Of a DNA stretch of 64,000 nt, positions 1 through 64,000 are shown one piece after another. A model generated the notes under the pieces. That model was not told where the DNA came from and made no database searches. It worked only from the letters and a program-made list of their open reading frames with translations. The DNA comes from Xenophilus aerolatus (GTDB lineage: Bacteria; Pseudomonadota; Gammaproteobacteria; Burkholderiales; Burkholderiaceae_C): contig QAIB01000009.1 of NCBI GenBank assembly GCA_030418545.1, positions 62,001 through 126,000 of the forward strand. Reading direction: 5' to 3'. Made by a program: the position numbers and the translations under genes. Every line of letters starts with the position of its first letter. Position 1 is the first letter of the stretch.

Positions 1-205
1 CTCCCCCCGACGGAGGAGCCGGGCGCGTCATGAGGCCTTAAGAATTAATAGTCTGTGACAAATATCCATCATTTGTGAACACGTTCAGTGCGCGCTCGAG
101 GCCGTCGGCGCGGGCATCGATTCGGATGCCCGCTGCAGCAGGTGGCCTGCCATCGGGTAGAACCGGGCCATTTCCACCCGTCGCCGCCGAGGAGGGCGAG
201 GCGTC
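1..205. other. Leading non-coding stretch with possible 3' end of an upstream gene
   Basis: An open frame read from base 1 stops at a TGA at 31-33 and could be the last ten codons of an upstream plus-strand gene, but too little is visible to identify it. The remaining bases lead into the antiporter gene. A GGAGG-like stretch (GAGGAGGGCGAGG) lies just upstream of the ATG at 206 and is the likely ribosome binding site. I see no hairpin or clear promoter. Confidence 0.3.
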
Positions 206-1747
206 ATGGTTCTTTTCGAAAGTGCGCTGATCCTGATCACGGTGGCGATCGTGCTGCTGCACCTCACGCGCCGACTGTCCATTCCCTACCCCACCGTGCT
301 CGCGCTGGCCGGGGTCGCCGTCGCCGCCCTGCCCGGCGCGCCGGCCATCGGCATCGACCCGTCGCTGGCCCTGGCGCTGTTCATCGCCCCGGCGGTGTTC
401 GACGCGGCCTTCGACTTCCCGCCACGCGACGTGCGGCGCTACTGGCTGCCGCTGCTGTCGCTGGCCGCGATCGCCGTCGTCGTGACGACCGCGGTGGTGG
501 CCGGGGTGGGCGTGGCGCTGGCCGGCATGCCACTGGCCGCCGCCATCGCGCTGGGTGCCATCGTGGCGCCGCCCGATGCGGCGGCGGCCACCGCGGTGCT
601 GGGGCGCTTCTCGCAGCTGCCGCGCAGCACCGTGACCGTGCTCAAGGGCGAGAGCCTGCTCAACGACGCGGTAGCGCTGCTGATCTTCAGCGCTGCGGTG
701 GGCGTGATGCTGCACCCTGCCTCGCTGGGCTCGCTTGCGCCGCGGCTGGCGGTGGCCGCGCCCGGCGGGCTGCTGGTCGGCTGCCTCATGGGCCGGCTCG
801 CCACCTGGGTCATGCCCCTGCTCTACGGCCGGCTGAGCGGTGCCGTGGCGAGCTTCGTGCTGGCATTCGGCACCTGGATCGTGGCCGAGCGACTGGAGCT
901 CTCGGCCGTGCTGGCGATGGTCGCCTGCGGCATGGTCGTCGCGCGCTACGCCCCGGCGCACACGCCCGCGCGCGACCGCATCCATGTCTACTCGGTGTGG
1001 AACACGGCGGTCTTCCTGCTCAACGTGCTGGCCTTCCTGCTGCTGGGCTTGCAGGCGCGCGCCGTGGTGCAGCGCCTGGCGCCCGAGGCGCTGGGCGAGG
1101 CGCTGCGCTTCGCCGGCGCGGTGCTGGTCGCGGTGATCGTCACGCGCATCGTGTGGGTGATGCTGCACAACGTCGTGCTGCGCTGGCTGTACAGGCGGCG
1201 TGGCAAGCGCGTGCCCTCGGTGGCGCAGGGCGTGCTCGCGAGCTGGTGCGGCATGCGCGGGCTGGTCACCCTCGCCACCGCGCTGGCGCTGCCGGAGGGT
1301 TTCCCGCAGCGCGACCTGATCGTGCTGAGCGCGCTGGCCGTGGTGCTGGGCACGCTCGTCCTGCAGGGCCTGACGCTCGGCCCGCTGATCCGCGTGCTGC
1401 GCTTTCCGCCCGACGACTCGCTGTCGCGCGAGGTCGCCCATGCCCGCGCCGAGCTCATCGATGCCGGGCTGGTCCGCATCGCCGAGCGCAGCGACGAGCC
1501 GGCCGTGCGCCTGCGCGAGCTCTACGCCGCCGAACGGGCTGCCGCGCTGCAGGGCCACCGCCCGCGCAGCACGCAGCCCATCGACGCGCTCAAGCGCGAG
1601 GTCCTGATCGGCAAGCGCGCCCGGCTGGCCGAGCTGCGGGCCGCCGGCGCGATCGACGACGACGTGTTCCACACGCTCGAGCACGAGCTGGACTGGGCCG
1701 ACCTGGCGATGTCGCCGCCCGAGCGCTTCGAGATGGACGAGGCCTGA
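206..1747 (+). CDS. Cation/proton antiporter, CPA1 (NhaP-like) family
   Basis: A predicted inner-membrane antiporter that exchanges Na+ or K+ for H+ in pH and salt homeostasis. The 513-residue product has a long hydrophobic part (about residues 1-400, roughly 11-12 membrane segments) and a hydrophilic cytoplasmic tail of about 100 residues. The family motif GAIVAPPDA falls near residues 119-127 and GESLLND near 149-155; the Asp residues in these two motifs form the ion site in NhaP-type exchangers. The ATG at 206 has a purine-rich binding site just upstream. The gene stands alone and is convergent with the OmpA-lipoprotein gene. Ion specificity cannot be read from sequence. NhaP or YjcE-like names are possible. 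Confidence 0.85.
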   Translation: MVLFESALILITVAIVLLHLTRRLSIPYPTVLALAGVAVAALPGAPAIGIDPSLALALFIAPAVFDAAFDFPPRDVRRYWLPLLSLAAIAVVVTTAVVAGVGVALAGMPLAAAIALGAIVAPPDAAAATAVLGRFSQLPRSTVTVLKGESLLNDAVALLIFSAAVGVMLHPASLGSLAPRLAVAAPGGLLVGCLMGRLATWVMPLLYGRLSGAVASFVLAFGTWIVAERLELSAVLAMVACGMVVARYAPAHTPARDRIHVYSVWNTAVFLLNVLAFLLLGLQARAVVQRLAPEALGEALRFAGAVLVAVIVTRIVWVMLHNVVLRWLYRRRGKRVPSVAQGVLASWCGMRGLVTLATALALPEGFPQRDLIVLSALAVVLGTLVLQGLTLGPLIRVLRFPPDDSLSREVAHARAELIDAGLVRIAERSDEPAVRLRELYAAERAAALQGHRPRSTQPIDALKREVLIGKRARLAELRAAGAIDDDVFHTLEHELDWADLAMSPPERFEMDEA

Positions 1748-1767
1748 GCGGTCACCGACGTCGGCCT

Positions 1768-1830
1768 GCTACCAAAACGATAGCTGCTCGCGCCCGCCCC
1801 ACGGGCGCCGCAGCCACTTTTCTTTTGGAA
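1768..1830 (+). repeat. Dispersed Comamonadaceae-type repeat, copy 1
   Basis: GCTAC-N6-GATAGC is followed by TGCTCGCGCCCG, a short loop and CGGGCGC, then a degenerate tail ending in a T/A-rich stretch. This copy sits between the convergent antiporter and OmpA-lipoprotein genes. It shares order and spacing of elements with copies at 9751, 30199, 44006 and 62496. The two short inverted repeats could form two adjacent hairpins. Function unknown. Confidence 0.75.
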
Positions 1831-1840
1831 TCCGCGCCGC

Positions 1841-3022
1841 TCAGCCGGCCCCGCAGTCCACCACGCGGAAGTCGACCCGGCGGTCGGCCGCGTCGACCAC
1901 GTCGTCGGTGCCGGTGCCGACGATGTTCTCCTTCGAACCCAGGCCGAGCACGCGCAGCCGGGGCTCGAGCGCCGGCGACAGCGCCGCCAGTCGGCCGCGG
2001 ATGGTGGCCGCGCGGCGCGTCGACAGCGCCTCGTTGAAGGACTCGGTGCCGGTGGCGCTGGTGTGGCCCTGCACGCGCACGCACAGCGACGAGCGCGCCA
2101 GCTGCGCCGCGATCTGGCGCATCCACATCGCATAGGCGGCGGTGACCTTCGGGTCGGGCCAGAACTCGGTGCTGCCGGGCGCGAAGAGGAACTTGACGCT
2201 CACGCTGTTGGTCGACAGGCCCAGCGCCACGAGCTGGCCGAAGGCCTCCTCGGCCTCGGCCGGCGTGCCCGCCTTCACGGCCGACAGGTAGATGCCTGTC
2301 AGCACCCGGATCTGGTCGCCGCCGCGCACGGCCGCCGCGCGGTAGGCGGCCAGCGCTTCGCGAAAGCGCCCCGCGGTGTACAGCGCCATCGCGTCCTGCG
2401 CCTGGGCCGCGCTGGCGAGGCGGTCGAGGTAGGCCGCGTCCGCCGGCTGCTTGGGCGGGGTCGAGGCCGTCTTCACGTAGCCGTCGAAGCCGCGGTCGCG
2501 CGGCAGCACCGGGCTGTCGCGGAACATGGCCAGCGGCGTCATGTCCACCCCGGCCGCCGAGGCGCGGGCGGACGACTGCGCGACCACGGTGCGGCTGCCC
2601 AGGTCGACCAGCGCCAGGTTCAGCTGGTAGGCCTTCTCGGCGCGCGTCATCGTGCCGACGATCAGGTGCGTCGCCTTGCCCACGCCCTGGGCGTCGAAGC
2701 GCAGCGCGTCCGAACCGCGCTCGCGCACGCGCTGGGCGACGATGCGGTCCAGCACCTGCGTGGCGGCGGTCTGCTGGCCGGTGAGGCCGTCGATGGTGGG
2801 GTCGAGCACCAGCACCTTGGGCTTGGCGCCGAACAGGCCCGCGCTCTCGTCGCCCTGGCGCAGCAGCCCGTCGACCGCGGCCTGCGCTGCCTGCTCGAAC
2901 GGCATCACCTGCGCCTGCACCACCGGCTGCGGCGCCACGCAGGCGGCCAGCGGCAGCACGGCCAGCACCAGGGCCAGGAGCCATCCGCAGCGTCGGGCAC
3001 CGCGGGTCGTCGTCATCGTCAT
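1841..3022 (-). CDS. OmpA-domain outer-membrane lipoprotein
   Basis: A predicted envelope lipoprotein of 393 residues. The N-terminus has a positively charged start, a hydrophobic core and a lipobox LAAC with Cys28 as the probable lipidation site. The middle (about 60-250) looks like a CsgG/TPR-like periplasmic region, with a repetitive Ala-rich helical part. The C-terminal part (about 265-390) is an OmpA-like peptidoglycan-binding domain with the typical GHTSATGTESFNEALSTRRA-like motif and an R-rich end. The ATG at 3022 overlaps the kinase stop in an ATGA arrangement, so translation is probably coupled. That pairing suggests the kinase and this lipoprotein work together at the cell envelope. 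Function beyond this is inference. Confidence 0.8.
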   Translation of the reverse strand: MTMTTTRGARRCGWLLALVLAVLPLAACVAPQPVVQAQVMPFEQAAQAAVDGLLRQGDESAGLFGAKPKVLVLDPTIDGLTGQQTAATQVLDRIVAQRVRERGSDALRFDAQGVGKATHLIVGTMTRAEKAYQLNLALVDLGSRTVVAQSSARASAAGVDMTPLAMFRDSPVLPRDRGFDGYVKTASTPPKQPADAAYLDRLASAAQAQDAMALYTAGRFREALAAYRAAAVRGGDQIRVLTGIYLSAVKAGTPAEAEEAFGQLVALGLSTNSVSVKFLFAPGSTEFWPDPKVTAAYAMWMRQIAAQLARSSLCVRVQGHTSATGTESFNEALSTRRAATIRGRLAALSPALEPRLRVLGLGSKENIVGTGTDDVVDAADRRVDFRVVDCGAG

Positions 3023-4872
3023 TTGCATTGTTCGCGCAGGTAGGCAAGGTCCTGCTTGCCCAGGGGTTGCAGGGAGGACTGCAGCATCAGGTCGCTGCAG
3101 CGCGCGCCGCGCGGCGCGGGCCGGGCGGCGGAGGTGTCGGGCACGGCGGTGTCGGCCTGCGCAAGCGCCGTGGGGGCGGCGCGCGGGCGCTCGCGTGCGC
3201 TGCGGTCGGTCGCCGCGCGGGAGCGCTCGGTGCTGCTGCGCACGGCGGCCGTGGGCGCGCTGCGGGTCGGCGGCGAGTCGGCGATGGCAGCCCGTGGCGC
3301 CACGGGTTCCGGCGCGGGTGTGCTCGGTGTCAGGCTGGCAGGCACGAGGGCGGCGGCCGGTGGCGACTCGGGCGTCGGCACGTAGGCTGCCGTTGTCGCG
3401 GCCGGTGCCGAAGCGGGCGCCGCCACGGCGGGCGCAGCCGCGGATGCGGCCGCAGGCACGGGCGCCGGCCGGTCGGCCATGGTCCAGAACAGTGCCGCCG
3501 CCACGACGGCGACGACGCCTGCGCCGGCCGGCCACAGCCAGCGGGAACCGGCGCGGCGCGCAGGCGGCGCGGCGGGCGCCGCGGCAGCCAGCGACGACAA
3601 CCGCGAGGCCGGCACCGGCACCGGTTCGGCCGAGACGGCGGCGGGCCGCGCCACGGCTTTCTCGGCCGCCTGCGGCGCAGAGGCAACGGGCCCTGTCACG
3701 ACGGGCGCCGGCGCTTCGATCGGCTCTGCCGCCGCGGGCGCGGCGCCAACATGCGCCGTCGCCGCTTTCTTCGCCGGCAGGCCGGCCATGCCCAGACGCC
3801 GCCGAAAGTCCGCCACCGAGGCCGGCCGCGCATCGGGCAGCACCGCCAGGGCGGCGTCCACCGTGCCCAGCAGTTCGGCGCTGTACGCCGCCCGCAAGGC
3901 CGGCTGGGCGCTCAGCGGCAGCCAGGGGTCGTTGAGCACGCGCACGGTGGCCGGTGGCGCCGCGCGGCCGGTGAGCGCGTAGTGCACCACGCCGGCCAGG
4001 GCATACAGGTCGGTCCACGGCCCCTGGGCGCCGGTCGATCCGTACTGCTCGATGGGTGCGAAGCTGGGCTTGAGCAGCGTCGTCAGCACCTGCGTGCGGT
4101 CGGCGATCACGCGCCGCGCGGCGCCGAAGTCCAGCAGCACCGGGCCGTCCGCCGTGAGCAGGATGTTGTCGGGCGCGATGTCGCGGTGGTAGCAGTCCGC
4201 CGCGTGCAGGATCTCCAGCGCGTCGAGCAGCGGCGCCAGCCACTTGCGCACCAGCCGCTCCGAGGGCGGGCGGCGCAGGTAGTCCAGCGCCGTCTTCAGC
4301 GTCGGCCCGCGGTAGAAAGGCATCGCCATGTACGCGGTGCCGTTGGCTTCCCAGAAGCGGAACACCTTGACCAGGGCGCGGTGGTCGAAGCGCGCCAGCA
4401 GCCGCGCCTCGTTCACGAAGCTCGACAGGCCCACCCCGAAAGCCTGCGTCGCCTCGCCCGGCCGCACCGTGAGTTGCAGCGAATCGGTGGCGCGCGTCAC
4501 CAGCGCGGCCGGCAGGTATTCCTTGATCGCGACGTGCCGCTCGAGCGCCACGTCCCAGGCCCGGTAGACGATGCCGAAACCGCCCTGCCCCAGCACCTCC
4601 TCGATGTCGAAGCCCGCGATGTGGTGGCCGACCGGCAGTGCCAGCCGGTCCAGCGGCAGGGCCGGGGGCGCGTGGCCCGCGGCGTCGTGTACCGTCGCGG
4701 CGAAGGCATCGGCCGAGCGCTGCGGCAGCGGCGCCACGCAGCTGCGGCAGAAGGTGGCGGCGGCGCGGTTCTCGGCCCTGCACTGCGGGCAGGTGATGGT
4801 GGCCAGCACGGTCGGTGCCGTGCCGGGCATCGGCAGGGTGCGTTCGCCGGGCAGCCCGCCGTCCGCAGGCAT
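3019..4872 (-). CDS. Membrane-anchored Hanks-type Ser/Thr protein kinase with N-terminal zinc ribbon
   Basis: A 617-residue kinase. A zinc-ribbon-like pair (CPQC and CRSC) lies near the N-terminus. The kinase domain spans about residues 80-345: glycine loop GQGGFG near 91, the AIKEYLP lysine near 114, the catalytic loop HRDIAPDN near 226, and the metal-binding DFGAAR near 247. A long Ala/Pro-rich stretch follows, then one membrane segment (about 442-464), another Pro/Ala-rich region, and a C-terminal extracytoplasmic tail with two cysteines. This is the layout of a receptor-like kinase with the kinase inside and a sensor outside. The start is uncertain: ATG at 4872 is chosen because it lies 23 bases after the upstream stop; ATG at 4830 is the alternative. 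Substrates unknown. Confidence 0.85.
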   Translation of the reverse strand: MPADGGLPGERTLPMPGTAPTVLATITCPQCRAENRAAATFCRSCVAPLPQRSADAFAATVHDAAGHAPPALPLDRLALPVGHHIAGFDIEEVLGQGGFGIVYRAWDVALERHVAIKEYLPAALVTRATDSLQLTVRPGEATQAFGVGLSSFVNEARLLARFDHRALVKVFRFWEANGTAYMAMPFYRGPTLKTALDYLRRPPSERLVRKWLAPLLDALEILHAADCYHRDIAPDNILLTADGPVLLDFGAARRVIADRTQVLTTLLKPSFAPIEQYGSTGAQGPWTDLYALAGVVHYALTGRAAPPATVRVLNDPWLPLSAQPALRAAYSAELLGTVDAALAVLPDARPASVADFRRRLGMAGLPAKKAATAHVGAAPAAAEPIEAPAPVVTGPVASAPQAAEKAVARPAAVSAEPVPVPASRLSSLAAAAPAAPPARRAGSRWLWPAGAGVVAVVAAALFWTMADRPAPVPAAASAAAPAVAAPASAPAATTAAYVPTPESPPAAALVPASLTPSTPAPEPVAPRAAIADSPPTRSAPTAAVRSSTERSRAATDRSARERPRAAPTALAQADTAVPDTSAARPAPRGARCSDLMLQSSLQPLGKQDLAYLREQCK

Positions 4873-4895
4873 CGCAGCCGTGCGGTGCACCGTCC

Positions 4896-5285
4896 TCACA
4901 CCGGTGCCGACTTGCGGTCGGCCAGGATCGAGGCCGCGCGGTAGGCGCTGCGGCCGGCCGTCTTGGCGTAGGTGTGCAGCGTCTTCCACTGCACCTCGCG
5001 CTGCGCCGGGGTGGCCTCGGCGGGCCGCGCCATCAGCGCCTGGCTGACCTCGACCAGTGCGATGGCGGCGGTGATGCAGAAGTGGATCGCCGTTTCCTCC
5101 GGCGCCGCCTCGTAGGCCGCGCGCTCGGCCTGCGCCGCCCGCGCCTGGTCCAGCTCGTTCATCGACGACAGCAGGGTCGGCCCGAAAAAGGGCACCCCGC
5201 CACGCTGAGCCGCGGTGCCGAGAAAGCGGTCCAACTGCTCCAGCGCAGCATCCAGCCTGTGGGAATCGGCGAATCGAGTGCTCAC
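4896..5285 (-). CDS. Small conserved-looking protein of unknown function
   Basis: A 129-residue product with no signal peptide or membrane segment and a predicted all-helical character (many Ala, Glu, Arg; LDAALEQLDRFL near the start). I do not recognise a family. It begins with GTG; the ATG three bases upstream runs straight into a stop. It is the first gene of the minus-strand cassette with the kinase and OmpA lipoprotein, with only a 23-base gap to the kinase, so a role in that pathway as a regulator or substrate is a guess from context only. Confidence 0.6.
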   Translation of the reverse strand: MSTRFADSHRLDAALEQLDRFLGTAAQRGGVPFFGPTLLSSMNELDQARAAQAERAAYEAAPEETAIHFCITAAIALVEVSQALMARPAEATPAQREVQWKTLHTYAKTAGRSAYRAASILADRKSAPV

Positions 5286-5605
5286 GACATTTGATTAACA
5301 ACTGTAACCAATTGAGTCTATGTGAGACCGAGTAAGTCTTCTGTAGGACACGGACGACGCGCAAGGTCGGCGTGAACTAGTTCCGGCCGTTTTATGCAAA
5401 TGCTTGTCGCGGCTTGGAAAAGGTGGCCGCAAACCAACGTATTCGTCTGGCCGGCGCCGGCCCGGCATGTGCGCCGGCGGCCCGCCGCTGTCGGCCGGCG
5501 CCGCACAGGGATCGCCGCCGTCTGCCTGCACCGGCGTCGCGTCGCCATGCGTCTCATGCATGCCATGGAAACAAGTGTCCGGTCTCTTCTTACACCGGTG
5601 GTCCG
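5286..5605. other. Divergent intergenic region, 320 bases
   Basis: The first half is AT-richer than the surroundings and probably holds the promoter of the minus-strand kinase cassette. The second half contains an ATG at 5563 opening a 14-codon frame whose TGA overlaps a TTG that could start the next gene. In-frame codons upstream of 5606 are Arg/Pro/Ala-rich in the way of non-coding GC-rich DNA, so I do not extend the next gene into it. Confidence 0.4.
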
Positions 5606-5935
5606 TTGAGTCGCAGGGAGCCTTCGTCGCCAGGCGCGCAGCCGGCAGAGGCTGCCGCGGCCGTGCGTCGCTGGAGTGGCAAGGACACCGGGCCGCTCGG
5701 CCCGCCGAGCCTCGTGCGCTCGCAATGGCAGGCGCTGGTCGAATTGCGCGCGGGTCACCTGATCGCGCGCACGGGCTTGCGGGGCCTGTCGGCCGACGAC
5801 GCCCGGCACTTCCGCACCTATTCGGCGCCGACGATCACCGCGCTGCTGCGCTACGGCTTCATCCGCGAGGTCGATGGCGCTTACGACATCACCGACCACG
5901 GGCTGCACGCGCTCGAGGTGCTGCCCCGACGCTGA
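5606..5935 (+). CDS. Small protein with a winged-helix-like C-terminal half
   Basis: About 109 residues from a TTG start at 5606. The C-terminal part (SAPTITALLRYGFI, then EVDGAYDITDHGLHALEVL) reads like the recognition helix and wing of a small winged-helix domain, as found in MarR/PadR-like or phage-type regulators. The N-terminal 30 residues look disordered. The start is uncertain, as no ATG fits and a longer frame opening at 5414 has non-coding-like composition. It may be a small DNA-binding protein; no partner is obvious. Confidence 0.5.
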   Translation: MSRREPSSPGAQPAEAAAAVRRWSGKDTGPLGPPSLVRSQWQALVELRAGHLIARTGLRGLSADDARHFRTYSAPTITALLRYGFIREVDGAYDITDHGLHALEVLPRR

Positions 5936-6052
5936 TGAGGCACGGGCGCACCGAAGGCGCCCCTTGCTCACATTCCCTCGTCGTTGGCATCACGACGATG
6001 CGTTTCACCCGCCACCGCAGCAATTCCGGCAGCAGATGTGCCCTGTGGCACG

Positions 6053-6631
6053 ATGCCGCCCGTGTCCGCCCGCGCCCTCGCCCTGCCCACCCGTCGCACG
6101 CCTTACCGCACCTGGCCGGGCACGCTGGCGATCGGACTGGCCATCGCGCTCTACGTGGGCGGCCTGCAGCTGTGGGACCGCCACACGCCCGCCATGCGGC
6201 CGCTGCCCGCGGGCAAGACCTGGCGTGTCGGCCCGGCGCGTTTCGAGCCGCCCGCCGGCTGGCAGATGGACATCGCCCGCTCGCGCCCCGGCCAGTCGCT
6301 GGTGCTGGTGCGCGGCGCGCACGAGATCTCGGTGCGCACCGACCGGTGGGTGGGCGGCCCCGAAGGCCCGCTCGCGCGGCAGCAACGCCTGCTGGAGCGC
6401 GGTGAAGGCCAGCAGATCGACGGCCGCGTGTCGGACTTCCTCACCCCCTGGGGCCTGCAGGGCGTCAGCTTCGCGTACAGCGGCCGGCACGGCAGCGGCC
6501 GGCTCTGGCAACTGGTCGACACGGGGCGCAAGTCGGTGGTGATGGTCGACGTCTTCGGCCCGGCCGAGGGACTGGCCGACGTGCTCGCGCAGGGCCGCGC
6601 GCTGGTCGATTCGATGGACCTGGGCGCCTGA
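6053..6631 (+). CDS. Membrane-anchored periplasmic protein of unknown function
   Basis: A 192-residue protein with an N-terminal membrane anchor (about residues 23-40, GTLAIGLAIALYVGG) and a mainly beta-rich, water-soluble remainder with many Gly and Arg, probably periplasmic. I do not recognise the family. ATG at 6053 is chosen over the upstream in-frame ATG at 5984 because residues before it look non-coding. The stop codon overlaps the ATG of the next gene (TGATG), so this protein and the PrsW-type protease are probably made together. It might be a substrate or partner of that protease; this is inference only. Confidence 0.65.
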   Translation: MPPVSARALALPTRRTPYRTWPGTLAIGLAIALYVGGLQLWDRHTPAMRPLPAGKTWRVGPARFEPPAGWQMDIARSRPGQSLVLVRGAHEISVRTDRWVGGPEGPLARQQRLLERGEGQQIDGRVSDFLTPWGLQGVSFAYSGRHGSGRLWQLVDTGRKSVVMVDVFGPAEGLADVLAQGRALVDSMDLGA

Positions 6632-7824
6632 TGCACGCGCCGACCCTGGACCCGCCCGGCGCCGCACTGGCGGATGACTCCATCGGCACCGACCACTTCT
6701 TCCAGCCGCGCCGCGCCGCCTTCTGGTTGCTGGTCGTGCTCCTGGCGCACGGGCTGGTCTTCACGGCGCAGCTCTTCGCCGCGGGCGCGCGCGTGGTGCC
6801 GCTCACCTTCGGCCTGGGCCTGCTCGTGTGGACCTTGTTCACCCTCGCCTTCTGGGCCGTCTTCCGGCTCATGGAACTGAGCGAGCAGCAGCCCGTCGAT
6901 GCCTTCATCCTGGCCTTCGCCTGGGGCGCACTGGCCGCGGTGAGCCTGGCGGTGCCGGCCAATGCCGCCATCCTGAGCCTGCTGGCCAAGCTGGGATCGC
7001 CCGAGTTCGCGGCCACCTGGGGCGCGGCGATGGCCGGGCCCGTGACCGAGGAGTTCCTCAAGCTCATGGGCGTGCTGCTGCTTATCCTGGTGGCACGCAG
7101 CCAGTTCCCCACCGAGCTGTCGGTGCTGGTGGTGGGCGCCGCCGTGGGCCTGGGCTTTCAGGTGGTCGAGAACCTGCACGCCACGGTCACGGCCGCGCTG
7201 CGCTACCCGGTCGAGAGCCAGGTGCTGCCCGTGCTGCAGAACCTCGTCACGCGCGGACTGCTCAGCGGCCTGTGGACCCACGCTGCCTACACCACCGTCG
7301 CGAGCTACGGCGTGGCCTGGTACCTGCGCCACGTCGAGCGATCACGCGCCGTGCGCATCGCCGTCGCCGTGGCCGGCTTCGCGCTCGCGTGGGCCATGCA
7401 CTTCGTGTGGAACTCGCCTTGGCTGGAGGACCATTTCAACGACAGCCGCTGGGGCCTGGCGCTGCTGCTCGTCGTCAAGGGCGTGCCGGTGGCCGCCGCG
7501 GCGGCCCTGCTCTGGCGCGCCGCCCTGCGCGAAGAAGGCGCGCACCTGCAGATGCTGGCCGAGCACTTCGTGCCCGAGCGCGACCTCCTGAGCGAAGACG
7601 AGCGCGCACGCCTGGGTGCGCCGCTGGAGCGCCTGCGCGTGCGGCGAGCGCTGGGGCGGCAATACGGGCGGCCGGCACGGCGCCTCAAGGCGAAGCTGCA
7701 GCGCGAGCAGTTGCGCCTGGTGATGAAGGCGGGGGTCTACGGGCGGGGGCCGCGCACGGTGCGGCACGAGGCGTCGATCCGCCGGACCCGTGCACGGCTC
7801 GATGCGCTGACGGCCACTGCCTGA
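6631..7824 (+). CDS. PrsW-type intramembrane protease
   Basis: A 397-residue polytopic membrane protein. Family hallmarks are visible: the TEEFLKL motif (EExxK, near residue 138), GLGFQVVEN (near 173-181) and a conserved His in WTHAAYTT (near 215), which together form the predicted active site of the PrsW/M82 and CPBP-like group. PrsW in Bacillus cleaves an anti-sigma factor; no anti-sigma gene is adjacent here. About eight membrane segments are followed by a cytoplasmic, basic C-terminal tail of about 100 residues that is longer than in the core family. It is translationally coupled to the preceding anchored protein. Confidence 0.8.
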   Translation: MHAPTLDPPGAALADDSIGTDHFFQPRRAAFWLLVVLLAHGLVFTAQLFAAGARVVPLTFGLGLLVWTLFTLAFWAVFRLMELSEQQPVDAFILAFAWGALAAVSLAVPANAAILSLLAKLGSPEFAATWGAAMAGPVTEEFLKLMGVLLLILVARSQFPTELSVLVVGAAVGLGFQVVENLHATVTAALRYPVESQVLPVLQNLVTRGLLSGLWTHAAYTTVASYGVAWYLRHVERSRAVRIAVAVAGFALAWAMHFVWNSPWLEDHFNDSRWGLALLLVVKGVPVAAAAALLWRAALREEGAHLQMLAEHFVPERDLLSEDERARLGAPLERLRVRRALGRQYGRPARRLKAKLQREQLRLVMKAGVYGRGPRTVRHEASIRRTRARLDALTATA

Positions 7825-7871
7825 CGCACGGCCGCGATCCGCCGCCCGCTGGCGCCGCCCGCTGGCGCCGC

Positions 7872-7920
7872 ACGGCCGCCGTTCGGCCGAACGGCCAGCA
7901 CCGTTCGCCCTATCGACGGC
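7872..7920. repeat. Palindromic GC-rich element shared with 23610-23653
   Basis: A stretch containing GTTCGGCCGAAC followed by GGCCAGCACCGTTCG. The order GGCCG...GGCCG-ACGGCCAG-CCGTTCG recurs before the DUF4329 gene at 23610, with similar spacing and about three-quarters identity by eye. Both copies lie in the leader of a plus-strand gene. Just upstream, GCCGCCCGCTGGC is tandemly duplicated. It may be a small dispersed repeat or a shared regulatory site. Confidence 0.45.
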
Positions 7921-7981
7921 CAGTTGACGCTTATTTACGATCTGCGCCCCCAGAACTTTCTGACCTGCGTCTGACCGACCG

Positions 7982-8410
7982 ATGACTTCCGCTGTTTCTC
8001 CCGCGTTCTTGCCCGCCCGCACGGGCACCTCGTCGGCCGCCGTGTGGACCGGCCGCGTCCTCAGCGCGCTGGTCGTGCTCGTGCTGCTGGCCGATGCGGC
8101 CGTCAACCTGTTCGCGCCCGAAGAGCTCGCCGAGCCCATGGCCGCCACCGGCTTCACCGCCGCGCTGTCGCCGCAGCTGGGCATCCTCATGCTGGTGTGC
8201 GCCGTGCTGTACGCGATTCCGCGGACCAGCGTGCTCGGCGCGATCCTTGTCACCGGCTTTTTGGGCGGCGCCATTTGCGCCCACTTCCGCATCGGGGAGA
8301 TGGGGTCGGGGTCTCAGGTCGTGTGTTTGGTGATTGGTGTTGCGGCCTGGCTGGGGCTGTATCTGCGGATGCCGGCGTTGAGGGCGCTGCTGCCGCTTAG
8401 CCGAAGCTGA
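7982..8410 (+). CDS. DoxX-like small membrane protein
   Basis: A 142-residue protein with four predicted membrane segments, a length and layout typical of the DoxX/DoxX-like family (for example a first helix VLSALVVLVLLADAAVNLF and a GAICAHFRIGE segment between helices 3 and 4). Members are loosely linked to quinone or redox functions, but this subgroup has no assigned reaction. It stands alone with its own leader, which carries the shared GC-rich palindromic element. Confidence 0.7.
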   Translation: MTSAVSPAFLPARTGTSSAAVWTGRVLSALVVLVLLADAAVNLFAPEELAEPMAATGFTAALSPQLGILMLVCAVLYAIPRTSVLGAILVTGFLGGAICAHFRIGEMGSGSQVVCLVIGVAAWLGLYLRMPALRALLPLSRS

Positions 8411-8590
8411 GTGGCCGTCGTCGTCGCCGATGACTTTTCAAAGTTCAGCACTGTTGCATTCCGACCGACGAACGGCCTCCTGCAACGCTTTTTAGCTATT
8501 TCCGTATACAAAGCGGGCGTTGCGATTGCTCCGGCGAAACCGAGGTTCTGCTGCTAAAGCGTCTTGCATAAAGTCGTCTCGCCCGCGGAT

Positions 8591-9112
8591 TCAGGGTCCG
8601 AGCACTCTGAATCGTTCATTGGATCGAGCTCGCAAAGCTTCGATCAACTCCTCACCCGCGGAAAAAGCGCGCCCCATCGCATCGACACACAAGACAATAC
8701 GAGCTTGCAATTCGTCGGCCGTCATTTCGGAGTGCTTGGAATGGATCAACACCAGGGCCGAACGAAACGCATCTAGATTGGCGTAGACGTAAATGATCCA
8801 CTCACAGAGTTGGGGCCCCAGCAAGCCCAACTTGTCCACTACCTTAGGAAAGTAGCGGTCTTGTGGCTTCTCAAAGTCTCTGAAATTTAGGCTACTCATA
8901 TTGCCAAGTGCTACCTGCTCTTGCGCAGTCCGCAAACTCACTCCGAGCAGCGGAACTGCGTCCGAATACGAAGCCAATTCGCCGGCAGTGCCGGCAGCCA
9001 ACGCGGCTCCGTCTTTGAAGCGCCTGTAACGCTCCGCCAAGAACTGCGTGACAAAGGCGGTAATCAATGTGACCGAAGCTGCGATGACCGCAGAGACAGC
9101 CGACGACATCAC
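8591..9112 (-). CDS. Orphan protein with N-terminal membrane anchor, possible acquired gene
   Basis: A 173-residue protein: an N-terminal hydrophobic helix (residues about 4-24), then a soluble, mainly helical part with no motif I recognise. Codon choice is clearly less GC-biased than its neighbours (many A/T third positions), and the 180-base region behind it is also AT-richer. Together these suggest recent transfer. No associated mobile gene is visible. The ATG at 9112 is followed by a second in-frame ATG. Confidence 0.6.
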   Translation of the reverse strand: MMSSAVSAVIAASVTLITAFVTQFLAERYRRFKDGAALAAGTAGELASYSDAVPLLGVSLRTAQEQVALGNMSSLNFRDFEKPQDRYFPKVVDKLGLLGPQLCEWIIYVYANLDAFRSALVLIHSKHSEMTADELQARIVLCVDAMGRAFSAGEELIEALRARSNERFRVLGP

Positions 9113-9133
9113 TTCGTGCCCTTTCGCAGCTAT

Positions 9134-9748
9134 TTAAAACAGGGACTTCTGCCCACCCGGCCGCGCCCCCTCCATCCCCAACATCCTTAACTTGAGCATC
9201 GGCCCGCCCGCCGCCGAAAACCCACCTTGCCACCCCTTGGCGCCCAGCACCCGATGGCACGGCACCACGGGCGCAAAGGGGTTGGCCCCCAGCGCCTGGC
9301 CGACGGCGCGGGCCAGGGTCTTGTCGCCCAACTCTTCCGCGATCTCGCCATAGGTCTTTGTCTCGCCGGGCGGAATGCGGCGGGCGATGTCGTACACGCG
9401 GCGGTGGAACGGTGGCACGCCCTCCTCGTCCAGCACGATGGCCCGCACTGCGGCGTCCACGCCCGCGGGGTCGGTGGCGCTGCGCTCGGACAGCAAGGCC
9501 ACGATAGCGTCGATGGCGGCGCGCACGGCCGGCGGGCGCTGCGGCTCGGGCACCTCGGCCAGCCGCGGAAAGTCGCGCGCCATGCGGGCACGCTTGGCCT
9601 CGGCGCTGCCGTCCACCTCGGGCAGTTGCACGCCGACGATGCCTCGCGAGCCCCAGGCCAGGCTGCAGTGGCCGATGGCGGTGTCGAAGATGGCGATGCC
9701 GGTAGCGGCGGGAGCGGCAACAACAACAGGCTCGGTCATCGCGATCAT
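9134..9748 (-). CDS. ogt: O6-alkylguanine-DNA alkyltransferase (Ogt/MGMT family)
   Basis: A suicide repair enzyme that moves alkyl groups from O6-alkylguanine to its own cysteine. The active-site motif VVPCHRVLG is present near residue 163, with the preceding helix-turn-helix (TYGEIAEELGDKTLARAVGQ) and Asn-containing ALGANPF all in place. The N-terminal part matches the Ogt type rather than Ada, since there is no zinc-binding or AraC region. Length 204 is slightly long for Ogt because of a 20-residue N-terminal extension; ATG at 9739 is an alternative start. It lies four bases after the LysR stop and is likely co-transcribed with that regulator. Confidence 0.9.
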   Translation of the reverse strand: MIAMTEPVVVAAPAATGIAIFDTAIGHCSLAWGSRGIVGVQLPEVDGSAEAKRARMARDFPRLAEVPEPQRPPAVRAAIDAIVALLSERSATDPAGVDAAVRAIVLDEEGVPPFHRRVYDIARRIPPGETKTYGEIAEELGDKTLARAVGQALGANPFAPVVPCHRVLGAKGWQGGFSAAGGPMLKLRMLGMEGARPGGQKSLF

Positions 9749-9750
9749 CT

Positions 9751-9813
9751 GCTCACTCTTTGATAGCTGCCCGCGCCCGTGGGGCGGGCGCTATAGGCCG
9801 ATTTGGTTTGAAA
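9751..9813 (+). repeat. Dispersed Comamonadaceae-type repeat, copy 2, overlapping the LysR gene end
   Basis: GCTCA-N6-GATAGC, then CTGCCCGCGCCCG, CGGGCGC, TATAGGCCGATTT and a TTTGAAA end. This copy lies antisense within the last codons of the LysR gene, so it supplies that protein's C-terminal tail and stop codon. It also sits directly upstream of the ogt start. Confidence 0.85.
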
Positions 9814-10742
9814 TTCGCCCAATCCTCGTCCACCGGCGAAAGCTTGACGTGCTCGACCAGGAAGTCCAGCACGGCGCGGATGCGCGCGGGCAGGCGGCCC
9901 GACTTGCCCAGGTACACCGCGTGGATGGGTTCGGTGTCGCCGGGGTTGAACGCTTCCATCACCGGCACCAGGGTGCCGGCCTGCAGGTCGGCATGGATGT
10001 GATAGACCGACAGCCGCGCCAGGCCCACGCCCTCCAGCGCCAGGCGGCGCAGGGTCTCGCCGTCGGCGGCGCGCACGTTGCCGACGATGGGCAGGTCGAT
10101 GGCCTTGCCGTCTTCGTCTCTCAGTGGCCAGTCGGGGGTGAGGCGGCGGTAGTTGGTGCCCAGGCGGTTGTGCCGCTCGAGCTCGTCGCGCGTGGTGGGC
10201 GTGCCGTGGCGCTGGAGGTACTCGGGCGAGCCGACGATGACCTGCCGCGTGTGGCCCAGCAGGCGCGCCACCAGGTCGGACGACTGCAGCCGGCCCCAGC
10301 GGATGGCGATGTCGGCGCGCTCGTCCATGAGGTCGACGACGCGGTCGGTCAGGCCCAGGTCCAGCGTCAGCTCGGGGTACCTGGCCACCAGGCGCGGCAG
10401 CAGCGGCACCAGCACGACGTGGCCGAAGCTCACGCTGGCGCTGATGCCCACGCGCCCGCGCGGCGCGGCGGCCGCGGCGGCGCAGCGCTCGGCCTCGTCC
10501 AGGTCGGCCAGCACGCGCACGCTGCGCTCGTAAAAGGTCTGGCCCTCGGGCGTGAGCTGCAGTTTGCGGGTGGAGCGGTGCACCAGTTGCGTGGCGAGGC
10601 GCGCCTCGAGCCGGGCGACCAGCTTGCTCACGGCCGAGGGCGTCATGCCCAGCGCGCGCGCCGCGGCCGAGAAGCCGCCACGGTCGACGACCTGCACGAA
10701 GGCTTCCATTTCGCCGGAGCGGTTGATGTCGAGGCGGGGCAT
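9753..10742 (-). CDS. LysR-family transcriptional regulator with repeat-encoded C-terminus
   Basis: A 329-residue regulator with the standard N-terminal winged helix (about residues 10-68: FSAAARALGMTPSAVSKLVA, then RLEARLATQLVHRSTRKLQL) and a type 2 periplasmic-binding-like effector domain. The last 17 or so residues (KPNRPIAPAPRARAAIKE) are encoded by a copy of the dispersed repeat and are not part of the normal fold. The gene is followed after four bases by ogt. It could regulate ogt or the diverging genes; no target site is clear. Confidence 0.85.
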   Translation of the reverse strand: MPRLDINRSGEMEAFVQVVDRGGFSAAARALGMTPSAVSKLVARLEARLATQLVHRSTRKLQLTPEGQTFYERSVRVLADLDEAERCAAAAAAPRGRVGISASVSFGHVVLVPLLPRLVARYPELTLDLGLTDRVVDLMDERADIAIRWGRLQSSDLVARLLGHTRQVIVGSPEYLQRHGTPTTRDELERHNRLGTNYRRLTPDWPLRDEDGKAIDLPIVGNVRAADGETLRRLALEGVGLARLSVYHIHADLQAGTLVPVMEAFNPGDTEPIHAVYLGKSGRLPARIRAVLDFLVEHVKLSPVDEDWANFKPNRPIAPAPRARAAIKE

Positions 10743-10760
10743 GGCGACCGATGAACGGGT

Positions 10761-11264
10761 TCAGTCCGGGCCGGTGATGATGCGCAGGCCCTGCAGCCGC
10801 GAGAAGTCGCGGTCGTGCGTGACCAGCGCTACAGCGCCCAGTTCGATGGCGGTGGCGGCATGTATCGCGTCCGGCAGACGCAGTCCGCCCAGCGTGCGCA
10901 GCCGCGCCGCTGCGACGGCGATGGCCTGCGTGACGGGTTGAACTTCGAACCCGCTGAGTTCCGTCTCGTAACGCATAGCCAGCACGTCCTGACCCTGCTT
11001 GAACGGCCCGGCCAGGACCTCGGCCGTCGCGATGGAAGAAATGGCGATCTGCACGACGCCGTCCCTGTGCAGCTCGAACAAGCCTTCGAAGCGCGGCGCG
11101 AACTCGGGGTGGTCCTCCAGCAGATAGATCAGCGGCGCGGTGTCGACGACAACGAGATCGCCTTCCGACAGATGCCCCCATACTGCAGGCGCCGCACGTC
11201 GTTGTCCGCGCGACGCCACTTTGGGCGCCGAGCGAGTTCCGCGGGTGCTCAACGGTCTCCCCAT
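10761..11264 (-). CDS. PIN-domain toxin (VapC-like)
   Basis: A 167-residue predicted ribonuclease of the VapC type. PIN acidic residues are visible: LVVVDTAPLIYLL near residue 40, TAEVLAG near 94, RLPDAIHAATA near 130 and THDRDF near 149. In characterised VapC toxins this metal site cleaves tRNA or rRNA. The chosen ATG at 11264 overlaps the antitoxin by 16 bases, which gives a 35-residue basic N-terminal extension before the PIN domain; a shorter start inside that extension is possible. The preceding antitoxin gene completes the pair. Confidence 0.8.
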   Translation of the reverse strand: MGRPLSTRGTRSAPKVASRGQRRAAPAVWGHLSEGDLVVVDTAPLIYLLEDHPEFAPRFEGLFELHRDGVVQIAISSIATAEVLAGPFKQGQDVLAMRYETELSGFEVQPVTQAIAVAAARLRTLGGLRLPDAIHAATAIELGAVALVTHDRDFSRLQGLRIITGPD

Positions 11265-11506
11265 TCGTCGCGCAGATCGGCGACGTAGCGCGCGGGTGAC
11301 TTGCCCCACAGTCCCTTGCCTGTGCCCCGCAGGCTCAGGAATCCAGACGGGCGGCGCGTCGCCTTGGCCAGCAACTCGGGAGACACGATGGCAGCGTAAG
11401 GCTTGCCATGGCGTGTCAGCAGACTGGCCTCTCCGGCATGCGCGCGAGACGCCAGCTCGGGCAGCTTGTTGCGGCCCTGTTCAAGGCCAACGGTACGAAG
11501 TGACAT
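11249..11506 (-). CDS. Antitoxin of the Phd/YefM-VapB type
   Basis: An 85-residue antitoxin that starts MSLRTVGLEQGRNKLPELA; RTVGLEQGRNKLPEL matches the DNA-binding beginning of Phd/YefM antitoxins (normally xxVxxxxARxxLxxLV), and HGKPYAAIVSPE is the usual end of that domain. The C-terminal 35 residues should bind and block the toxin. The start at 11506 is fixed by a perfect AGGAGG eight bases upstream, so the upstream extension can be ignored. The operon is probably autoregulated by this protein, as in relatives. Confidence 0.85.
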   Translation of the reverse strand: MSLRTVGLEQGRNKLPELASRAHAGEASLLTRHGKPYAAIVSPELLAKATRRPSGFLSLRGTGKGLWGKSPARYVADLRDEWGDR

Positions 11507-11654
11507 GGACGACCTCCTGATCCGTACAGACCGTACAGCTTTCGGATTCTCCTTCATGTCGACGGCATTCGCCACCTTGGAATTGAATTCACCAATCTCT
11601 TTCCAGCGAGCCGTCTAGTCACGATCAGGGATAACCCTCACAGTTCATCCCATC

Positions 11655-12845
11655 ATGCCCATCGCACTTCTTGCCCTCACCGCCGGCGCCTTCGGCATCG
11701 GCACCACCGAGTTCGTCATCATGGGCCTGCTGCTGCAGGTCTCGGCGGATCTTCATGTCTCCATCGCGGCCGCGGGCCTGCTGATCTCGGGCTACGCCAT
11801 CGGCGTGGCGGTCGGCGCGCCGGTGCTCACCATCGCCACGCGGCGCCTGCCGCGCAAGACGGTGCTGCTGGCGCTGATGGCGATCTTCACGCTCGGCAAC
11901 ATCGCCTGTGCCGTGGCGCCGAGCTACGAGGCGCTGATGGCCGCCCGGGTGATCACCTCGCTGGCGCACGGCACCTTCTTCGGCGTGGGCTCGGTGGTGG
12001 CCACCGGGCTGGTGCCGCCCGAGAAGCGCGCCTCGGCCATCGCGATCATGTTCACGGGCCTCACGGCCGCGACGCTGCTCGGCGTGCCGGCGGGCGCCTG
12101 GCTGGGCCTGCACTTCGGCTGGCGCGCGACCTTCTGGGCCGTGGCCGTGATCGGTGTCGTCGCACTGGCGGTGCTGGCGCGTTATGTGCCGCGCGACGCT
12201 GCCAAGGTCGAGCCCGCGCCGCTGCGCGACGAGCTGGCCGTGCTGGCCCGCCCGCAGGTGTGGCTGGGACTGGCGATGACGGTGCTGGGTTTTGCCGGCG
12301 TGTTCGCCTTCTACACCTACGTGCAGCCGGTGCTGACCCGGGTGACGGGCCTGTCGGACGCGGCGGTGTCGCCGGTGCTGCTGCTCTTCGGCGGCGGGCT
12401 GGCCATCGGCAACCTGCTGGGCGGCAAGCTGGCCGACAAGGCGCCGATGCGCGCGGTGATCCGCACGCTGATCGCGCTGGCCGCGGTGCTGGCGGTGGCC
12501 CGCTGGGCGATGCCGCACGCGGTGGCGGCCGTCGTGTTCGTCGGGCTGCTGGGCATCGTCGCTTTCGCCACCGTGGCGCCGCTGCAGGTGCGGGTGCTGG
12601 AGAAGGCGGCCGGCGCGGGGCAGAACCTCGCGTCGAGCCTGAACATCGCGGCCTTCAACCTCGGCAACGCGCTGGGCGCGTGGGTCGGCGGCGTGGTGAT
12701 CGAGCGCGGCGCCGGCACGCAGGGCCTGCAGAACCTGGGCATGGCCGCGGCGGCGCTCACGGTCGCCGGGCTACTGCTGGCGCTGTGGAGCCATGCGCTG
12801 GACCGGCGGCAGGTGCCGGCGGAGTGCGCGACGGCGGGGGCTTGA
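11655..12845 (+). CDS. Major facilitator superfamily drug/sugar exporter, DHA1 type
   Basis: A 396-residue 12-helix exporter of the DHA1 (AraJ/YdhP/PbuE-like) group. The start FGIGTTEFVIMGLL is typical of this family (GxTEFxxxG), and the loop between helices 2 and 3 carries ATRRLPRKTVLL, the MFS A-motif region. Substrates are unpredictable, with sugar, purine and antibiotic exporters all in this group. No adjacent regulator controls it obviously; the VapBC pair diverges just upstream. Confidence 0.85.
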   Translation: MPIALLALTAGAFGIGTTEFVIMGLLLQVSADLHVSIAAAGLLISGYAIGVAVGAPVLTIATRRLPRKTVLLALMAIFTLGNIACAVAPSYEALMAARVITSLAHGTFFGVGSVVATGLVPPEKRASAIAIMFTGLTAATLLGVPAGAWLGLHFGWRATFWAVAVIGVVALAVLARYVPRDAAKVEPAPLRDELAVLARPQVWLGLAMTVLGFAGVFAFYTYVQPVLTRVTGLSDAAVSPVLLLFGGGLAIGNLLGGKLADKAPMRAVIRTLIALAAVLAVARWAMPHAVAAVVFVGLLGIVAFATVAPLQVRVLEKAAGAGQNLASSLNIAAFNLGNALGAWVGGVVIERGAGTQGLQNLGMAAAALTVAGLLLALWSHALDRRQVPAECATAGA

Positions 12846-12883
12846 GCCTGCAGCTTCCACCCGATCACCGGTGACTCCCCCGC

Positions 12884-12943
12884 CCGTTCAGCCTGGGCCT
12901 GTCGAAGGCCGGCGCAAGGCTTCGACAGGCTCAGCCCGAACGG
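12884..12943. repeat. Inverted repeat of the TTCGACAGGCTCAGC type
   Basis: Two imperfect arms of about 25 bases: the left has CCTGTCGAAGGCC, the right has GGCTTCGACAGGCTCAGC and CCGAACGG. They can form a long hairpin between the MFS gene and the aldo/keto reductase gene. The TTCGACAGGCTCAGC sequence is a widespread interspersed repeat in GC-rich bacteria (from memory). It may act as a terminator for the exporter gene. Confidence 0.7.
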
Positions 12944-13017
12944 TTGCGGGGCGAGTCGCCAGCCCTCTCCCGGTCGGAGAGGGAGTGAATACCGAAACCC
13001 TTGAAAGGAGTCCCTCG

Positions 13018-14055
13018 ATGGAACAACGACTGCTCGGCCGCTCCGGCCTGCGTGTGCCCGCCCTCGGCTTCGGTGCCGGCACTTTCGGCGGACAAGGCCC
13101 GCTCTTCAGCGCCTGGGGCCAGACCGACGTGGCCGGCGCCCGGCGCCTGGTCGACATCTGCCTCGATGCGGGCGTGAACCTCTTCGACACGGCCGACGTG
13201 TATTCGTCGGGCGCGTCGGAGGAGATCCTCGGCGCGGCGCTGGAAGGCCGGCGCAACGCGGCGCTCATCTCGACCAAGGTCACGCTGCGCACGGGCGATG
13301 GCCCCAACGACGCCGGCTGGTCGCGCCACCACCTGCTCGAGAGCACGCACGCCGCGCTCAGGCGCCTGAAGACGGAACACATCGACATCCTGCAGCTGCA
13401 CGCCTTCGACGCCCACACGCCGGTCGAGCAGATGCTGCGCACGCTCGACGACCTGGTGCGCGCCGGCAAGGTGCGCGCGATCGGCGCCTCGAACTTCGCA
13501 GGCTGGCAGCTGATGAAGGCGCTGGCCGCGGCCGACCGCCTGGGCACCGAGCGCTTCGTCGCCAACCAGACCTACTACTCGCTCGTCGGCCGCGACTACG
13601 AATGGGAGCTGATGCCGCTGGGCATCGACCAGGGCGTGGGTGCGCTGGTGTGGAGCCCGCTCGGCTGGGGCCGCCTCACCGGCAAGATCCGGCGCGGTGC
13701 GCCGCTGCCCGAAGGCAGCCGCCTGCACGAGACGGCCGGCTTCGCGCCGCCGGTGGCCGACGAGCACCTGTACCGCGTGGTCGATGCGCTGCTCCAGGTG
13801 GCGGAGGAAACCGGCAAGACGGTGCCGCAGGTCGCCATCAACTGGCTGCTGCAGCGGCCCACGGTGACCAGCGTGCTGATCGGCGCGCGCGACGAGGCGC
13901 AGCTGGTGCAGAACCTCGGCGCCGTGGGCTGGAGCCTCACGCCCACGCAGATGGCGGCGCTCGATGCCGCGAGCGCCGTGATGCCGCCCTATCCCCACTA
14001 CCCCTACTGGAACGGCCAGTTCACCGAGCTGGCGCCGCCGGCGGTGCCGCGTTGA
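13018..14055 (+). CDS. Aldo/keto reductase
   Basis: A 345-residue NADP(H)-dependent oxidoreductase with the (beta/alpha)8 fold. The Asp, Tyr, Lys and His tetrad is visible in FDTADVYSSG (near residue 57), STKVTLR (near 86) and LQLHAFD (near 126); GASNFAGWQL and the C-terminal IGARDEAQLVQNL nucleotide-binding segment are also typical. It resembles the YajO/Gcy-like group of voltage-channel beta-subunit-like reductases. The ATG is preceded by AAAGGAG at a good distance. Its 3' end overlaps the convergent formylglycine-like gene by 35 bases. Confidence 0.9.
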   Translation: MEQRLLGRSGLRVPALGFGAGTFGGQGPLFSAWGQTDVAGARRLVDICLDAGVNLFDTADVYSSGASEEILGAALEGRRNAALISTKVTLRTGDGPNDAGWSRHHLLESTHAALRRLKTEHIDILQLHAFDAHTPVEQMLRTLDDLVRAGKVRAIGASNFAGWQLMKALAAADRLGTERFVANQTYYSLVGRDYEWELMPLGIDQGVGALVWSPLGWGRLTGKIRRGAPLPEGSRLHETAGFAPPVADEHLYRVVDALLQVAEETGKTVPQVAINWLLQRPTVTSVLIGARDEAQLVQNLGAVGWSLTPTQMAALDAASAVMPPYPHYPYWNGQFTELAPPAVPR

Positions 14056-15064
14056 TCGACGGCGCCGCGCCCGTATCGTCGTCGCGCACCAGCCGGATGC
14101 CCACCAGCGTGTAGCGCGTGTCGGGCGCGTTCCAGTTGCGGTACGACGCACGCGCGTAGAAAGGCCAGGTGTGCCACGAGCCGCCGCGGCGCACGCGCAC
14201 GTCGCCGTCGGCGGGGCCCTGCGGATCGTCGACCGATGAGCGCGCGTAGTAGTCGTCGGCGTGCCAGTCGGCCACCCATTCCCACGCGTTGCCGTGCATG
14301 TCGTACAGGCCCCAGGCGTTGGGTGCGAAGCTGCCGACGGGGGCGGTGAAGGGATGGCCGTCGTCGGTCGGCAGCGCCATCGCCTGCCACTTCGGCCAGT
14401 AGCGCGCGCTGCTGGCATCGAAGACATTGGCGACGCGCGCGAGCGATGCGGGGTCGTCGCCCGAGCTGTAGCGCGTGCGGGTGCCGGCGCGGCAGGCGTA
14501 TTCCCATTCGGCCTCGGTGGGCAGGCGGTAGCGCTTGCCTTCGGTGCGGCTGAGCCAGGCCGCCAGCGCCTGGGCGTCGTTCCAGGTCACGTTCACGACC
14601 GGGTGGTCGTCGCCCTGCGCGAAGCCGGGGTTGCGCCAGGAATAGCGCACGTCGCGGCCTTCGAAGGCATCGCCGCGCTTCGTCGTCGCCGGGTCGTAGT
14701 CGGCCCGCCAGCCGTAGCCGCCCGTGCCGTCGGCCACCGATTCGGGCACGTAGCCGGAGCGTTCGAGAAAGCGCCTGAACTGGCCCACCGTGACCTCGTG
14801 CTGCCCCATCCAGAAGGCATGCGTGATGCGCACGCGGTGCACCGGCTTCTCGTCGTCCAGTTGCGCGAAGCGTTCGGGCGGCATCTGCGGATAGGCGCGG
14901 GCCAGTGCCTCGGGCGACTCGTCGCTGCCCATGAGGAACTCGCCGGCAGGCAGCTTCACGAAGGCCATGCCCAGGCTGTTGCGCTCGATCTGCTGCGCGT
15001 GCGCGCTGCCCAGCGCGACGACGAAGAAGAAGACCAGTGCCGATGTCCATGCGCGTGAAGCCAC
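14021..15064 (-). CDS. Secreted SUMF1/EgtB/PvdO-type protein without the catalytic cysteines
   Basis: A 347-residue protein with a cleavable signal peptide (SALVFFFVVALGSAHA, cut near AHA-QQ) and a formylglycine-generating-enzyme-like domain. Family landmarks: AGEFLMGSDE, the EVTVGQFRRFL and PVVNVTWNDAQALAAWLS segments, RLPTEAEWEYACRAGT, and NAWEWVADW followed by RRGGSWHTWP. True formylglycine enzymes carry two cysteines after the GGS motif; here that place reads RGGSWHTWPFYARAS with none. So it is not a sulfatase activator, but one of the many related proteins of unknown reaction (PvdO-like). GTG at 15064 gives a clean signal peptide; a longer frame upstream does not. Confidence 0.8.
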   Translation of the reverse strand: MASRAWTSALVFFFVVALGSAHAQQIERNSLGMAFVKLPAGEFLMGSDESPEALARAYPQMPPERFAQLDDEKPVHRVRITHAFWMGQHEVTVGQFRRFLERSGYVPESVADGTGGYGWRADYDPATTKRGDAFEGRDVRYSWRNPGFAQGDDHPVVNVTWNDAQALAAWLSRTEGKRYRLPTEAEWEYACRAGTRTRYSSGDDPASLARVANVFDASSARYWPKWQAMALPTDDGHPFTAPVGSFAPNAWGLYDMHGNAWEWVADWHADDYYARSSVDDPQGPADGDVRVRRGGSWHTWPFYARASYRNWNAPDTRYTLVGIRLVRDDDTGAAPSINAAPPAAPAR

Positions 15065-15232
15065 GGTGCTCGCCTTTCCTGTGCTGTGGGACACGGGAGT
15101 GTGGCGGCAAGCGCGACTTAGGGCATGCTTAATCGCGCCGGGCGTGGAGAACTTGCACGCCGCCGCGAGGTCCGACGCACAAGGCGGCGCGCTGCCGCCC
15201 CTCCCTGTCACGAAACGTCACGAAAGGCCCCC

Positions 15233-15979
15233 ATGACCCCCCAGGAAACCCAATGGCTCGACGACCTGCTGCAGCGCCTCGCCGCGGTACAGGGTGTGCA
15301 GAAGGACCCGCAGGCGGTCGCGATGATCCGCGAGCGCCTGGCCGGCCAACCTGACGCGGTCTACCTGCTGGTGCAGCGCGCGCTGCTGCTCGAGCACGCG
15401 CTGGCCGACGCGCAGCAGCAGATCGCCCAGCTCTCGCAGGCGCAGCAGCAGCCGGCCGGCGGCAGCTTCCTCGGTGGCGCGCCCGGCATCGACTGGGGCC
15501 GCGCGCCGCAGCTGCAACCGCAGCCCTACGCGTCCCAGCCGACGCCGGCGGCCGGCGGCTACGACGGGTCCGAGCGCTACGCGCCGGGGGCACCTCCCGC
15601 GCGCGCGGCCGCGCCGAGCTGGCGTGAACGCGTCTTCGGTGCACCGGCGGCGGCTGCGGCGCCGGCGGCATCGAACGGGCCGGGCCTGCTGGGCACCGCG
15701 GCGTCGGCCGCGGCGGGCGTGGCCGGCGGCATGTTCCTGTTCAACGGCATCGAGCACCTGCTCGGCGGCCGTGGCGGCAGCGGTGGCGGCGGCCTGTTCG
15801 GCGGCAATCAAGGCGGCACTCCGACGGTGACGGAGAACGTCACGCAGAACTTCTTCGGCGACGATGGCGGCGGCCGCTCCGGCGCGGCCGACAGCACGCT
15901 GGCGCGCGACGCAGGCGCCGACTGGGACGGCTTCGACGACGGGGGCAGCTTCGACGACGGCGACAACTCGATCGTCTGA
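15233..15979 (+). CDS. DUF2076 family protein
   Basis: A 248-residue protein: an N-terminal helical region (residues about 1-80, MTPQETQWLDDLLQRLAAVQ) typical of DUF2076, then an Ala/Pro-rich linker, a short hydrophobic segment (GLLGTAASAAAGVAGGMFLF near 145-165) and an acidic, Gly/Asp-rich tail (FDDGGSFDDGDNSIV). It is probably membrane-associated, with the helical part on one side and the acidic tail on the other. No reaction is known. AAAGGCC lies just before the ATG as a weak binding site. Confidence 0.75.
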   Translation: MTPQETQWLDDLLQRLAAVQGVQKDPQAVAMIRERLAGQPDAVYLLVQRALLLEHALADAQQQIAQLSQAQQQPAGGSFLGGAPGIDWGRAPQLQPQPYASQPTPAAGGYDGSERYAPGAPPARAAAPSWRERVFGAPAAAAAPAASNGPGLLGTAASAAAGVAGGMFLFNGIEHLLGGRGGSGGGGLFGGNQGGTPTVTENVTQNFFGDDGGGRSGAADSTLARDAGADWDGFDDGGSFDDGDNSIV

Positions 15980-16017
15980 AGGCCAGAGGGCGCGCAGGCG
16001 GGCGCGCCGCGGCGCGC

Positions 16018-17382
16018 TCAGCCGCCCACCCCCATCCATCGCAGCAGCAGGCCGGCCACTGCGCACAGGCCCAGCACCGGCATCACGCCGAGCTTCAATC
16101 GAAACAGCGCCACGCCGGCCGCCACCGCGATGACGGCTGCCGCGATGTCGAAGCGCCCGCCGAAGCCATCGGGCCACAGCACGTGCCAGGCGAAGAACAG
16201 GGCCAGGTTGACGATCACGCCCACCACCGCCGCCGTGATGGCCGCCAGCGGCGCCGTGAAGCCGAGGCGCCCGTGCGTGGCCTCGATCAGCGGGCCGCCG
16301 GCCAGGATGAAGAGGAAGGACGGCAGGAAGGTGAAGAAGGTGACGACCACCGCCGCCAGCGCGCCGCCGAGGAAGGGCGCGCCGGCGCCCGCAACCTGCT
16401 GCAGCCAGCCGCCCACGAAGCCGACGAAGGCCACCACCATGATCAGCGGGCCGGGCGTGGTTTCGCCCAGGGCCAGGCCGTCCATCATCTGCGGCGCGCT
16501 GAGCCAGTGGAAATGGTCCACCGCGCCCTGGTAGACGTAGGGCAGCACGGCATACGCGCCGCCGAAGGTCAGCAGCGCCGCCTTGCTGAAGAACCAGGCC
16601 ATCTGGGCCAGCGTGCCCTGCCAGCCGCCATCGGCCACCAGCAGGCCCATCGGCACCAGCCACAGTAGCGCGCCCACCGCCAGCACGCGTGCCAGGCCGG
16701 CGCGCGAGAAGCGTGCATGCGCCGGCGTCGGCGTGTCGTCGTCGATGAGCGCGCGCCCGGCCGAACGTTGCGCGGCGCCGTGGCCGGCCGGCGAGAAAAG
16801 CTGCGGCCGCCAGCGCGCGCCCAGCCATCCCAGCAGCGCTGCCACCGCGACGATGGCCGGGAACGGCACCTGTCCCCAAAAGATGGCGATGAACGCGGCC
16901 ACCGCGAGCCCGAGCTTCCACCGGTTGCGAATCGCCCGGCTGCCGATGCGGTGCGCCGCGTGCAGCACGATTGCCGTGATCGCGGGCTTCAGCCCGTAGA
17001 AGATGCCCGCCACCACCGTGAGGTGCCCATAGGCCATGTAGATCCACGACAGCGCGATGAGGATCGCCAGCGAAGGCAGCACGAACAGCGCGCCGGCGAC
17101 GATGCCGCCCGCCGTGCGGTGCATCAGCCAGCCGATGTACGTGGCGAGCTGTTGCGCTTCGGGGCCGGGCAGCAGCATGCAGTAGTTGAGCGCGTGCAGG
17201 AAGCGCCCTTCCGACAGCCAGCGCCGCCGCTCCACCAGTTCGGTGTGCATGATCGCGATCTGCCCGGCCGGCCCGCCGAAGCTGATGAAGCCGAGCTTGA
17301 GCCAGAAGCGCAGGGCTTCGAGGAAAGGCACCGCCGCGGGCGGGGCCGCGTCGTCGGAAGAGGGAACAGCGGAAGAAGTCAT
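16018..17382 (-). CDS. chrA: Chromate transporter ChrA, two-domain form
   Basis: A 454-residue membrane protein with two homologous halves, as in ChrA. Half-specific motifs are FGGPAGQIAIMH and LPGPEAQQLATYIGW in the first half and TFGGAYAVLPYVYQG with LGETTPGPLIMVVAF in the second. ChrA exports chromate in resistance systems, yet most chromosomal homologues have unproved substrates; sulfate-like anions are an alternative. No chrB or chrC lies nearby. The start ATG at 17382 gives a 20-residue hydrophilic N-terminus before the first conserved part. Confidence 0.85.
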   Translation of the reverse strand: MTSSAVPSSDDAAPPAAVPFLEALRFWLKLGFISFGGPAGQIAIMHTELVERRRWLSEGRFLHALNYCMLLPGPEAQQLATYIGWLMHRTAGGIVAGALFVLPSLAILIALSWIYMAYGHLTVVAGIFYGLKPAITAIVLHAAHRIGSRAIRNRWKLGLAVAAFIAIFWGQVPFPAIVAVAALLGWLGARWRPQLFSPAGHGAAQRSAGRALIDDDTPTPAHARFSRAGLARVLAVGALLWLVPMGLLVADGGWQGTLAQMAWFFSKAALLTFGGAYAVLPYVYQGAVDHFHWLSAPQMMDGLALGETTPGPLIMVVAFVGFVGGWLQQVAGAGAPFLGGALAAVVVTFFTFLPSFLFILAGGPLIEATHGRLGFTAPLAAITAAVVGVIVNLALFFAWHVLWPDGFGGRFDIAAAVIAVAAGVALFRLKLGVMPVLGLCAVAGLLLRWMGVGG

Positions 17383-17436
17383 GCGGAGCGTGGGCTGGCG
17401 GCCATCTCGCCGCCCCGCGAGTGTGCCCCGCTCAGG

Positions 17437-17856
17437 CTACGGCTGTCTGACCGGGCCCAGCGCGCCGAGCGCTTTCGTCATGGCCGCTGCGCCAAGCGCC
17501 ATCATGGCGCCGATGGGACCGCCGGCCTCGTGCGGCAACACGTCGGTGATCCACACGAATCTCGTGCGCCCGTCGGGTTCGGCCAGCACCTGCGCGCTGG
17601 CATGGTGGTGCGCCGCCTTGCCGCCCACCACGGTGTAGGCCAGGCGGCGCGCCTGCTCGTCGATGCCGACCAGGCGCTCGCGCACGTCGTAGCCGTTGGC
17701 GAAAGTGATGTGCCGCACCTCGCCGCCCTGCTCCATTTCGCAGGCCGTGACGAAGCCCGGCGCCAGGCGCGTGTGCACGGCGCCGAAGTCGCGCAGCGCG
17801 TCCCACACGAGCGCAGGCGCGGCGTCGACGACGAATTCGTGGCGCAGCGTGGCCAT
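17437..17856 (-). CDS. SRPBCC (START-like) family protein
   Basis: A 139-residue protein with the helix-grip fold of the SRPBCC superfamily: it begins TLRHEFVVDAAPALVWDALRDF and ends with a long C-terminal helix rich in Ala and Gly. These proteins bind hydrophobic ligands; some are cyclases or carriers. It lies 16 bases behind the SDR gene on the same strand, so both probably act on the same hydrophobic substrate. Confidence 0.75.
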   Translation of the reverse strand: MATLRHEFVVDAAPALVWDALRDFGAVHTRLAPGFVTACEMEQGGEVRHITFANGYDVRERLVGIDEQARRLAYTVVGGKAAHHHASAQVLAEPDGRTRFVWITDVLPHEAGGPIGAMMALGAAAMTKALGALGPVRQP

Positions 17857-17872
17857 GGCGCCCTCGCCGGCT

Positions 17873-18784
17873 TCAAGCCGCGCGCAGCTGCTCGCGCAGC
17901 TTGGCGCCGATGGCGGGCGCTTCCAGGAACGGGTCGGCCGGGTTCTTCATCGCCACGATGTTCTCCATGCGGCTGGTGATGTTGCCCAGGGCCTTCGGGC
18001 TTTCGTGGCTGAAGACGTAGAACTGGTTGTCGCTGATGGCCTTGAACACCTTGTGCGCGACTTCGCCGGCCGTGATCTTGCCGCTGCTCACCGCCTTGTT
18101 GCTCATGGCCTGGCCGATGAGCTGGCTCTTGGTGAGCTCGGTTTCCTTGGGCGCGTTGGGGCGGTTGCGCTCGCTGCTGGTGATGCCGGTGGGCACGAAG
18201 TACGGGCACAGCAGGCTGGCGCCGATCTGGTCGGTCACCAGCTTCAGGTCCTGGTACATGGTCTCGGTCAGGCTCACCACCGCCGCCTTGGCGGCGTTGT
18301 AGATGCCCATGTTGGGCGGCGTGAGCAGCCCGGCCATGCTGGCGGTGTTGGTCACGTGGCCGCGGTACGACGGGTCCTTGGCGGCGGCCTCGAGCATCAT
18401 GGGCACGAACAGGCGCACGCCGTGCACCACGCCCCACAGGTCGACGCCGAGCACCCATTCCCAGTCGGCCACGGTGTTCTCCCACACCAGGCCGCCGGCG
18501 CCGACGCCCGCGTTGTTGAAGACGAAATGCGGCGCGCCGAAGCGCTCCTTCACGGCCGCGGCCAGCGCTTCCATCTCCTTGGCACTCGACACGTCGACCT
18601 TCATCGCCAGCACCTGCGCGCCAGCGGCTTCCATCTCGGCCCGGGCCTTGTCCAGCGCGTCCTGCTGCACGTCGACCAGCACGAGGTTCATGCCGCGCGC
18701 GGCGCCGATGCGTGCGCATTCGAGGCCGAAGCCGGAGCCGGCGCCGGTGAGCACTGCCGTCTTGCCGTGGAAGTCCTGGATCAT
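17873..18784 (-). CDS. Short-chain dehydrogenase/reductase
   Basis: A 303-residue NAD(P)-dependent SDR. The nucleotide-binding TGAGSGFG, NNAG, and the catalytic Ser (NTASMAG) and Tyr-x3-Lys (IYNAAKA) are all present. The C-terminal region is about 50 residues longer than classical SDRs, with HKVFKAISDNQFYVFSH, a feature of a group of SDRs often found beside regulators in actinobacteria and betaproteobacteria. Asp at the end of beta-2 (VLVDVQQD) suggests NAD(H) preference. It follows the TetR gene by 115 bases and precedes an SRPBCC gene. Confidence 0.85.
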   Translation of the reverse strand: MIQDFHGKTAVLTGAGSGFGLECARIGAARGMNLVLVDVQQDALDKARAEMEAAGAQVLAMKVDVSSAKEMEALAAAVKERFGAPHFVFNNAGVGAGGLVWENTVADWEWVLGVDLWGVVHGVRLFVPMMLEAAAKDPSYRGHVTNTASMAGLLTPPNMGIYNAAKAAVVSLTETMYQDLKLVTDQIGASLLCPYFVPTGITSSERNRPNAPKETELTKSQLIGQAMSNKAVSSGKITAGEVAHKVFKAISDNQFYVFSHESPKALGNITSRMENIVAMKNPADPFLEAPAIGAKLREQLRAA

Positions 18785-18899
18785 GGAAGGGAGCCTTTCG
18801 CTTGTCTCGTCATGGGCCGCTCGGCCCGGAAGGTGAGCCTGCGATTGGAACGGGAAGGCGGCGCGCTGTCTGTCCGGCGTGCGACCGCGCCACCAGCTC

Positions 18900-19496
18900 T
18901 CACGCGCTGCGCAGCGGCAGCGTCTGCAAGACCGCGTCGACCAGGTCCTCCATGAAACGCCGGCTCGCCGGCTGGCGCATCACGAAGTAACGGAAGTAGA
19001 GCGGCCCGACCACGCGCTCGATCACCGCGCCGGTGTCCACGCGCGCGTCGATCTCGCCCCGCGCGATGGCGCGCTCGAACATCGGCCACTGCAACTCGAC
19101 GCGCTGCTGCCAGAAGGCCGCCTGCGTCTGCTGGATCTCGGGCGAGTCGTTGCTGCTGAACGCCAGGGCGATCATGGCCCGGCTGCTGCTGTTGCCGAAG
19201 GTCGCAGCCACCTCGACCAGGACCCGCACGAGGTCGTCGCGCAGCGAGCCGCAATCGGGGAAAGGAATGCCCTGCTGCGCCGTGCGCCCGCCGGCGAAGG
19301 CGATCAGCGCCGCCTTGTTCGCCCAGCGCCGGTAGAGCGACGAGCTGCTGATCCCCGCGCGGCTCGCCACACGCGGGATCGAGAAGTCCTCGATGCCGAA
19401 CTCCTTGAGCTCGTCGATCACGGCGCGTTCCACCGCCTCGAGTACGCGTGCGCTGCGACCCCCCGTGCGGCGACGCGGCACGACCGGATCGGGCAC
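18900..19496 (-). CDS. TetR-family repressor of the divergent catabolic operon
   Basis: A 198-residue regulator with the TetR helix-turn-helix near the N-terminus (FSIPRVASRAGISSSSLYRRW) and a C-terminal ligand-binding domain of the C_33-like type. The start is GTG at 19496, preceded by GGAGG seven bases upstream; an in-frame ATG at 19556 has no ribosome binding site and its leader would contain an operator-like palindrome, so I reject it. It is divergent from the Bug/flavin monooxygenase operon with two matching palindromes between the genes, so it probably represses that operon and itself. Ligand unknown. Confidence 0.8.
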   Translation of the reverse strand: MPDPVVPRRRTGGRSARVLEAVERAVIDELKEFGIEDFSIPRVASRAGISSSSLYRRWANKAALIAFAGGRTAQQGIPFPDCGSLRDDLVRVLVEVAATFGNSSSRAMIALAFSSNDSPEIQQTQAAFWQQRVELQWPMFERAIARGEIDARVDTGAVIERVVGPLYFRYFVMRQPASRRFMEDLVDAVLQTLPLRSA

Positions 19497-19519
19497 GGCG
19501 GCCTCCGGGTTAGTCCCAG

Positions 19520-19579
19520 TTAATGCAGTAGTTTTTGCGTTAAGAATGCGATCCATTAAAGCAATTATCTATGCGTTAA
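19520..19579. promoter_or_regulatory. Paired TetR-type operator palindromes
   Basis: Two 24-base inverted repeats of the form TTAANGCA-N8-TGCGTTAA, at 19520-19543 and 19556-19579, with centres 36 bases apart. Both lie between the GTG of the TetR gene and the ATG of the Bug gene. The region is AT-rich in an otherwise GC-rich window, as expected for divergent promoters. Their number, symmetry and place make them strong candidates for the TetR binding sites. Confidence 0.65.
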
Positions 19580-19597
19580 GCGCGTCACGGAGACAAC

Positions 19598-20599
19598 ATG
19601 GCCCAGTTCGATCGCACATTCGATTCCCTCGGCCGCCAGCGGCGGCAATGGCTGAAGGCATTGGCGCTGGCGCCTGCGTCGGCCATCCTAAGCCAGGCCG
19701 CGAGAGCGCAGAGCTCGCCGCAGGTGGTGCGCCTGGTGGTGCCGTTTCCGGGGGGCAACCCGGTCGACGGGATCGCCCGGGCGCTGGCGGAGGCGCTGCG
19801 CCAGACCACCTCGCGCACGTACGTGGTCGACAACCGGCCGGGCGCCTCGGGCGTCATCGGCTCGGGCGACGTGGCGCGTGCCAGGCCCGATGGCGCCACG
19901 CTGCTCTTCACCACCGGTGGACACCTGGCCAACGCCGTGCTGCATTCGAAGATGCCCTACGACGTGACGCGCGACTTCACGCCGATCACGCAACTGCAGG
20001 TGTCGCCCGGCTTCGTGATGATGGTGCGCCCGGATTCGCGCTTCAAGAGCGTGGCCGACGTCATTCGCGAGGCGAAGGCCAGGCCGGGCACGATCAGCTA
20101 CGGCTCGTGGGGGGCGGGCAACCCGACCCACGTGGTCGGCGCCATGTTCGCGCGGGCGGCAGGCATCGACCTGCTGCACGTGCCCTACAAGGGCTCGCCT
20201 CTGCAGGATTTCCTCGGCGGCCATGTCGACATCACCTGGTTCAGCACGCTGCTGAGCCTGCCGATGATCCAGGAGGGCAAGGCGCGCGCCCTGGCGGTGG
20301 GTTACGAACAGCGTGTGCCGGAACTGCCCGATGTGCCCACCCTGGCCGAACTGGGCATCCGCAACGCGGAGCTGTCGGCCTGGAGTGCGCTGTACGGTCC
20401 CCCCGGCATGCCCGGCGCACTGGTGCAGGCGATCTATTCGGAGGTGGTGGCCGCGTCGCGCCAGCCCTCCTACCTCGCGGCCATGAAGTACGTCGGCTCC
20501 GTGGTCAACATGCCCCCGGCGCAGTTCGCACGCTTCAACGAGGAAGAGCTGGCTCGCTACCGGCGCGACCTCACGCCGCTGGGCATCTCGGTCGATTGA
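19598..20599 (+). CDS. Bug-type solute-binding protein (TctC family)
   Basis: A 333-residue periplasmic receptor of the tripartite tricarboxylate transporter type. It has a twin-arginine-like start (RRQWLKALALAPASA) followed by AARAQ cleavage. Bug signature segments are VRLVVPFPGG near residue 43, the NRPGASGVIG loop, PDGATLLF, and YKGSPLQDFLGG. Many Bug genes, as here, are orphans without tctA/tctB; they bind carboxylates or aromatic acids. GGAG lies seven bases before the ATG. It is the first gene of the divergent aromatic operon and probably delivers or senses its substrate. Confidence 0.9.
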   Translation: MAQFDRTFDSLGRQRRQWLKALALAPASAILSQAARAQSSPQVVRLVVPFPGGNPVDGIARALAEALRQTTSRTYVVDNRPGASGVIGSGDVARARPDGATLLFTTGGHLANAVLHSKMPYDVTRDFTPITQLQVSPGFVMMVRPDSRFKSVADVIREAKARPGTISYGSWGAGNPTHVVGAMFARAAGIDLLHVPYKGSPLQDFLGGHVDITWFSTLLSLPMIQEGKARALAVGYEQRVPELPDVPTLAELGIRNAELSAWSALYGPPGMPGALVQAIYSEVVAASRQPSYLAAMKYVGSVVNMPPAQFARFNEEELARYRRDLTPLGISVD

Positions 20600-20655
20600 T
20601 GTCCGCTCTCCGCCCTTCTCCTTCTCCTCGATTCCTCCTCGACTCACCAAGCACC

Positions 20656-22293
20656 ATGTCCTCCTCGACTGACTCCCCCTCATCCGTTCCGGTCTTCGTG
20701 GTCGGCGGCGGCCCCGTGGGCCTGGCCCTGGCGCTGCTGCTGGACCGCTTCGAGATCCCCTTCGTCGTCGTCGAGCGCAGCCCGTCGACCACCGTCCATC
20801 CCAAGTCGCGCGGCTGCTGGCCGCGCACGATGGAGCTGTTCCGGCTCTGGGGCATCGAGGAGCAGGTGCGCGCACGCGGACTGGGCGACGGCGCCGACGT
20901 CTTCGCCTTCGTCGAGAGCATGGCCGGCCGGGAGATCGGCCGCACCATGCCCGAGCCCGACGTGTCTCACCACACGCCGGCGCGCAAGTCCTTCGTGGCG
21001 CAGGACGCCGTGGAGGAAGAGCTGTACGCCGTCGCGCGCCATTCGCGGCACGGGCGGATCCTGTTCTCGACCGAGTGCACCGGCTTCGAACTGATGGACG
21101 AGGGCGTGATCGTCGACACGCGCAATGTCGAGACCGGTGCCACGCAGCAGTGGCGGGCCAGCTACCTGCTGGCCGCCGACGGCGCAGGCAGTTCGGTGCG
21201 GCGGCAGCTCGGAATCGAGTTCGACGGCCCGTCGACCATCGCGATCATGGCCAACGACTACTGGCGCGCCGACCTGTCGCGGCTGCCGGTGGCGCGCCAG
21301 GCCGCGATGATCCGGATCCTGCCGACCGACCCGGCCGTGCCGCCGGCCACCATCCTCAACACCAACGGCCGCGACCGGTGGCTCACGGTGAGCCAGATCG
21401 GCCACACCGAGGACGAGCGCGACCACCCGTGGACCGACCAGGAGGTGATCGAGATCGCGCGGGCGCACACCGGCATCGCCGACCTGGACGTGCAGATCAT
21501 CAACCGGTCGACCTGGCGCGTGAGCCGGCAGGTGGCACGCCAGTTCCGGCGTGGCCGCGCGTTCCTGGTGGGCGATGCGGCGCACCGCTTCCCGCCGACC
21601 GGCGGCTTCGGCCTCAATTCGGGGGTGCAGGATGCGCACAACCTGGTGTGGAAGCTCGCGCTGGTGCTGCAGGGCCGGGCGACCGACGCGTTGCTGGACA
21701 CCTACGAGGCCGAGCGGCGCCCGGTCGCGGTGTCGAACGCAGACTTCAGCTTCCTCAACCGCAAGCGCTTCGATCTGCTGGCCGATGCCGTCGAATCGGG
21801 CAACGAGGACCGCTGCGCGTTCTGGATCACCGACACCGACAACCACCTTCACAGCATCGGCCAGTCCCTGGGCTTCAGCTACGAGAGCGCCGCGATCGTG
21901 CCCGACGGCACCGTGGCCAAGCCGTTGAACCCGCGCGTGTACGAGCCTGCGGACCGCCCCGGCGGGCGCTTTCCCCATGCGTGGCTCGACGCGGCGCGCA
22001 GGCATTCGACGCTGGACTGGTTCGACCGCCGCTTCGTGCTGGTGGCCGGCCCGCTGGGACAGGCCTGGGAGGCGGCCGCCGCACGGGCCGCCGACGCGGC
22101 GGGCGTCCCGATCGACTTTCGCCAGCTGCCCAGCATCGACCCGGCCAGCGGCATCCGCATGGGCATGCGGGGCGCCGCCCTGGTCCGGCCCGATGGCCAT
22201 GTCTGCTACCGCGCCGCCTGGACGCCCGACGACCCGGCGGCCGAACTCACGGCGGTGATGGCACAGGTGCTCGGGAAGGCGCGCGCATCGTGA
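20656..22293 (+). CDS. FAD-dependent aromatic hydroxylase (PheA/TfdB/MhpA-like)
   Basis: A 545-residue single-component flavoprotein monooxygenase. The FAD-binding GGGPVG is at residues 17-22, and the second FAD motif GDAAHRFPPTGGFGLNSGV near 305; the middle domain fits ring hydroxylases such as phenol, resorcinol or 3-(3-hydroxyphenyl)propionate monooxygenases. It should use NAD(P)H and O2 to add OH to an aromatic ring. The C-terminal thioredoxin-like domain of this family is present. ATG at 20656 is used; a further in-frame ATG at 20599 overlaps the Bug stop (TGATG) and would add 19 residues. It ends in a GTGA overlap with the VOC gene. Confidence 0.85.
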   Translation: MSSSTDSPSSVPVFVVGGGPVGLALALLLDRFEIPFVVVERSPSTTVHPKSRGCWPRTMELFRLWGIEEQVRARGLGDGADVFAFVESMAGREIGRTMPEPDVSHHTPARKSFVAQDAVEEELYAVARHSRHGRILFSTECTGFELMDEGVIVDTRNVETGATQQWRASYLLAADGAGSSVRRQLGIEFDGPSTIAIMANDYWRADLSRLPVARQAAMIRILPTDPAVPPATILNTNGRDRWLTVSQIGHTEDERDHPWTDQEVIEIARAHTGIADLDVQIINRSTWRVSRQVARQFRRGRAFLVGDAAHRFPPTGGFGLNSGVQDAHNLVWKLALVLQGRATDALLDTYEAERRPVAVSNADFSFLNRKRFDLLADAVESGNEDRCAFWITDTDNHLHSIGQSLGFSYESAAIVPDGTVAKPLNPRVYEPADRPGGRFPHAWLDAARRHSTLDWFDRRFVLVAGPLGQAWEAAAARAADAAGVPIDFRQLPSIDPASGIRMGMRGAALVRPDGHVCYRAAWTPDDPAAELTAVMAQVLGKARAS

Positions 22294-22706
22294 GCGCCGC
22301 TCCCGCCACCGGGCCCGCGCTGCTCGGCCTCCACCACTTCACCATCCGTTGTGCGCCAGCCGCGCTCGACGCCGTGCGCGCCTTCTACTGCGAGGTGCTC
22401 GGCATGGCGACCGGGCCTCGGCCGGACTTTCCCTTCGACGGACACTGGCTCTACGTCGGCGAGACCGCCGTCGTGCACCTGGCGGCGGTCCTGGACGAGA
22501 CCGCACCGCGCGAGCCGGCCGCGCCGGGACCCGGCTTCGACCATGTGTCGCTGCGGGCGACCGGGCTGGAGCACACGCGCCGATGGCTTCGGCAACAGGC
22601 GATTCCCTTCGAGGAGCTGCCCGTCCCGGGCTGGCCGCTGCAACAGATCTTCCTGCGCGACCCGGCGGGCGCGAAGATCGAACTCACCTTCGAGTTGCCC
22701 GAATGA
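22290..22706 (+). CDS. VOC (glyoxalase/extradiol-dioxygenase fold) protein
   Basis: A 138-residue single-unit VOC protein. GLHHFTIRC at the start, GFDHVSLRA in the middle and AKIELTFE near the end give the His-His-Glu metal ligand pattern. One unit (two paired beta-alpha-beta-beta-beta modules) is shorter than most ring-cleavage dioxygenases, so it could be a lactoylglutathione-lyase-like isomerase or a small type I extradiol dioxygenase. Its GTG start overlaps the hydroxylase stop and its stop overlaps the hydrolase start (ATGA), so all three are co-translated, which favours a role in one pathway. Confidence 0.75.
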   Translation: MSAAPATGPALLGLHHFTIRCAPAALDAVRAFYCEVLGMATGPRPDFPFDGHWLYVGETAVVHLAAVLDETAPREPAAPGPGFDHVSLRATGLEHTRRWLRQQAIPFEELPVPGWPLQQIFLRDPAGAKIELTFELPE

Positions 22707-23518
22707 GCGCGCCGGATGCGGACGAGGGCTTTGCCGGCCGAGGCGAGGTGCGCAGCTTTTATCGCCGCGGAGGCAGCGGCCCGCTCCTGCTGCTGATCCA
22801 TGGCGCCGAAGCCGACCATGGCATGTTCGACGCACTGGTCGAGCTGCTTGCGCCTCGGTTCACGGTGGTGGCCTATGACCAGCGCGATTCAGGCAGGACC
22901 ACCAACGGCGACGCGCCCTACGGCCTCGAAGCGCTCGCGGACGACGCGGCCGATCTGATCGAGGCCGTCGGCGGATCGCCCACGGCCCGCGCCCACGTCT
23001 ACGGCACGTCCTTCGGCGGTCAGATCGCCCAGGTGCTGGCGCTGCGGCATCCGGACCGAGTGGAGCGCCTGGTGCTCGGCAGCACCTGGCGCGTGGGCCG
23101 CGCGATCGCCGACTTCAATGCCCCGGTGTTCGCCGACCTGATGCGCCTGCGTGCCGACCCGGCGGCCCATGCTCCTGCCATCGCGTCCTATTTCCTCCAT
23201 GACGCCTACCTGGCGGCGCATCCGGAGGCCATGGACATCTTTCGAGGCACGGGCCGCAACGATGCGCAGAAACAGCGGCGCGCCGCCATGATGCAGTCGC
23301 CTCCCCCGGCGATGGACTGGGCAGCGCTGCAGGCGCCGGTGCTGCTGATGGCGGGCTCCGCCGACCGGCTCATCCCGCCCGAAGCGACCTTCGAACTGGC
23401 CGAGCACCTCCGGGGCGCGGAACGTGTGCTGCTCGAGGGAGTGCCGCACATCGGGGCGCTGGCCGCACCCGAACGCGTGGCGCTCGCGGTTCGCGAGTTC
23501 CTCGACCCGAATCGCTAG
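22703..23518 (+). CDS. Alpha/beta-hydrolase
   Basis: A 271-residue alpha/beta-hydrolase. The nucleophile elbow GTSFGG has its Ser near residue 102; the acid is in MAGSADRLIPP and the His in EGVPHIGA. The oxyanion HG motif LLIHGAEADHG precedes the fold. Meta-cleavage-product hydrolases and haloacetate or ester hydrolases share this layout. Being translationally coupled to the flavin hydroxylase and VOC gene, it is a candidate for the hydrolytic step after ring cleavage; this is inference. Confidence 0.8.
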   Translation: MSAPDADEGFAGRGEVRSFYRRGGSGPLLLLIHGAEADHGMFDALVELLAPRFTVVAYDQRDSGRTTNGDAPYGLEALADDAADLIEAVGGSPTARAHVYGTSFGGQIAQVLALRHPDRVERLVLGSTWRVGRAIADFNAPVFADLMRLRADPAAHAPAIASYFLHDAYLAAHPEAMDIFRGTGRNDAQKQRRAAMMQSPPPAMDWAALQAPVLLMAGSADRLIPPEATFELAEHLRGAERVLLEGVPHIGALAAPERVALAVREFLDPNR

Positions 23519-23609
23519 CAGGCCGGCGTCGGCCCTCGAGCGCCTTCGGCACCCAGCCGGTGCGGGGGACATGCAGGTGCACGCCAGGTACCGCCGGGCG
23601 CCCCCAACT

Positions 23610-23653
23610 CGGCCGCTTGGCCGCACGGCCAGTCCGTTCGACCGATGGTCGGG
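23610..23653. repeat. Palindromic GC-rich element, second copy
   Basis: GGCCGCTTGGCCGCACGGCC followed by AGTCCGTTCG and a GATGGTCGG end. It matches the element at 7872-7920 in order and spacing, and lies in the leader of the DUF4329 gene. A shared regulatory site or a small dispersed repeat would both fit. Confidence 0.45.
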
Positions 23654-23709
23654 CCGCGGCGCGAACGCCAGAATCGCCGAATTTCCACCGCACACGTCCG
23701 CCCCCACCC

Positions 23710-24132
23710 ATGGCTGCACCCCGCTTCACATCCCTCGACGAGGCCGCGTTCGCCGTCCTCGACAAGATCCTCGTGACCTCGGTGAACAGCCGCATCGAAT
23801 ACGGCGGCATGCTCTATTCCCTGGGAGGGCTGATCTACGCGCAGGATCCCGTCACCCAGTACGAGCGCACCACGGTCAACGTCGGCCACCGGGCGCCCAA
23901 CTGCGGCTGCCCGCCGGGGAGCATTCCGATGGCCTACTACCACACGCACCCGATCTACTCGATCGGCAAGCTCAAGGGCGAATACAACGTGTTCAGCGAC
24001 GATGACATCGAAGTCGCGAAGTCCGTGTCCATCGACGCCTATGTCGGCACGCTCGACGGCACCTTCCTGCACTACGACCGTGTGAAGGACAAGGTGTTCA
24101 CCATGGCGCGCCGGCTGCGCAACAGCGAGTGA
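23710..24132 (+). CDS. DUF4329 domain protein
   Basis: A 140-residue protein with an almost complete DUF4329 domain. Its core segment AYYHTHPIYSIG has an HTHP motif like that of JAMM-type metal proteases or deaminases. DUF4329 domains are usually found at the C-terminus of RHS or polymorphic toxins; here it stands alone with its own start at ATG 23710. No toxin, immunity or secretion gene lies nearby. A housekeeping peptidase or an evolved orphan toxin are both possible. Confidence 0.65.
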   Translation: MAAPRFTSLDEAAFAVLDKILVTSVNSRIEYGGMLYSLGGLIYAQDPVTQYERTTVNVGHRAPNCGCPPGSIPMAYYHTHPIYSIGKLKGEYNVFSDDDIEVAKSVSIDAYVGTLDGTFLHYDRVKDKVFTMARRLRNSE

Positions 24133-24142
24133 GCGGCGCGGC

Positions 24143-25081
24143 TCAGCCCTCGACCGCCTTGAGCACGTAGCCGATGCGCGGGAAGTGCACGTGCACCGCG
24201 CCGGTGGCCTCGCTCTCGCGCGCCAGCGTGTAGTGGGTGCGGGTGGCGGCGACCAGCGTGCCGGGCGTTTCCTCCAGCCCGAAGCTCTCGGCGCGAATGG
24301 TCACGGCGCTGCCCAGCGGAATGCCGTGCTCGTCCTGGAAGGTGCTGTCGGTGAGCACGGTCTTGGGCGTTGCCGCCTTGGCTTCGGCGATGGCATCGGC
24401 GGCGGTGATCTTCTCGAAGCTGCCGTGGCCGATGGCCTTCATGCGGTCCATCCAGTCGACCACCGCGGGCGTGAGCTCGAGGATCCCCTTCACCGCATGG
24501 ATGCGAGTGGTGTACCAGAGCGGGTGGTAGGCCGAGAAGTCGGCGATGCAGGGCACTTCGCCCAGCAGGAAGGGCTTGTCGTCCAGCATGTCCGACAGGC
24601 GCCGCAGGTACGACTTGTACGCCGCCGCCGCATCGCCGGGGCGCAGGCGGGCCATGTTGCCGGTGCTCATCTTCGCGCGGTCCTCGCCGAAGGCCTTGGC
24701 GGCCTCGGGCGGCAGCGTGGCGAACAGTTCCGCGGCGCCCTTGGGCTGCAGGTTGTAGGCCATCGCGGCCCAGAAGAGCGAGCTGTCGGCCCACTGCGCG
24801 AGGATGCGCGACAGGCCCTTCTCCGGCTCCGGGTAGAGCGTCGGTTCGGGCTGCAGATGCTCCAGCACGTCGGCGATGAGGGCGGTGTCGCAGTAGATGT
24901 CGGCCCCGAGCTGCAGCACCGGCGTGCGGCGGTAGCCGCCGGTCAGCGCCACCACGTCGGGCTTGGGCATGACGGCCGGGATGATGACCGACTTCCAGGC
25001 CAGCTTCTTGTGGCCCAGCAGAAGGCGCGTCTTCTCGGAAAAGGGCGAGGCGGCATAGTGGTGCAGGATCAGGTCGGGCAT
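24143..25081 (-). CDS. Glutathione S-transferase family protein, long form
   Basis: A 312-residue protein: an N-terminal thioredoxin-like GST domain (LHHYAASPFSEKTRLLL with the usual Ser/Pro region) and a C-terminal helical GST domain to about residue 215, then an extra 95-residue region with predicted beta-strands. The extension is the odd part, as most bacterial GSTs end near 210. ATG at 25081 is preferred over a 13-residue longer start. Substrate unknown. Confidence 0.75.
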   Translation of the reverse strand: MPDLILHHYAASPFSEKTRLLLGHKKLAWKSVIIPAVMPKPDVVALTGGYRRTPVLQLGADIYCDTALIADVLEHLQPEPTLYPEPEKGLSRILAQWADSSLFWAAMAYNLQPKGAAELFATLPPEAAKAFGEDRAKMSTGNMARLRPGDAAAAYKSYLRRLSDMLDDKPFLLGEVPCIADFSAYHPLWYTTRIHAVKGILELTPAVVDWMDRMKAIGHGSFEKITAADAIAEAKAATPKTVLTDSTFQDEHGIPLGSAVTIRAESFGLEETPGTLVAATRTHYTLARESEATGAVHVHFPRIGYVLKAVEG

Positions 25082-25180
25082 GGGGCGTCGGTGTTGGCAG
25101 GAAAGAAGTCGAACCCGCACCCTACCTGCGCGCGGCGCGCTTGTCCAAGCCCGTGCGACAGCCCGCGCGACGCCGGCCTG

Positions 25181-25885
25181 TCAGCCGTAGGCGAGCTTGG
25201 GGTACCAGTCGCTGCCGCGACCGGCGGGCGTGAGGTCGAGGATGTTCCACAGCAGCGTCGGGTCGGGCGCGCCGCGCGGGTCCTGGCCGGGGTCCTGCGT
25301 GCCGCCGAGTTCGGAGGCCCAGAAGTGGCGCACCGTGCCGTCCGGCGCCTTCGTCCACACGTCCAGCGCGGGCCACTCGCTGCCGTCCGGCGCCAGGCCG
25401 CGGTAGTCGCGCGCGAAGTCGTCGCCGACGGTCTGGAAGAAGCGCAGATTCCGCCAGCCGCGCTCGCGCGCGAAGGCCAGCTGGCGCGCCACGGGCGAGC
25501 GCCCCAGCACGGCGAAGGCCACGCGCTGCGAAATGTCGACCACCGGGATGTCCAGGGCCCCGAGGAAGGCGGTGCACATCGGGCAGGGGCGTTCGCGCTG
25601 CGGGCCGTACATCCAGAAGTAGCTCACCAGCGTGTCGTGCCGCCCGAACAGGTCGGCCAGGCCCAGGTCGCGGCCCTGCTCGTCGAGGAAGCGGTAATCC
25701 TGCCCCGGCTCCCCGCCCGGCGGCAAGGCGCGGCGCATGGCGGCCACGCGCTCGATGCGGCGGCGCAGCTCGATCTCTTCGGCCAGCAGCGCCACGCGGG
25801 CCGCGCGGTAGGCGGGGCTGTCGTTGGGGTACGGCCGGGCGGCTTCGGCGGCCAGCGTGGCAGCGTCTTTCAGGGGTTCGGTCAT
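25181..25885 (-). CDS. DUF899 thioredoxin-like protein
   Basis: A 234-residue protein of the DUF899 family. It has a thioredoxin-like fold with a CPMC motif (ERPCPMCTAFL) and the RYRFLDEQG-type and VSYFWMYGP segments typical of the family. Its reaction is unknown; some members are annotated as dithiol-disulfide isomerases or are near stress genes. GGAG lies about nine bases before the ATG. A perfect 7-base palindrome about 140 bases upstream may regulate it. Confidence 0.8.
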   Translation of the reverse strand: MTEPLKDAATLAAEAARPYPNDSPAYRAARVALLAEEIELRRRIERVAAMRRALPPGGEPGQDYRFLDEQGRDLGLADLFGRHDTLVSYFWMYGPQRERPCPMCTAFLGALDIPVVDISQRVAFAVLGRSPVARQLAFARERGWRNLRFFQTVGDDFARDYRGLAPDGSEWPALDVWTKAPDGTVRHFWASELGGTQDPGQDPRGAPDPTLLWNILDLTPAGRGSDWYPKLAYG

Positions 25886-26023
25886 GGGCGTCTCCGTCGG
25901 ATGAGCGGAGCATGCTGACGGGCCGACAGCCGCAGGACAAGGGCTCGGACACCTGTCCACATCGGCGTGGCGGCAAAGTGCAATCGGGCTGCAGCGCCCG
26001 CCAGCCGGGCGTTGTGGCCCAAC

Positions 26024-26041
26024 TCGTCACAAACGTGACGA
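26024..26041. promoter_or_regulatory. Perfect short palindrome upstream of DUF899 gene
   Basis: TCGTCAC-AAAC-GTGACGA: seven-base perfect arms around a four-base spacer, in the 193-base gap between the AidB-like gene end and the DUF899 gene start. The size and symmetry are operator-like. No regulator gene of known specificity is adjacent, and a weak hairpin is the alternative. Confidence 0.4.
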
Positions 26042-26078
26042 TCTCGCCCGGCAGCGCGATGGGCGCTCGCGCCCGACG

Positions 26079-27734
26079 TCAGGCGACGGGCATGGCCCGC
26101 TGCACGATGGCGTCGAAGTCCACGCCGGCGCCCAGCGTGCCGAAGGCGTGGCCCCAATCGCCGCCCAGGCGAGAGGCGCAAAACGCTGCATGCACGGCCG
26201 CCGGCGCGGTCTGCACCAGCAGCGCGGCCTGCACCGCCAGCGCCACGTCCTGGGCGAGCCGGCGTGCCTCCATCTCGGTGGCCATGGCCTCGACCCGCGC
26301 AGGCAGCGCATCCACCAGGCGATCCAGCGCCGCATGCTGGCCGCGCGCGGGCGCCAGCTCCTGCGCCAGCGCCGCGGCCGCATCGCCCTTGCGCAGGCCG
26401 CGCAGCAGGTCGAGCGCCATGATGTTGCCGGCGCCTTCCCAGATGGAATTGAGCGGCATCTCGCGGTAGACGCGGGCCATCACGCCCTCGCCACCCTCCT
26501 CCACATAGCCGTTGCCGCCCAGGCACTCCATCGCCTCCTGCGCCAGGTGGCTGCCGCGCTTGCAGATCCAGAACTTGGCGACCGGCGTGAGCAGACGGGC
26601 CATCAGCCGTTCGTGCGCGTTGTCCTGCCGGTCGAAGGCACGCGCCAGGCGGATCGCGAGCGCGGTCGCCGCCTCGCTCTCCAGCGCGATGTCGGCCAGC
26701 ACGTTCTTCATCAGCGGCTGGTCGATCAGCAGCTTGCCGAAGGCGCTGCGCTGCGCCGTGTGGTTCAGCGCCAGCGCCAACGCCTGGCGCATGAGGCCGC
26801 TGGTGCCGAGCGCGCAGTCGAGCCGCGTCATGGTGCCCATCTCGAGGATCTGCGGCACGCCGCGGCCCTCCTCGCCCACCAGCCAGGCGCTGGCACCGTG
26901 GAACTCGACCTCGGAGCTCGCGTTGGCCTTGTTGCCCAGCTTGTCCTTCAGGCGCTGGATGCGGATGGCGTTGAGCGTGCCGTCGGGCAACACCCGTGGG
27001 AGGAAGAAGCATGTGAGGCCTGCCGGCGCCTGCGCCAGCACCAGGAAGGCATCGCACATCGGTGCCGAGAAGAACCACTTGTGGCCGGTGAGGGCGTAGC
27101 GCTCGCCCCAGGCATCGCTGCCGTCGCGCACCGCCTGCGTGGTGTTCGCACGCACGTCGGAGCCGCCCTGCTTCTCGGTCATGCCCATGCCCATGGTGAC
27201 GCCCGGCTTGTCGCGGTAGACCGTGAGCCGCGGGTCGTAAACGCGGCTTTGCAGCAGCGGCGCCCATTCGCCGTACACGGCCGCGTTGCCGCGCAGCCCG
27301 GGCGTGACCGCATAGGTCATCGAGATCGGGCACAGGATCGAGGGCTCGAGTTCCGTGAAGAGCATGAAGCCTGCCGCGCGTTGTACGTGCGGCGACGCGC
27401 CCTCGCCGGCCCACGGCAGGCCATGCAGGCCCGCGCCCACCGCAGCCGACATCAGCGCGTGATAACTCGGGTGGAATTCCACCTGGTCGATGCGGCGGCC
27501 GAAGCGGTCGTGCGTGTGCAGCTCGGGCGTGTGGACGTTGGCCAGGCGCGCGTGGGCCTGCATGTCGGCCGTGCCCAGAGCCGCGCCCAGCGTGTGCAGC
27601 GGCGCGGTGTCCAGCTGCGGGGCATTGAAGCGCAACGCATCGCGCAGCGCATGGTTCGTGTCGAAGAGGTTGTAGCCGGCCAGCGGGGCGGGCTGGTTGA
27701 AGACTTCGTGGGTCGTGATGTTCGGGGTGCTCAT
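26079..27734 (-). CDS. AidB-like acyl-CoA dehydrogenase
   Basis: A 551-residue flavoprotein of the AidB branch of acyl-CoA dehydrogenases, with the AidB start (VFNQPAPLAGYNLFDTN) and the FAD/substrate segments MGMTEKQGGSDVRANTT, GHKWFFSAP and IWEGAGNIMALDLLRG. AidB in E. coli belongs to the Ada alkylation response, binds DNA, and has weak dehydrogenase activity; here an alkyltransferase gene (ogt) is 16 kb away, so no direct link is shown. Start at 27734 follows a GGAG-type site and is favoured over 27806. Confidence 0.85.
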   Translation of the reverse strand: MSTPNITTHEVFNQPAPLAGYNLFDTNHALRDALRFNAPQLDTAPLHTLGAALGTADMQAHARLANVHTPELHTHDRFGRRIDQVEFHPSYHALMSAAVGAGLHGLPWAGEGASPHVQRAAGFMLFTELEPSILCPISMTYAVTPGLRGNAAVYGEWAPLLQSRVYDPRLTVYRDKPGVTMGMGMTEKQGGSDVRANTTQAVRDGSDAWGERYALTGHKWFFSAPMCDAFLVLAQAPAGLTCFFLPRVLPDGTLNAIRIQRLKDKLGNKANASSEVEFHGASAWLVGEEGRGVPQILEMGTMTRLDCALGTSGLMRQALALALNHTAQRSAFGKLLIDQPLMKNVLADIALESEAATALAIRLARAFDRQDNAHERLMARLLTPVAKFWICKRGSHLAQEAMECLGGNGYVEEGGEGVMARVYREMPLNSIWEGAGNIMALDLLRGLRKGDAAAALAQELAPARGQHAALDRLVDALPARVEAMATEMEARRLAQDVALAVQAALLVQTAPAAVHAAFCASRLGGDWGHAFGTLGAGVDFDAIVQRAMPVA

Positions 27735-27930
27735 GGTTTCATGTCTCCGGTCAAGGCGGGCCAATGACCATTGTGCGAGAGTCGTGCCCACCCATGGGGC
27801 GTTCATCGGACCTTCAGCGGCGAAGGCGATGCTGCAGCCCTTCCCGAAACCGCACGATCACGAGTTCCCGCGCCATGCACCTGCCCACCTCTCCCGTCCT
27901 TCCCCGCACGCGTTCGACGCAGCGCCCGGC

Positions 27931-28419
27931 ATGAAGACCCGCACGGGCTACAGCGGTCTGCAGATCCTGCTGCACTGGGCGACCGCCGTGCTGGTGGTCT
28001 TCAACTGGTTCTACAGCGACGGCATGGGGCGGGCCCTGCGCGCGCACCTGGGTGACGCGGCGTCGAGCCGCCCGCCGTCCATGAATCCCGACATCCACGT
28101 CTGGACCGGGGTGGTCGTGCTGGGACTGGTGCTGTTGCGACTGGCGTTGCGCGCCGTGCAGGGCACGCCGCGTGCCGTGAGCGACGGCTGGGTGGGCCGC
28201 GCCGCCGTCTGGGGGCATCGCCTGCTCTACGTCCTGCTGCTGGCGACGCCGCTCCTGGGCATTGCGGCCTGGTTCGGCGGCGTGAAGGCACTGGGCGACC
28301 CGCACGAACTCGCGGCCGACGCCTTGCTGTGGGTGGCCGGCGCGCACGCCATCGTGGCCCTGTGGCATCACCATGTTCTGCACGACCGGGTGCTGCTGCG
28401 GATGGTGCGGCCCGAATGA
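27931..28419 (+). CDS. Cytochrome b561-type membrane haem protein
   Basis: A 162-residue four-helix membrane protein of the bacterial cytochrome b561 family. Helix-borne His residues, candidate haem ligands, are in LLHWATAV, DIHVWTGV, WGHRLLY and the C-terminal WHHHVLH. Such proteins (CybB-like) pass electrons between quinol and superoxide or a partner. ATG at 27931 is the first good start; the stop overlaps the ATG of the VIT gene (ATGA). Divergent from the AidB-like gene. Confidence 0.85.
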   Translation: MKTRTGYSGLQILLHWATAVLVVFNWFYSDGMGRALRAHLGDAASSRPPSMNPDIHVWTGVVVLGLVLLRLALRAVQGTPRAVSDGWVGRAAVWGHRLLYVLLLATPLLGIAAWFGGVKALGDPHELAADALLWVAGAHAIVALWHHHVLHDRVLLRMVRPE

Positions 28420-29180
28420 GCCCTCCCGTCGTCACCCACCCGCGCTCGGCGGGCATCGACCTGCAGGCCGAGCAGGCCGTGAGTTCCGACCGCCTGAACT
28501 GGCTGCGTGCCGGCGTGCTGGGCGCCAACGACGGCATCGTCTCCACCGCGGGCCTGGTGGTCGGTGTGGCCGGCGCGACGCCCGATTTCAAGGCCCTGCT
28601 CACGGCCTGCGTGGCCGGTCTGGTGGCGGGCGCGCTGTCGATGGCGGTCGGCGAATACGTGTCGGTGAGTGCACAGCGCGACACCGAGCTGGCGGCAGTG
28701 CGCAGCGAGAGCGCCGCGCTCGACGCGATGCCGGAACCCGAATTGCGCGAGCTGGAAGACCTGCTGAAGTCCAAGGGGCTGAGCAGCGCCACGGCGCACC
28801 AGGCCGCGATCGAACTCACCCGGCACAACGCGCTGGCGGCGCATGCCGAGATCGAGCTCGGCATCGAGCTGGGCCGCTACACCAACCCCTGGAGCGCTGC
28901 CGCCGCCTCGGCGCTGGCCTTCTCGCTGGGTGCGCTGGTGCCCGCGCTGGCGGTGCTGCTCGCGCCGCTGTCGGCCGCGGTGCCCGTCACGGTGGTCGCC
29001 GTGGTGCTTGCGCTCGTGGGCACCGGCCTCGCCTCGGCGCGGCTGGGCGGTGCACCGCCCTGGCGGGCCGTGCTGCGCAACGTGGCCGGCGGCCTGCTGG
29101 CGATGGGCGCGACCTACGGCATCGGCCGCGCGCTGGGCGCGCAGCTCTGCGCCGCGCGGCGCGCGATCAGATCAGCTTGA
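28416..29180 (+). CDS. VIT1/CCC1-family iron or manganese transporter
   Basis: A 254-residue membrane transporter of the VIT family, starting with the conserved WLRAGVLGANDGIVSTAGLV and AVGEYVSVSAQRDTEL segments (Glu and Asp in these helices bind the metal in relatives), with a soluble cytoplasmic helical region in the middle and three or so helices at the C-terminus. Predicted export or storage of Fe2+ or Mn2+. It is translationally coupled to the b561 gene, and its 3' end overlaps the convergent MDR gene by 14 bases. Confidence 0.85.
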   Translation: MSPPVVTHPRSAGIDLQAEQAVSSDRLNWLRAGVLGANDGIVSTAGLVVGVAGATPDFKALLTACVAGLVAGALSMAVGEYVSVSAQRDTELAAVRSESAALDAMPEPELRELEDLLKSKGLSSATAHQAAIELTRHNALAAHAEIELGIELGRYTNPWSAAAASALAFSLGALVPALAVLLAPLSAAVPVTVVAVVLALVGTGLASARLGGAPPWRAVLRNVAGGLLAMGATYGIGRALGAQLCAARRAIRSA

Positions 29181-30183
29181 CCAGCTGCTTGCCGAAGTTC
29201 CTGCCCTTGAGCAGGCCCAGGAAGGCCTCGGGCGCGGCCTCGAGGCCCTGGGCGATCGACTCGCGCGGCTTGAGCTTGCCGGTGGCGACCAGGGTGCCCA
29301 GTTCCTTGAGCGCCTCGGGCCAGACTTCCATGTGCTCGCTGACGATGAAGCCTTCGACCTTCAGCCGGCTGATGAGGATCAGCGAGGGGTTCGCCAGCGG
29401 CAGCGGCTGGCCGTCGTAGCCGGCGATCATGCCGCACAGGGCGATGCGCCCGAAGGCGTTCATGCGCGAGAGCACGGCGTCGAAGATGTACCCGCCGACG
29501 TTCTCGAAGTAGCCGTCGATGCCCTTCGGGCAGGCTTCCTTCAGGGCGGCGCTCATGCTCTTGGCGTCGGCGTGCTGGCGGTAGTCGATGCAGGCGTCGA
29601 AGCCGAGCTCGTCGGTGACGTACTTGCACTTGTCTGGGCCCCCGGCAATGCCCACCACGCGGCAGCCGCGCGCCATGGCCAGCGCACCGAAGGCGCTGCC
29701 GACCGCGCCCGAGGCCGCGGTGATGACGACGGTGTCGCCTTCCTTCGGCGCAATGATCTTCACCAGGCCGTACCAGGCCGTGACGCCGGGCATGCCCACG
29801 GCGCCGAGGTAGTGCGACAGCGGCACGTGCGTGGTGTCGACCTTGCGCAGCGCGCCGGGCTGCGTGGCGTCGACCACCGAGTATTCCTGCCAGCCGCCGA
29901 AACCGACCACCTTGTCACCCACGGCGTACTTCTCGTTCCTGCTCTCGACGACCTCGCCCACCGTGCCGCCCTGGAAGACCTGGTTCAGCGGCTGCGGCTG
30001 CGCGTAGCTCTTGGACTCGTTCATGCGGCCGCGCATGTAGGGGTCCAGGCTCATGTAGTGGTGGCGCACCAGCACCTGGCCGTCGGCCAGCGGCGGCGTC
30101 TCGCCGGTCACGAGCTTGAAGTTGGACAGCTGGGCCTCGCCCTCGGGGCGGCTGGCCAGGTGGATCTGCTTGTTGGCGGGCAT
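29167..30183 (-). CDS. MDR-family NADP-dependent alkenal/one oxidoreductase
   Basis: A 338-residue zinc-free medium-chain reductase (the leukotriene B4 12-hydroxydehydrogenase/CurA-like group), with LDPYMRGRM near the N-terminus, GTVGEVVES and the Rossmann segment ITAASGAVGSAFGALAMA, then GIAGGPDKCKYVTDELGFD. It reduces alpha,beta-unsaturated carbonyls with NADPH. GGAG precedes the ATG. It is the last gene of the minus-strand run, separated from the thioesterase by a dispersed repeat copy. Confidence 0.9.
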   Translation of the reverse strand: MPANKQIHLASRPEGEAQLSNFKLVTGETPPLADGQVLVRHHYMSLDPYMRGRMNESKSYAQPQPLNQVFQGGTVGEVVESRNEKYAVGDKVVGFGGWQEYSVVDATQPGALRKVDTTHVPLSHYLGAVGMPGVTAWYGLVKIIAPKEGDTVVITAASGAVGSAFGALAMARGCRVVGIAGGPDKCKYVTDELGFDACIDYRQHADAKSMSAALKEACPKGIDGYFENVGGYIFDAVLSRMNAFGRIALCGMIAGYDGQPLPLANPSLILISRLKVEGFIVSEHMEVWPEALKELGTLVATGKLKPRESIAQGLEAAPEAFLGLLKGRNFGKQLVKLI

Positions 30184-30198
30184 GGAAAACTCCGGATA

Positions 30199-30262
30199 GC
30201 TATGGTTCGATAGCTGCTCGCGCCCGGCTGGCGGGCGCTGCAGGCCGATTTGCTTAAAAAAT
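30199..30262 (+). repeat. Dispersed Comamonadaceae-type repeat, copy 3
   Basis: A well-preserved copy: GCTAT-N6-GATAGC, TGCTCGCGCCCG, then GCGGGCGC, CAGGCCGATTT and an A-rich end. It fills the gap between the MDR and thioesterase genes and abuts the TGA of the thioesterase. The inner GC stem could act as a hairpin on either strand. Confidence 0.9.
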
Positions 30263-30696
30263 CAGTCGGTTGAGACCGGCTTGAGGTCGTGAATGGTCCT
30301 GCCGTCAACCGGCAGCCGCTTGACGTACTTGAAGGTGCCGGTCGCGTGCGTGCAGGCGCGGCCCTCGGCGTCGTAGATGGTCGCCTCGGTGAAGGCCATG
30401 GTCGCCGTGCGGTGCATCAGGCGGCCCTTGCCCACCAGCGGCCCCTTGGCGGGCTGCATGAAGCTGGTCTTCATCTCGATCGTGACCACGCCCATCTCGG
30501 GCTGCACGCTGCGCGCCGCCGCGGCCATGGTCACATCCATCAGCGTCATGCAGGCCCCGCCGTGGGTGACGAAGAAGCTGTTCAAGTGCTCTGGCTGCGC
30601 CGTGTAGTGCAGCTCCGACTCACCGCCCTCGAAACGCTCCAGGGTGAAGCCGAGGTGCGTGACGAAGGGGATCTCGACGCCGAAGGAAATGCTCAT
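30262..30696 (-). CDS. PaaI-type hotdog thioesterase
   Basis: A 144-residue single-domain hotdog protein. Key family residues are in LNSFFVTHGGACMTLMDVTMAAAARS, where the HGGxxxxLxD motif holds the catalytic Asp. It probably hydrolyses acyl-CoA thioesters. It precedes the MDR gene and follows an SDR and acyl-CoA dehydrogenase on the same strand, which supports a role in clearing acyl-CoA in this locus. Confidence 0.85.
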   Translation of the reverse strand: MSISFGVEIPFVTHLGFTLERFEGGESELHYTAQPEHLNSFFVTHGGACMTLMDVTMAAAARSVQPEMGVVTIEMKTSFMQPAKGPLVGKGRLMHRTATMAFTEATIYDAEGRACTHATGTFKYVKRLPVDGRTIHDLKPVSTD

Positions 30697-30716
30697 GAAA
30701 AGTCCTCAACCTCCGT

Positions 30717-30815
30717 CCGCGAAGGGCGCGAAGGTCTCGCGAAGAGCGCGAAAGGAATCAGAGAACATTCATGAATTCCTTTTGCGACCTTCGCGGACCC
30801 TTCGCGTCCTTCGCG
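30717..30815. repeat. Long inverted repeat with CGCGAAGG units
   Basis: Two arms of about 44 bases (30717-30760 and 30772-30815) built of repeated CGCGAAGG units with an AAAGGAAT end, around an 11-base loop. They can form one long, strong hairpin in the 134-base gap between the SDR and thioesterase genes. The sequence pattern of CGCGAAGG units is found as an interspersed repeat in related bacteria (from memory). It may stabilise RNA or attenuate read-through. Confidence 0.8.
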
Positions 30816-30830
30816 TATGGATGTCCGATT

Positions 30831-31628
30831 TCAGGCCGCCCCGAGCACCACGCTCACCCCGCCGTCCACCGCCAGCCACTGGCCGGTGATGTGCTTGCCG
30901 GCGTCGCTGGCGTACAGCAGCGTGATGCCCTTGAGGTCTTCCTCGTCGCCCAGGCGGCGCAGGGGCGCGGCGGCGGCCATCTTGCCTTCGCCGAGCTGGT
31001 CGATCAGGCCCGAGGCCATCTTGGTGCGGAAGAACCCCGGGCAGATGGCGTTGACGTTGATGCCGTACTTGCCCCACTCGGCGGCGAGCGTCTGGGTGAA
31101 GCCGATCACCGCGGTCTTGGAGGTGTTGTAGGCCAGGGTCTTCATGTCCGGCGGATTGCCGTTCAGGCCCGCGATGGACGCGATGTTGATGATGCGCCCG
31201 GCCTTCTTCGGGATCATGTAGCGGTTGGCCACCTGCTGCGCGAGGATGAAGTACCCGCGCACGTTGAGGTTCATCACCTTGTCCCACGCGGCCACGGGGT
31301 GCTCCTCGGCCGCGGCGCCCCAGCTCGCGCCGGCGTTGTTGACCAGGATGTCGATGGCGCCCATGCGCTCCAGCGTCTCGTCGGCCAGGCGGCGCGTGTC
31401 CTCTTCCTTGCTGCAGTCGGCAGCGATCCAGCGCGCGTCGATGCCGGCGGCCTGCAGCTCGGCGGCAGCCTGTTCCAGGTCGTCGGCCTTGCGCGAGCTG
31501 AGCATGATCTTCGCGCCGGCCTCGCCCAGCGCGTGGGCCATCTGCAGGCCCAGGCCGCGCGAGCCGCCGGTGACGAGGGCGACCTTGCCGCTCAGGTCGA
31601 AGAGTTTCTGGGTGGTGCGTGGGGTCAT
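30831..31628 (-). CDS. Short-chain dehydrogenase/reductase, FabG-like
   Basis: A 265-residue classical SDR: TGGSRGLG cofactor loop, NNAG, catalytic Ser in NIASIAG, Tyr-x3-Lys in YNTSKTA, and the C-terminal QWLAVDGGV. The Arg/Ser after beta-2 (LSSRKADDL) indicates NADP(H) preference. Position among acyl-CoA genes suggests a 3-hydroxyacyl or similar substrate, but that is context only. Between this gene and the thioesterase lies the long inverted repeat. Confidence 0.88.
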   Translation of the reverse strand: MTPRTTQKLFDLSGKVALVTGGSRGLGLQMAHALGEAGAKIMLSSRKADDLEQAAAELQAAGIDARWIAADCSKEEDTRRLADETLERMGAIDILVNNAGASWGAAAEEHPVAAWDKVMNLNVRGYFILAQQVANRYMIPKKAGRIINIASIAGLNGNPPDMKTLAYNTSKTAVIGFTQTLAAEWGKYGINVNAICPGFFRTKMASGLIDQLGEGKMAAAAPLRRLGDEEDLKGITLLYASDAGKHITGQWLAVDGGVSVVLGAA

Positions 31629-31662
31629 GGTGTCTCCTTGATCAAGCGGGATGCGATGCGGC

Positions 31663-31884
31663 TCAGGGTTTCATGCGCGAACGCACGTAGATCAGCACGA
31701 CGCCGATGGCGGCAGCCACGCCGCCCGGCACGGCGATGGCCCAGCCCGTGGCCGAGTCGCTGCGGGCCGTGGCGATGCCCAGCACCATCGTCAGCAGGCC
31801 GCCGTAGATCAGCACCCAGGTGAGGTTCTCGATCCAGTGGCGCTTCTTCTTCGAGGCCGTCGGGACCGGAATGGGCTCGGTCAT
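31663..31884 (-). CDS. Small two-helix membrane protein coupled to acyl-CoA dehydrogenase
   Basis: A 73-residue protein with a basic N-terminus (PTASKKKRHWIE) and two predicted membrane helices (NLTWVLIYGGLLTMVLGIAT and a C-terminal WAIAVPGGVAAAIGVVLIYV), ending in a short basic tail. No family is recognised. Its ATG overlaps the stop of the acyl-CoA dehydrogenase (TGATG), so expression is tied to that enzyme. It could anchor the dehydrogenase or its electron acceptor to the membrane; this is inference. Confidence 0.7.
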   Translation of the reverse strand: MTEPIPVPTASKKKRHWIENLTWVLIYGGLLTMVLGIATARSDSATGWAIAVPGGVAAAIGVVLIYVRSRMKP

Positions 31885-33719
31885 CAGAATGCGTCCTCCG
31901 GCAGTTGGGCGCACACCGGGTCGCGGCTCTCGACGACGTTGAGCCAGGCGCCGATCTTCGGCAGCTCGTAATGGAAGAAATAGGTCATGGCGCCGATTTT
32001 GCCGGCGGCCGTGGCGCTGCCCTTCTGCAAGGCGCACAGCGCCACGTCCAGCCACATCCAGGCGATGACCGTGTGGCCGAAGGCCTGCATGTAGGGGACG
32101 GCGTTGGCGAGTGCCTCGGCCGGGTTGCCGGTGGACCAGGCGGCGCGCGTGGCGGTGCCCACGCGTTCCAGCGCCGCACCCAGCGCCTTCGCATGCGGCG
32201 CGAGCTCGGGCACCGCCGCGGCGCGGCCGATGGTGGCGGCGACGCGGTCGCCCAGCAGCTTCAGGCCGCGGCCGCCTTCCATCAGCACCTTGCGGCCCAG
32301 CAGGTCGGCCGCCTGGATGCCGTGGGTGCCCTCGTGGATCATGTTGAGGCGGTTGTCGCGCCAGTACTGCTCCACCGGGAAGTCGCGCGTGTAGCCATAG
32401 CCGCCGTGGATCTGGATGGCGAGCGAATTCGCTTCGAGGCACCACTCGCTGGGGAAGCTCTTGGCGATGGGGGTGAGCACCTCCAGCAGCAGGCGCGCGT
32501 CGTCGGCGGCCTGCGGCTCGCCGGTCTTCTGTTCGTCCACCAGCTTGGCGCAGTACAGCTCCAGTGCCAGCGCGCCCTCGCAATACGCCTTCTGTGCCAG
32601 CAGCATGCGGCGCACGTCGGCGTGTTCGATGATGCGCACCTGCGGCTTGGCGGAGTCCTTCGCGACCGAACCGCCGGCCGCGTTGAGCGGCAAGCGCCCC
32701 TGCGGCCGGTTCTTCGCGTATTCCAGCGAGGCGTAGTAGCCTGCCAGGCCCAGCATGACGGCGGCGGTGCCCACGCCGATGCGGGCCTCGTTCATCATGT
32801 GGAACATGCAGTGCAGGCCCTTGCCGGGCTCGCCCACCAGGTAGCCCACGGCGCCCGCCTTGCCGCCGACCGGGTACTTGCCTTCGCCGAAGTTCAGCAG
32901 CGTGTTGGTGGTGCCGCGCCAGCCCAGCTTGTGGTTCAGGCCGGCCAGCGCCACGTCGTTGCGCTCGCCGGTCAGATGACCTTCGGTGTCGACCATGCGC
33001 TTGGGGACGATGAAGAGCGAGATGCCCTTGGTGCCCGGCACCAGCCTGCCTTCGGCATCGGGGATCTTGGCCAGCACGATGTGCACGATGTTCTCGGTCA
33101 GCTCGTGGTCGCCCGACGAGATCCACATCTTGTTGCCGGTGAGGCGGTAGCGCGGGCCGAGCGGGTCGCTCTCGAAATCGGGGCCGTCGGGCACGGCGCG
33201 CGTGGCCACGTCGGACAGCGAGGAACCGGCCTGCGGCTCCGACAGGCACATGGTGCCGGCCCAGCGACCGGAGAACTCGTTGAGCGCGAACACCTCCTTC
33301 TGCTTCTCGGTGCCGTGCACCATGAGCAGATTGGCGTTGCCGCTGGTGAGCATGTTGGAGCCGATGCTCACCGACGCGAGGCCGAAGAAGGCGTTGGCCG
33401 CGGCCTGCACCGTGTAGGGCAGCTGCATGCCGCCGATGTCGTAGTCCTGTGCGGCGGCCATCATGCCGCTCTCGACGAAGGCCGCGTGCGCGTCGTGCGT
33501 GGCCTGCGGCAGGATCACCTTCTCGCCGTCGAAATGCGGCTCCTGCGTGTCGACCAGGCGGTTGAAGGGCGCGTACTTCTCGCGCGCGATGCGCTCGCAG
33601 GTGTCGAGCACGGCGTCGAAGGTCTCGCGCGAATGGTCGGCGAAGCGTTCGCGGTCACTCAGTGTCTCGGCCGCGAGCCAGTCGTAGAGCAGGAAGTCGA
33701 GGGTGGGACGAAGCGACAT
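31884..33719 (-). CDS. Acyl-CoA dehydrogenase, long DmdC/AcdA-like form
   Basis: A 611-residue acyl-CoA dehydrogenase with an N-terminal extension and a C-terminal domain beyond the standard 380-residue fold. Start RPTLDFLLYDWL is typical of this group. FAD and substrate segments: CLSEPQAGSSLSDV, TGNKMWISSGDHE, and the active Glu in NMIHEGTHGIQAADLLGRKV. DmdC-type (3-methylmercaptopropionyl-CoA) and long-chain dehydrogenases share this form, so the true acyl group is open. It lies 47 bases behind the AraC gene on the same strand and overlaps the 73-residue membrane protein. Confidence 0.88.
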   Translation of the reverse strand: MSLRPTLDFLLYDWLAAETLSDRERFADHSRETFDAVLDTCERIAREKYAPFNRLVDTQEPHFDGEKVILPQATHDAHAAFVESGMMAAAQDYDIGGMQLPYTVQAAANAFFGLASVSIGSNMLTSGNANLLMVHGTEKQKEVFALNEFSGRWAGTMCLSEPQAGSSLSDVATRAVPDGPDFESDPLGPRYRLTGNKMWISSGDHELTENIVHIVLAKIPDAEGRLVPGTKGISLFIVPKRMVDTEGHLTGERNDVALAGLNHKLGWRGTTNTLLNFGEGKYPVGGKAGAVGYLVGEPGKGLHCMFHMMNEARIGVGTAAVMLGLAGYYASLEYAKNRPQGRLPLNAAGGSVAKDSAKPQVRIIEHADVRRMLLAQKAYCEGALALELYCAKLVDEQKTGEPQAADDARLLLEVLTPIAKSFPSEWCLEANSLAIQIHGGYGYTRDFPVEQYWRDNRLNMIHEGTHGIQAADLLGRKVLMEGGRGLKLLGDRVAATIGRAAAVPELAPHAKALGAALERVGTATRAAWSTGNPAEALANAVPYMQAFGHTVIAWMWLDVALCALQKGSATAAGKIGAMTYFFHYELPKIGAWLNVVESRDPVCAQLPEDAF

Positions 33720-33766
33720 GGCCAGGGCTTGCTGCGATGAGGGACAAGCCGGCCAATGTAATCCAA

Positions 33767-34786
33767 TCAATGGGCCCGCTCTGACTCCTTGACGACACGC
33801 GCGGTGTCGATCGGGCGCTCGCCGAAACGGCTCTGGTACTGGGCCGCGAAATGGCCCGCGTGGAAGAAGCCGTAGCGCTGGGCGATCTGCGTCACCGGGG
33901 CCGGTGCGCCCTGCCCCGCCGCCTCGCGCAGGGCCTGGCGCACAAGATCCAGCCGCAGCCCGCGCCAATGGGCCATGGGGCTCTCGCCGGTGGCCTGCAG
34001 GAAGGCCTGCTGCAGGCTGCGCGCGCTGACGCCCAGGTGGCTGCACAGATCGACCAGGGTGCCCGGCGTGCCGGCATGGGCCCGCATGAAATCCTGCGCG
34101 CGGCGCACCGTGCGCGGCATCAGCGCGCGCCGCGCCGAGGCCTCGAGCGTGGGGCGGTGGCTGTGCGGCAGCTGCATCAGGAAGGTCGACAGCAGGTAGC
34201 TCTCGGCCTGGCGCGCGAGCGGCGAGCCGGAGAAGCCGGGGTCGGCATCGAGCGTCTGGCGCAAGCAGTGGATGAAGGCGACGGCCGGCGCCACCTCGGG
34301 CTGCTGCAGGCGCACCGCGGGGTCGAAGACGGGCGGGCCATGCACCTCGTGCTGCGCCAGTTGCTCGAGCTGCGCCATCACGGCCGACTGGGAGAAGCGC
34401 ACGATCAGGTGCGGGCTGTCGGCGGCCCAGCGCATGCGCAGCGATTCGGTGGGCGACGGCAGCGAGGCCGTCTCGCGGTCGGCCAGCACCTCCCGGCCGC
34501 CGCACCAGACGGCGGCACCGCCGCGCAGCGGGATCTGCAGCAGGTAGAAGGTGCCGAGGTGGCCGGGGTCGATGTCGACCGCCGGGCCGTACTGCACGTA
34601 GTTGAGGCTGATGTCGGCGCCCAGCGGTGCACTGTGGTGGCGCGCGTCGAGCCGGTCGCGGGCCTGGCAGGTGTTGAGCACGTGCGGGCAGAAGATGCGC
34701 GCCACGCGCTCGCGCGCCTGGTCCACGTCCCGGGTGTGGAACAGGCTGAAGCGCGACAGGGGCAGCGACGGGGCCAGGGTCGGCAT
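33767..34786 (-). CDS. AraC/XylS-family regulator, likely controller of the adjacent catabolic operon
   Basis: A 339-residue activator: an N-terminal AraC_binding_2-like (cupin) domain of the type in XylS, AntR and related aromatic-acid regulators, and a C-terminal double helix-turn-helix (LVDLCSHLGVSARSLQQAFL and ITQIAQRYGFFHAGHFAAQY). It diverges from the SDR-monooxygenase operon with a 193-base gap that should hold both promoters. An indole-cluster role (iifR-like) is a hypothesis from position only. It is also 47 bases upstream of the acyl-CoA dehydrogenase on its own strand, so read-through is possible. Confidence 0.85.
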   Translation of the reverse strand: MPTLAPSLPLSRFSLFHTRDVDQARERVARIFCPHVLNTCQARDRLDARHHSAPLGADISLNYVQYGPAVDIDPGHLGTFYLLQIPLRGGAAVWCGGREVLADRETASLPSPTESLRMRWAADSPHLIVRFSQSAVMAQLEQLAQHEVHGPPVFDPAVRLQQPEVAPAVAFIHCLRQTLDADPGFSGSPLARQAESYLLSTFLMQLPHSHRPTLEASARRALMPRTVRRAQDFMRAHAGTPGTLVDLCSHLGVSARSLQQAFLQATGESPMAHWRGLRLDLVRQALREAAGQGAPAPVTQIAQRYGFFHAGHFAAQYQSRFGERPIDTARVVKESERAH

Positions 34787-34979
34787 GGTGGAACCAATCT
34801 AGCAAATGCCGGGCCCGTAAGCATCGGGGAAGGCCAGAGGAGGCGCGCCGGCGCCACCCCGCCGCGCAAGCAAGGCGCACAAAGCTGCGCATCCGGGATG
34901 GGGCCTGCGTTTGCGGGATGCCGCGCGGCCACCACGCTGACTATCTTTCGGACCATTCCCACCCCACAGGAGTGACAGC

Positions 34980-35777
34980 ATGTTCAAGGGCCTGGCCGGC
35001 AAGGCCGCCATCGTGACCGGCGGCGCGACGATCATCGGCGCCGCCGTGGTGCGCGCACTGCAGGAGGCAGGGGTACGCGTGACCCTGGCCGACATCGACG
35101 CCGAGGGCGGCGCGCAGGTCGCCGCTGCCTGCGGCGGCGAAGGAACGGTGTGGTTCCGCCGCACCGACATTACCGACGACGCCCAGGTGCGCGCCTGCGC
35201 CGACGAGACCGCCGAGCGCTTCGGTCGCCTGGACTTCCTCGTCAACCTCGCATGCAGCTACGTGGACAACGGCCTGGCCTCCACACGCGCCGAGTGGCTC
35301 ACCACGCTCGACGTCAACGTAGCCAGTGCCGCGATGCTGCTGCAGGCGGCGCTGCCGCACATGAAGCGCCAGGGCGGCGGCGCGGTCGTGAACTTCACCA
35401 GCATCTCGTCGGGCGTCGCGCAGACCGGGCGCTGGCTGTACCCGGTGAGCAAGGCGGCGCTGGTGCAGCTCACCCGCAACATGGCGATGGACCTGGCGCC
35501 GGACAACGTGCGCGTCAACAGCGTGTCGCCGGGCTGGACCTGGTCCAACATCATGAACCAGCTCACCAACGGCGATCGCGCCAGGACCGACCGCGTCGCC
35601 GCGCCCTTCCACCTGCTGCGGCGCGTGGGCAACCCGGAGGAAGTGGCGCAGGTGGTGCTCTTCCTGTGCTCCGAGCACGCGAGCTTCGTCACCGGCGCCG
35701 ACTACGCGGTCGACGGCGGCTACTCGGCCATGGGCCCCGAGTCCTTCGAGCCGGCCATCCCGAAGCTGATGGCCTGA
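34980..35777 (+). CDS. SDR with non-canonical cofactor motifs, iifB-like position
   Basis: A 265-residue SDR, first gene of the catabolic operon. It deviates from classical SDRs: the cofactor loop reads TGGATIIGAAV and the NNAG site reads VNLACSYVDNG, although the catalytic Ser (NFTSISSG) and Tyr-x3-Lys (YPVSKAA) are kept. In the iif indole cluster the SDR (IifB) turns the first oxygenation product away from indigo formation. By order and partners this would be that enzyme. CAGGAG lies seven bases before the ATG. Confidence 0.8.
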   Translation: MFKGLAGKAAIVTGGATIIGAAVVRALQEAGVRVTLADIDAEGGAQVAAACGGEGTVWFRRTDITDDAQVRACADETAERFGRLDFLVNLACSYVDNGLASTRAEWLTTLDVNVASAAMLLQAALPHMKRQGGGAVVNFTSISSGVAQTGRWLYPVSKAALVQLTRNMAMDLAPDNVRVNSVSPGWTWSNIMNQLTNGDRARTDRVAAPFHLLRRVGNPEEVAQVVLFLCSEHASFVTGADYAVDGGYSAMGPESFEPAIPKLMA

Positions 35778-35813
35778 GACGAAACCCCCTTCATCCCTCC
35801 AGAGGAGACTTCC

Positions 35814-37064
35814 ATGCGCAAGATTCTCATCGTCGGCGGCGGCCAATCCGGCCTGCAACTCGCCCTGGGCCTGCAGGCCAGGGGCTACGAGGTCGGTGTC
35901 GCGTCCAACCGCACGCCGGACGACATCCGGGACGGCAAGGTCATGTCCAGCCAGTGCATGTTCCACGACAGCCTGCAGCTCGAGCGCGACCGCGGCCTCG
36001 CCTTCTGGGAGCAGGACTGCCCGCCGGTGGAGGGGATCTCCTTCGCCGTGCCGCACCCCGAGCAGCCCGGCGTGAAGGCGCTGGCCTGGAGCCATCGGCT
36101 CGACCGCATCGCGCAGTCGGTGGACCAGCGCGTGAAGGTGCCGGGCTGGATGGCGGAGTTCGAGCGGCGCGGTGGCCGCATCCTCTTCAAGGACGCGGAG
36201 ATCGAGGACCTGGAGCAGTGGTCGCAGCAGCACGACCTCGTCATCGTCGCCGCCGGCAAGGGCGCGATCGCGAAGATGTTCGAGCGCGACGCGACCCGCA
36301 GCCCCTACGACCGGCCGCAGCGCGCGCTGGCCCTGACCTACGTGCACGGCATGCGCCCGCGCGAGGAGCACAGCGCCGTCAACTTCAACCTGATCCCGGG
36401 CGTGGGCGAGTATTTCGTCTTCCCGGCGCTCACCACCAGCGGGCCGTGCGAGATCATGGTGTTCGAAGGCATTCCCAGTGGCCCCATGGATGGCTGGGCC
36501 AACGTCCGCACGCCGGCCGAGCACCTGGCGCGATCGCTGGAGATCCTGCGCACCTTCCTGCCCTGGGAGGCCGAGCGCTGCACGCAGGTCGAGCTCACCG
36601 ACGCCAACGGCATCCTCAGCGGCGCCTTCCCGCCCACGGTGCGGCGCCCGGTCGGCCGGCTGCCCAGCGGGCGGGCGGTGATGGGCATGGCCGATGCGGT
36701 GATGCTCAACGACCCGATCACCGGCCAGGGATCGAACAACGCGGCCAAGTTCGCCGACGCGGTGGAGCGCGCCATCGTGGCGCACGGCGACGCGCCTTTC
36801 GACGCCGCCTTCATGCGGGCGACCTTCGAAGGCTTCTGGGAGCGCTACGGCACCCATGTGTGCGGCTGGACCAACGCCATGCTCGCGCCCCCGCCACCGC
36901 ACGTCATGCAACTGCTCGGCACGGCGGCCGCGGTGCCGGCCGTGGCGCGGCGCATCGTCAACGGCTTCAACGACCCGACCGACTTCAGCCGCTTCTTCAT
37001 GAGCCCGGAGCGCAGCGAGGCCTATCTGGCCGAGGTCATGCCGGCCCAGGTGGAGGCCGCATGA
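35814..37064 (+). CDS. StyA-like flavin-dependent monooxygenase, iifC-like
   Basis: A 416-residue two-component (group E) flavoprotein monooxygenase: the FAD-binding GGGQSG is at residues 8-13, and the length and overall layout fit styrene monooxygenase oxygenase StyA and indole oxygenases (SMO/IndA/IifC). The DPITGQGSNNAAKFADAVE segment near residue 305 is the second FAD motif. It needs reduced FAD from a partner reductase, which is the next gene (ATGA overlap). Epoxidation of styrene or of the indole 2,3-bond are the two main options; the SDR and hydrolase neighbours favour indole. GAGGAG precedes the start. Confidence 0.85.
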   Translation: MRKILIVGGGQSGLQLALGLQARGYEVGVASNRTPDDIRDGKVMSSQCMFHDSLQLERDRGLAFWEQDCPPVEGISFAVPHPEQPGVKALAWSHRLDRIAQSVDQRVKVPGWMAEFERRGGRILFKDAEIEDLEQWSQQHDLVIVAAGKGAIAKMFERDATRSPYDRPQRALALTYVHGMRPREEHSAVNFNLIPGVGEYFVFPALTTSGPCEIMVFEGIPSGPMDGWANVRTPAEHLARSLEILRTFLPWEAERCTQVELTDANGILSGAFPPTVRRPVGRLPSGRAVMGMADAVMLNDPITGQGSNNAAKFADAVERAIVAHGDAPFDAAFMRATFEGFWERYGTHVCGWTNAMLAPPPPHVMQLLGTAAAVPAVARRIVNGFNDPTDFSRFFMSPERSEAYLAEVMPAQVEAA

Positions 37065-37627
37065 TGGCCGTGGAGGCGGTCGCTCCCGCCCTGCCCCCGC
37101 TGCAGGCCTTGCGCCGCGCGGCCTGCCTGCCGCCGGCGGACTTCCGGCTGGCGATGCGCCGCCTGGCGGGCGCCGTGTGCATCGTCGGCACCACCGACGG
37201 GCAGCGGCCCACCGGGCTCACGGCCACCGCGGTCACGGCGCTGTCGGCGGAGCCGGCGCGGCTGCTCGCCTGCATCAACCTCAAGGGCAGCACCTTCCGC
37301 AGCATCGCCGACAGCCGCCGCATGAGCGTGAACCTGCTGGCCCTGCACCACGCGGACCTGGCGACGCGTTTCGGCGGTGCCGGCCCGGGCGCCGGCGAGC
37401 TCTTCGAGCCCGGCCGTTGGGATACCCTCACCACCGGCGCCCCCATCCTGCGCGACGCGCTGGTCAGCTTCGACTGCGTCGTGGACGAGATGATGGTCGC
37501 CCACAGCCATGCGGTGATGATCGGCGAGATCAAGTCGGTGCAGATGCACCCCGGGCGGCATGCGCCGCTGCTCTACGCCGACGGCCGCTACACCACCCTG
37601 CATCCCCAAGGAGAAACGACCCCATGA
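37061..37627 (+). CDS. NAD(P)H:flavin reductase, StyB/IifD-like
   Basis: A 188-residue flavin reductase of the HpaC/StyB type: the start LAGAVCIVGTTDGQRPTGLTATAVTAL is typical, with RNLLALHHADLA-like and YADGRYTTL ends. It supplies reduced FAD to the preceding oxygenase. ATG at 37061 overlaps the oxygenase stop (ATGA) and has GGAGG upstream; a second ATG follows at once. Both sit in the same operon as the SDR and hydrolase-fusion genes. Confidence 0.88.
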   Translation: MMAVEAVAPALPPLQALRRAACLPPADFRLAMRRLAGAVCIVGTTDGQRPTGLTATAVTALSAEPARLLACINLKGSTFRSIADSRRMSVNLLALHHADLATRFGGAGPGAGELFEPGRWDTLTTGAPILRDALVSFDCVVDEMMVAHSHAVMIGEIKSVQMHPGRHAPLLYADGRYTTLHPQGETTP

Positions 37628-38874
37628 GCTCCACCCCATCGCAACGCCCACGGCGCGTGCGCATCCAGGCCGCCGACGGCAGCGGCGCGTTCGACGGCTA
37701 CCTCGCGCTGCCTGCCTCGGGCAAGGGACCCGGCATCGTGATCGCGCAGGAAATCTTCGGCGTGAACAAAACGATGCGCGAGCTGGCCGACTACTACGCC
37801 GAGGAAGGCTACGTCGCCCTGGTGCCCGACCTGTTCTGGCGCCAGGAGCCGGGCATCGACATCGACGAGTCGCAGTTCGACCGTGCACTGGCGCTCTACC
37901 AGGGCTTCGACGAGGCCAAGGGCGTCGAGGACATCCAGGCCGCGCTGGACGCCCTGCGTGCACTCCCGGAGTTCGCCGGGCGTGCGGGCGTGCTGGGCTT
38001 CTGCCTCGGCGGCAAGCTGGCCTACCTGGCCGCCTGCCGCACCGATTGCGAGGTTGCCGTGTCGTACTACGGCGTCGGCATCGAGCAGGCGCTGGGCGAG
38101 GCCGACCGGCTGGGCGGCAAGCCGCTGGTGCTGCACATCGCCGAGCAGGACGGCTTCTGCCCGCCCGAGGCGCGCAACGCCATCCTCCAGGCGCTGCAGG
38201 GGCGCCCCGGCGTCGAGCTGTACGTCTACCCCGGCGCGGACCATGCCTTCGCACGCACCGGCAGCAGCCACTACCACAAGCCCTCGGCGCTGATGGCCCA
38301 CCAGCGCAGCATCGCCGCCTTCCGCGGCGCGCTGGGGCCGCACTACGACTTCTCGGCGCTGTGGGACAAGCACTGCGAGTACGAGTTCGCGACGCGCGAC
38401 GTCGACGCGACCATGGCCACCATGGTGAGCGAGCCCTACGTCAACCACATCCCGACCATGACCGGCGGCGTGGGCCACGCGATGCTGGCGCGCTTCTATC
38501 GCCACCACTTCGTCAATGCGAACCCGCCCGACACCACGCTGATTCCCATCTCGCGCACGGTGGGCACGAGCCAGATCGTGGACGAGATGCTGTTCTGCTT
38601 CACCCACACCTGCGAGATCGACTGGATGCTGCCCGGCATCGCACCGACGGGAAAGCGCGTGGAGATACCCCTGGTCGCGATCGTGAAGTTCCGCGGCGAC
38701 AAGCTCTACCACGAGCACATCTACTGGGACCAGGCCAGCGTGCTGGTGCAGATCGGCAAGCTGGACCCGAAGGGGCTGCCCGTGGCGGGCGCGGAAACGG
38801 CGCGCAAGCTGCTGGACGAGCACCTGCCGTCGAACACGCTGATGGCGAACTGGGCGAGTTCCGAAGGCCGCTGA
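37624..38874 (+). CDS. Dienelactone-hydrolase/SnoaL fusion protein, iifA-like
   Basis: A 416-residue protein made of a dienelactone-hydrolase-type alpha/beta-hydrolase (about residues 1-240) and a C-terminal SnoaL/NTF2-like region (about 245-400). The first domain has the Cys nucleophile in GFCLGG near residue 126, Asp in IAEQDGF near 174 and His in GADHAF near 207. AAGGAG lies before the ATG, which overlaps the reductase stop (ATGA). In the iif cluster, IifA forms anthranilate and was described as comparable with cofactor-free oxygenases, whose known members have the alpha/beta-hydrolase fold. A lactonase or hydrolase role for another aromatic product is the alternative. Confidence 0.75.
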   Translation: MSSTPSQRPRRVRIQAADGSGAFDGYLALPASGKGPGIVIAQEIFGVNKTMRELADYYAEEGYVALVPDLFWRQEPGIDIDESQFDRALALYQGFDEAKGVEDIQAALDALRALPEFAGRAGVLGFCLGGKLAYLAACRTDCEVAVSYYGVGIEQALGEADRLGGKPLVLHIAEQDGFCPPEARNAILQALQGRPGVELYVYPGADHAFARTGSSHYHKPSALMAHQRSIAAFRGALGPHYDFSALWDKHCEYEFATRDVDATMATMVSEPYVNHIPTMTGGVGHAMLARFYRHHFVNANPPDTTLIPISRTVGTSQIVDEMLFCFTHTCEIDWMLPGIAPTGKRVEIPLVAIVKFRGDKLYHEHIYWDQASVLVQIGKLDPKGLPVAGAETARKLLDEHLPSNTLMANWASSEGR

Positions 38875-38922
38875 GACCTTCGTTCGCAACACGCCCCGTT
38901 GCGCCGGGCGCGTGCAAAGAAA

Positions 38923-38945
38923 AAGGCCCTGCATCGCAGGGCCTT
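38923..38945. terminator. Bidirectional hairpin terminator
   Basis: AAGGCCCTGC-N3-GCAGGGCCTT: a ten-base perfect stem with a three-base loop, preceded by an A-run on the plus strand and followed by TCTCGTT. It lies between the convergent iifA-like and thiolase genes and can stop transcription in both directions. Confidence 0.85.
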
Positions 38946-38972
38946 CTCGTTCGTGCAGCAGGTGCTGTGCGA

Positions 38973-40148
38973 TCAGAGCACTTCGAACACGCCCGCCGCG
39001 CCCATGCCGCCGCCGATGCACATCGTGACGACGACCTTCTTGGCGCCGCGGCGCTTGCCTTCGATCAGGGCGTGGCCCGTGAGGCGCTGGCCGCTCACGC
39101 CGTAGGGATGGCCCACGGCGATGGCGCCGCCGTTGACGTTCAGGCGGTCGTCGGGCAGGCCCAGCTTGTCGCGGCAGTAGAGCACCTGCACGGCGAAGGC
39201 CTCGTTCAGCTCCCACAGGTCGATGTCGCCCACCGTGAGGCCCAGCTTCTTGAGCACCTTGGGGATCGCGAAGACGGGGCCGATGCCCATCTCGTCGGGC
39301 TCGCAGCCGGCCACCGAGAAGCCCAGGAAGCGGCCCAGGGGCTTGAGGCCCTTGCGCTCGGCGTACTGTTCGCTCACGACCACGCAGGCGCCGCCGCCGT
39401 CGGAGAACTGGCTGGCGTTGCCGGCCGAGATCAGGCCGCCGGGGATGGCCGGGCGGATGCCGCTGATGCCTTCCTTGGTGGTGCCGGGACGGATGCCCTC
39501 GTCGTTCTCGACGGTGACTTCCTTGGTGATCAGGCCCAGCTGGCCGTCGGCCACGCCGGCCAGCACGGTGATGGGGGCGATCTCGTCCTTGAACTTGCCG
39601 GCTTCCAGCGCGGCGGTGGCGCGCTGCTGGCTGCGCGCGCCGTACTCGTCCATCGCGTCGCGGCCGATGTTGTAGCGCTTGGCGACCTGCTCGGCCGTCT
39701 GCAGCATGTTCCAGTAGATCTCGGGCTTGTGCTTGACCAGCCAGGGGTCGGTCATCATGTGCTTGTTCATCTCGTTCTGCACGCACGAGATGCTCTCCAC
39801 GCCGCCGGCCACGTACACGTCGCCCTCGCCCGCGATGATGCGCTGCGAGGCGGTGGCGATGGTCTGCAGGCCCGAGGAGCAGAAGCGGTTGATGGTCATG
39901 CCCGAGGTGGTGATGGGCAGGCCGGCGCGCAGCGCGATCTGGCGCGCGATGTTGGCGCCGGTGGCGCCTTCGGGGTTGGCGCAGCCCATGATGACGTCGT
40001 CGACCTCGGCACCGTCGATGCCGGCACGCTGCACGGCGTGCTGCACCGCGTGGCCGCCCAGGGTGGCGCCGTGCGTCATGTTGAAGGCACCCTTCCAGCT
40101 CTTGGCGAGCGGGGTACGGGCGGTGGAAACGATCACGGCGCTGGTCAT
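38973..40148 (-). CDS. Acetyl-CoA acyltransferase (thiolase)
   Basis: A 391-residue thiolase of the FadA/AtoB family. Active Cys in RFCSSGLQT near residue 90, His in [17 protein letters not shown] and second Cys in CIGGGMG near the end are all present. It makes or splits beta-ketoacyl-CoA, the last step of beta-oxidation. It lies last in a minus-strand run that begins with the FadB/FadJ-like gene, with the M20 peptidase between them and short gaps of 33 and 19 bases, so all three may share a transcript. Confidence 0.92.
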
Positions 40149-40181
40149 GGTGTCTTCCTTTGAAATGAAGCGAAAAGCGGG

Positions 40182-41651
40182 TTACTGGGGCTGCGCGGTG
40201 TTGCGCAGCAGCTGGTGGTAGAAGCGGATCATGTCGCCATAGCCGGCGATCGACAGTCGCTCGTTTGTCCCGTGGAAGCGCGGCAGGTCCCCGCCGGTCA
40301 CGCGGATGGGAGAGAAGCGGTAGACCGCATCGCTCACGAGGCTGAAGTGGCGCGAGTCGGTGGCAGCGGTCATGAGGCCCGGCGCGACCACCGCCTCGGG
40401 GAACACCTGGCGCACCGTGTGTTCGATCGAGCGGTAGCCCGCGCCGTCCGTCGGCGACACCGGCGAAGGCTCCGAGTTGCCCGGGTAGCGCTTGACCTGG
40501 ATCGCGTCGTTGCCCAGCGCCTTCTTGAGGTGCGCCTCGACGCTGTCGAGGGTGTCGCCCGGCAGGACACGGAAGTTCACGGCGGCCTCGGCGCGGCCGG
40601 GCAGCACGTTGTCCTTGTTGCCGGCGCGCACGATGGTCAGCGCCGTGGTGGTGCGCAGCATGGCGTTGCTGCTGGGGCTCTTCTCGAGCTGGCCCTGCAC
40701 CAGCGGGCCGGTGAGCCAGAGGTTGGACAGCATCACGCGGTTGAAGCCGGTCATCTCGGGCGCGAGCGTGCCGAACATGTCGCCGGCAATGCCCTGGATG
40801 CCGCCGGGCATCGGCGTGGCCTCCAGGCGCGCGAGCGCCGCGCTCATCTGGCCGATCGCGCTCTTCTGCGGCGGCATCGACGAATGGCCGGGCGCGGTGT
40901 CCAGCGAGAGGAAGAAGGTCCCGTAGCCCTTCTCGGCCAGGCCGATCAGCGCCGCAGGCTTGGTGAGGCCGGGCAATACGCCGTCGAGCACCAGCAGGCC
41001 TTCGTCGAGCACCCAGTCGAGCTTGACGCCACGCGACTTGAGCAGTTCGGCGACGGGCAGCGCGCCGCGCAGGCCGCTCACCTCCTCGTCGTCGCCCATC
41101 ACGAAGTAGATGGTCTGCTTCGGCTGGAAACCCTGGCCGACGAGCAGTTCCACGGCCTCCATCTGCGCCAGCAGATTGCCCTTGTTGTCGAGCGTGCCGC
41201 GGCCCCAGATGTAGCCGTCCTTGATGTCACCGCCGAAGGGGTCGACGGACCAGCCCTTCTCGGTGCCCGGGGCAATGGGCACCATGTCCTGGTGCGCCAT
41301 CAGCGCGACCGGCCTGGCCCCCGGGTCGCTGCCCTGCCAGGTGTAGAGCAAGGCGTGCTGCCCGACCACCTCGCGCTTGAGCGTGGCGTGAAGCTTCGGA
41401 AAATTCTGCTGCAGGTAGGCGTGCAGCTTGTCGAACTCGCTGCTGTTGGCCGCCGGATCGTCCAGCGCCGACACGGTGCGGATGCGGATCGCGCCGGCCA
41501 GCCGTTGCGCGGCGGCCTGCGTGTCCAGCTGCAGCGGCGGCGCGGGGGCCACCGCCACCTGCCGCGACGGGTGGCGCCACGTGTTCACGGCCACGGCCGC
41601 AGCCAGCGCGAGCAGCACCAGCAGCAGACCGAGGAACAGGCGTTTGATCAC
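40182..41651 (-). CDS. M20-family metallopeptidase, membrane-anchored
   Basis: A 489-residue peptidase of the M20 (carboxypeptidase S-like) type with an N-terminal membrane anchor (about residues 5-21). Zinc ligands are seen in MAHQDMVP (His, Asp), GRGTLDNKGN (Asp), GDDEEVSG (Glu pair) and a later His. It cleaves small peptides or N-acyl amino acids. It is in the middle of a beta-oxidation gene run, so a role in releasing fatty acyl or amino groups is possible, but not shown. Confidence 0.85.
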   Translation of the reverse strand: MIKRLFLGLLLVLLALAAAVAVNTWRHPSRQVAVAPAPPLQLDTQAAAQRLAGAIRIRTVSALDDPAANSSEFDKLHAYLQQNFPKLHATLKREVVGQHALLYTWQGSDPGARPVALMAHQDMVPIAPGTEKGWSVDPFGGDIKDGYIWGRGTLDNKGNLLAQMEAVELLVGQGFQPKQTIYFVMGDDEEVSGLRGALPVAELLKSRGVKLDWVLDEGLLVLDGVLPGLTKPAALIGLAEKGYGTFFLSLDTAPGHSSMPPQKSAIGQMSAALARLEATPMPGGIQGIAGDMFGTLAPEMTGFNRVMLSNLWLTGPLVQGQLEKSPSSNAMLRTTTALTIVRAGNKDNVLPGRAEAAVNFRVLPGDTLDSVEAHLKKALGNDAIQVKRYPGNSEPSPVSPTDGAGYRSIEHTVRQVFPEAVVAPGLMTAATDSRHFSLVSDAVYRFSPIRVTGGDLPRFHGTNERLSIAGYGDMIRFYHQLLRNTAQPQ

Positions 41652-41670
41652 GTGACGCGAAGCCGGTCGA

Positions 41671-43773
41671 TCAGGCGAACGATTTGCCTTCCGCCACCAG
41701 CTTCTGGATCAGCGGTGCCGGCTGCCAGAAGGCCGCATCGTCGCGCGGGTTCTTGGCAAAGCGCTTCATCGTCTCGGCCACGTTGTACAGGCCCACCTGG
41801 CTGGCGTAGTGCATCGGCCCGCCACGGTGCATCGGGAAACCGTAGCCCGTGAGGTACACCATGTCGATGTCGCCGGACTTGCTCGCAATGCCGTCTTCCA
41901 GGATGTGCGCGCCTTCGTTGACCAGCGCATACACCAGGCGCTGCACGATCTCCTCGTCGCTGATCTTGCGCGGGGTGATGCCCAGCTCCTTGCGGTGGTC
42001 CTCGATCATCTTGTTGACCAGCTCGCTCGGGATCGCGTCGCGCTTGCCCGCCTGGTAGTCGTACCACCCTGCCCCGGTCTTCTGGCCGAAGCGGCCCAGC
42101 TCGCACAGCTTGTCGGCCGTCTTGCTGTACTTCATGTCGGCACGCTCGGTGGCGCGGCGCTTGCGGATCGCCCAGCCGATGTCGTTGCCCGCCAGGTCGC
42201 CCATGCGGAACGGGCCCATGGCGAAGCCGAATTTCTCGATGGCCTTGTCCACCTGCTGCGGGGTGGCGCCTTCGTCGAGCAGGAAGCCGGCCTGGCGTGA
42301 GTACTGCTCGATCATGCGGTTGCCGATGAAGCCGTCGCACACGCCGGAGACGACGGCCGTCTTCTTGATCTTCTTGGCCACGGCCATGACGGTGGCCAGC
42401 ACGTCCTTGGCGGTTTCCTTGCCGCGCACGACTTCCAGCAGCTTCATGACGTTGGCCGGGCTGAAGAAGTGCATGCCGACCACGTCCTGCGGACGCTTCG
42501 TGAAGGCAGCGATCTTGTCGACGTCCAGCGTGGAGGTGTTGGACGCGAGGATGGCGCCCTTCTTGGCGATCTCGTCGAGCTGCTTGAAGACCTTTTCCTT
42601 GACGCCGAGCTCTTCGAAGACGGCCTCGATGATGAGGTCGCAGTCCTTGAGCGCCGCGTAGTCCAGCGTGGTGCTCAGGAGCGCCATGCGCTGCTCGTAC
42701 TTGTCCTGCTTGAGCTTGCCCTTCTTGACCTGGGCCTCGTAGTTCTTCTTGATGGTGGCGACGCCGCGGTCCAGCGCTTCCTGCTTCATCTCGAGCATGG
42801 TGACGGGGATGCCGGCGTTCAGGAAGTTCATCGTGATGCCGCCGCCCATGGTGCCGGCGCCGATCACGCCCACCGTCTTGATCGGGCGCTGGGGCGTGTC
42901 TTCGGGCACGTCGGGGATCTTGCTGGCGGCGCGCTCGGCCATGAACAGGTGGCGCAGCGCCGAGGACTCGGGCGTCATCATCAGCGCGATGAAGATCTCG
43001 CGCTCCTTGGCCATGCCGGCGTCGAACTTGAGCTGCGTGGCCGCCTGCACCGCCTCCACGCACTTGAGCGGCGCGGGGAAGTTCTTCGACATGCCGCCCA
43101 CCATGTTCTTGGCGAACTGGAAGTAGGCATCGCCCTGCGGATGCTTGCACGGCAGGTTGCGCACCAGGGGCAGCTCACCACCCTTGGCTGCCGCGGACTT
43201 GGCGAACTCGACGGCTTCGTCGAACACCGACTCGGGCGAGGCCGCGAGCTTGTCGAACAGCTTCTGGCCGGGGGCCGAGGCAAGCAGTTCGCTCTTCACG
43301 GCCTGGCCGCTCACAATCAGGTTGAGGGCGGCCTCCACGCCCAGCACGCGCGGCAGGCGCTGCGTACCGCCGGCGCCCGGAATCAGGCCCAGCTTGACTT
43401 CGGGCAGCGCGACGTTGGTGCCGGGCGCGACGACGCGGTAGTGGCAGCCCAGCGCAAGTTCGAGGCCGCCGCCCATGCAGACGGAGTGGATGGCCGCCAC
43501 GATCGGCTTGGTCGATGCCTCGAGCGCGAGGATGACGGAGAGCAGGTTCGGGTCCTGCAGCGCCTTGGGCGTGCCGAATTCCTTGATGTCCGCACCGCCC
43601 GAGAAGGCCTTGCCCGCGCCCGTGAGCACGATGGCTTTCACGGCGTCGTCCGCCAGCGCCTTCGCCAGCCCATCGGTGATGCCGACACGCGTCGAATAGC
43701 CGAGCCCGTTGACCGGCGGGTTGGTCATGGTGATCACGGCGATGTCGCCGTGCACTTTGTATTCAGCCGTCAT
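41671..43773 (-). CDS. Bifunctional enoyl-CoA hydratase / 3-hydroxyacyl-CoA dehydrogenase
   Basis: A 700-residue FadB/FadJ-type enzyme. The N-terminal crotonase domain has [27 protein letters not shown] and [14 protein letters not shown]; the NAD domain starts [20 protein letters not shown] near residue 300, with [17 protein letters not shown] and a C-terminal 3HCDH region ending in [14 protein letters not shown]. It performs hydration and oxidation steps of beta-oxidation. ATG at 43773 is preceded by AAGGA. First of three closely spaced minus-strand genes with an M20 peptidase and thiolase. Confidence 0.92.
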
Positions 43774-44083
43774 GCTGCGTTCCTTAGGAAGGTGGAGAAG
43801 AAAGAGGCGGGACCGGAGGGCAGACCGTGGCGCTCGCGGGCCGAGCGGCGTTGTCTCCCAAAAAAGCACGAGTGTTCTTTTTCGGCGATTCTAGGCAATT
43901 CGACGCAGGCGTCCATCGAGGCCAGTCGCTGGCGGGACAAAGCGTCGCACGGCCATTCTGCAAGCGACAGCGGCGCGCGCCAAGCAGGGCACGCGCCGCA
44001 GGGTTGCTATGAATTCGATAGCTGCTCGCGCAGCATCGGCGGGCGCTCGCGGCCGATCTGGGCCGCGAACGCCGGCGGCTGCG
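43774..44083. other. Intergenic stretch behind the FadB-like gene, holding a repeat copy
   Basis: 310 bases between the FadB-like gene start and the livF stop. The part next to the FadB-like gene probably holds its promoter. The middle holds the fourth dispersed-repeat copy (44006-44069). I find no other gene or strong hairpin. Confidence 0.5.
44006..44069 (+). repeat. Dispersed Comamonadaceae-type repeat, copy 4, degenerate
   Basis: GCTATGAATTCGATAGC, TGCTCGCGC, then GGCGGGCGC, GCGGCCGATCTGGG. The first hairpin is intact, but the second stem has changed more than in copies 2 and 3. It lies just behind the livF stop on the opposite strand orientation. Confidence 0.75.
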
Positions 44084-44779
44084 TCAGACCTCGAGCCATT
44101 CCTTGCGGGTGGAGGCGTCGGCGCGCAGGCTGTCGGGCGTCCCGTCGAACACGATGCTGCCGTGCCCCATCACCAGCGCACGGTCCGAGATCTGCATCGC
44201 GATGGTCAGCTTCTGCTCGATCAGCAGCACCGAGATGCCCTTGTCCTTGAGCGTCTTGAGGTACTGCCCCACCAGCTCGACGATCTTGGGCGCCAGGCCT
44301 TCGGTGGGTTCGTCGATGATGATGAGGTCGGGGTCGCCCATGAGCGTGCGGCACAGCGTCAGCATCTGCTGCTCACCGCCCGAGAGCACGCCGGCCTCGG
44401 TGTGCTGGCGCTCCTTCAGGCGCGGGAACATCTGGTACATGTCCTCGAAGGACCAGCGGCTGCCCTTGCCGCTGCCCTTCTGGCCCAGCAGCAGGTTCTG
44501 GTGCACCGTGAGCTTGGGGAACACGTCGCGGTTCTCGGGCACGTAGCCGATCCCCATGTGCGCGATCTCGTAGGCCTTGCGGCGCAGGATGTCCTGGCCC
44601 TTCCAGTGCACGTCGCCCTCGGCATGCACCAGGCCCATGATGGCCTTGGCCGTGGTGGAACGCCCCGAGCCGTTGCGGCCCAGCAGCGCGACGATCTCGC
44701 CCGGGTTCACGGCGAAGGAGACGCCGTGCAGCACGTGGCTCTTGCCGTAGTAGGCGTGCAGGTCTTGAATCTTCAGCAT
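44084..44779 (-). CDS. livF: Branched-chain-type ABC transporter ATPase LivF, non-canonical Walker A
   Basis: A 231-residue ATPase of the LivF type, last gene of the Liv transporter on the minus strand. The Walker A reads GRNGSGRST, where Arg40 takes the place of the usual Lys; this is confirmed on the nucleotide level. Signature LSGGEQQML and Walker B LIIIDEPTEGL are normal. It pairs with LivG to drive uptake. The gap to livG holds an 86-base element with a conserved intergenic repeat. ATG at 44779 is the only good start. Confidence 0.9.
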   Translation of the reverse strand: MLKIQDLHAYYGKSHVLHGVSFAVNPGEIVALLGRNGSGRSTTAKAIMGLVHAEGDVHWKGQDILRRKAYEIAHMGIGYVPENRDVFPKLTVHQNLLLGQKGSGKGSRWSFEDMYQMFPRLKERQHTEAGVLSGGEQQMLTLCRTLMGDPDLIIIDEPTEGLAPKIVELVGQYLKTLKDKGISVLLIEQKLTIAMQISDRALVMGHGSIVFDGTPDSLRADASTRKEWLEV

Positions 44780-44790
44780 GAGGCCTCCGC

Positions 44791-44862
44791 CGGGCCGCCC
44801 CAAGGCAGGCCTGCGCCCCCTTGGGGGGCAGCGATACACGAAGTGATGAGCGTGGGGGCGGT
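44791..44862. repeat. Conserved intergenic element with CCCCCTTGGGGGG palindrome
   Basis: GGGCCGCCCCAAGG, CCCCCTTGGGGGGCAGCGA, ACACGAAGTG and GCGTGGGGGC follow in order inside the spacer between livG and livF. I recall the same order as a dispersed intergenic repeat in Comamonadaceae. It can fold into a hairpin and may control the livF level. Confidence 0.55.
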
Positions 44863-44866
44863 CATG

Positions 44867-45637
44867 TCAGTGTCCCGCTCCCTGTGCGTCCGCGACAGAG
44901 GAACCGAGGTAAGCCTCCTGCACGCGCGCATTGGCGCGCACCGCCTCGGGCGTGTCGTAGGCGATGACCTCGCCGTACACCACCACCGCGATCTTGTCGG
45001 CCAGGCCGAAGACCACGCCCATGTCGTGCTCGACGGTCAGCAGCGTCTTGCCCACGGTGATCTCGCGGATCAGCGCGATGAAGTGCGCGGTCTCGGTCTT
45101 GCTCATGCCGGCCGTCGGTTCGTCCAGCAGGATGACGTTGGCACCGCCGGCGATGGTGATGCCGATCTCCAGCGCGCGCTGCTCGGCGTAGGTGAGGTTG
45201 ACGGCCAGCACGTCGCGCTTGCGCTCCAGGCCCACCTGGCGCAGCAGCAGTTCGGCACGCTCGTTGGCGTCGTCGAGGTTCGAGAGGAAGCGCAGGAAGG
45301 TGTAGCGGTAGCCCAGGCTCCACAACACGCCGCAGCGCAGGTTCTCGAACACGCTGAGCTTGGGGAAGATGTTGGTGATCTGGAAGCTGCGCGAGAGGCC
45401 CTTGCGGTTGATCTCGTAGGGCGGCAGTCCGTCGATGCGCTCGCCGTTGAGCAGCACTTCGCCGCTGGTGGGGTGCAGTCGCCCGCTGATCAGGTTGAAC
45501 AGCGTCGACTTGCCCGCGCCGTTCGGCCCGATCACGGCCACGCGTTCGCCGGCCGTGACGGCCAGGTTGGCCCCGCGGATGATCGGCGTCTTGCCGAAGC
45601 TCTTGTGCAGGTCCTTCAGTTCGAGTGCATAGGTCAC
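44867..45637 (-). CDS. livG: Branched-chain-type ABC transporter ATPase LivG
   Basis: A 256-residue ATPase of the LivG type. Walker A GPNGAGKST, signature LTYAEQRALEI (the LivG variant of LSGGQ) and Walker B NVILLDEPTAGMS are in place. Its GTG start overlaps the stop of livM (GTGA), so the transporter genes are co-translated. With LivF it drives uptake through LivHM. Confidence 0.92.
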   Translation of the reverse strand: MTYALELKDLHKSFGKTPIIRGANLAVTAGERVAVIGPNGAGKSTLFNLISGRLHPTSGEVLLNGERIDGLPPYEINRKGLSRSFQITNIFPKLSVFENLRCGVLWSLGYRYTFLRFLSNLDDANERAELLLRQVGLERKRDVLAVNLTYAEQRALEIGITIAGGANVILLDEPTAGMSKTETAHFIALIREITVGKTLLTVEHDMGVVFGLADKIAVVVYGEVIAYDTPEAVRANARVQEAYLGSSVADAQGAGH

Positions 45638-46956
45638 AGGCCGGCCTCCGCGCGCTTGATCTGCGCCTCGATTTCTTCCTGGGCGGTGCCCCAGGCACGC
45701 ACGAAGCGGCGGCGCACGATCTCCATGAGGCCGCCGCCGATCACCATCAGCGCCACGGCGCCGACCCAGTGGGTGGTGGACGAGGTGTCGAGCTCGGAGC
45801 CGAAGAAATGCACCTTAGGGCCCATCGCCGCGTTGAGCTGGATGTGGTAGATCATCTCGACGATCGCCGCGGCGCCGACGACCATCAGTGCGCCGGTGAC
45901 CAGCAGGCCCGCGTACAGGCCCCAGAAGCGGTTGAACTTGCCGAACTTGGCCACGCGCAGGTTCATCATGATCAGGCTGGCGATGCCGCCGGGCGCGAAC
46001 ATGACCATGAACAGGAAGACCAGGCCCATGTACAGCAGCCAGGCCTTGCTCAGTTCCGACAGCAGGATCGAGGCGAACACCAGCAGCACGGCGCCGATGA
46101 TGGGACCGAAGAAGAAGGTGGCGCCGCCGAGGAAGGTGAACAGCAGGTAGCCGCCCGAGCGGATGGTGCTCAGGCTGTCGGCCGCGTTCACGATCTCGAA
46201 GTTGATCGCCGCCAGGCCGCCGCCGATGCCGGCGAAGAAGCCCGAGATGATGAACGCGAAATAGCGCACCTTCTGCGTGTTGTAGCCGATGAACTCGACC
46301 CGCTCGGGGTTGTCGCGCACGGCGTTCAGGATGCGGCCCAGCGGCGTGCCCGTGAAGGCGTACATCAGCGCGGTGCACACGAAGCAGTAGATGGCGATCA
46401 GGTAGTACACCTGGATCTGCGGGCCGAAGTTCCACATCAGGAACTTGCCGTAGGTGCGGTCGGTCGTGATGCCGCCCTCACCGCCGAAGAAGCCCGGGAA
46501 CATCAGCGCCATGGCGGCCACCAGTTCGCCCAGGCCCAGCGTGATCATCGCGAAGGTCGTGCCCGACTTCTTGGTGGTCACGTAGCCGAAGAGCACCGCG
46601 AAGAAGGCGCCCGCCAGCCCGGCGACCACGGGAATGAGCACCAGCGGCACGGGGATCTGGCCCTTGGTGGCCATGTTCATCGCGTGGATCGCGATGAACG
46701 AGCCCAGGCCGGTGTAGACGGCATGGCCGAAGCTCAGCATCCCGCCCTGCCCCAGCAGGATGTTGTACGACAGGCAGATGATGATGAGGTAGCCGATCTG
46801 CGAGAGCATCGTCAGCGCGAGGCTGCTGGTGAAGATCCACGGTGCGACGACCAGCGCGACCGCGAACAGCGACCAGATCACGATGCGCCCGACGTTGAGC
46901 GGCTTGAACTTGTAGTAGGCGGTCGATGAGGACATGGCGGTGGAGGTGCTGCTCAT
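45634..46956 (-). CDS. livM: Branched-chain-type ABC transporter permease LivM
   Basis: A 440-residue permease with a hydrophilic N-terminal 25 residues (Ser/Thr-rich) and about ten membrane segments; the ABC-loop-like segment GRILNAVRDNPERVEFIGYN and LSFGHAVYTGLGSF are conserved LivM parts. It is longer than typical LivM (about 320-425) because of a hydrophobic C-terminal extension with a final soluble tail. It starts two bases behind the livH stop. It forms the channel with LivH. Confidence 0.9.
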   Translation of the reverse strand: MSSTSTAMSSSTAYYKFKPLNVGRIVIWSLFAVALVVAPWIFTSSLALTMLSQIGYLIIICLSYNILLGQGGMLSFGHAVYTGLGSFIAIHAMNMATKGQIPVPLVLIPVVAGLAGAFFAVLFGYVTTKKSGTTFAMITLGLGELVAAMALMFPGFFGGEGGITTDRTYGKFLMWNFGPQIQVYYLIAIYCFVCTALMYAFTGTPLGRILNAVRDNPERVEFIGYNTQKVRYFAFIISGFFAGIGGGLAAINFEIVNAADSLSTIRSGGYLLFTFLGGATFFFGPIIGAVLLVFASILLSELSKAWLLYMGLVFLFMVMFAPGGIASLIMMNLRVAKFGKFNRFWGLYAGLLVTGALMVVGAAAIVEMIYHIQLNAAMGPKVHFFGSELDTSSTTHWVGAVALMVIGGGLMEIVRRRFVRAWGTAQEEIEAQIKRAEAGL

Positions 46957-46958
46957 GG

Positions 46959-47906
46959 TCAGTCCTCCCGGGTTCCGAGCAGGCCCTTGGGCCGGAAGAT
47001 GAGGATGAGCACCAGGAAGAGGTAGGGCAGGATCGGCGCGACCTGCGACAGCGTGAGCTTGAGCAGCGCATAGCCGAAGGTCTGGTCGGTCACCGTCATG
47101 CCCAGCGCCTGCAGCCCGGAGGCCAGCGACTGGTCGATGGCCACCGCGAAGGTCTGGATCACGCCGATCAGCAGCGACGCGAGGAAGGCGCCGGCGAGCG
47201 AGCCCATGCCGCCGACGACGACCACGACGAAGATGATCGAGCCCACCGACGCGGCCATGGCAGGCTCGGTGACGTAGGTGTTGCCGCCGATGACCCCGGC
47301 CAGGCCGGCCAGCGCGGCGCCGCCGCCGAAGACCAGCATGAACACGCGCGGCACGTTGTGGCCCAGCGCCTCGACCATCTCCGGATGCTTGAGCGCCGCC
47401 TGGATGACCAGGCCGATGCGGGTGCGCGTGAGCAGCAGCCACACCGAGATCAGCATCAGCACCGCGACCAGCATGATGAAGGAGCGCGACTTGGGGAACT
47501 GCGTACCGTAGATGGTGAACAGCGGGCCCTGCAGTTGCGTCGGCAGGCCATAGGGCACCGTGGAGCGGCCCCACACGAGCTGCACCAGCTCCAGGATGAG
47601 GTACGACAGACCGAAGGTCACCAGCAGTTCGGGCACGTGGCCGAACTTGTGCACGCGGCGCAGGCTGTAGCGCTCGAAGGCGGCACCCAGCAGGCCGACC
47701 AGCAGCGGCGCGAGCACCAGCGCGGGCCAGAAGCCGACGACGTTGGAGATGGCATACGCGAAGTACGCGCCCAGCATGTAGAAGCTGGCGTGCGCGAAGT
47801 TCAGCACGCCCATCATGCTGAAGATGAGCGTCAGCCCGGAACTCAGCATGAACAGCAGCAGCCCGTAGCTGACGCCGTTGAGCAGCGAAATCAGAAAGAA
47901 TTCCAC
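46959..47906 (-). CDS. livH: Branched-chain-type ABC transporter permease LivH
   Basis: A 315-residue permease with about eight membrane segments. Family marks are LLNGVSYGLLLFMLSSGLTL at the start, GVLNFAHASFYMLGAYF and VIQAALKHPEMVEALGHNV with the NxxxG coupling-loop pattern. It begins with GTG. A terminator-like hairpin stands between this gene and the upstream binding-protein gene, so transport genes probably receive only part of that transcript. Confidence 0.9.
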   Translation of the reverse strand: MEFFLISLLNGVSYGLLLFMLSSGLTLIFSMMGVLNFAHASFYMLGAYFAYAISNVVGFWPALVLAPLLVGLLGAAFERYSLRRVHKFGHVPELLVTFGLSYLILELVQLVWGRSTVPYGLPTQLQGPLFTIYGTQFPKSRSFIMLVAVLMLISVWLLLTRTRIGLVIQAALKHPEMVEALGHNVPRVFMLVFGGGAALAGLAGVIGGNTYVTEPAMAASVGSIIFVVVVVGGMGSLAGAFLASLLIGVIQTFAVAIDQSLASGLQALGMTVTDQTFGYALLKLTLSQVAPILPYLFLVLILIFRPKGLLGTRED

Positions 47907-47944
47907 GATCGAATCGACTCCCGTTCATCGGAGAACATGAAAAA

Positions 47945-47971
47945 AAGGCCCGCCTGAGGGCGGCGGGCCTT
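47945..47971 (-). terminator. Hairpin behind the first binding-protein gene, likely partial terminator
   Basis: AAGGCCCGCC-N7-GGCGGGCCTT, a ten-base perfect stem with a T-run on the minus strand. It lies between the binding-protein gene (47996-49225) and livH. Such a hairpin often lowers permease transcript relative to the receptor. Confidence 0.85.
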
Positions 47972-47995
47972 GCTTGGCTCAGAGCCTGGCTGCCC

Positions 47996-49225
47996 TCAAG
48001 GCCGCTTCATCTGGCAGCTGGTCGGGGTGCTGGCCACGTAGGCGTCGTAGAACTTCACCGGGGCCAGGGTGTAGCCCGTGTTCTCCGGGCTGTAGGGGTA
48101 CTTGGCGCTGGCCTTCTCCCACTTGGCGATGTACAGGCCCTGCTGCAGCTGGTGGTCGGCCTTGCGCAGTTCCACGTCGCCGTTGAAGCTCTTGAACTTC
48201 ATGCCTTCCATCGTGGCAGCCACCTTGACCGGGTCGGTGCTCTTGGCCTTGGCCATGGCCTCGGACAGCGCCACGTAGACGGTGTAGATGTCGGTGGTGT
48301 AGAGGTCGTCGTTGAAGCGCTTCTTGAATTCGTCGGCGTACTTCTGCATCTCGCCGCCCATGTTGTAGTGGGCGTAGCCGACCTGGTACACGCGGCCGTC
48401 GGACGCGGCGCCCATGGCGGTGGGCGTGCCGCTGGTCACGGCGTAGTAGGTGTAGTACTTGACGTTCAGGCCCGCGTCGTTGCCGGCCTTGATCAGCAGC
48501 GCCAGGTCGGAGCCCCAGTTGCCGGTGATGACCGAGTCGGCGCCGGAGGCCTTGATCTTGGCGATGTACGGAGAGAAGTCGCGCACTTGCGCCAGCGGGT
48601 GCAGGTCGTCGCCGACGATCTGGACGTCCGGGCGCTTGGTCTTGAGGTTTTCCTTGGCGAACTTGCTGACCTGCTGGCCGTGCGAATAGTTCTGGTTGAT
48701 CAGGTAGACCTTCTGGATGTCCTTCTGGTCCTTCATGTAGGTGGTCAGCGCCTCCATCTTCATGGAGGTGTCGGCATCGAAGCGGTACTGCCAGTAGCTG
48801 CACTTGCTGTTGGTGAGGTCCGGGTCCACCGCGGCGTAGTTGAGGTACAGCACCTCCTTGCCGGGGTTGCGCGCGTTGTGCTTCTCGATCGCATCGATGA
48901 TCGCCAGGGCCGGGCCGGAGCCGTTGCCCTGGGCCACGTAGCGTGCGCCCTGGTCCATGGCCGAGCGCAGCGCGGCGGTCGTCTCCTGCGGGCTGAGCTT
49001 GTTGTCGATGCCGATGATCTCGAACTTCACGCCGGCCGGGTTCTTGATGTTGAACTTCTCGGCGAAGAACTGGAAGGTCTTGAGCTGGTTGGTGCCCACG
49101 GCGGCCATCAGGCCAGACAGGGGGTCGAGCCAGGCGATCTTGACGGTTTCACCCTGCTGCGCGAGAGCGCCGGTGGCAGTGGCTGCGACGATGGCGGCGG
49201 CGGTGAATTTCAGAGCGAATTTCAA
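47996..49225 (-). CDS. Branched-chain-type ABC transporter binding protein, paralogue 1
   Basis: A 409-residue periplasmic receptor of the LivK type (Peripla_BP_6). TTG start with GGAGACACAGA upstream gives a clean signal peptide (KFTAAAIVAATATGALAQ, cut before QGETVK). It carries LDPLSGLMAAVGTNQLKTFQ and ends in CQMKRP. It is a tandem copy of the next gene, with about three-quarters identical residues by eye, suggesting two related ligands. Ligand type is not readable; the acyl-CoA neighbours favour an organic acid over an amino acid. Confidence 0.9.
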   Translation of the reverse strand: MKFALKFTAAAIVAATATGALAQQGETVKIAWLDPLSGLMAAVGTNQLKTFQFFAEKFNIKNPAGVKFEIIGIDNKLSPQETTAALRSAMDQGARYVAQGNGSGPALAIIDAIEKHNARNPGKEVLYLNYAAVDPDLTNSKCSYWQYRFDADTSMKMEALTTYMKDQKDIQKVYLINQNYSHGQQVSKFAKENLKTKRPDVQIVGDDLHPLAQVRDFSPYIAKIKASGADSVITGNWGSDLALLIKAGNDAGLNVKYYTYYAVTSGTPTAMGAASDGRVYQVGYAHYNMGGEMQKYADEFKKRFNDDLYTTDIYTVYVALSEAMAKAKSTDPVKVAATMEGMKFKSFNGDVELRKADHQLQQGLYIAKWEKASAKYPYSPENTGYTLAPVKFYDAYVASTPTSCQMKRP

Positions 49226-49275
49226 TCTGTGTCTCCTGGGTCGAACGGTGCGAATCGGGACGAGAGTACAAGTGT

Positions 49276-49307
49276 TTACGGGCACCCCGCTCAGGGAATG
49301 CCCGTAA
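49276..49307 (-). promoter_or_regulatory. Upstream motif with GGGCA inverted repeat, first binding-protein gene
   Basis: TTACGGGCA-N14-TGCCCGTAA, an exact nine-base inverted repeat that contains AGGGAATGCCCG. The AGGGRATKCCCG core and the preceding CACCCC recur before the second binding-protein gene and the ligase gene. It is 50-80 bases upstream of the TTG start, as for an operator or promoter. Confidence 0.6.
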
Positions 49308-49412
49308 GGTCGGCGCTGCTGCGGCGCTTTCTATCACCCGCGCGACAGCGTGCACCGAAGTCGTGCTACCCGCGGGTAGAAAAGGGCGCGGTCCGGCCCC
49401 TTTCCCGGTGCG

Positions 49413-50648
49413 TCAGGGCCGCTTCATCTGGCAGCTGGTGGGCGTGCTGGCCACGTAGGGCTCGTAGTACTTGACAGGGGCGAAGGTGTATCCGGTGTTC
49501 TCGGCGTCGTAGGGGTATTTGCCGCCGGCCTTCTCCCAGCGCGTGATGAACAGGCCCTGCTGCAGCTGGTGGTCGGCCTTGCGCATCTCGACCTCGCCGT
49601 TGAAGCTCTTGATCTTCATGCCCTCGAGCGCGGCGGCGACCTTCACCGGGTCGGTCGATTTCGTCTTGACGAAGGCCGCGTCGAGCAGCGCGAAGGTGTG
49701 GTAGATCGAGTTCTGCGTCATGTCGTCGTTCATGCGCTTCTTGAACTCGGCCATCAGCGGCTGGATCGGCGGGCCCATGTTGTAGTGGCCGTAGCCCACC
49801 ACGTACACCTTGCCGGCGGCGCCCGCGCCCATGGCCGTCGGCGCACCCGAGCCGAAGGCGTAGTAGGTGTAGAACTTGACGGTGTCGAGCAGGCCCGCGT
49901 CCTGCGCCGCCTTCAGGAGCAGCGCGAGGTCGGACCCCCAGTTGCCGGTGATGACCGTGTCGGCGCCCGACTGCTTGATCTTGGCGATGTACGGCGAGAA
50001 GTCGCGCACCTGCGCCAGCGGGTGCAGGTCGTCGCCGACGATCTGCACGTCGGGCCGCTTGGCCTTGAGCCCTTCCTTGGCGTACTTGGACACCTGCACG
50101 CCGTGCGCGTAGTTCTGCCCGAGGATGTAGACCTTCTTGATGTCGGGCTGGTCCTTCATGAAGGTGGTCAGCGCCTCCATCTTCATCGAGGTGTCGGCGT
50201 CGAGCCGGAAGTGCCAGTAGCTGCACTTGCTGTTGGTGAGGTCCGGGTCGACCGCGGCGTAGTTGAAGTACACGACCTCCTTGCCGGGGTTGCGCGCGTT
50301 GTGCTTCTCGAGCGCGTCGATGATCGCGAGCGCCGGGCCGGAGCCGTTGCCCTGCGTCACGTAGCGCGCGCCCTGGTCCATGGCAGAACGCAGCGCCGCG
50401 GTGGTCTCCTGCGGGCTGAGCTTGTTGTCCAGCGAGATCAGCTCGAACTTCACGCCCGAGGCGTTGGTCTTGTTGAAGTGCTCGACCATCAGCTGGTAGG
50501 TCTTCAGCTGGTTGGTGCCCACCGCCGCCATGAGGCCCGAAAGCGGGTCCATCCAGGCGATCTTCACGGTTTCGCCCTTCTGGGCAAAAGCGCCGGCGGC
50601 GCCCGCTGCCATTGCGCAGGCAGCTACGATTTTGATAGCGAATTTCAA
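49413..50648 (-). CDS. Branched-chain-type ABC transporter binding protein, paralogue 2
   Basis: A 411-residue receptor of the LivK type. TTG start with GGAGACAAGCC upstream; the signal peptide KFAIKIVAACAMAAGAAGAF is cleaved before AQKGET. It is collinear with paralogue 1 over its whole length (LDPLSGL replaced by MDPLSGL, same CQMKRP end). The two genes share their start type, leader layout and regulatory motif, so they come from a tandem duplication. Its leader codons look like a copy of the dispersed repeat. Confidence 0.9.
   Translation of the reverse strand: MKFAIKIVAACAMAAGAAGAFAQKGETVKIAWMDPLSGLMAAVGTNQLKTYQLMVEHFNKTNASGVKFELISLDNKLSPQETTAALRSAMDQGARYVTQGNGSGPALAIIDALEKHNARNPGKEVVYFNYAAVDPDLTNSKCSYWHFRLDADTSMKMEALTTFMKDQPDIKKVYILGQNYAHGVQVSKYAKEGLKAKRPDVQIVGDDLHPLAQVRDFSPYIAKIKQSGADTVITGNWGSDLALLLKAAQDAGLLDTVKFYTYYAFGSGAPTAMGAGAAGKVYVVGYGHYNMGPPIQPLMAEFKKRMNDDMTQNSIYHTFALLDAAFVKTKSTDPVKVAAALEGMKIKSFNGEVEMRKADHQLQQGLFITRWEKAGGKYPYDAENTGYTFAPVKYYEPYVASTPTSCQMKRP
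50582..50639 (-). repeat. Possible degenerate repeat copy inside the signal-peptide codons
   Basis: On the minus strand GCTATC-AAAATC-GTAGCTGC, then CTGCGC, a short spacer, GGGCGCCGCCGGCG and TTTT. This follows the element order of the dispersed repeat, but with less identity than copies 1 to 5. It covers codons for the signal peptide of the second binding protein. Chance resemblance in Ala-rich codons cannot be excluded. Confidence 0.35.
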
Positions 50649-50712
50649 GGCTTGTCTCCTGTGTCGGATGGGTCGGTCGGTCTGTCGCGCGCAGCGTACA
50701 AGCGCCCTCCTT

Positions 50713-50739
50713 CACCCCCGCACAGGGAATGCCCGCAAG
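50713..50739 (-). promoter_or_regulatory. Upstream motif, second binding-protein gene
   Basis: CACCCCC followed by GCACAGGGAATGCCCGCAAG. Same core AGGGAATGCCCG at nearly the same distance from the start codon as in paralogue 1, without the second half of the long palindrome. A further 20-base conserved stretch (CTATCACC then GCGACAGCG) lies beyond it before both genes. Confidence 0.6.
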
Positions 50740-50740
50740 A

Positions 50741-50760
50741 AGGGCCGCACCCGCGGCCCT
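50741..50760 (-). terminator. Hairpin behind the acyl-CoA ligase gene
   Basis: AGGGCCGC-ACCC-GCGGCCCT: an eight-base perfect stem with a four-base loop, followed on the minus strand by TTCTT. It lies 25 bases behind the ligase stop and next to the motif of the following gene. Confidence 0.65.
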
Positions 50761-50784
50761 CCTATCACCTTGGCGACAGCGCGT

Positions 50785-52437
<1,653 letters not shown>

Positions 52438-52503
52438 GGGGAAGGCTCCTCGGGTGATTGGTGGAATCGATGGGATGGAAATCGGTCGCGAGTATCACGC
52501 ACG

Positions 52504-52535
52504 GCACCCCCTCGCCCAAAGGGGATTGCCCGCAC
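52504..52535 (-). promoter_or_regulatory. Upstream motif, acyl-CoA ligase gene
   Basis: GCACCCCC followed by TCGCCCAAAGGGGATTGCCC, a degenerate version of the motif of the two binding-protein genes, at 66-97 bases before the ligase start. Arms GCGGGCA and TGCCGTGC form an imperfect inverted repeat as in paralogue 1. Confidence 0.5.
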
Positions 52536-52579
52536 TGTGAGAGCGATCGCGCCGCTGCCCCGCTTTCCACCCGCCCGGC

Positions 52580-54433
52580 TCACGGCACGCTGTTCTGCAA
52601 CTGGGTCTTGCTGGCGTCGAACACGATCCGGCGCGGCCAGTTCGGCCAGGTGACGCCAAGGCCGGCGTGGTTCGGATCGCCGGTGCGGGCGAAGGCCGCC
52701 AGGCTGCCGACCATCGCGTCCGACAGCGCCTCCCGCCCCGGCCGGTTCGCCTCGCCGTACGCGAAGGAGAAGACGTTGGTGCCGAAATTGCGGAAGAAGA
52801 ACACCGTGTCCAGCCCGTGCGTGGCGCCGTACACCGTGTCGAACGGCGCCGGCTCCTGGCTCCAGTCGAAGCGGTAGTACCAGGTCTTCGTCGGCAGCTG
52901 GGCGGCGACGGCGTCGATCTGGGCCGACAGGCCGTTGAGGAAGATCGACTGCGTGACCACGTCCGATACCGCCTTCCATCCGGTCACCGGCTTGTCGACC
53001 GGAAGGTACTGGGCGCTGATGAGGTCGGCCTCGGTGAGGCTGGGCGCCGCATTGGGATCGAAGCCGAACTGCAGACCGAAGCGCTCGTAGTCGCTCGGCT
53101 TGAAGCCGGACACACCGGTGAGGGTGTACAGGCCGAAGAGGCCGCCGAACAGCGTGCCCTCGTCGCGGGTGTTGCCCACCAGCATCGGCACCTTGTTGAA
53201 GGTGCCGGCCGCCACGACGGCGCGCGAGTTCACGGGCAGCACCGTGCCGTCCTCGATCGGCGCAGGCGAATTGCCCAGCTGCGGGTTCGCCAGCATCACC
53301 GTGAGCAGCTTGTCCGCCGGCAGGCTTCGCAGGTAGCTCGCCACCTGCGCGTCGCTCTGGCCGGCCAGCCAGTTGGCGGCCGAGGTGGCGTCGGTGGCCT
53401 TGCCGTCGGCAATCACGATGGCGTTGACCAGGGCCTTGGCATAGGTCTGCGCGGTGGTGCGGGACGAGAAGGCGATGCCGCCGCTCATCGGCACCGCCTT
53501 GTGCAGCAGGCCGGCTGTTGCGGGCGAGGTCACCAGCGCCCAGGTGTTCACGGCCCCGGCCGACTGCCCCATCACCGTGACGTTGCCCGCATCGCCGCCG
53601 AAGGCGCCGATGCTGCCCTGCACGAACTTCAGCGCCTGCATCTGGTCGAGCAGCGCGAAATTGCCCGAATCGTTCTTCGGCTCGCCGGTCTTGAGCTGCG
53701 GCAGGTCGAGCCAGCCGAGCAAGCCGAGCCGGTAGTTGACGGTGACGACCACCGCATTCGCCCGCCTGGCCAGCTGCGCGCCGTCGTAGCTCGGGTCGGC
53801 GGTGTAGCCCGAGATGTTGCTGCCGCCATAGATGAACACGATCACCGGCAGCTTCTCGTCGGTGTTCGCAGGGCGCCAGATGTTGAGCGTGAGGCAGTCC
53901 TCCTCGCCCACCGGCTTGCCGAAGCCCTCCCGCACCGCCAGGCCATAGGGCGCGCCGCCCGGCGCCGGGCTGAAGAAGCGTCCGCCCTGCGCGCAGCTCG
54001 GGCCGAACTGCGACGCGGCGCGTACGCCGTCCCAGGGGGCAGGGTCGGCCGGGGGCGCCCAGCGCAGCTCGCCGAGCGGTGGCTTCGCGAAGGGCACACC
54101 CTTCCAGGACCAGGTGCCGGTGCCGGCGCTGTCGTCCACGCCCTCGACCTTGCCGGCGGTGGTCTGCCGCACCATCGGCCCGTCCGCGGCGGGCGCAGGC
54201 GCGGGAGGCGGTGGCGGCGGAGCCGGTGGCGTGGGTGCCGGAGCAGGTGCCGGCGGCGCCGGCAGGAAGACGCCGGGCGAGCCCGACGAGCCGCCGCCGC
54301 AACCGGCCAGCACCAGGCCGGCGCACGCCGCGGCCGCGACGGCCAGGCCGCGCACCGCGATCGCGATCGAATGGAAGGGCAGCGCCGCGGGGCCCTGCGG
54401 CGTTCTGATGTCGTGCATGCGTTCTGTCTCCAT
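52580..54433 (-). CDS. Carboxylesterase/lipase lipoprotein, type B
   Basis: A 617-residue type-B carboxylesterase with an N-terminal lipoprotein signal (AACAGLVLAGCGGG, lipobox LAGC) and a Pro/Ala-rich linker (about 60 residues). The catalytic Ser is in GQSAGA, the oxyanion loop in YGGSNISGY, the His in ATHGLD near the end and the acid in NTRDEGTLFGG. It probably cleaves esters outside the inner membrane. ATG at 54433 or the later 54418 may be used. Divergent from the AraC regulator gene, with a 119-base gap. Confidence 0.88.
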   Translation of the reverse strand: METERMHDIRTPQGPAALPFHSIAIAVRGLAVAAAACAGLVLAGCGGGSSGSPGVFLPAPPAPAPAPTPPAPPPPPPAPAPAADGPMVRQTTAGKVEGVDDSAGTGTWSWKGVPFAKPPLGELRWAPPADPAPWDGVRAASQFGPSCAQGGRFFSPAPGGAPYGLAVREGFGKPVGEEDCLTLNIWRPANTDEKLPVIVFIYGGSNISGYTADPSYDGAQLARRANAVVVTVNYRLGLLGWLDLPQLKTGEPKNDSGNFALLDQMQALKFVQGSIGAFGGDAGNVTVMGQSAGAVNTWALVTSPATAGLLHKAVPMSGGIAFSSRTTAQTYAKALVNAIVIADGKATDATSAANWLAGQSDAQVASYLRSLPADKLLTVMLANPQLGNSPAPIEDGTVLPVNSRAVVAAGTFNKVPMLVGNTRDEGTLFGGLFGLYTLTGVSGFKPSDYERFGLQFGFDPNAAPSLTEADLISAQYLPVDKPVTGWKAVSDVVTQSIFLNGLSAQIDAVAAQLPTKTWYYRFDWSQEPAPFDTVYGATHGLDTVFFFRNFGTNVFSFAYGEANRPGREALSDAMVGSLAAFARTGDPNHAGLGVTWPNWPRRIVFDASKTQLQNSVP

Positions 54434-54552
54434 ACCGGGTTAATCGGAATTCACGCATCGGCGCCCTGCGCCCATGCTCGCTGCTTCGCCGGCAACCGCC
54501 GAATCCTAGGGTCCGCCCCCGGGCCGACCACTATCCGAAGCGCGCCAATCGA

Positions 54553-55638
54553 GTGACTTCCCCCGCCCTCCTGCCCCACCGGCCGCGTCGACGCGCCGCC
54601 GGCCTGCCGCAACCCGAGGAGCGCACCAGTTCCGCCGCCTGGCTGATCGGCCTGCTGTCGATGTTCGAGGCCGAGGGCCTGGCGGTGCCGGCGCTGCTGC
54701 GCGATGCGGGTTTCGACCCCGACTCGCTGCACCGGCAGAACACGCGCATCCCGGTGGACGAGATCACCGTGCTGTGGCAGCTGGCCGTGGCGCGCGCGGG
54801 CCGGCCCACGCTGGGGCTGGAGCGCGAACTGGCCGACACGCACAGCAACACCAGCACCGTGGGCCACGCCATGGCGTGCAGCGCCGACCTGCGCGGCGGC
54901 CTGGAGCGCCTGGTGTGCTACATGCCCGTCATCTCCGACTGCACCGCCTTCTCGATGCAGCCCGACCCGCGCGGCTGCTGGCTGGTCATGGAGCACACCG
55001 GCGGGCGACTGCCCATCCCGCGCCAGCGGTTGGAGCACGCGCTGCTCACGGTGCTCATGCAGTGCCGTTGGCTCACGCGGCGCGCGGTGGAGCCGCTGGC
55101 GATGGAGTTCGTCTACCCGCCGCCCGCCGACGACCGCCCGCACCGCGAGGCCTATGGCTGCGAGCTGCGGTTCAACGCGTCGGCCAACCGCATGCTGGTG
55201 TCCAGCGCCTGCCTGGCGCTGCCCCTGCCCACGCACCATCCCGAGCTGGGCCGCATGCACGACACGCTGCTCGATGCGCAACTCGAGGAGCTGGGCCAGA
55301 CCACCACGGCCACGCTGGTGTGCGCCGAGATCGCGCGCCGTCTGCCGCATGGCGAGCCGCGCCGCCAGGATGTGGCGGCGGGCCTGGGCCTGGCCGACCG
55401 CACGCTGCAGCGGCGCCTGCAGGAAGAGGCGGTGTCCTTCCAGGCGCTGCTCGAGCGCACGCGCCGCGAACTGGCGCGGCAGTACCTGGCCGAAGACCGC
55501 CACAGCCTGGCCGACGTGGCCGACCGCCTGGGCTTCGTCGACACGAGCAACTTCTTCCGCGCCTGCAAGCGCTGGTTCGGCGTGCCGCCCGCCCAATACC
55601 GCGCGCGCATCTGGGCCGCCCCGGCCGCCGCCCGCTGA
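54553..55638 (+). CDS. AraC-family regulator, OruR/arabinose-binding type
   Basis: A 361-residue activator with an N-terminal ligand domain of the Arabinose_bd type (typical of OruR/ArgR-like AraC proteins) and a C-terminal double helix-turn-helix, seen in the segments RRQDVAAGLGLADRTLQRRL and DVADRLGFVDTSNFFRACKRW. The start is GTG at 54553. It is divergent from the esterase gene and may control it. Confidence 0.8.
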   Translation: MTSPALLPHRPRRRAAGLPQPEERTSSAAWLIGLLSMFEAEGLAVPALLRDAGFDPDSLHRQNTRIPVDEITVLWQLAVARAGRPTLGLERELADTHSNTSTVGHAMACSADLRGGLERLVCYMPVISDCTAFSMQPDPRGCWLVMEHTGGRLPIPRQRLEHALLTVLMQCRWLTRRAVEPLAMEFVYPPPADDRPHREAYGCELRFNASANRMLVSSACLALPLPTHHPELGRMHDTLLDAQLEELGQTTTATLVCAEIARRLPHGEPRRQDVAAGLGLADRTLQRRLQEEAVSFQALLERTRRELARQYLAEDRHSLADVADRLGFVDTSNFFRACKRWFGVPPAQYRARIWAAPAAAR

Positions 55639-55695
55639 GGCGAGCCGGATGGCCCGCCCCGCGAGGGGTTACAGCCGCGGCCCGACAATCCCCGC

Positions 55696-57174
55696 ATGAG
55701 CCTGACCGCCGAGGACACCACCTCCGCCGACCTGGGCCTGCACTGGAAGCCCGGCTTCGAGTCGCTGGGGCCGGCCTTCTTCACCCACCTCAATCCCACA
55801 CCGCTGCCCGCCCCCTACTGGGTCGGCCACAGCGAAGGGGTGGCGCAGTGGCTGGGCCTGCCTGCGGACTGGCGCACGCCCGAGGCGCTGCAGGCCCTCA
55901 CGGGCAGCCTAGCGGTGGCCGGCACCCGGCCGCTGGCCACCGTCTACAGCGGCCACCAGTTCGGCGTGTGGGCCGGCCAGCTGGGCGACGGCCGCGCCAT
56001 CCTGCTGGGCGAGACGGCCGGCGGGCTCGAGGTGCAGCTCAAGGGCGCCGGCCGCACGCCCTACTCCCGCGGGGGTGACGGGCGGGCCGTGCTGCGCTCC
56101 AGCATCCGCGAGTTCCTGGCCAGCGAAGCCATGCACGGGCTGGGCATCCCGACGACGCGGGCACTGTGCGTCACCGGCTCCGATGCACCGGTGCGGCGCG
56201 AGACGCTAGAGACCGCCGCCGTGGTCACCCGGGTCGCGCCCAGCTTCATCCGCTTCGGCCATTTCGAGCACTTCGCGGCCCGCGGCCAGCACGAGGAACT
56301 GCGCGCCCTGGCCGACTTCGTCATCGACCGCTTCTATCCAGCCTGCCGCGGCGATGCCCGCTTCGACGGCAATGCCTACGCGAGCCTGCTCAACGCCGTG
56401 AGCGAGCGCACCGCCGCGCTGATGGCGCAGTGGCAGGCGGCGGGCTTCTGCCACGGTGTGATGAACACTGACAACATGAGCATCCTGGGACTGACCATCG
56501 ACTACGGCCCGTTCCAGTTCCTTGACGGCTTCGACCCCGGCCACATCTGCAACCACAGCGACAGCTCGGGCCGCTATGCCTTCAACCAGCAGCCCAACGT
56601 GGCGTACTGGAACCTGTTCTGCCTGGCCCAGGCGCTGCTGCCGCTGATCGGCGAGGAAGAGCGCGCGATGGCCGCCCTCGCCTCGTACCGAACCGTGTTC
56701 CCGGCCGAGTTCGAGGCCCGCATGCGTGCCAAGCTGGGACTGGGCGAAGCGCGGCCGGACGACCTGGCGCTGGTCGAGGCCTTGCTGCGCCTGCTGGCCG
56801 CCGGCCGCGTCGACTGGCCCATCTTCTGGCGCCGCCTGGCCGAGCACCGCGCCGGCGGCGAACTCGCGCCGGTGCGCGACCTGTTTCTCGACAGCGCCGG
56901 CTTCGACGCCTGGATGCTATCGTTTTCGGAGCGCATTGCGCAGGAACCACGGTCGCTGGAGCCCGATTCGATGCTCAAGGCCAACCCGAAGTTCGTGCTG
57001 CGGAACCACCTGGCCCAGGAGGCCATCGAACAGGCGCAGCGCAAGGACTTCTCGGGCGTTGCGCGCTTGCTGGCGCTGATGCAGGCCCCATATGACGACC
57101 ACCCGGGCATGGACGCCATGGCCGGCTTCCCGCCCGACTGGGCTTCCACGATCGAAATCAGCTGCTCCTCATGA
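55696..57174 (+). CDS. selO: SelO (YdiU) protein adenylyltransferase
   Basis: A 492-residue pseudokinase-fold AMP-transferase. SelO signatures: [19 protein letters not shown] near residue 77, [20 protein letters not shown]-like loop, [20 protein letters not shown] with metal-binding Asn and Asp, and a C-terminal CSS end. SelO AMPylates proteins under redox stress. Its stop overlaps the msrB start (ATGA). A GACAAT six bases before ATG would put transcription at or near the start codon. Start ATG 55696. Confidence 0.95.
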
Positions 57175-57587
57175 CCACTCCCAAGATCCAGAAGACCGAT
57201 GCCGAATGGAAGGCCCTGCTGGCCGAGAAGGGCGCCGAGCGCGCGGCCTTCGAGGTGACGCGCCACGCCGCCACCGAGCGTCCCTTCACCGGCAAGTACG
57301 AGGCCCACTGGGCCGACGGCAGCTATCACTGCATCTGCTGCGGCGCCAAGCTCTTCGATTCGGCCACCAAGTTCGATGCTGGCTGCGGCTGGCCGAGCTT
57401 CTCGGAAGCGGCCGAGCCAGGCGCGATCACCGAGATCGTCGACCGCTCGCACGGCATGGTGCGCACCGAGACCGTCTGTTCCAATTGCGGGGCGCACCTG
57501 GGGCATGTGTTCCCGGACGGCCCGGCACCCACGGGCCTGCGCTACTGCATGAACTCCGCGTCGCTCGACTTCGAACCGGAACAATGA
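57171..57587 (+). CDS. msrB: Peptide-methionine (R)-S-oxide reductase MsrB
   Basis: A 138-residue thiol enzyme that repairs methionine-R-sulfoxide in proteins. Zinc cysteines CICC (near residue 54-57) and CSNC (near 103-106) and the catalytic Cys in RYCMNSASL (near 126) are present. Starts inside the selO stop (ATGA) and ends in the yciB start (ATGA), so all are made from one messenger and may act on oxidised proteins. Confidence 0.95.
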
Positions 57588-58126
57588 AACTGCTGCTCGA
57601 CTTCTTTCCCATCCTGCTGTTCTTCGGCGCCTTCAAGCTCTACGGCATCTACGTCGCGACCGGGGTGCTGATGGCCGGCACGGTGGTGCAGATGGCCATC
57701 GTCTACGCGACCGAGAAGCGGCTGCAGCCGATGCAGAAGGCCACGCTGGCGCTGATCCTGGTCTTCGGCACCCTCACCCTGGTGCTGCACGACGACCGCT
57801 TCATCAAGTGGAAGCCGACGGTGCTCTACGGCGCGATGGCCGTCGCGCTCGCGGTGGCGCTGTGGGCGATGCGCAAGAACTTCCTCAAGATGCTGCTGGG
57901 CAGCCAGCTGCAGCTGCCCGAGCGCATCTGGAACCAGCTCAACGTGGCCTGGATCGCCTACTGCGCGTTCATGGCCGCCATCAACGCCTACGTGGCGCTG
58001 TACTTCAGCACCGACGCGTGGGTGAACTTCAAGCTCTGGGGCTACGTGTTCCCGATCGCTTTCCTGGTGGCGCAGGGCCTGTACATCGCGCCGCACCTGA
58101 AGTCGGACGAGTCGGCCGCCAAATGA
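57584..58126 (+). CDS. yciB: Inner-membrane protein YciB / septation protein A
   Basis: A 180-residue protein with five membrane segments and the YciB start [45 protein letters not shown] is a conserved later part. YciB in E. coli interacts with divisome and elongasome proteins and keeps cell-envelope integrity. It is coupled at both ends by ATGA overlaps. Confidence 0.93.
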
Positions 58127-58401
58127 ACGCCAGCGTGACGAGCCTGCCCACGGCGGAAGAACTCGAAGCCGCATTGCGCGCGGCGCTCGCCCCCACCTTG
58201 CTCGAAGTGGTCGACGAGAGCGCCGCCCACGCCGGCCATGCGGGGGCCGGCCCGGCAGGTTACGGCACGCACTTCCGCGTGCGCGTGGCCTCCCCCCGGT
58301 TCACGGGACTGTCACGGGTCGCGCGACATCGGCTTGTGTATGATCCGCTGCAGGTTTTTGTCCCCCGTGGCCTCCACGCCATCGCCATCGAGACGCTCTG
58401 A
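58123..58401 (+). CDS. bolA: BolA family protein
   Basis: A 92-residue BolA protein with the class II KH-like fold and end segment [24 protein letters not shown], with the conserved His of the family near residue 86. BolA acts with monothiol glutaredoxins in iron-sulfur handling and as a stress/morphology regulator. ATG overlaps the yciB stop (ATGA). Confidence 0.9.
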
Positions 58402-58510
58402 GCCGTCCTGATCGCCGGATCCCACGGCGGCACTTCCCTCCCCCTCCTTCGTCCCTCCGTTCATCGCGTCGCACGTTCAACGCGCCTTCCTGTTCCCGAG
58501 GTCTGCCTTC

Positions 58511-59290
58511 ATGAAAAAACAACTCCTGCAAGCTGTCGCGGCCGCCGCGCTGCTGGGTGCGCTGCCTGCCTTCGCGCAGAACGCCGCCATCGTCAACGGC
58601 AAGCCCGTGCCGAAGGCGCGCATGGACATGCTGGCGCAGCAGCTCGCCGCCGCCGGCCGCCCGGTGACGCCCGAAATGCAGAGCCAGCTGCGCGAAGAGG
58701 TCATCGCGCGCGAAGTCTTCATGCAGGAAGCCCAGAAGAAGGGCCTGGACGCCACCGACGAATTCAAGGCCCAGATGGAACTGGCGCGCCAGGCCATCCT
58801 GATCCGCCAGCTCTTCGAGGACTACCGCAAGGCCAACCCCGTGAGCGACGCCGACATCAAGGCCGCCTACGACAAGCTGGTCGCGGCCAACAGCGGCAAG
58901 GAATACAAGGCCCGCCACATCCTCGTCGCCACCGAGGACGAGGCCAAGAAGGTCATCGCCGACCTGAAGAAGGGCGCCAAGTTCGAGGACCTGGCCAAGA
59001 AGCTGTCGAAGGACCCGGGGTCCGGCGCCAACGGCGGCGACCTCGACTGGACCAACCCGGCCGGCCTCGTGCCCGAGTTCTCGCAGGCCATGATCAAGCT
59101 CAAGAAGGGCGAGACCACGCAGGTGCCCGTGAAGTCGGAATTCGGCTGGCACGTGATCCGCCTGGACGATGTGCGCGAACAGTCCTTCCCCAAGCTGGAA
59201 GAGATCAAGCCGCAGCTTGCACAGCAACTGCAACAGCAGAAGCTGCAGGAGTACCAGGAGTCGCTGCGCTCGAAGGCCAAGGTCGAGTAA
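58511..59290 (+). CDS. Periplasmic parvulin-type peptidyl-prolyl isomerase
   Basis: A 259-residue secreted foldase: a signal peptide (KKQLLQAVAAAALLGALPAFA), an N-terminal SurA-like helical domain, one parvulin domain (KARHILVATEDEAKK to FGWHVIRLDDV) and a C-terminal helix. It resembles PpiC/PrsA-type chaperones. Separated from bolA by 109 bases, with its own likely promoter, and followed by a strong terminator. Confidence 0.9.
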   Translation: MKKQLLQAVAAAALLGALPAFAQNAAIVNGKPVPKARMDMLAQQLAAAGRPVTPEMQSQLREEVIAREVFMQEAQKKGLDATDEFKAQMELARQAILIRQLFEDYRKANPVSDADIKAAYDKLVAANSGKEYKARHILVATEDEAKKVIADLKKGAKFEDLAKKLSKDPGSGANGGDLDWTNPAGLVPEFSQAMIKLKKGETTQVPVKSEFGWHVIRLDDVREQSFPKLEEIKPQLAQQLQQQKLQEYQESLRSKAKVE

Positions 59291-59323
59291 GACCGGCGGC
59301 GCTGCGGCGCCCATGCCAATGCA

Positions 59324-59351
59324 AAAAGCGGCCCGCGGGCCGCTTTTTTTT
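59324..59351. terminator. Bidirectional rho-independent terminator
   Basis: A stem AAAAGCGGCCC/GGGCCGCTTTT with a two-base loop, then a run of eight or more T on the plus strand and a run of five T on the minus strand. It serves both the foldase gene and purL, which are convergent. Confidence 0.93.
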
Positions 59352-59381
59352 CGCCTGGCCGCAGGCCCGGTGGCGTACCGC

Positions 59382-62300
59382 TCAGCCCACCCAGCGCCGC
59401 GCGTTGCGCCACAGGCGCATCCAGGGGCTCAGCGCGCTCACGTCGCCCGAGGTCCAGCTCATCTGCACGTTGCGGAACACGCGTTCCGGGTGCGGCATCA
59501 TGGCCGTGAAGCGGCCGTCGGCCGTGGTGACGGCCGTGAGGCCGGCCGGGCTGCCGTTGGGGTTGAACGGATAGCGCTCGGTCGGTGCACCCGTGTTGTC
59601 GACGAAGCGCATGGCGGCGATGGCCCGGTCGGCATTGCCGCGGTACTTGAAGTTGGCATAGCCCTCGCCGTGCGCCACCGCGATCGGCAGGCGGCTGCCG
59701 GCCATGCCCTGGAAGAACAGGCTGGGCGATTCGAGCACCTCGACCATCGACAGCCGCGCCTCGAAGCGCTCGCTGCGGTTGGTGGTGAAGCGCGGCCAGT
59801 CCTGCGCTCCGGGAATGATGTCGGCCAGCTCGGCGAACATCTGGCAGCCGTTGCACACCCCCAGGCCGAAGGTGTCGGCGCGGCCGAAGAAGCGCGCGAA
59901 CTGCTCCGCGAGCGCCGGGTTGAAGGTGATGCTGCGGGCCCAGCCGATGCCGGCACCCAGCGTGTCGCCATAGCTGAAGCCGCCGCAGGCCACCACGCCC
60001 TTGAAGTCGGCCAGGTCCGCGCGGCCGGCCTGCAGGTCGGTCATGTGCACGTCGAAGGCCTCGAAGCCGGCCTCGGTGAAGGCATAGGCCATCTCGACGT
60101 GCGAGTTGACGCCCTGCTCGCGCAGGATCGCGACCTTCGGCCGCGCCAGGCCCACGAACGGCGCGGCGACGTTTTCGATGGCACCTTCCGCAAGCAGGAC
60201 GTGCGCGCCCGGGTCGTTCGGATCGCCGGCCGCGGCGTGCTCGGCATCGGCGCACTCGGGGTTGTCGCGCTCGCGGCAGATCTTCCAGCTCACGCTGTCC
60301 CAGACCTGGTGCAGGTCGGCCAGCGTGGCGCTGAACACGGCCTTGGTGTCGCGCCACACCTCGAGCTTGCCCTTGCCGACCTCGAGCGGCGAGCTCTGCG
60401 GGCGCGTCTTGCCGATGAAGTGGCTGAAGGCCGAGAGGCCGTGCGCTCGCAGCGTCTGCATGACGGCGTTGCGCTCCGCGGTGCGCACCTGCAGCACCAT
60501 GCCCAGCTCCTCGCTGAACAGGGCCTTGAGCGTGAGCTCCTCGCGCCGCGCGCTGACCTGCTGCGCCCAGTTCTTGGCGTCGCCCGTCTCCATGCGGCTG
60601 TCGGAGATGCCGTCGCCTTCGGTGACCAGCAGGTCGACGTTCAGCGCCACGCCCACATGGCCGGCGAAGGCCATCTCGGCGGCGGTGGCGAACAGGCCGC
60701 CGTCGCTGCGGTCGTGCATGGCGAGGATCTTGCCTTCGGCACGCAGCTGGTTCACCGCGTCCACGAGCTTGACGAGCAGTTGCGGGTCGTCGAGGTCGGG
60801 CACGCGGTCGCCGGTCTGGTTCAGCGTCTGCGCCAGGATGCTGCCGCCCATGCGGTGCTGGCCGCGGCCGAGGTCGACGAGCACCAGGGTGGTGTCGTCG
60901 GTGCTCGCGTCGAGCTGCGGCGTGAGCGTGCCCCGCACGTCGTCGAGGCTGGCGAAGGCCGTGACGATCAGGCTCACGGGGGAGCTGACCTTCTTCTTCT
61001 CGCCGCCCTCTTCCCACTGCGTGCGCATCGACAGCGAATCCTTGCCGACGGGAATGGACACACCCAGCGCAGGGCACAGCTCCATGCCCACGGCCTTGAC
61101 GGTCTCGTACAGCGCCGCGTCTTCGCCCGGCTCGCCGCAGGCGGCCATCCAGTTGGCCGAGAGCTTGACGCGCTTCAGGTCGATGGGCGCGGCCAGCAGA
61201 TTGGTGATGGCTTCGGCGACGGCCATGCGGCCCGACGCGGCGGCGTCCATGGCCGCGAGCGGCGTGCGCTCGCCCATGCTCATCGCCTCGCCTGCGAAAC
61301 CCTTGTAATCGGCGAGCGTGACGGCGCAGTCGGCCACCGGCACCTGCCAGGGGCCGACCATCTGGTCGCGGTGGCTCAGGCCGCCCACGGTGCGGTCGCC
61401 GATGGTGACGAGGAAGCGCTTGGACGCGACCGTCGGGTGCGAGAGCACGTCGATGGCGGCCGTCTGCAACTCGACGCCGGTGAGCTCCAGCGGCTGGAAG
61501 CGGCGGCGGATCGCCTGCACGTCGCGGTGCATCTTGGGCGGCTTGCCCAGCAGCACGTCCATGGGCATGTCGACCGGCTGGTCCGTGGCGCCGGCGGTCT
61601 CGTCGACCACCTTCAGCTGGCGCTCCTCGGTCGCCACGCCGACCACCGCGAAGGGGCAGCGCTCGCGTTCGCAGAAAGCGCGGAACTGCTCGAGCGATTC
61701 GGGCGCGATGGCCAGCACGTAGCGCTCCTGGCTCTCGTTGCTCCAGATCTCCTTGGGTGCGAGGCCCGACTCCTCGAGCGGCACGGCGCGCAGGTCGAAG
61801 CGCGCGCCGCGGCCGGCGTCGTTGGTCAGTTCGGGGAAGGCGTTGGACAGCCCACCCGCGCCCACGTCGTGGATCGCCAGGATCGGGTTGGCCTCGCCCT
61901 GCTGCCAGCAGTGGTTGATGACCTCCTGCGCCCGGCGTTCGATCTCGGGGTTGCCGCGCTGCACCGAGTCGAAATCCAGTTCGGCCGCATTGGCGCCGGT
62001 GGCCATCGAGCTGGCGGCACCGCCGCCCATGCCGATGCGCATGCCGGGCCCGCCCAGCTGGATCAGCAGCGTGCCGGCGGGGAACGGGATCTTCTTCGTC
62101 TGGATGGCGTCGATCTGCCCCAGGCCACCCGCGATCATGATGGGCTTGTGGTAGCCGCGCTGCAGCGTGTCGACGTCGCTGGCCACCGTCTGCTCGTACT
62201 CGCGGAAGTAGCCTAGCAGGTTGGGCCGGCCGAATTCGTTGTTGAAGGCCGCGCCGCCCAGCGGACCCTCGGTCATGATCTGCAGCGGGCTGGCGATGTG

Positions 62301-63419
62301 CTCGGGCTTGCCGAAGCTGCCGTCCCACAGCTTGGACACCGTGAAGCCCGTGAGGCCCGCTTTGGGCTTGGAGCCGCGGCCCGTCGCGCCCTCGTCGCGG
62401 ATCTCCCCGCCGGCACCGGTGGACGCGCCCGGGAAGGGCGAGATGGCGGTGGGGTGGTTGTGCGTCTCCACCTTCATCAGCACGTGGTGCGTGGCGCTAT
62501 CCTTTTGATAGCTGGTTGCGCCCGCCCCGCCTGCGCCAGCGGCCGATCTGGCCATGAAACGCTCGATGGCATGGCCTTCCATCACCGAGGCGTTGTCGGC
62601 GTAGGCGATGACGGTGTGCTGCGGGTTCGTGGCGTGCGTGTGACGGATCATTCCGAACAGGCTCTTGTCCTGGCGCACGCCGTCGATGGTGAAGTCGGCG
62701 TTGAAGATCTTGTGCCGGCAATGCTCGCTGTTGGCCTGCGCGAACATCATCAGCTCGACGTCTGTGGGGTTGCGGCCCAGCTTGGTGAAGGCCTCGACCA
62801 GGTAGTCGATCTCGTCCTCGGCCAGCGCCAGGCCGAAGCCGGTGTTGGCCGCCTCCAGCGCCGCCCGGCCGCCGGCCAGCACGTCGACGTGCGCCATCGG
62901 CTGCGGCGGCAGCTCCGAGAACAGCGCGGCAGCGCCTTCGACCGAGGGCAGGACCGATTCGGTCATGCGGTCGTGCAGCAGGTCCGCGACGGCGGCGAGC
63001 GCATCGCCGTCGAGGGTCGGCGCCTTGCCGATCAGGGGCGCCTTCAGGTGCACGAAGTACTGCGTGATCCGCTCGACGCGGCGCACCGCCAGGCCGCAGT
63101 TGTGGGCGATGTCGGTGGCCTTGGAGGCCCAGGGGGACACGGTGCCCAGCCGGGGCGTCACCACGAGGCTGGTGCCGTCGGCAGTGCCCGCATCGAAGGG
63201 ATCGCCGTAGGTCAGCAAGGCCGAGAGTTGCTGGCGCGCTGCCGCATCGGGCGCTGCCTCGCTGAGCACCAGGTGGACGAAGCGGGCATCCAGGCCCTGG
63301 ATTTTCGGCTCGATGGCCTGCAGCTTGGGCAACAGCTGGCGAACGCGGAAGTCGCTGAGCGCCGCGCCTCCCTCGAAAACGGTCACGACGGGAGGGACGG
63401 TGTGGGCGGGCTGCGTCAC
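59382..63419 (-). CDS. purL: Phosphoribosylformylglycinamidine synthase, large single-chain form
   Basis: A 1345-residue FGAM synthase that converts FGAR to FGAM in purine synthesis with glutamine and ATP. It holds an N-terminal region, two AIRS-like halves ([20 protein letters not shown] near residue 312) and a C-terminal glutaminase with the Cys in [13 protein letters not shown] near 1186 and His/Glu in MPHPERVFR. The GTG start at 63419 has no clear ribosome binding site. Residues about 287-308 are encoded by a copy of the dispersed repeat. Confidence 0.95.
62496..62559 (+). repeat. Dispersed Comamonadaceae-type repeat, copy 5, inside purL
   Basis: GCTATCCTTTTGATAGC, TGGTTGCGCCCG, CCTGCGCCAGCGGCCGAT, TGGCCATGAAA. 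All elements keep their order in the same orientation as copies 1 to 4, although it lies antisense within purL. In-frame, it codes for about 21 residues (Ala/Gly-rich) in a variable loop of the first AIRS half. Confidence 0.8.
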
Positions 63420-63532
63420 GGATGGAGGGGCCTGGCGGCCGGTGAACTTGGGGAGTCTTGTCCCGAAGGGCCGCTGACTGGGGCCATCCGGGAGAACCCG
63501 GCATTTTACGGGCCGAATGGGATAATCGCAGG

Positions 63533-64000
63533 ATGAGCATCACCTACCACGATCCGGCCAGCCTGGGCGACATGCGCACGGCCTGCCGGCTCGCTTCCGA
63601 AGTGCTGGACTACCTCACGCCCTTCGTGAAGCCGGGCGTCACGACCAACGAGATCGACCGCCTCGCCGCCGAATACATGGTCAAGCAGGGCACCACCTCC
63701 GCCACGGTGGGCTACATGGGCGCCAGCAGCGTGCCCTTCCCGAAGTCGCTGTGCACGTCGGTCAACCACGTGGTGTGCCACGGCATCCCCGACGACAAGC
63801 CGCTGAAGAAGGGCGACATCATGAACATCGATGTCACCGTCATCTACAACGGCTGGTTCGGCGACAACAGCCGCATGTTCGTGGTGGGCGACGCGTCCAT
63901 CGCGGCCAAGCGCCTGTGCCAGGTCACCTTCGAGGCCATGTGGCACGGCATTCTGCAGGTGAAGCCCGGCGCGCACCTGGGCGACGTCGGCCACGCGATC
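63533..64000 (+). CDS. map: Methionine aminopeptidase, type I, 3' cut by window end
   Basis: The first 156 codons of methionine aminopeptidase. Metal ligands are visible: [17 protein letters not shown] (two Asp near residues 100 and 111) and CHGIPDD with His near 83; the C-terminal His and Glu ligands are beyond the window. It removes the starting Met from proteins. Divergent from purL. ATG 63533 follows a GATAAT after six bases, so the message may be leaderless. Confidence 0.95.

Follow-up and report, generated by a model that had tools for sequence, protein, structure and literature searches.

A stretch of 64,000 nucleotides from Xenophilus aerolatus (the window) carries an operon of four genes, B, C, D and A, with a divergent regulator gene, R, which judged by its sequence most probably degrades indole to anthranilate and is a variant of a pathway already known from other bacteria. 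The original prediction of an iif-like operon turned out to be largely right, as A, B and C are relatives of iif/ind proteins, while D is no IifD orthologue (~26% identity). That the operon is inducible and takes indole to anthranilate by the iif/ind route is highly likely: this is favoured by the identities of A, B and C, the fingerprint residues and tree position of C together with its low StyA score, the presence of AndAc and AndR in the genome, and the published isolation of Xenophilus sp. IDO4 on indole as the sole carbon source (PMC4675989), with which the operon fits. Counted against it were the type of D, the weak relatedness of R, the fact that AndAc does not track the operon, and a close iif relative in Acinetobacter soli that acts on 3,4-dichloroaniline (PMC10974035). 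The operon provides a gene-level candidate for the use or removal of indole by a Xenophilus-like bacterium.

Gene layout and genomic site

R (33767..34786, minus strand, 339 aa) is an AraC/XylS-type regulator that is divergent from the BCDA operon. On the plus strand follow B, an IifB-like short-chain dehydrogenase (SDR; 34980..35777, 265 aa), C, an IifC/IndA-like group E flavoprotein of the indole monooxygenase type (35814..37064, 416 aa), D, a flavin reductase of other than IifD type (37061..37627, 188 aa), and A, an IifA-like DLH and SnoaL fusion (37624..38874, 416 aa). All five frames are open, which bears out the genes and coordinates originally predicted for window positions 33767-38874, and the ATGA overlaps proposed for three of the four operon genes are present as two junctions, C/D at 37061-37064 and D/A at 37624-37627, while B and C are separated by 36 bases. 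Long opposite-frame ORFs on the ORF list were judged to be high-GC artefacts. Pfam domains above curated cut-offs were AraC_binding_2, HTH_18 and HTH_AraC in R, adh_short_C2 and related domains in B, Smoa_sbd in C, Flavin_Reduct in D (117.6 bits, cut-off 27), and DLH and SnoaL_2 in A.

The operon does lie inside a fatty-acid locus, as had been noted, since it is flanked by genes for an acyl-CoA dehydrogenase (31884..33719, minus strand, 611 aa, start inferred) and a thiolase (38973..40148, minus strand, 391 aa), both of which are context and outside the pathway. This site is common to the window, two Variovorax loci and five Hydrogenophaga-type loci; the nearest named record is Xenophilus sp. 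E41. Within the genus (15 genomes), five carried the operon at the site, nine had the same site without it, and one was not judgeable. Among 80 loci fetched with A, the five-gene set recurred in identical order in 10, with 60-100% identity per protein, so that the gene set is not due to chance.

The divergent intergenic region (34787..34979, 193 bases) presumably holds the operator and promoter. It contains a tentative imperfect direct repeat (34885-34903 and 34905-34923, 14/19 matches, offset 20), which is not significant alone, as 173 of 2000 shuffles reached the same score; this offset marked the strongest repeat in six of the 11 related regions and not in the other five. A scan of sigma-70 patterns found none. 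Folding placed a terminator-like hairpin with a T-rich tail at 38919..38948 (minus strand), which would serve the converging thiolase gene (folded stretch 38911-38955, -24.5 kcal/mol, z -6.26), and a terminator pattern scan found none, this hairpin included.

Relatives of the individual proteins

The A. baumannii iif operon was located through published primers and served as the alignment reference instead of Acinetobacter sp. O153; all ten published forward primers lay in the right genes, six exactly and four with 1-2 mismatches. The Cupriavidus sp. IDO cluster was used as the second reference. Aligning the operon with iif/ind proteins had been proposed as a check of the original prediction, and A, B and C came out as clear relatives: they are full-length homologues of the A. 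baumannii proteins (59, 56 and 57% identity, respectively) and share 75, 66 and 64% identity with those of the IDO cluster. C matched PDB entry 7z4x with 607 bits, and its residues at the columns of the published fingerprint of indole monooxygenases (S, Q, M, V, I and A) are the same as in three indole-type reference proteins. All six thus agree with the references, with four of the six columns anchored by StyA rows and two unanchorable because the StyA rows lack the expected residues there. In the tree, C stood apart from the StyA rows with full support (100/100).

D shared 24-27% identity with four IifD-type reductases, which were 44-60% alike among themselves, and judged on these values it is not an IifD orthologue. 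A reductase of the window type was present in 10 of the 80 loci fetched with A, and exactly these 10, with none of the rest, have the same acyl-CoA dehydrogenase on one side and the same thiolase on the other. A differing reductase that has been kept at 10 of 10 loci of this site provides a natural experiment on whether an indole monooxygenase depends on a reductase dedicated to it.

R had been predicted to be an XylS/AntR-type AraC regulator. Its AraC/XylS type and divergent orientation hold, and the AraC family is right (31% identity to A. baumannii IifR and 37% to the regulator adjoining the IDO cluster), but with the AndR model it reached just 159.9 bits, far under the cut-off of 350. R was consequently rejected as the anthranilate regulator AndR, also because another gene, at a different place in this genome, exceeds this cut-off (484.9 bits). 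Given the identities of 31-37% and the low AndR score, the ligand of R can only be inferred.

IifA is described as a DLH Pfam family protein of 416 aa, as is the case for A (PMC4577076), and elsewhere as combining the DLH family with a SnoaL-type C-terminal domain (PMC7225977). Residues E43, C127, D176 and H207 of A were invariant in 88 of 88 homologues. A Foldseek search with a full-length model of A gave no named top row other than folds or domains of hydrolase type, which prompted a separate model and search of the C-terminal domain.

Proposed pathway and alternative explanations

The genes present, their homologies, the fingerprint residues, the folds predicted for the domains and the presence of AndAc and AndR are observations, and the reactions that I infer for the strain would run as follows. 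D would reduce FAD with NAD(P)H; C, supplied with the reduced flavin and with O2, would epoxidise the C2-C3 bond of indole; and the epoxide, once opened by water, would give the 2,3-dihydrodiol, which B would oxidise to 3-hydroxyindolin-2-one. A would then convert this intermediate to anthranilate (C8H7NO2 + O2 -> C7H7NO2 + CO2, by my own arithmetic), possibly by a division of labour in which a C3 carbanion takes up O2 without a cofactor in the SnoaL domain before the C2-C3 bond breaks, while the intact DLH active site may assist in opening or holding the lactam. R would sense indole or a product and activate the divergent promoter. In Acinetobacter, iifA-D are reported to rise 15-25 fold with indole, and iifC and iifR mutants to make no indigo (PMC4577076).

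The genome encodes an anthranilate dioxygenase cluster above curated cut-offs (AndAc 825, cut-off 750) with AndR adjoining; searches of the genome gave no AntA-type anthranilate dioxygenase over the cut-off and no match for tryptophanase. Judged by gene content, the genome can take anthranilate further, and AndA dioxygenase would convert it to catechol. AndAc was above the cut-off in 5/5 operon carriers and in 6/10 other genomes of the genus, which makes its co-occurrence with the operon uninformative. The operon might instead turn indole into anthranilate only to relieve toxicity and not for growth, a role in which iifC was presented by Lin 2015 (PMC4577076) and which agrees with an operon that holds no step beyond anthranilate and with an AndAc that is unlinked to it. 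I consider this unlikely, though still a realistic prospect, as the genome does contain AndAc and AndR and Xenophilus sp. IDO4 grew with indole as its sole carbon source (PMC4675989).

Less probable still, and decidedly doubtful, is the same kind of chemistry with another physiological substrate (a substituted indole, chloroaniline or another N-aromatic), for which indole would be a side substrate. The dcd cluster of A. soli GFJ2, which is near iif, degrades 3,4-dichloroaniline (PMC10974035), and the regulator and reductase of the window are unlike those of iif; against this, C has the indole-type fingerprint, and although the A. soli protein is closer to IifC than C is to its A. baumannii counterpart (57%), such a greater distance likewise applies to the IDO-type enzyme, which comes from a published indole degrader and falls on C's side of the tree. 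A styrene or general sulfoxidation/epoxidation system is extremely improbable: C does match the StyA model and Pfam Smoa_sbd, but its StyA equivalog score of 222 bits is far under the cut-off of 550, the styrene fingerprint N-V-H-Y-H-S is absent and the StyA rows split off in the tree, grounds on which the styrene pathway was rejected, and no styrene-oxide isomerase gene adjoins the operon, the stretch from R to the thiolase holding R, B, C, D and A alone. The original prediction would have been refuted by styrene-type matches with no iif members; what was found were iif/ind relatives in A, B and C, with C below the StyA cut-off.

IifA-type proteins and comparison with known clusters

By the analysis's own thresholds, 22 of the 80 A-carrying loci had none of three ring oxygenases nearby, some of these loci being at contig ends; A is therefore not specific to indole clusters, which was counted against the indole pathway. 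It is conceivable, at slightly less than an even chance, that IifA serves as a portable module for splitting dioxindole and has been combined with three or more unrelated types of enzyme that attack the ring. The window would then be the branch with an exchanged reductase at a fixed chromosomal site. The partners would be FMO-like flavoproteins, Rieske dioxygenases and group E indole monooxygenases, the last with a reductase that is of IifD type, fused or, in the window, exchanged. If so, several uncharacterised clusters would be alternative indole pathways that converge on 3-hydroxyindolin-2-one, and further indole pathways are predicted because IifA-type proteins adjoin unrelated ring oxygenases. 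The pairing of IifA with Rieske dioxygenases would include plasmid pCAR1, where antABC is on the same stretch.

The Providencia rettgeri GS cluster likewise combines an oxygenase, a reductase, an SDR and an AraC regulator for indole, but GS-A is annotated in the paper's table as a PF04199 cyclase/arylformamidase, unlike the DLH and SnoaL fusion of the window, and GS-BCDA was ruled out as the same gene set (PMC9871250). Acinetobacter iifABCDE/iifR (A. baumannii ATCC 19606; sp. O153) shares homologues of A, B and C, a flavin reductase and an AraC-type regulator with the window, but is ordered A-B-C-D-E with R downstream instead of R<B-C-D-A, and has an IifD-type reductase and iifE, whereas the window has another reductase type and no adjoining iifE. 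The Cupriavidus sp. IDO ind/iif-type cluster, one of more than one copy (PMC6221969), has relatives of A, B and C and a divergent R at its head, but its order is R<A-B-C-D and its reductase is of IifD type (47% identity to A. baumannii IifD and 26% to D). The order R<B-C...A is shared by Variovorax clusters of the VpStyA1/VpStyA2B type (PMC6017014), and V. paradoxus 2u118 is 61-64% identical to the window in C and 76% in A. Beside the first oxygenase gene these clusters have a second one, whose longer frame also holds a reductase part of IifD type, and they lack a stand-alone reductase of the window type; two C genes were present in 13 of the 80 loci. Four Delftia and Paucibacter BCDA clusters match the window in their R<B-C-D-A order and single C gene, but they carry an IifD-type reductase and lie outside the acyl-CoA dehydrogenase/thiolase site.

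Operon layout, oxygenase and protein A

All five genes predicted between 33767 and 38874 were found in their predicted places, with the AraC-type regulator R (33767-34786) on the minus strand and the SDR B (34980-35777), the StyA-like group E flavin oxygenase C (35814-37064), the flavin reductase D (37061-37627), and the DLH+SnoaL fusion A (37624-38874) on the plus strand. The main domain assignments of the five proteins exceeded curated cut-offs, and the proposed joining of three of the four plus-strand genes by ATGA overlaps held, with two overlaps linking C, D, and A; the gap between B and C is 36 bases. The genome comprises 5.84 Mb in 47 contigs, the window lying on one of 202 kb, and among named records the closest is Xenophilus sp. 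E41, with 100% identity for all five proteins.

PMC13101512 gives the fingerprint S46-Q48-M50-V/I73-I76-A96 for indole monooxygenases and N46-V48-H50-Y73-H76-S96 for styrene monooxygenases. Taking residues 45, 47, 49, 72, 75, and 100 of C as the equivalents, I found S, Q, M, V, I, and A, and the identical six residues in the Acinetobacter baumannii, Cupriavidus sp. IDO, and Burkholderia pyrrocinia proteins. Three annotated StyA proteins showed N, V, and H at columns 1-3 and S at the last, as expected, and G and Y at columns 4 and 5, so spacing alone sets the position of these two columns. In a 27-row tree (its row label "Ska" was coined in this analysis), the three StyA rows split off with a support of 100/100, C lay in the part of the tree that holds the A. 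baumannii and IDO proteins, and six rows with window-type clusters formed one group (95/100). The styrene-type match that the original prediction had named as the case against it did not appear: C carries the indole fingerprint (columns 4 and 5 by spacing only) and stands apart from StyA. PDB entry 7z4x is VpIndA1. The structure paper for this protein is cited in PMC13101512.

The full-length model of A (22 sequences, mean pLDDT 83.7) was matched by dienelactone hydrolase with a TM of 0.92 by target. Residues E43, C127, D176, and H207 were invariant in all 88 aligned A-type proteins, and I take them, by homology, to be the active-site residues of dienelactone hydrolase. The C-terminal domain modelled alone (mean pLDDT 77.9) matched AclR first (E 1.4e-7; PDB title, putative hydroxylase), followed by TsrD, AknH, SnoaL, and SnoaL2. 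The SnoaL domain may thus be the oxygenating part, while the DLH domain, catalytically still equipped, would open or hold the lactam.

Chromosomal site and promoter region

An acyl-CoA dehydrogenase (31884-33719, minus strand) and a thiolase (38973-40148, minus strand), counted at at least 60% identity, flank the same 10 loci that have a window-type D, and no other among the best 80 of 561 relatives. Among 15 genomes of the genus, the operon lies between these two genes in five, is absent in nine where they stand side by side, and in the remaining one the contig runs out. Compared with Variovorax boronicumulans Xaverov, the operon proteins of the window show 78-88% identity, the dehydrogenase 83%, and the thiolase 93%. 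An operon inherited at an old site and later lost in some genomes would explain this no worse than one that arrived recently. In loci L046-L050, A and the thiolase are ~2.8-3.3 kb apart, and in L049 this gap holds other ORFs.

The 193 bases between R and B contain an imperfect direct repeat (14/19 at offset 20), which alone has no significance, as 173 of 2000 shuffles reached it. Offset 20 also gave the best repeat in 6 of 11 related regions, the exceptions being the five Hydrogenophaga-type ones. The repeat is a candidate operator, to be taken as a lead. A hairpin at ~38919-38948 (z -6.26), near the converging thiolase gene, would end the thiolase transcript.

Indole and anthranilate in genome and genus

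On contig C44 of the same genome, the anthranilate dioxygenase subunit AndAc (825 bits, cut-off 750) lies beside its regulator AndR (485 bits, cut-off 350), and no AntA exceeded its cut-off. AndAc was over cut-off in 11 of the 15 genomes, including all five operon carriers; it does not track the operon, since 6 of the 10 others have it too. The genome of the window also encodes a PRK08255-type protein (1355 bits, cut-off 1078), which might belong to a CoA-linked route. Tryptophanase had no match in this genome, and the E. coli control was matched.

Four operon-free genomes (L163, L164, and L165 in G010, G007, and G011, and contig C19 of G001) carry another indole-monooxygenase relative of 62-64% identity, and no full-length match to A was found in them. 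Two genomes (L038 in G006, L039 in G012) encode a second, more distant DLH+SnoaL protein, ~51% identical to A, with none of B, C, or D beside it. According to PMC4675989, Xenophilus sp. IDO4 was isolated with indole as the sole carbon source and formed yellowish products, and 100 mg/L took it almost a week, as it did two Comamonas strains.

Reductase type and comparison with iif/ind clusters

An alignment of A proteins was used to fetch loci (the best 80 of 561 confirmed relatives), which were classed at identity thresholds of 40-45%; an indole-type oxygenase was sought within 6 kb of A. It was present in 40 of the 80: 10 had R divergent from B-C-D-A with a window-type D, four B-C-D-A with an IifD-type D, 13 two oxygenase genes with an IifD-type D, and 13 the order A-B-C-D. 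The window gene order is common to a few other clusters. In 11 loci a Rieske oxygenase and in seven an FMO-like flavoprotein lay near A, and none of the three was near A in 22, some of which are at contig ends.

On pCAR1 (L122, 3700-9230), in L062 (8001-12618), and in 10 further loci of the 80, the neighbours of A are a Rieske oxygenase and an SDR; pCAR1 also has an isochorismatase-type hydrolase, and antABC on the same stretch. These loci possibly encode a dioxygenase-based indole route. In L066, L078, L082, L083, L095, L100, and L112, the FMO-like flavoprotein replaces the indole monooxygenase beside A, mostly with R divergent from B and A last; it carries PF00743 in the two loci checked (L066 and L100) and may start the same pathway as an alternative first enzyme. 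In a full-text literature search that covered subscription papers in part, no title or abstract opening described an iif/ind form with the window-type reductase, and no paper contained four of five terms for a Rieske/IifA pairing.

The A. baumannii iif operon (Lin 2015, PMC4577076) served as the reference for IifA-D in place of strain O153. Each of 10 published forward primers fell inside the gene of its name, six exactly and four with one or two mismatches. The record holding this operon, NZ_CP077849.1 (L121), is named a plasmid; its size, 3.66 Mb, suggests a chromosome that was deposited as a plasmid. PDB chain 9lrq is labelled alanine-phosphoribitol ligase, apparently wrongly, since 397 of 405 compared residues equal A. 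baumannii IifC.

Identities to the A. baumannii proteins were 59% (A), 56% (B), 57% (C), 26% (D), and 31% (R), and to the cluster (L086) of Cupriavidus sp. IDO, which has more than one cluster of this kind and is known from published work to use indole (PMC6221969), 75%, 66%, 64%, 26%, and 37%. The claimed likeness to iif clusters stood for A, B, and C (56-59% and 64-75%) and failed for D (26% to both): four IifD-type reductases share 44-60% identity with one another and 24-27% with D. By homology, an iif/ind-type function, from indole to anthranilate, is likely, and the kinship of the window operon with the iif/ind pathway is well supported; its reductase is non-orthologous and its site conserved.
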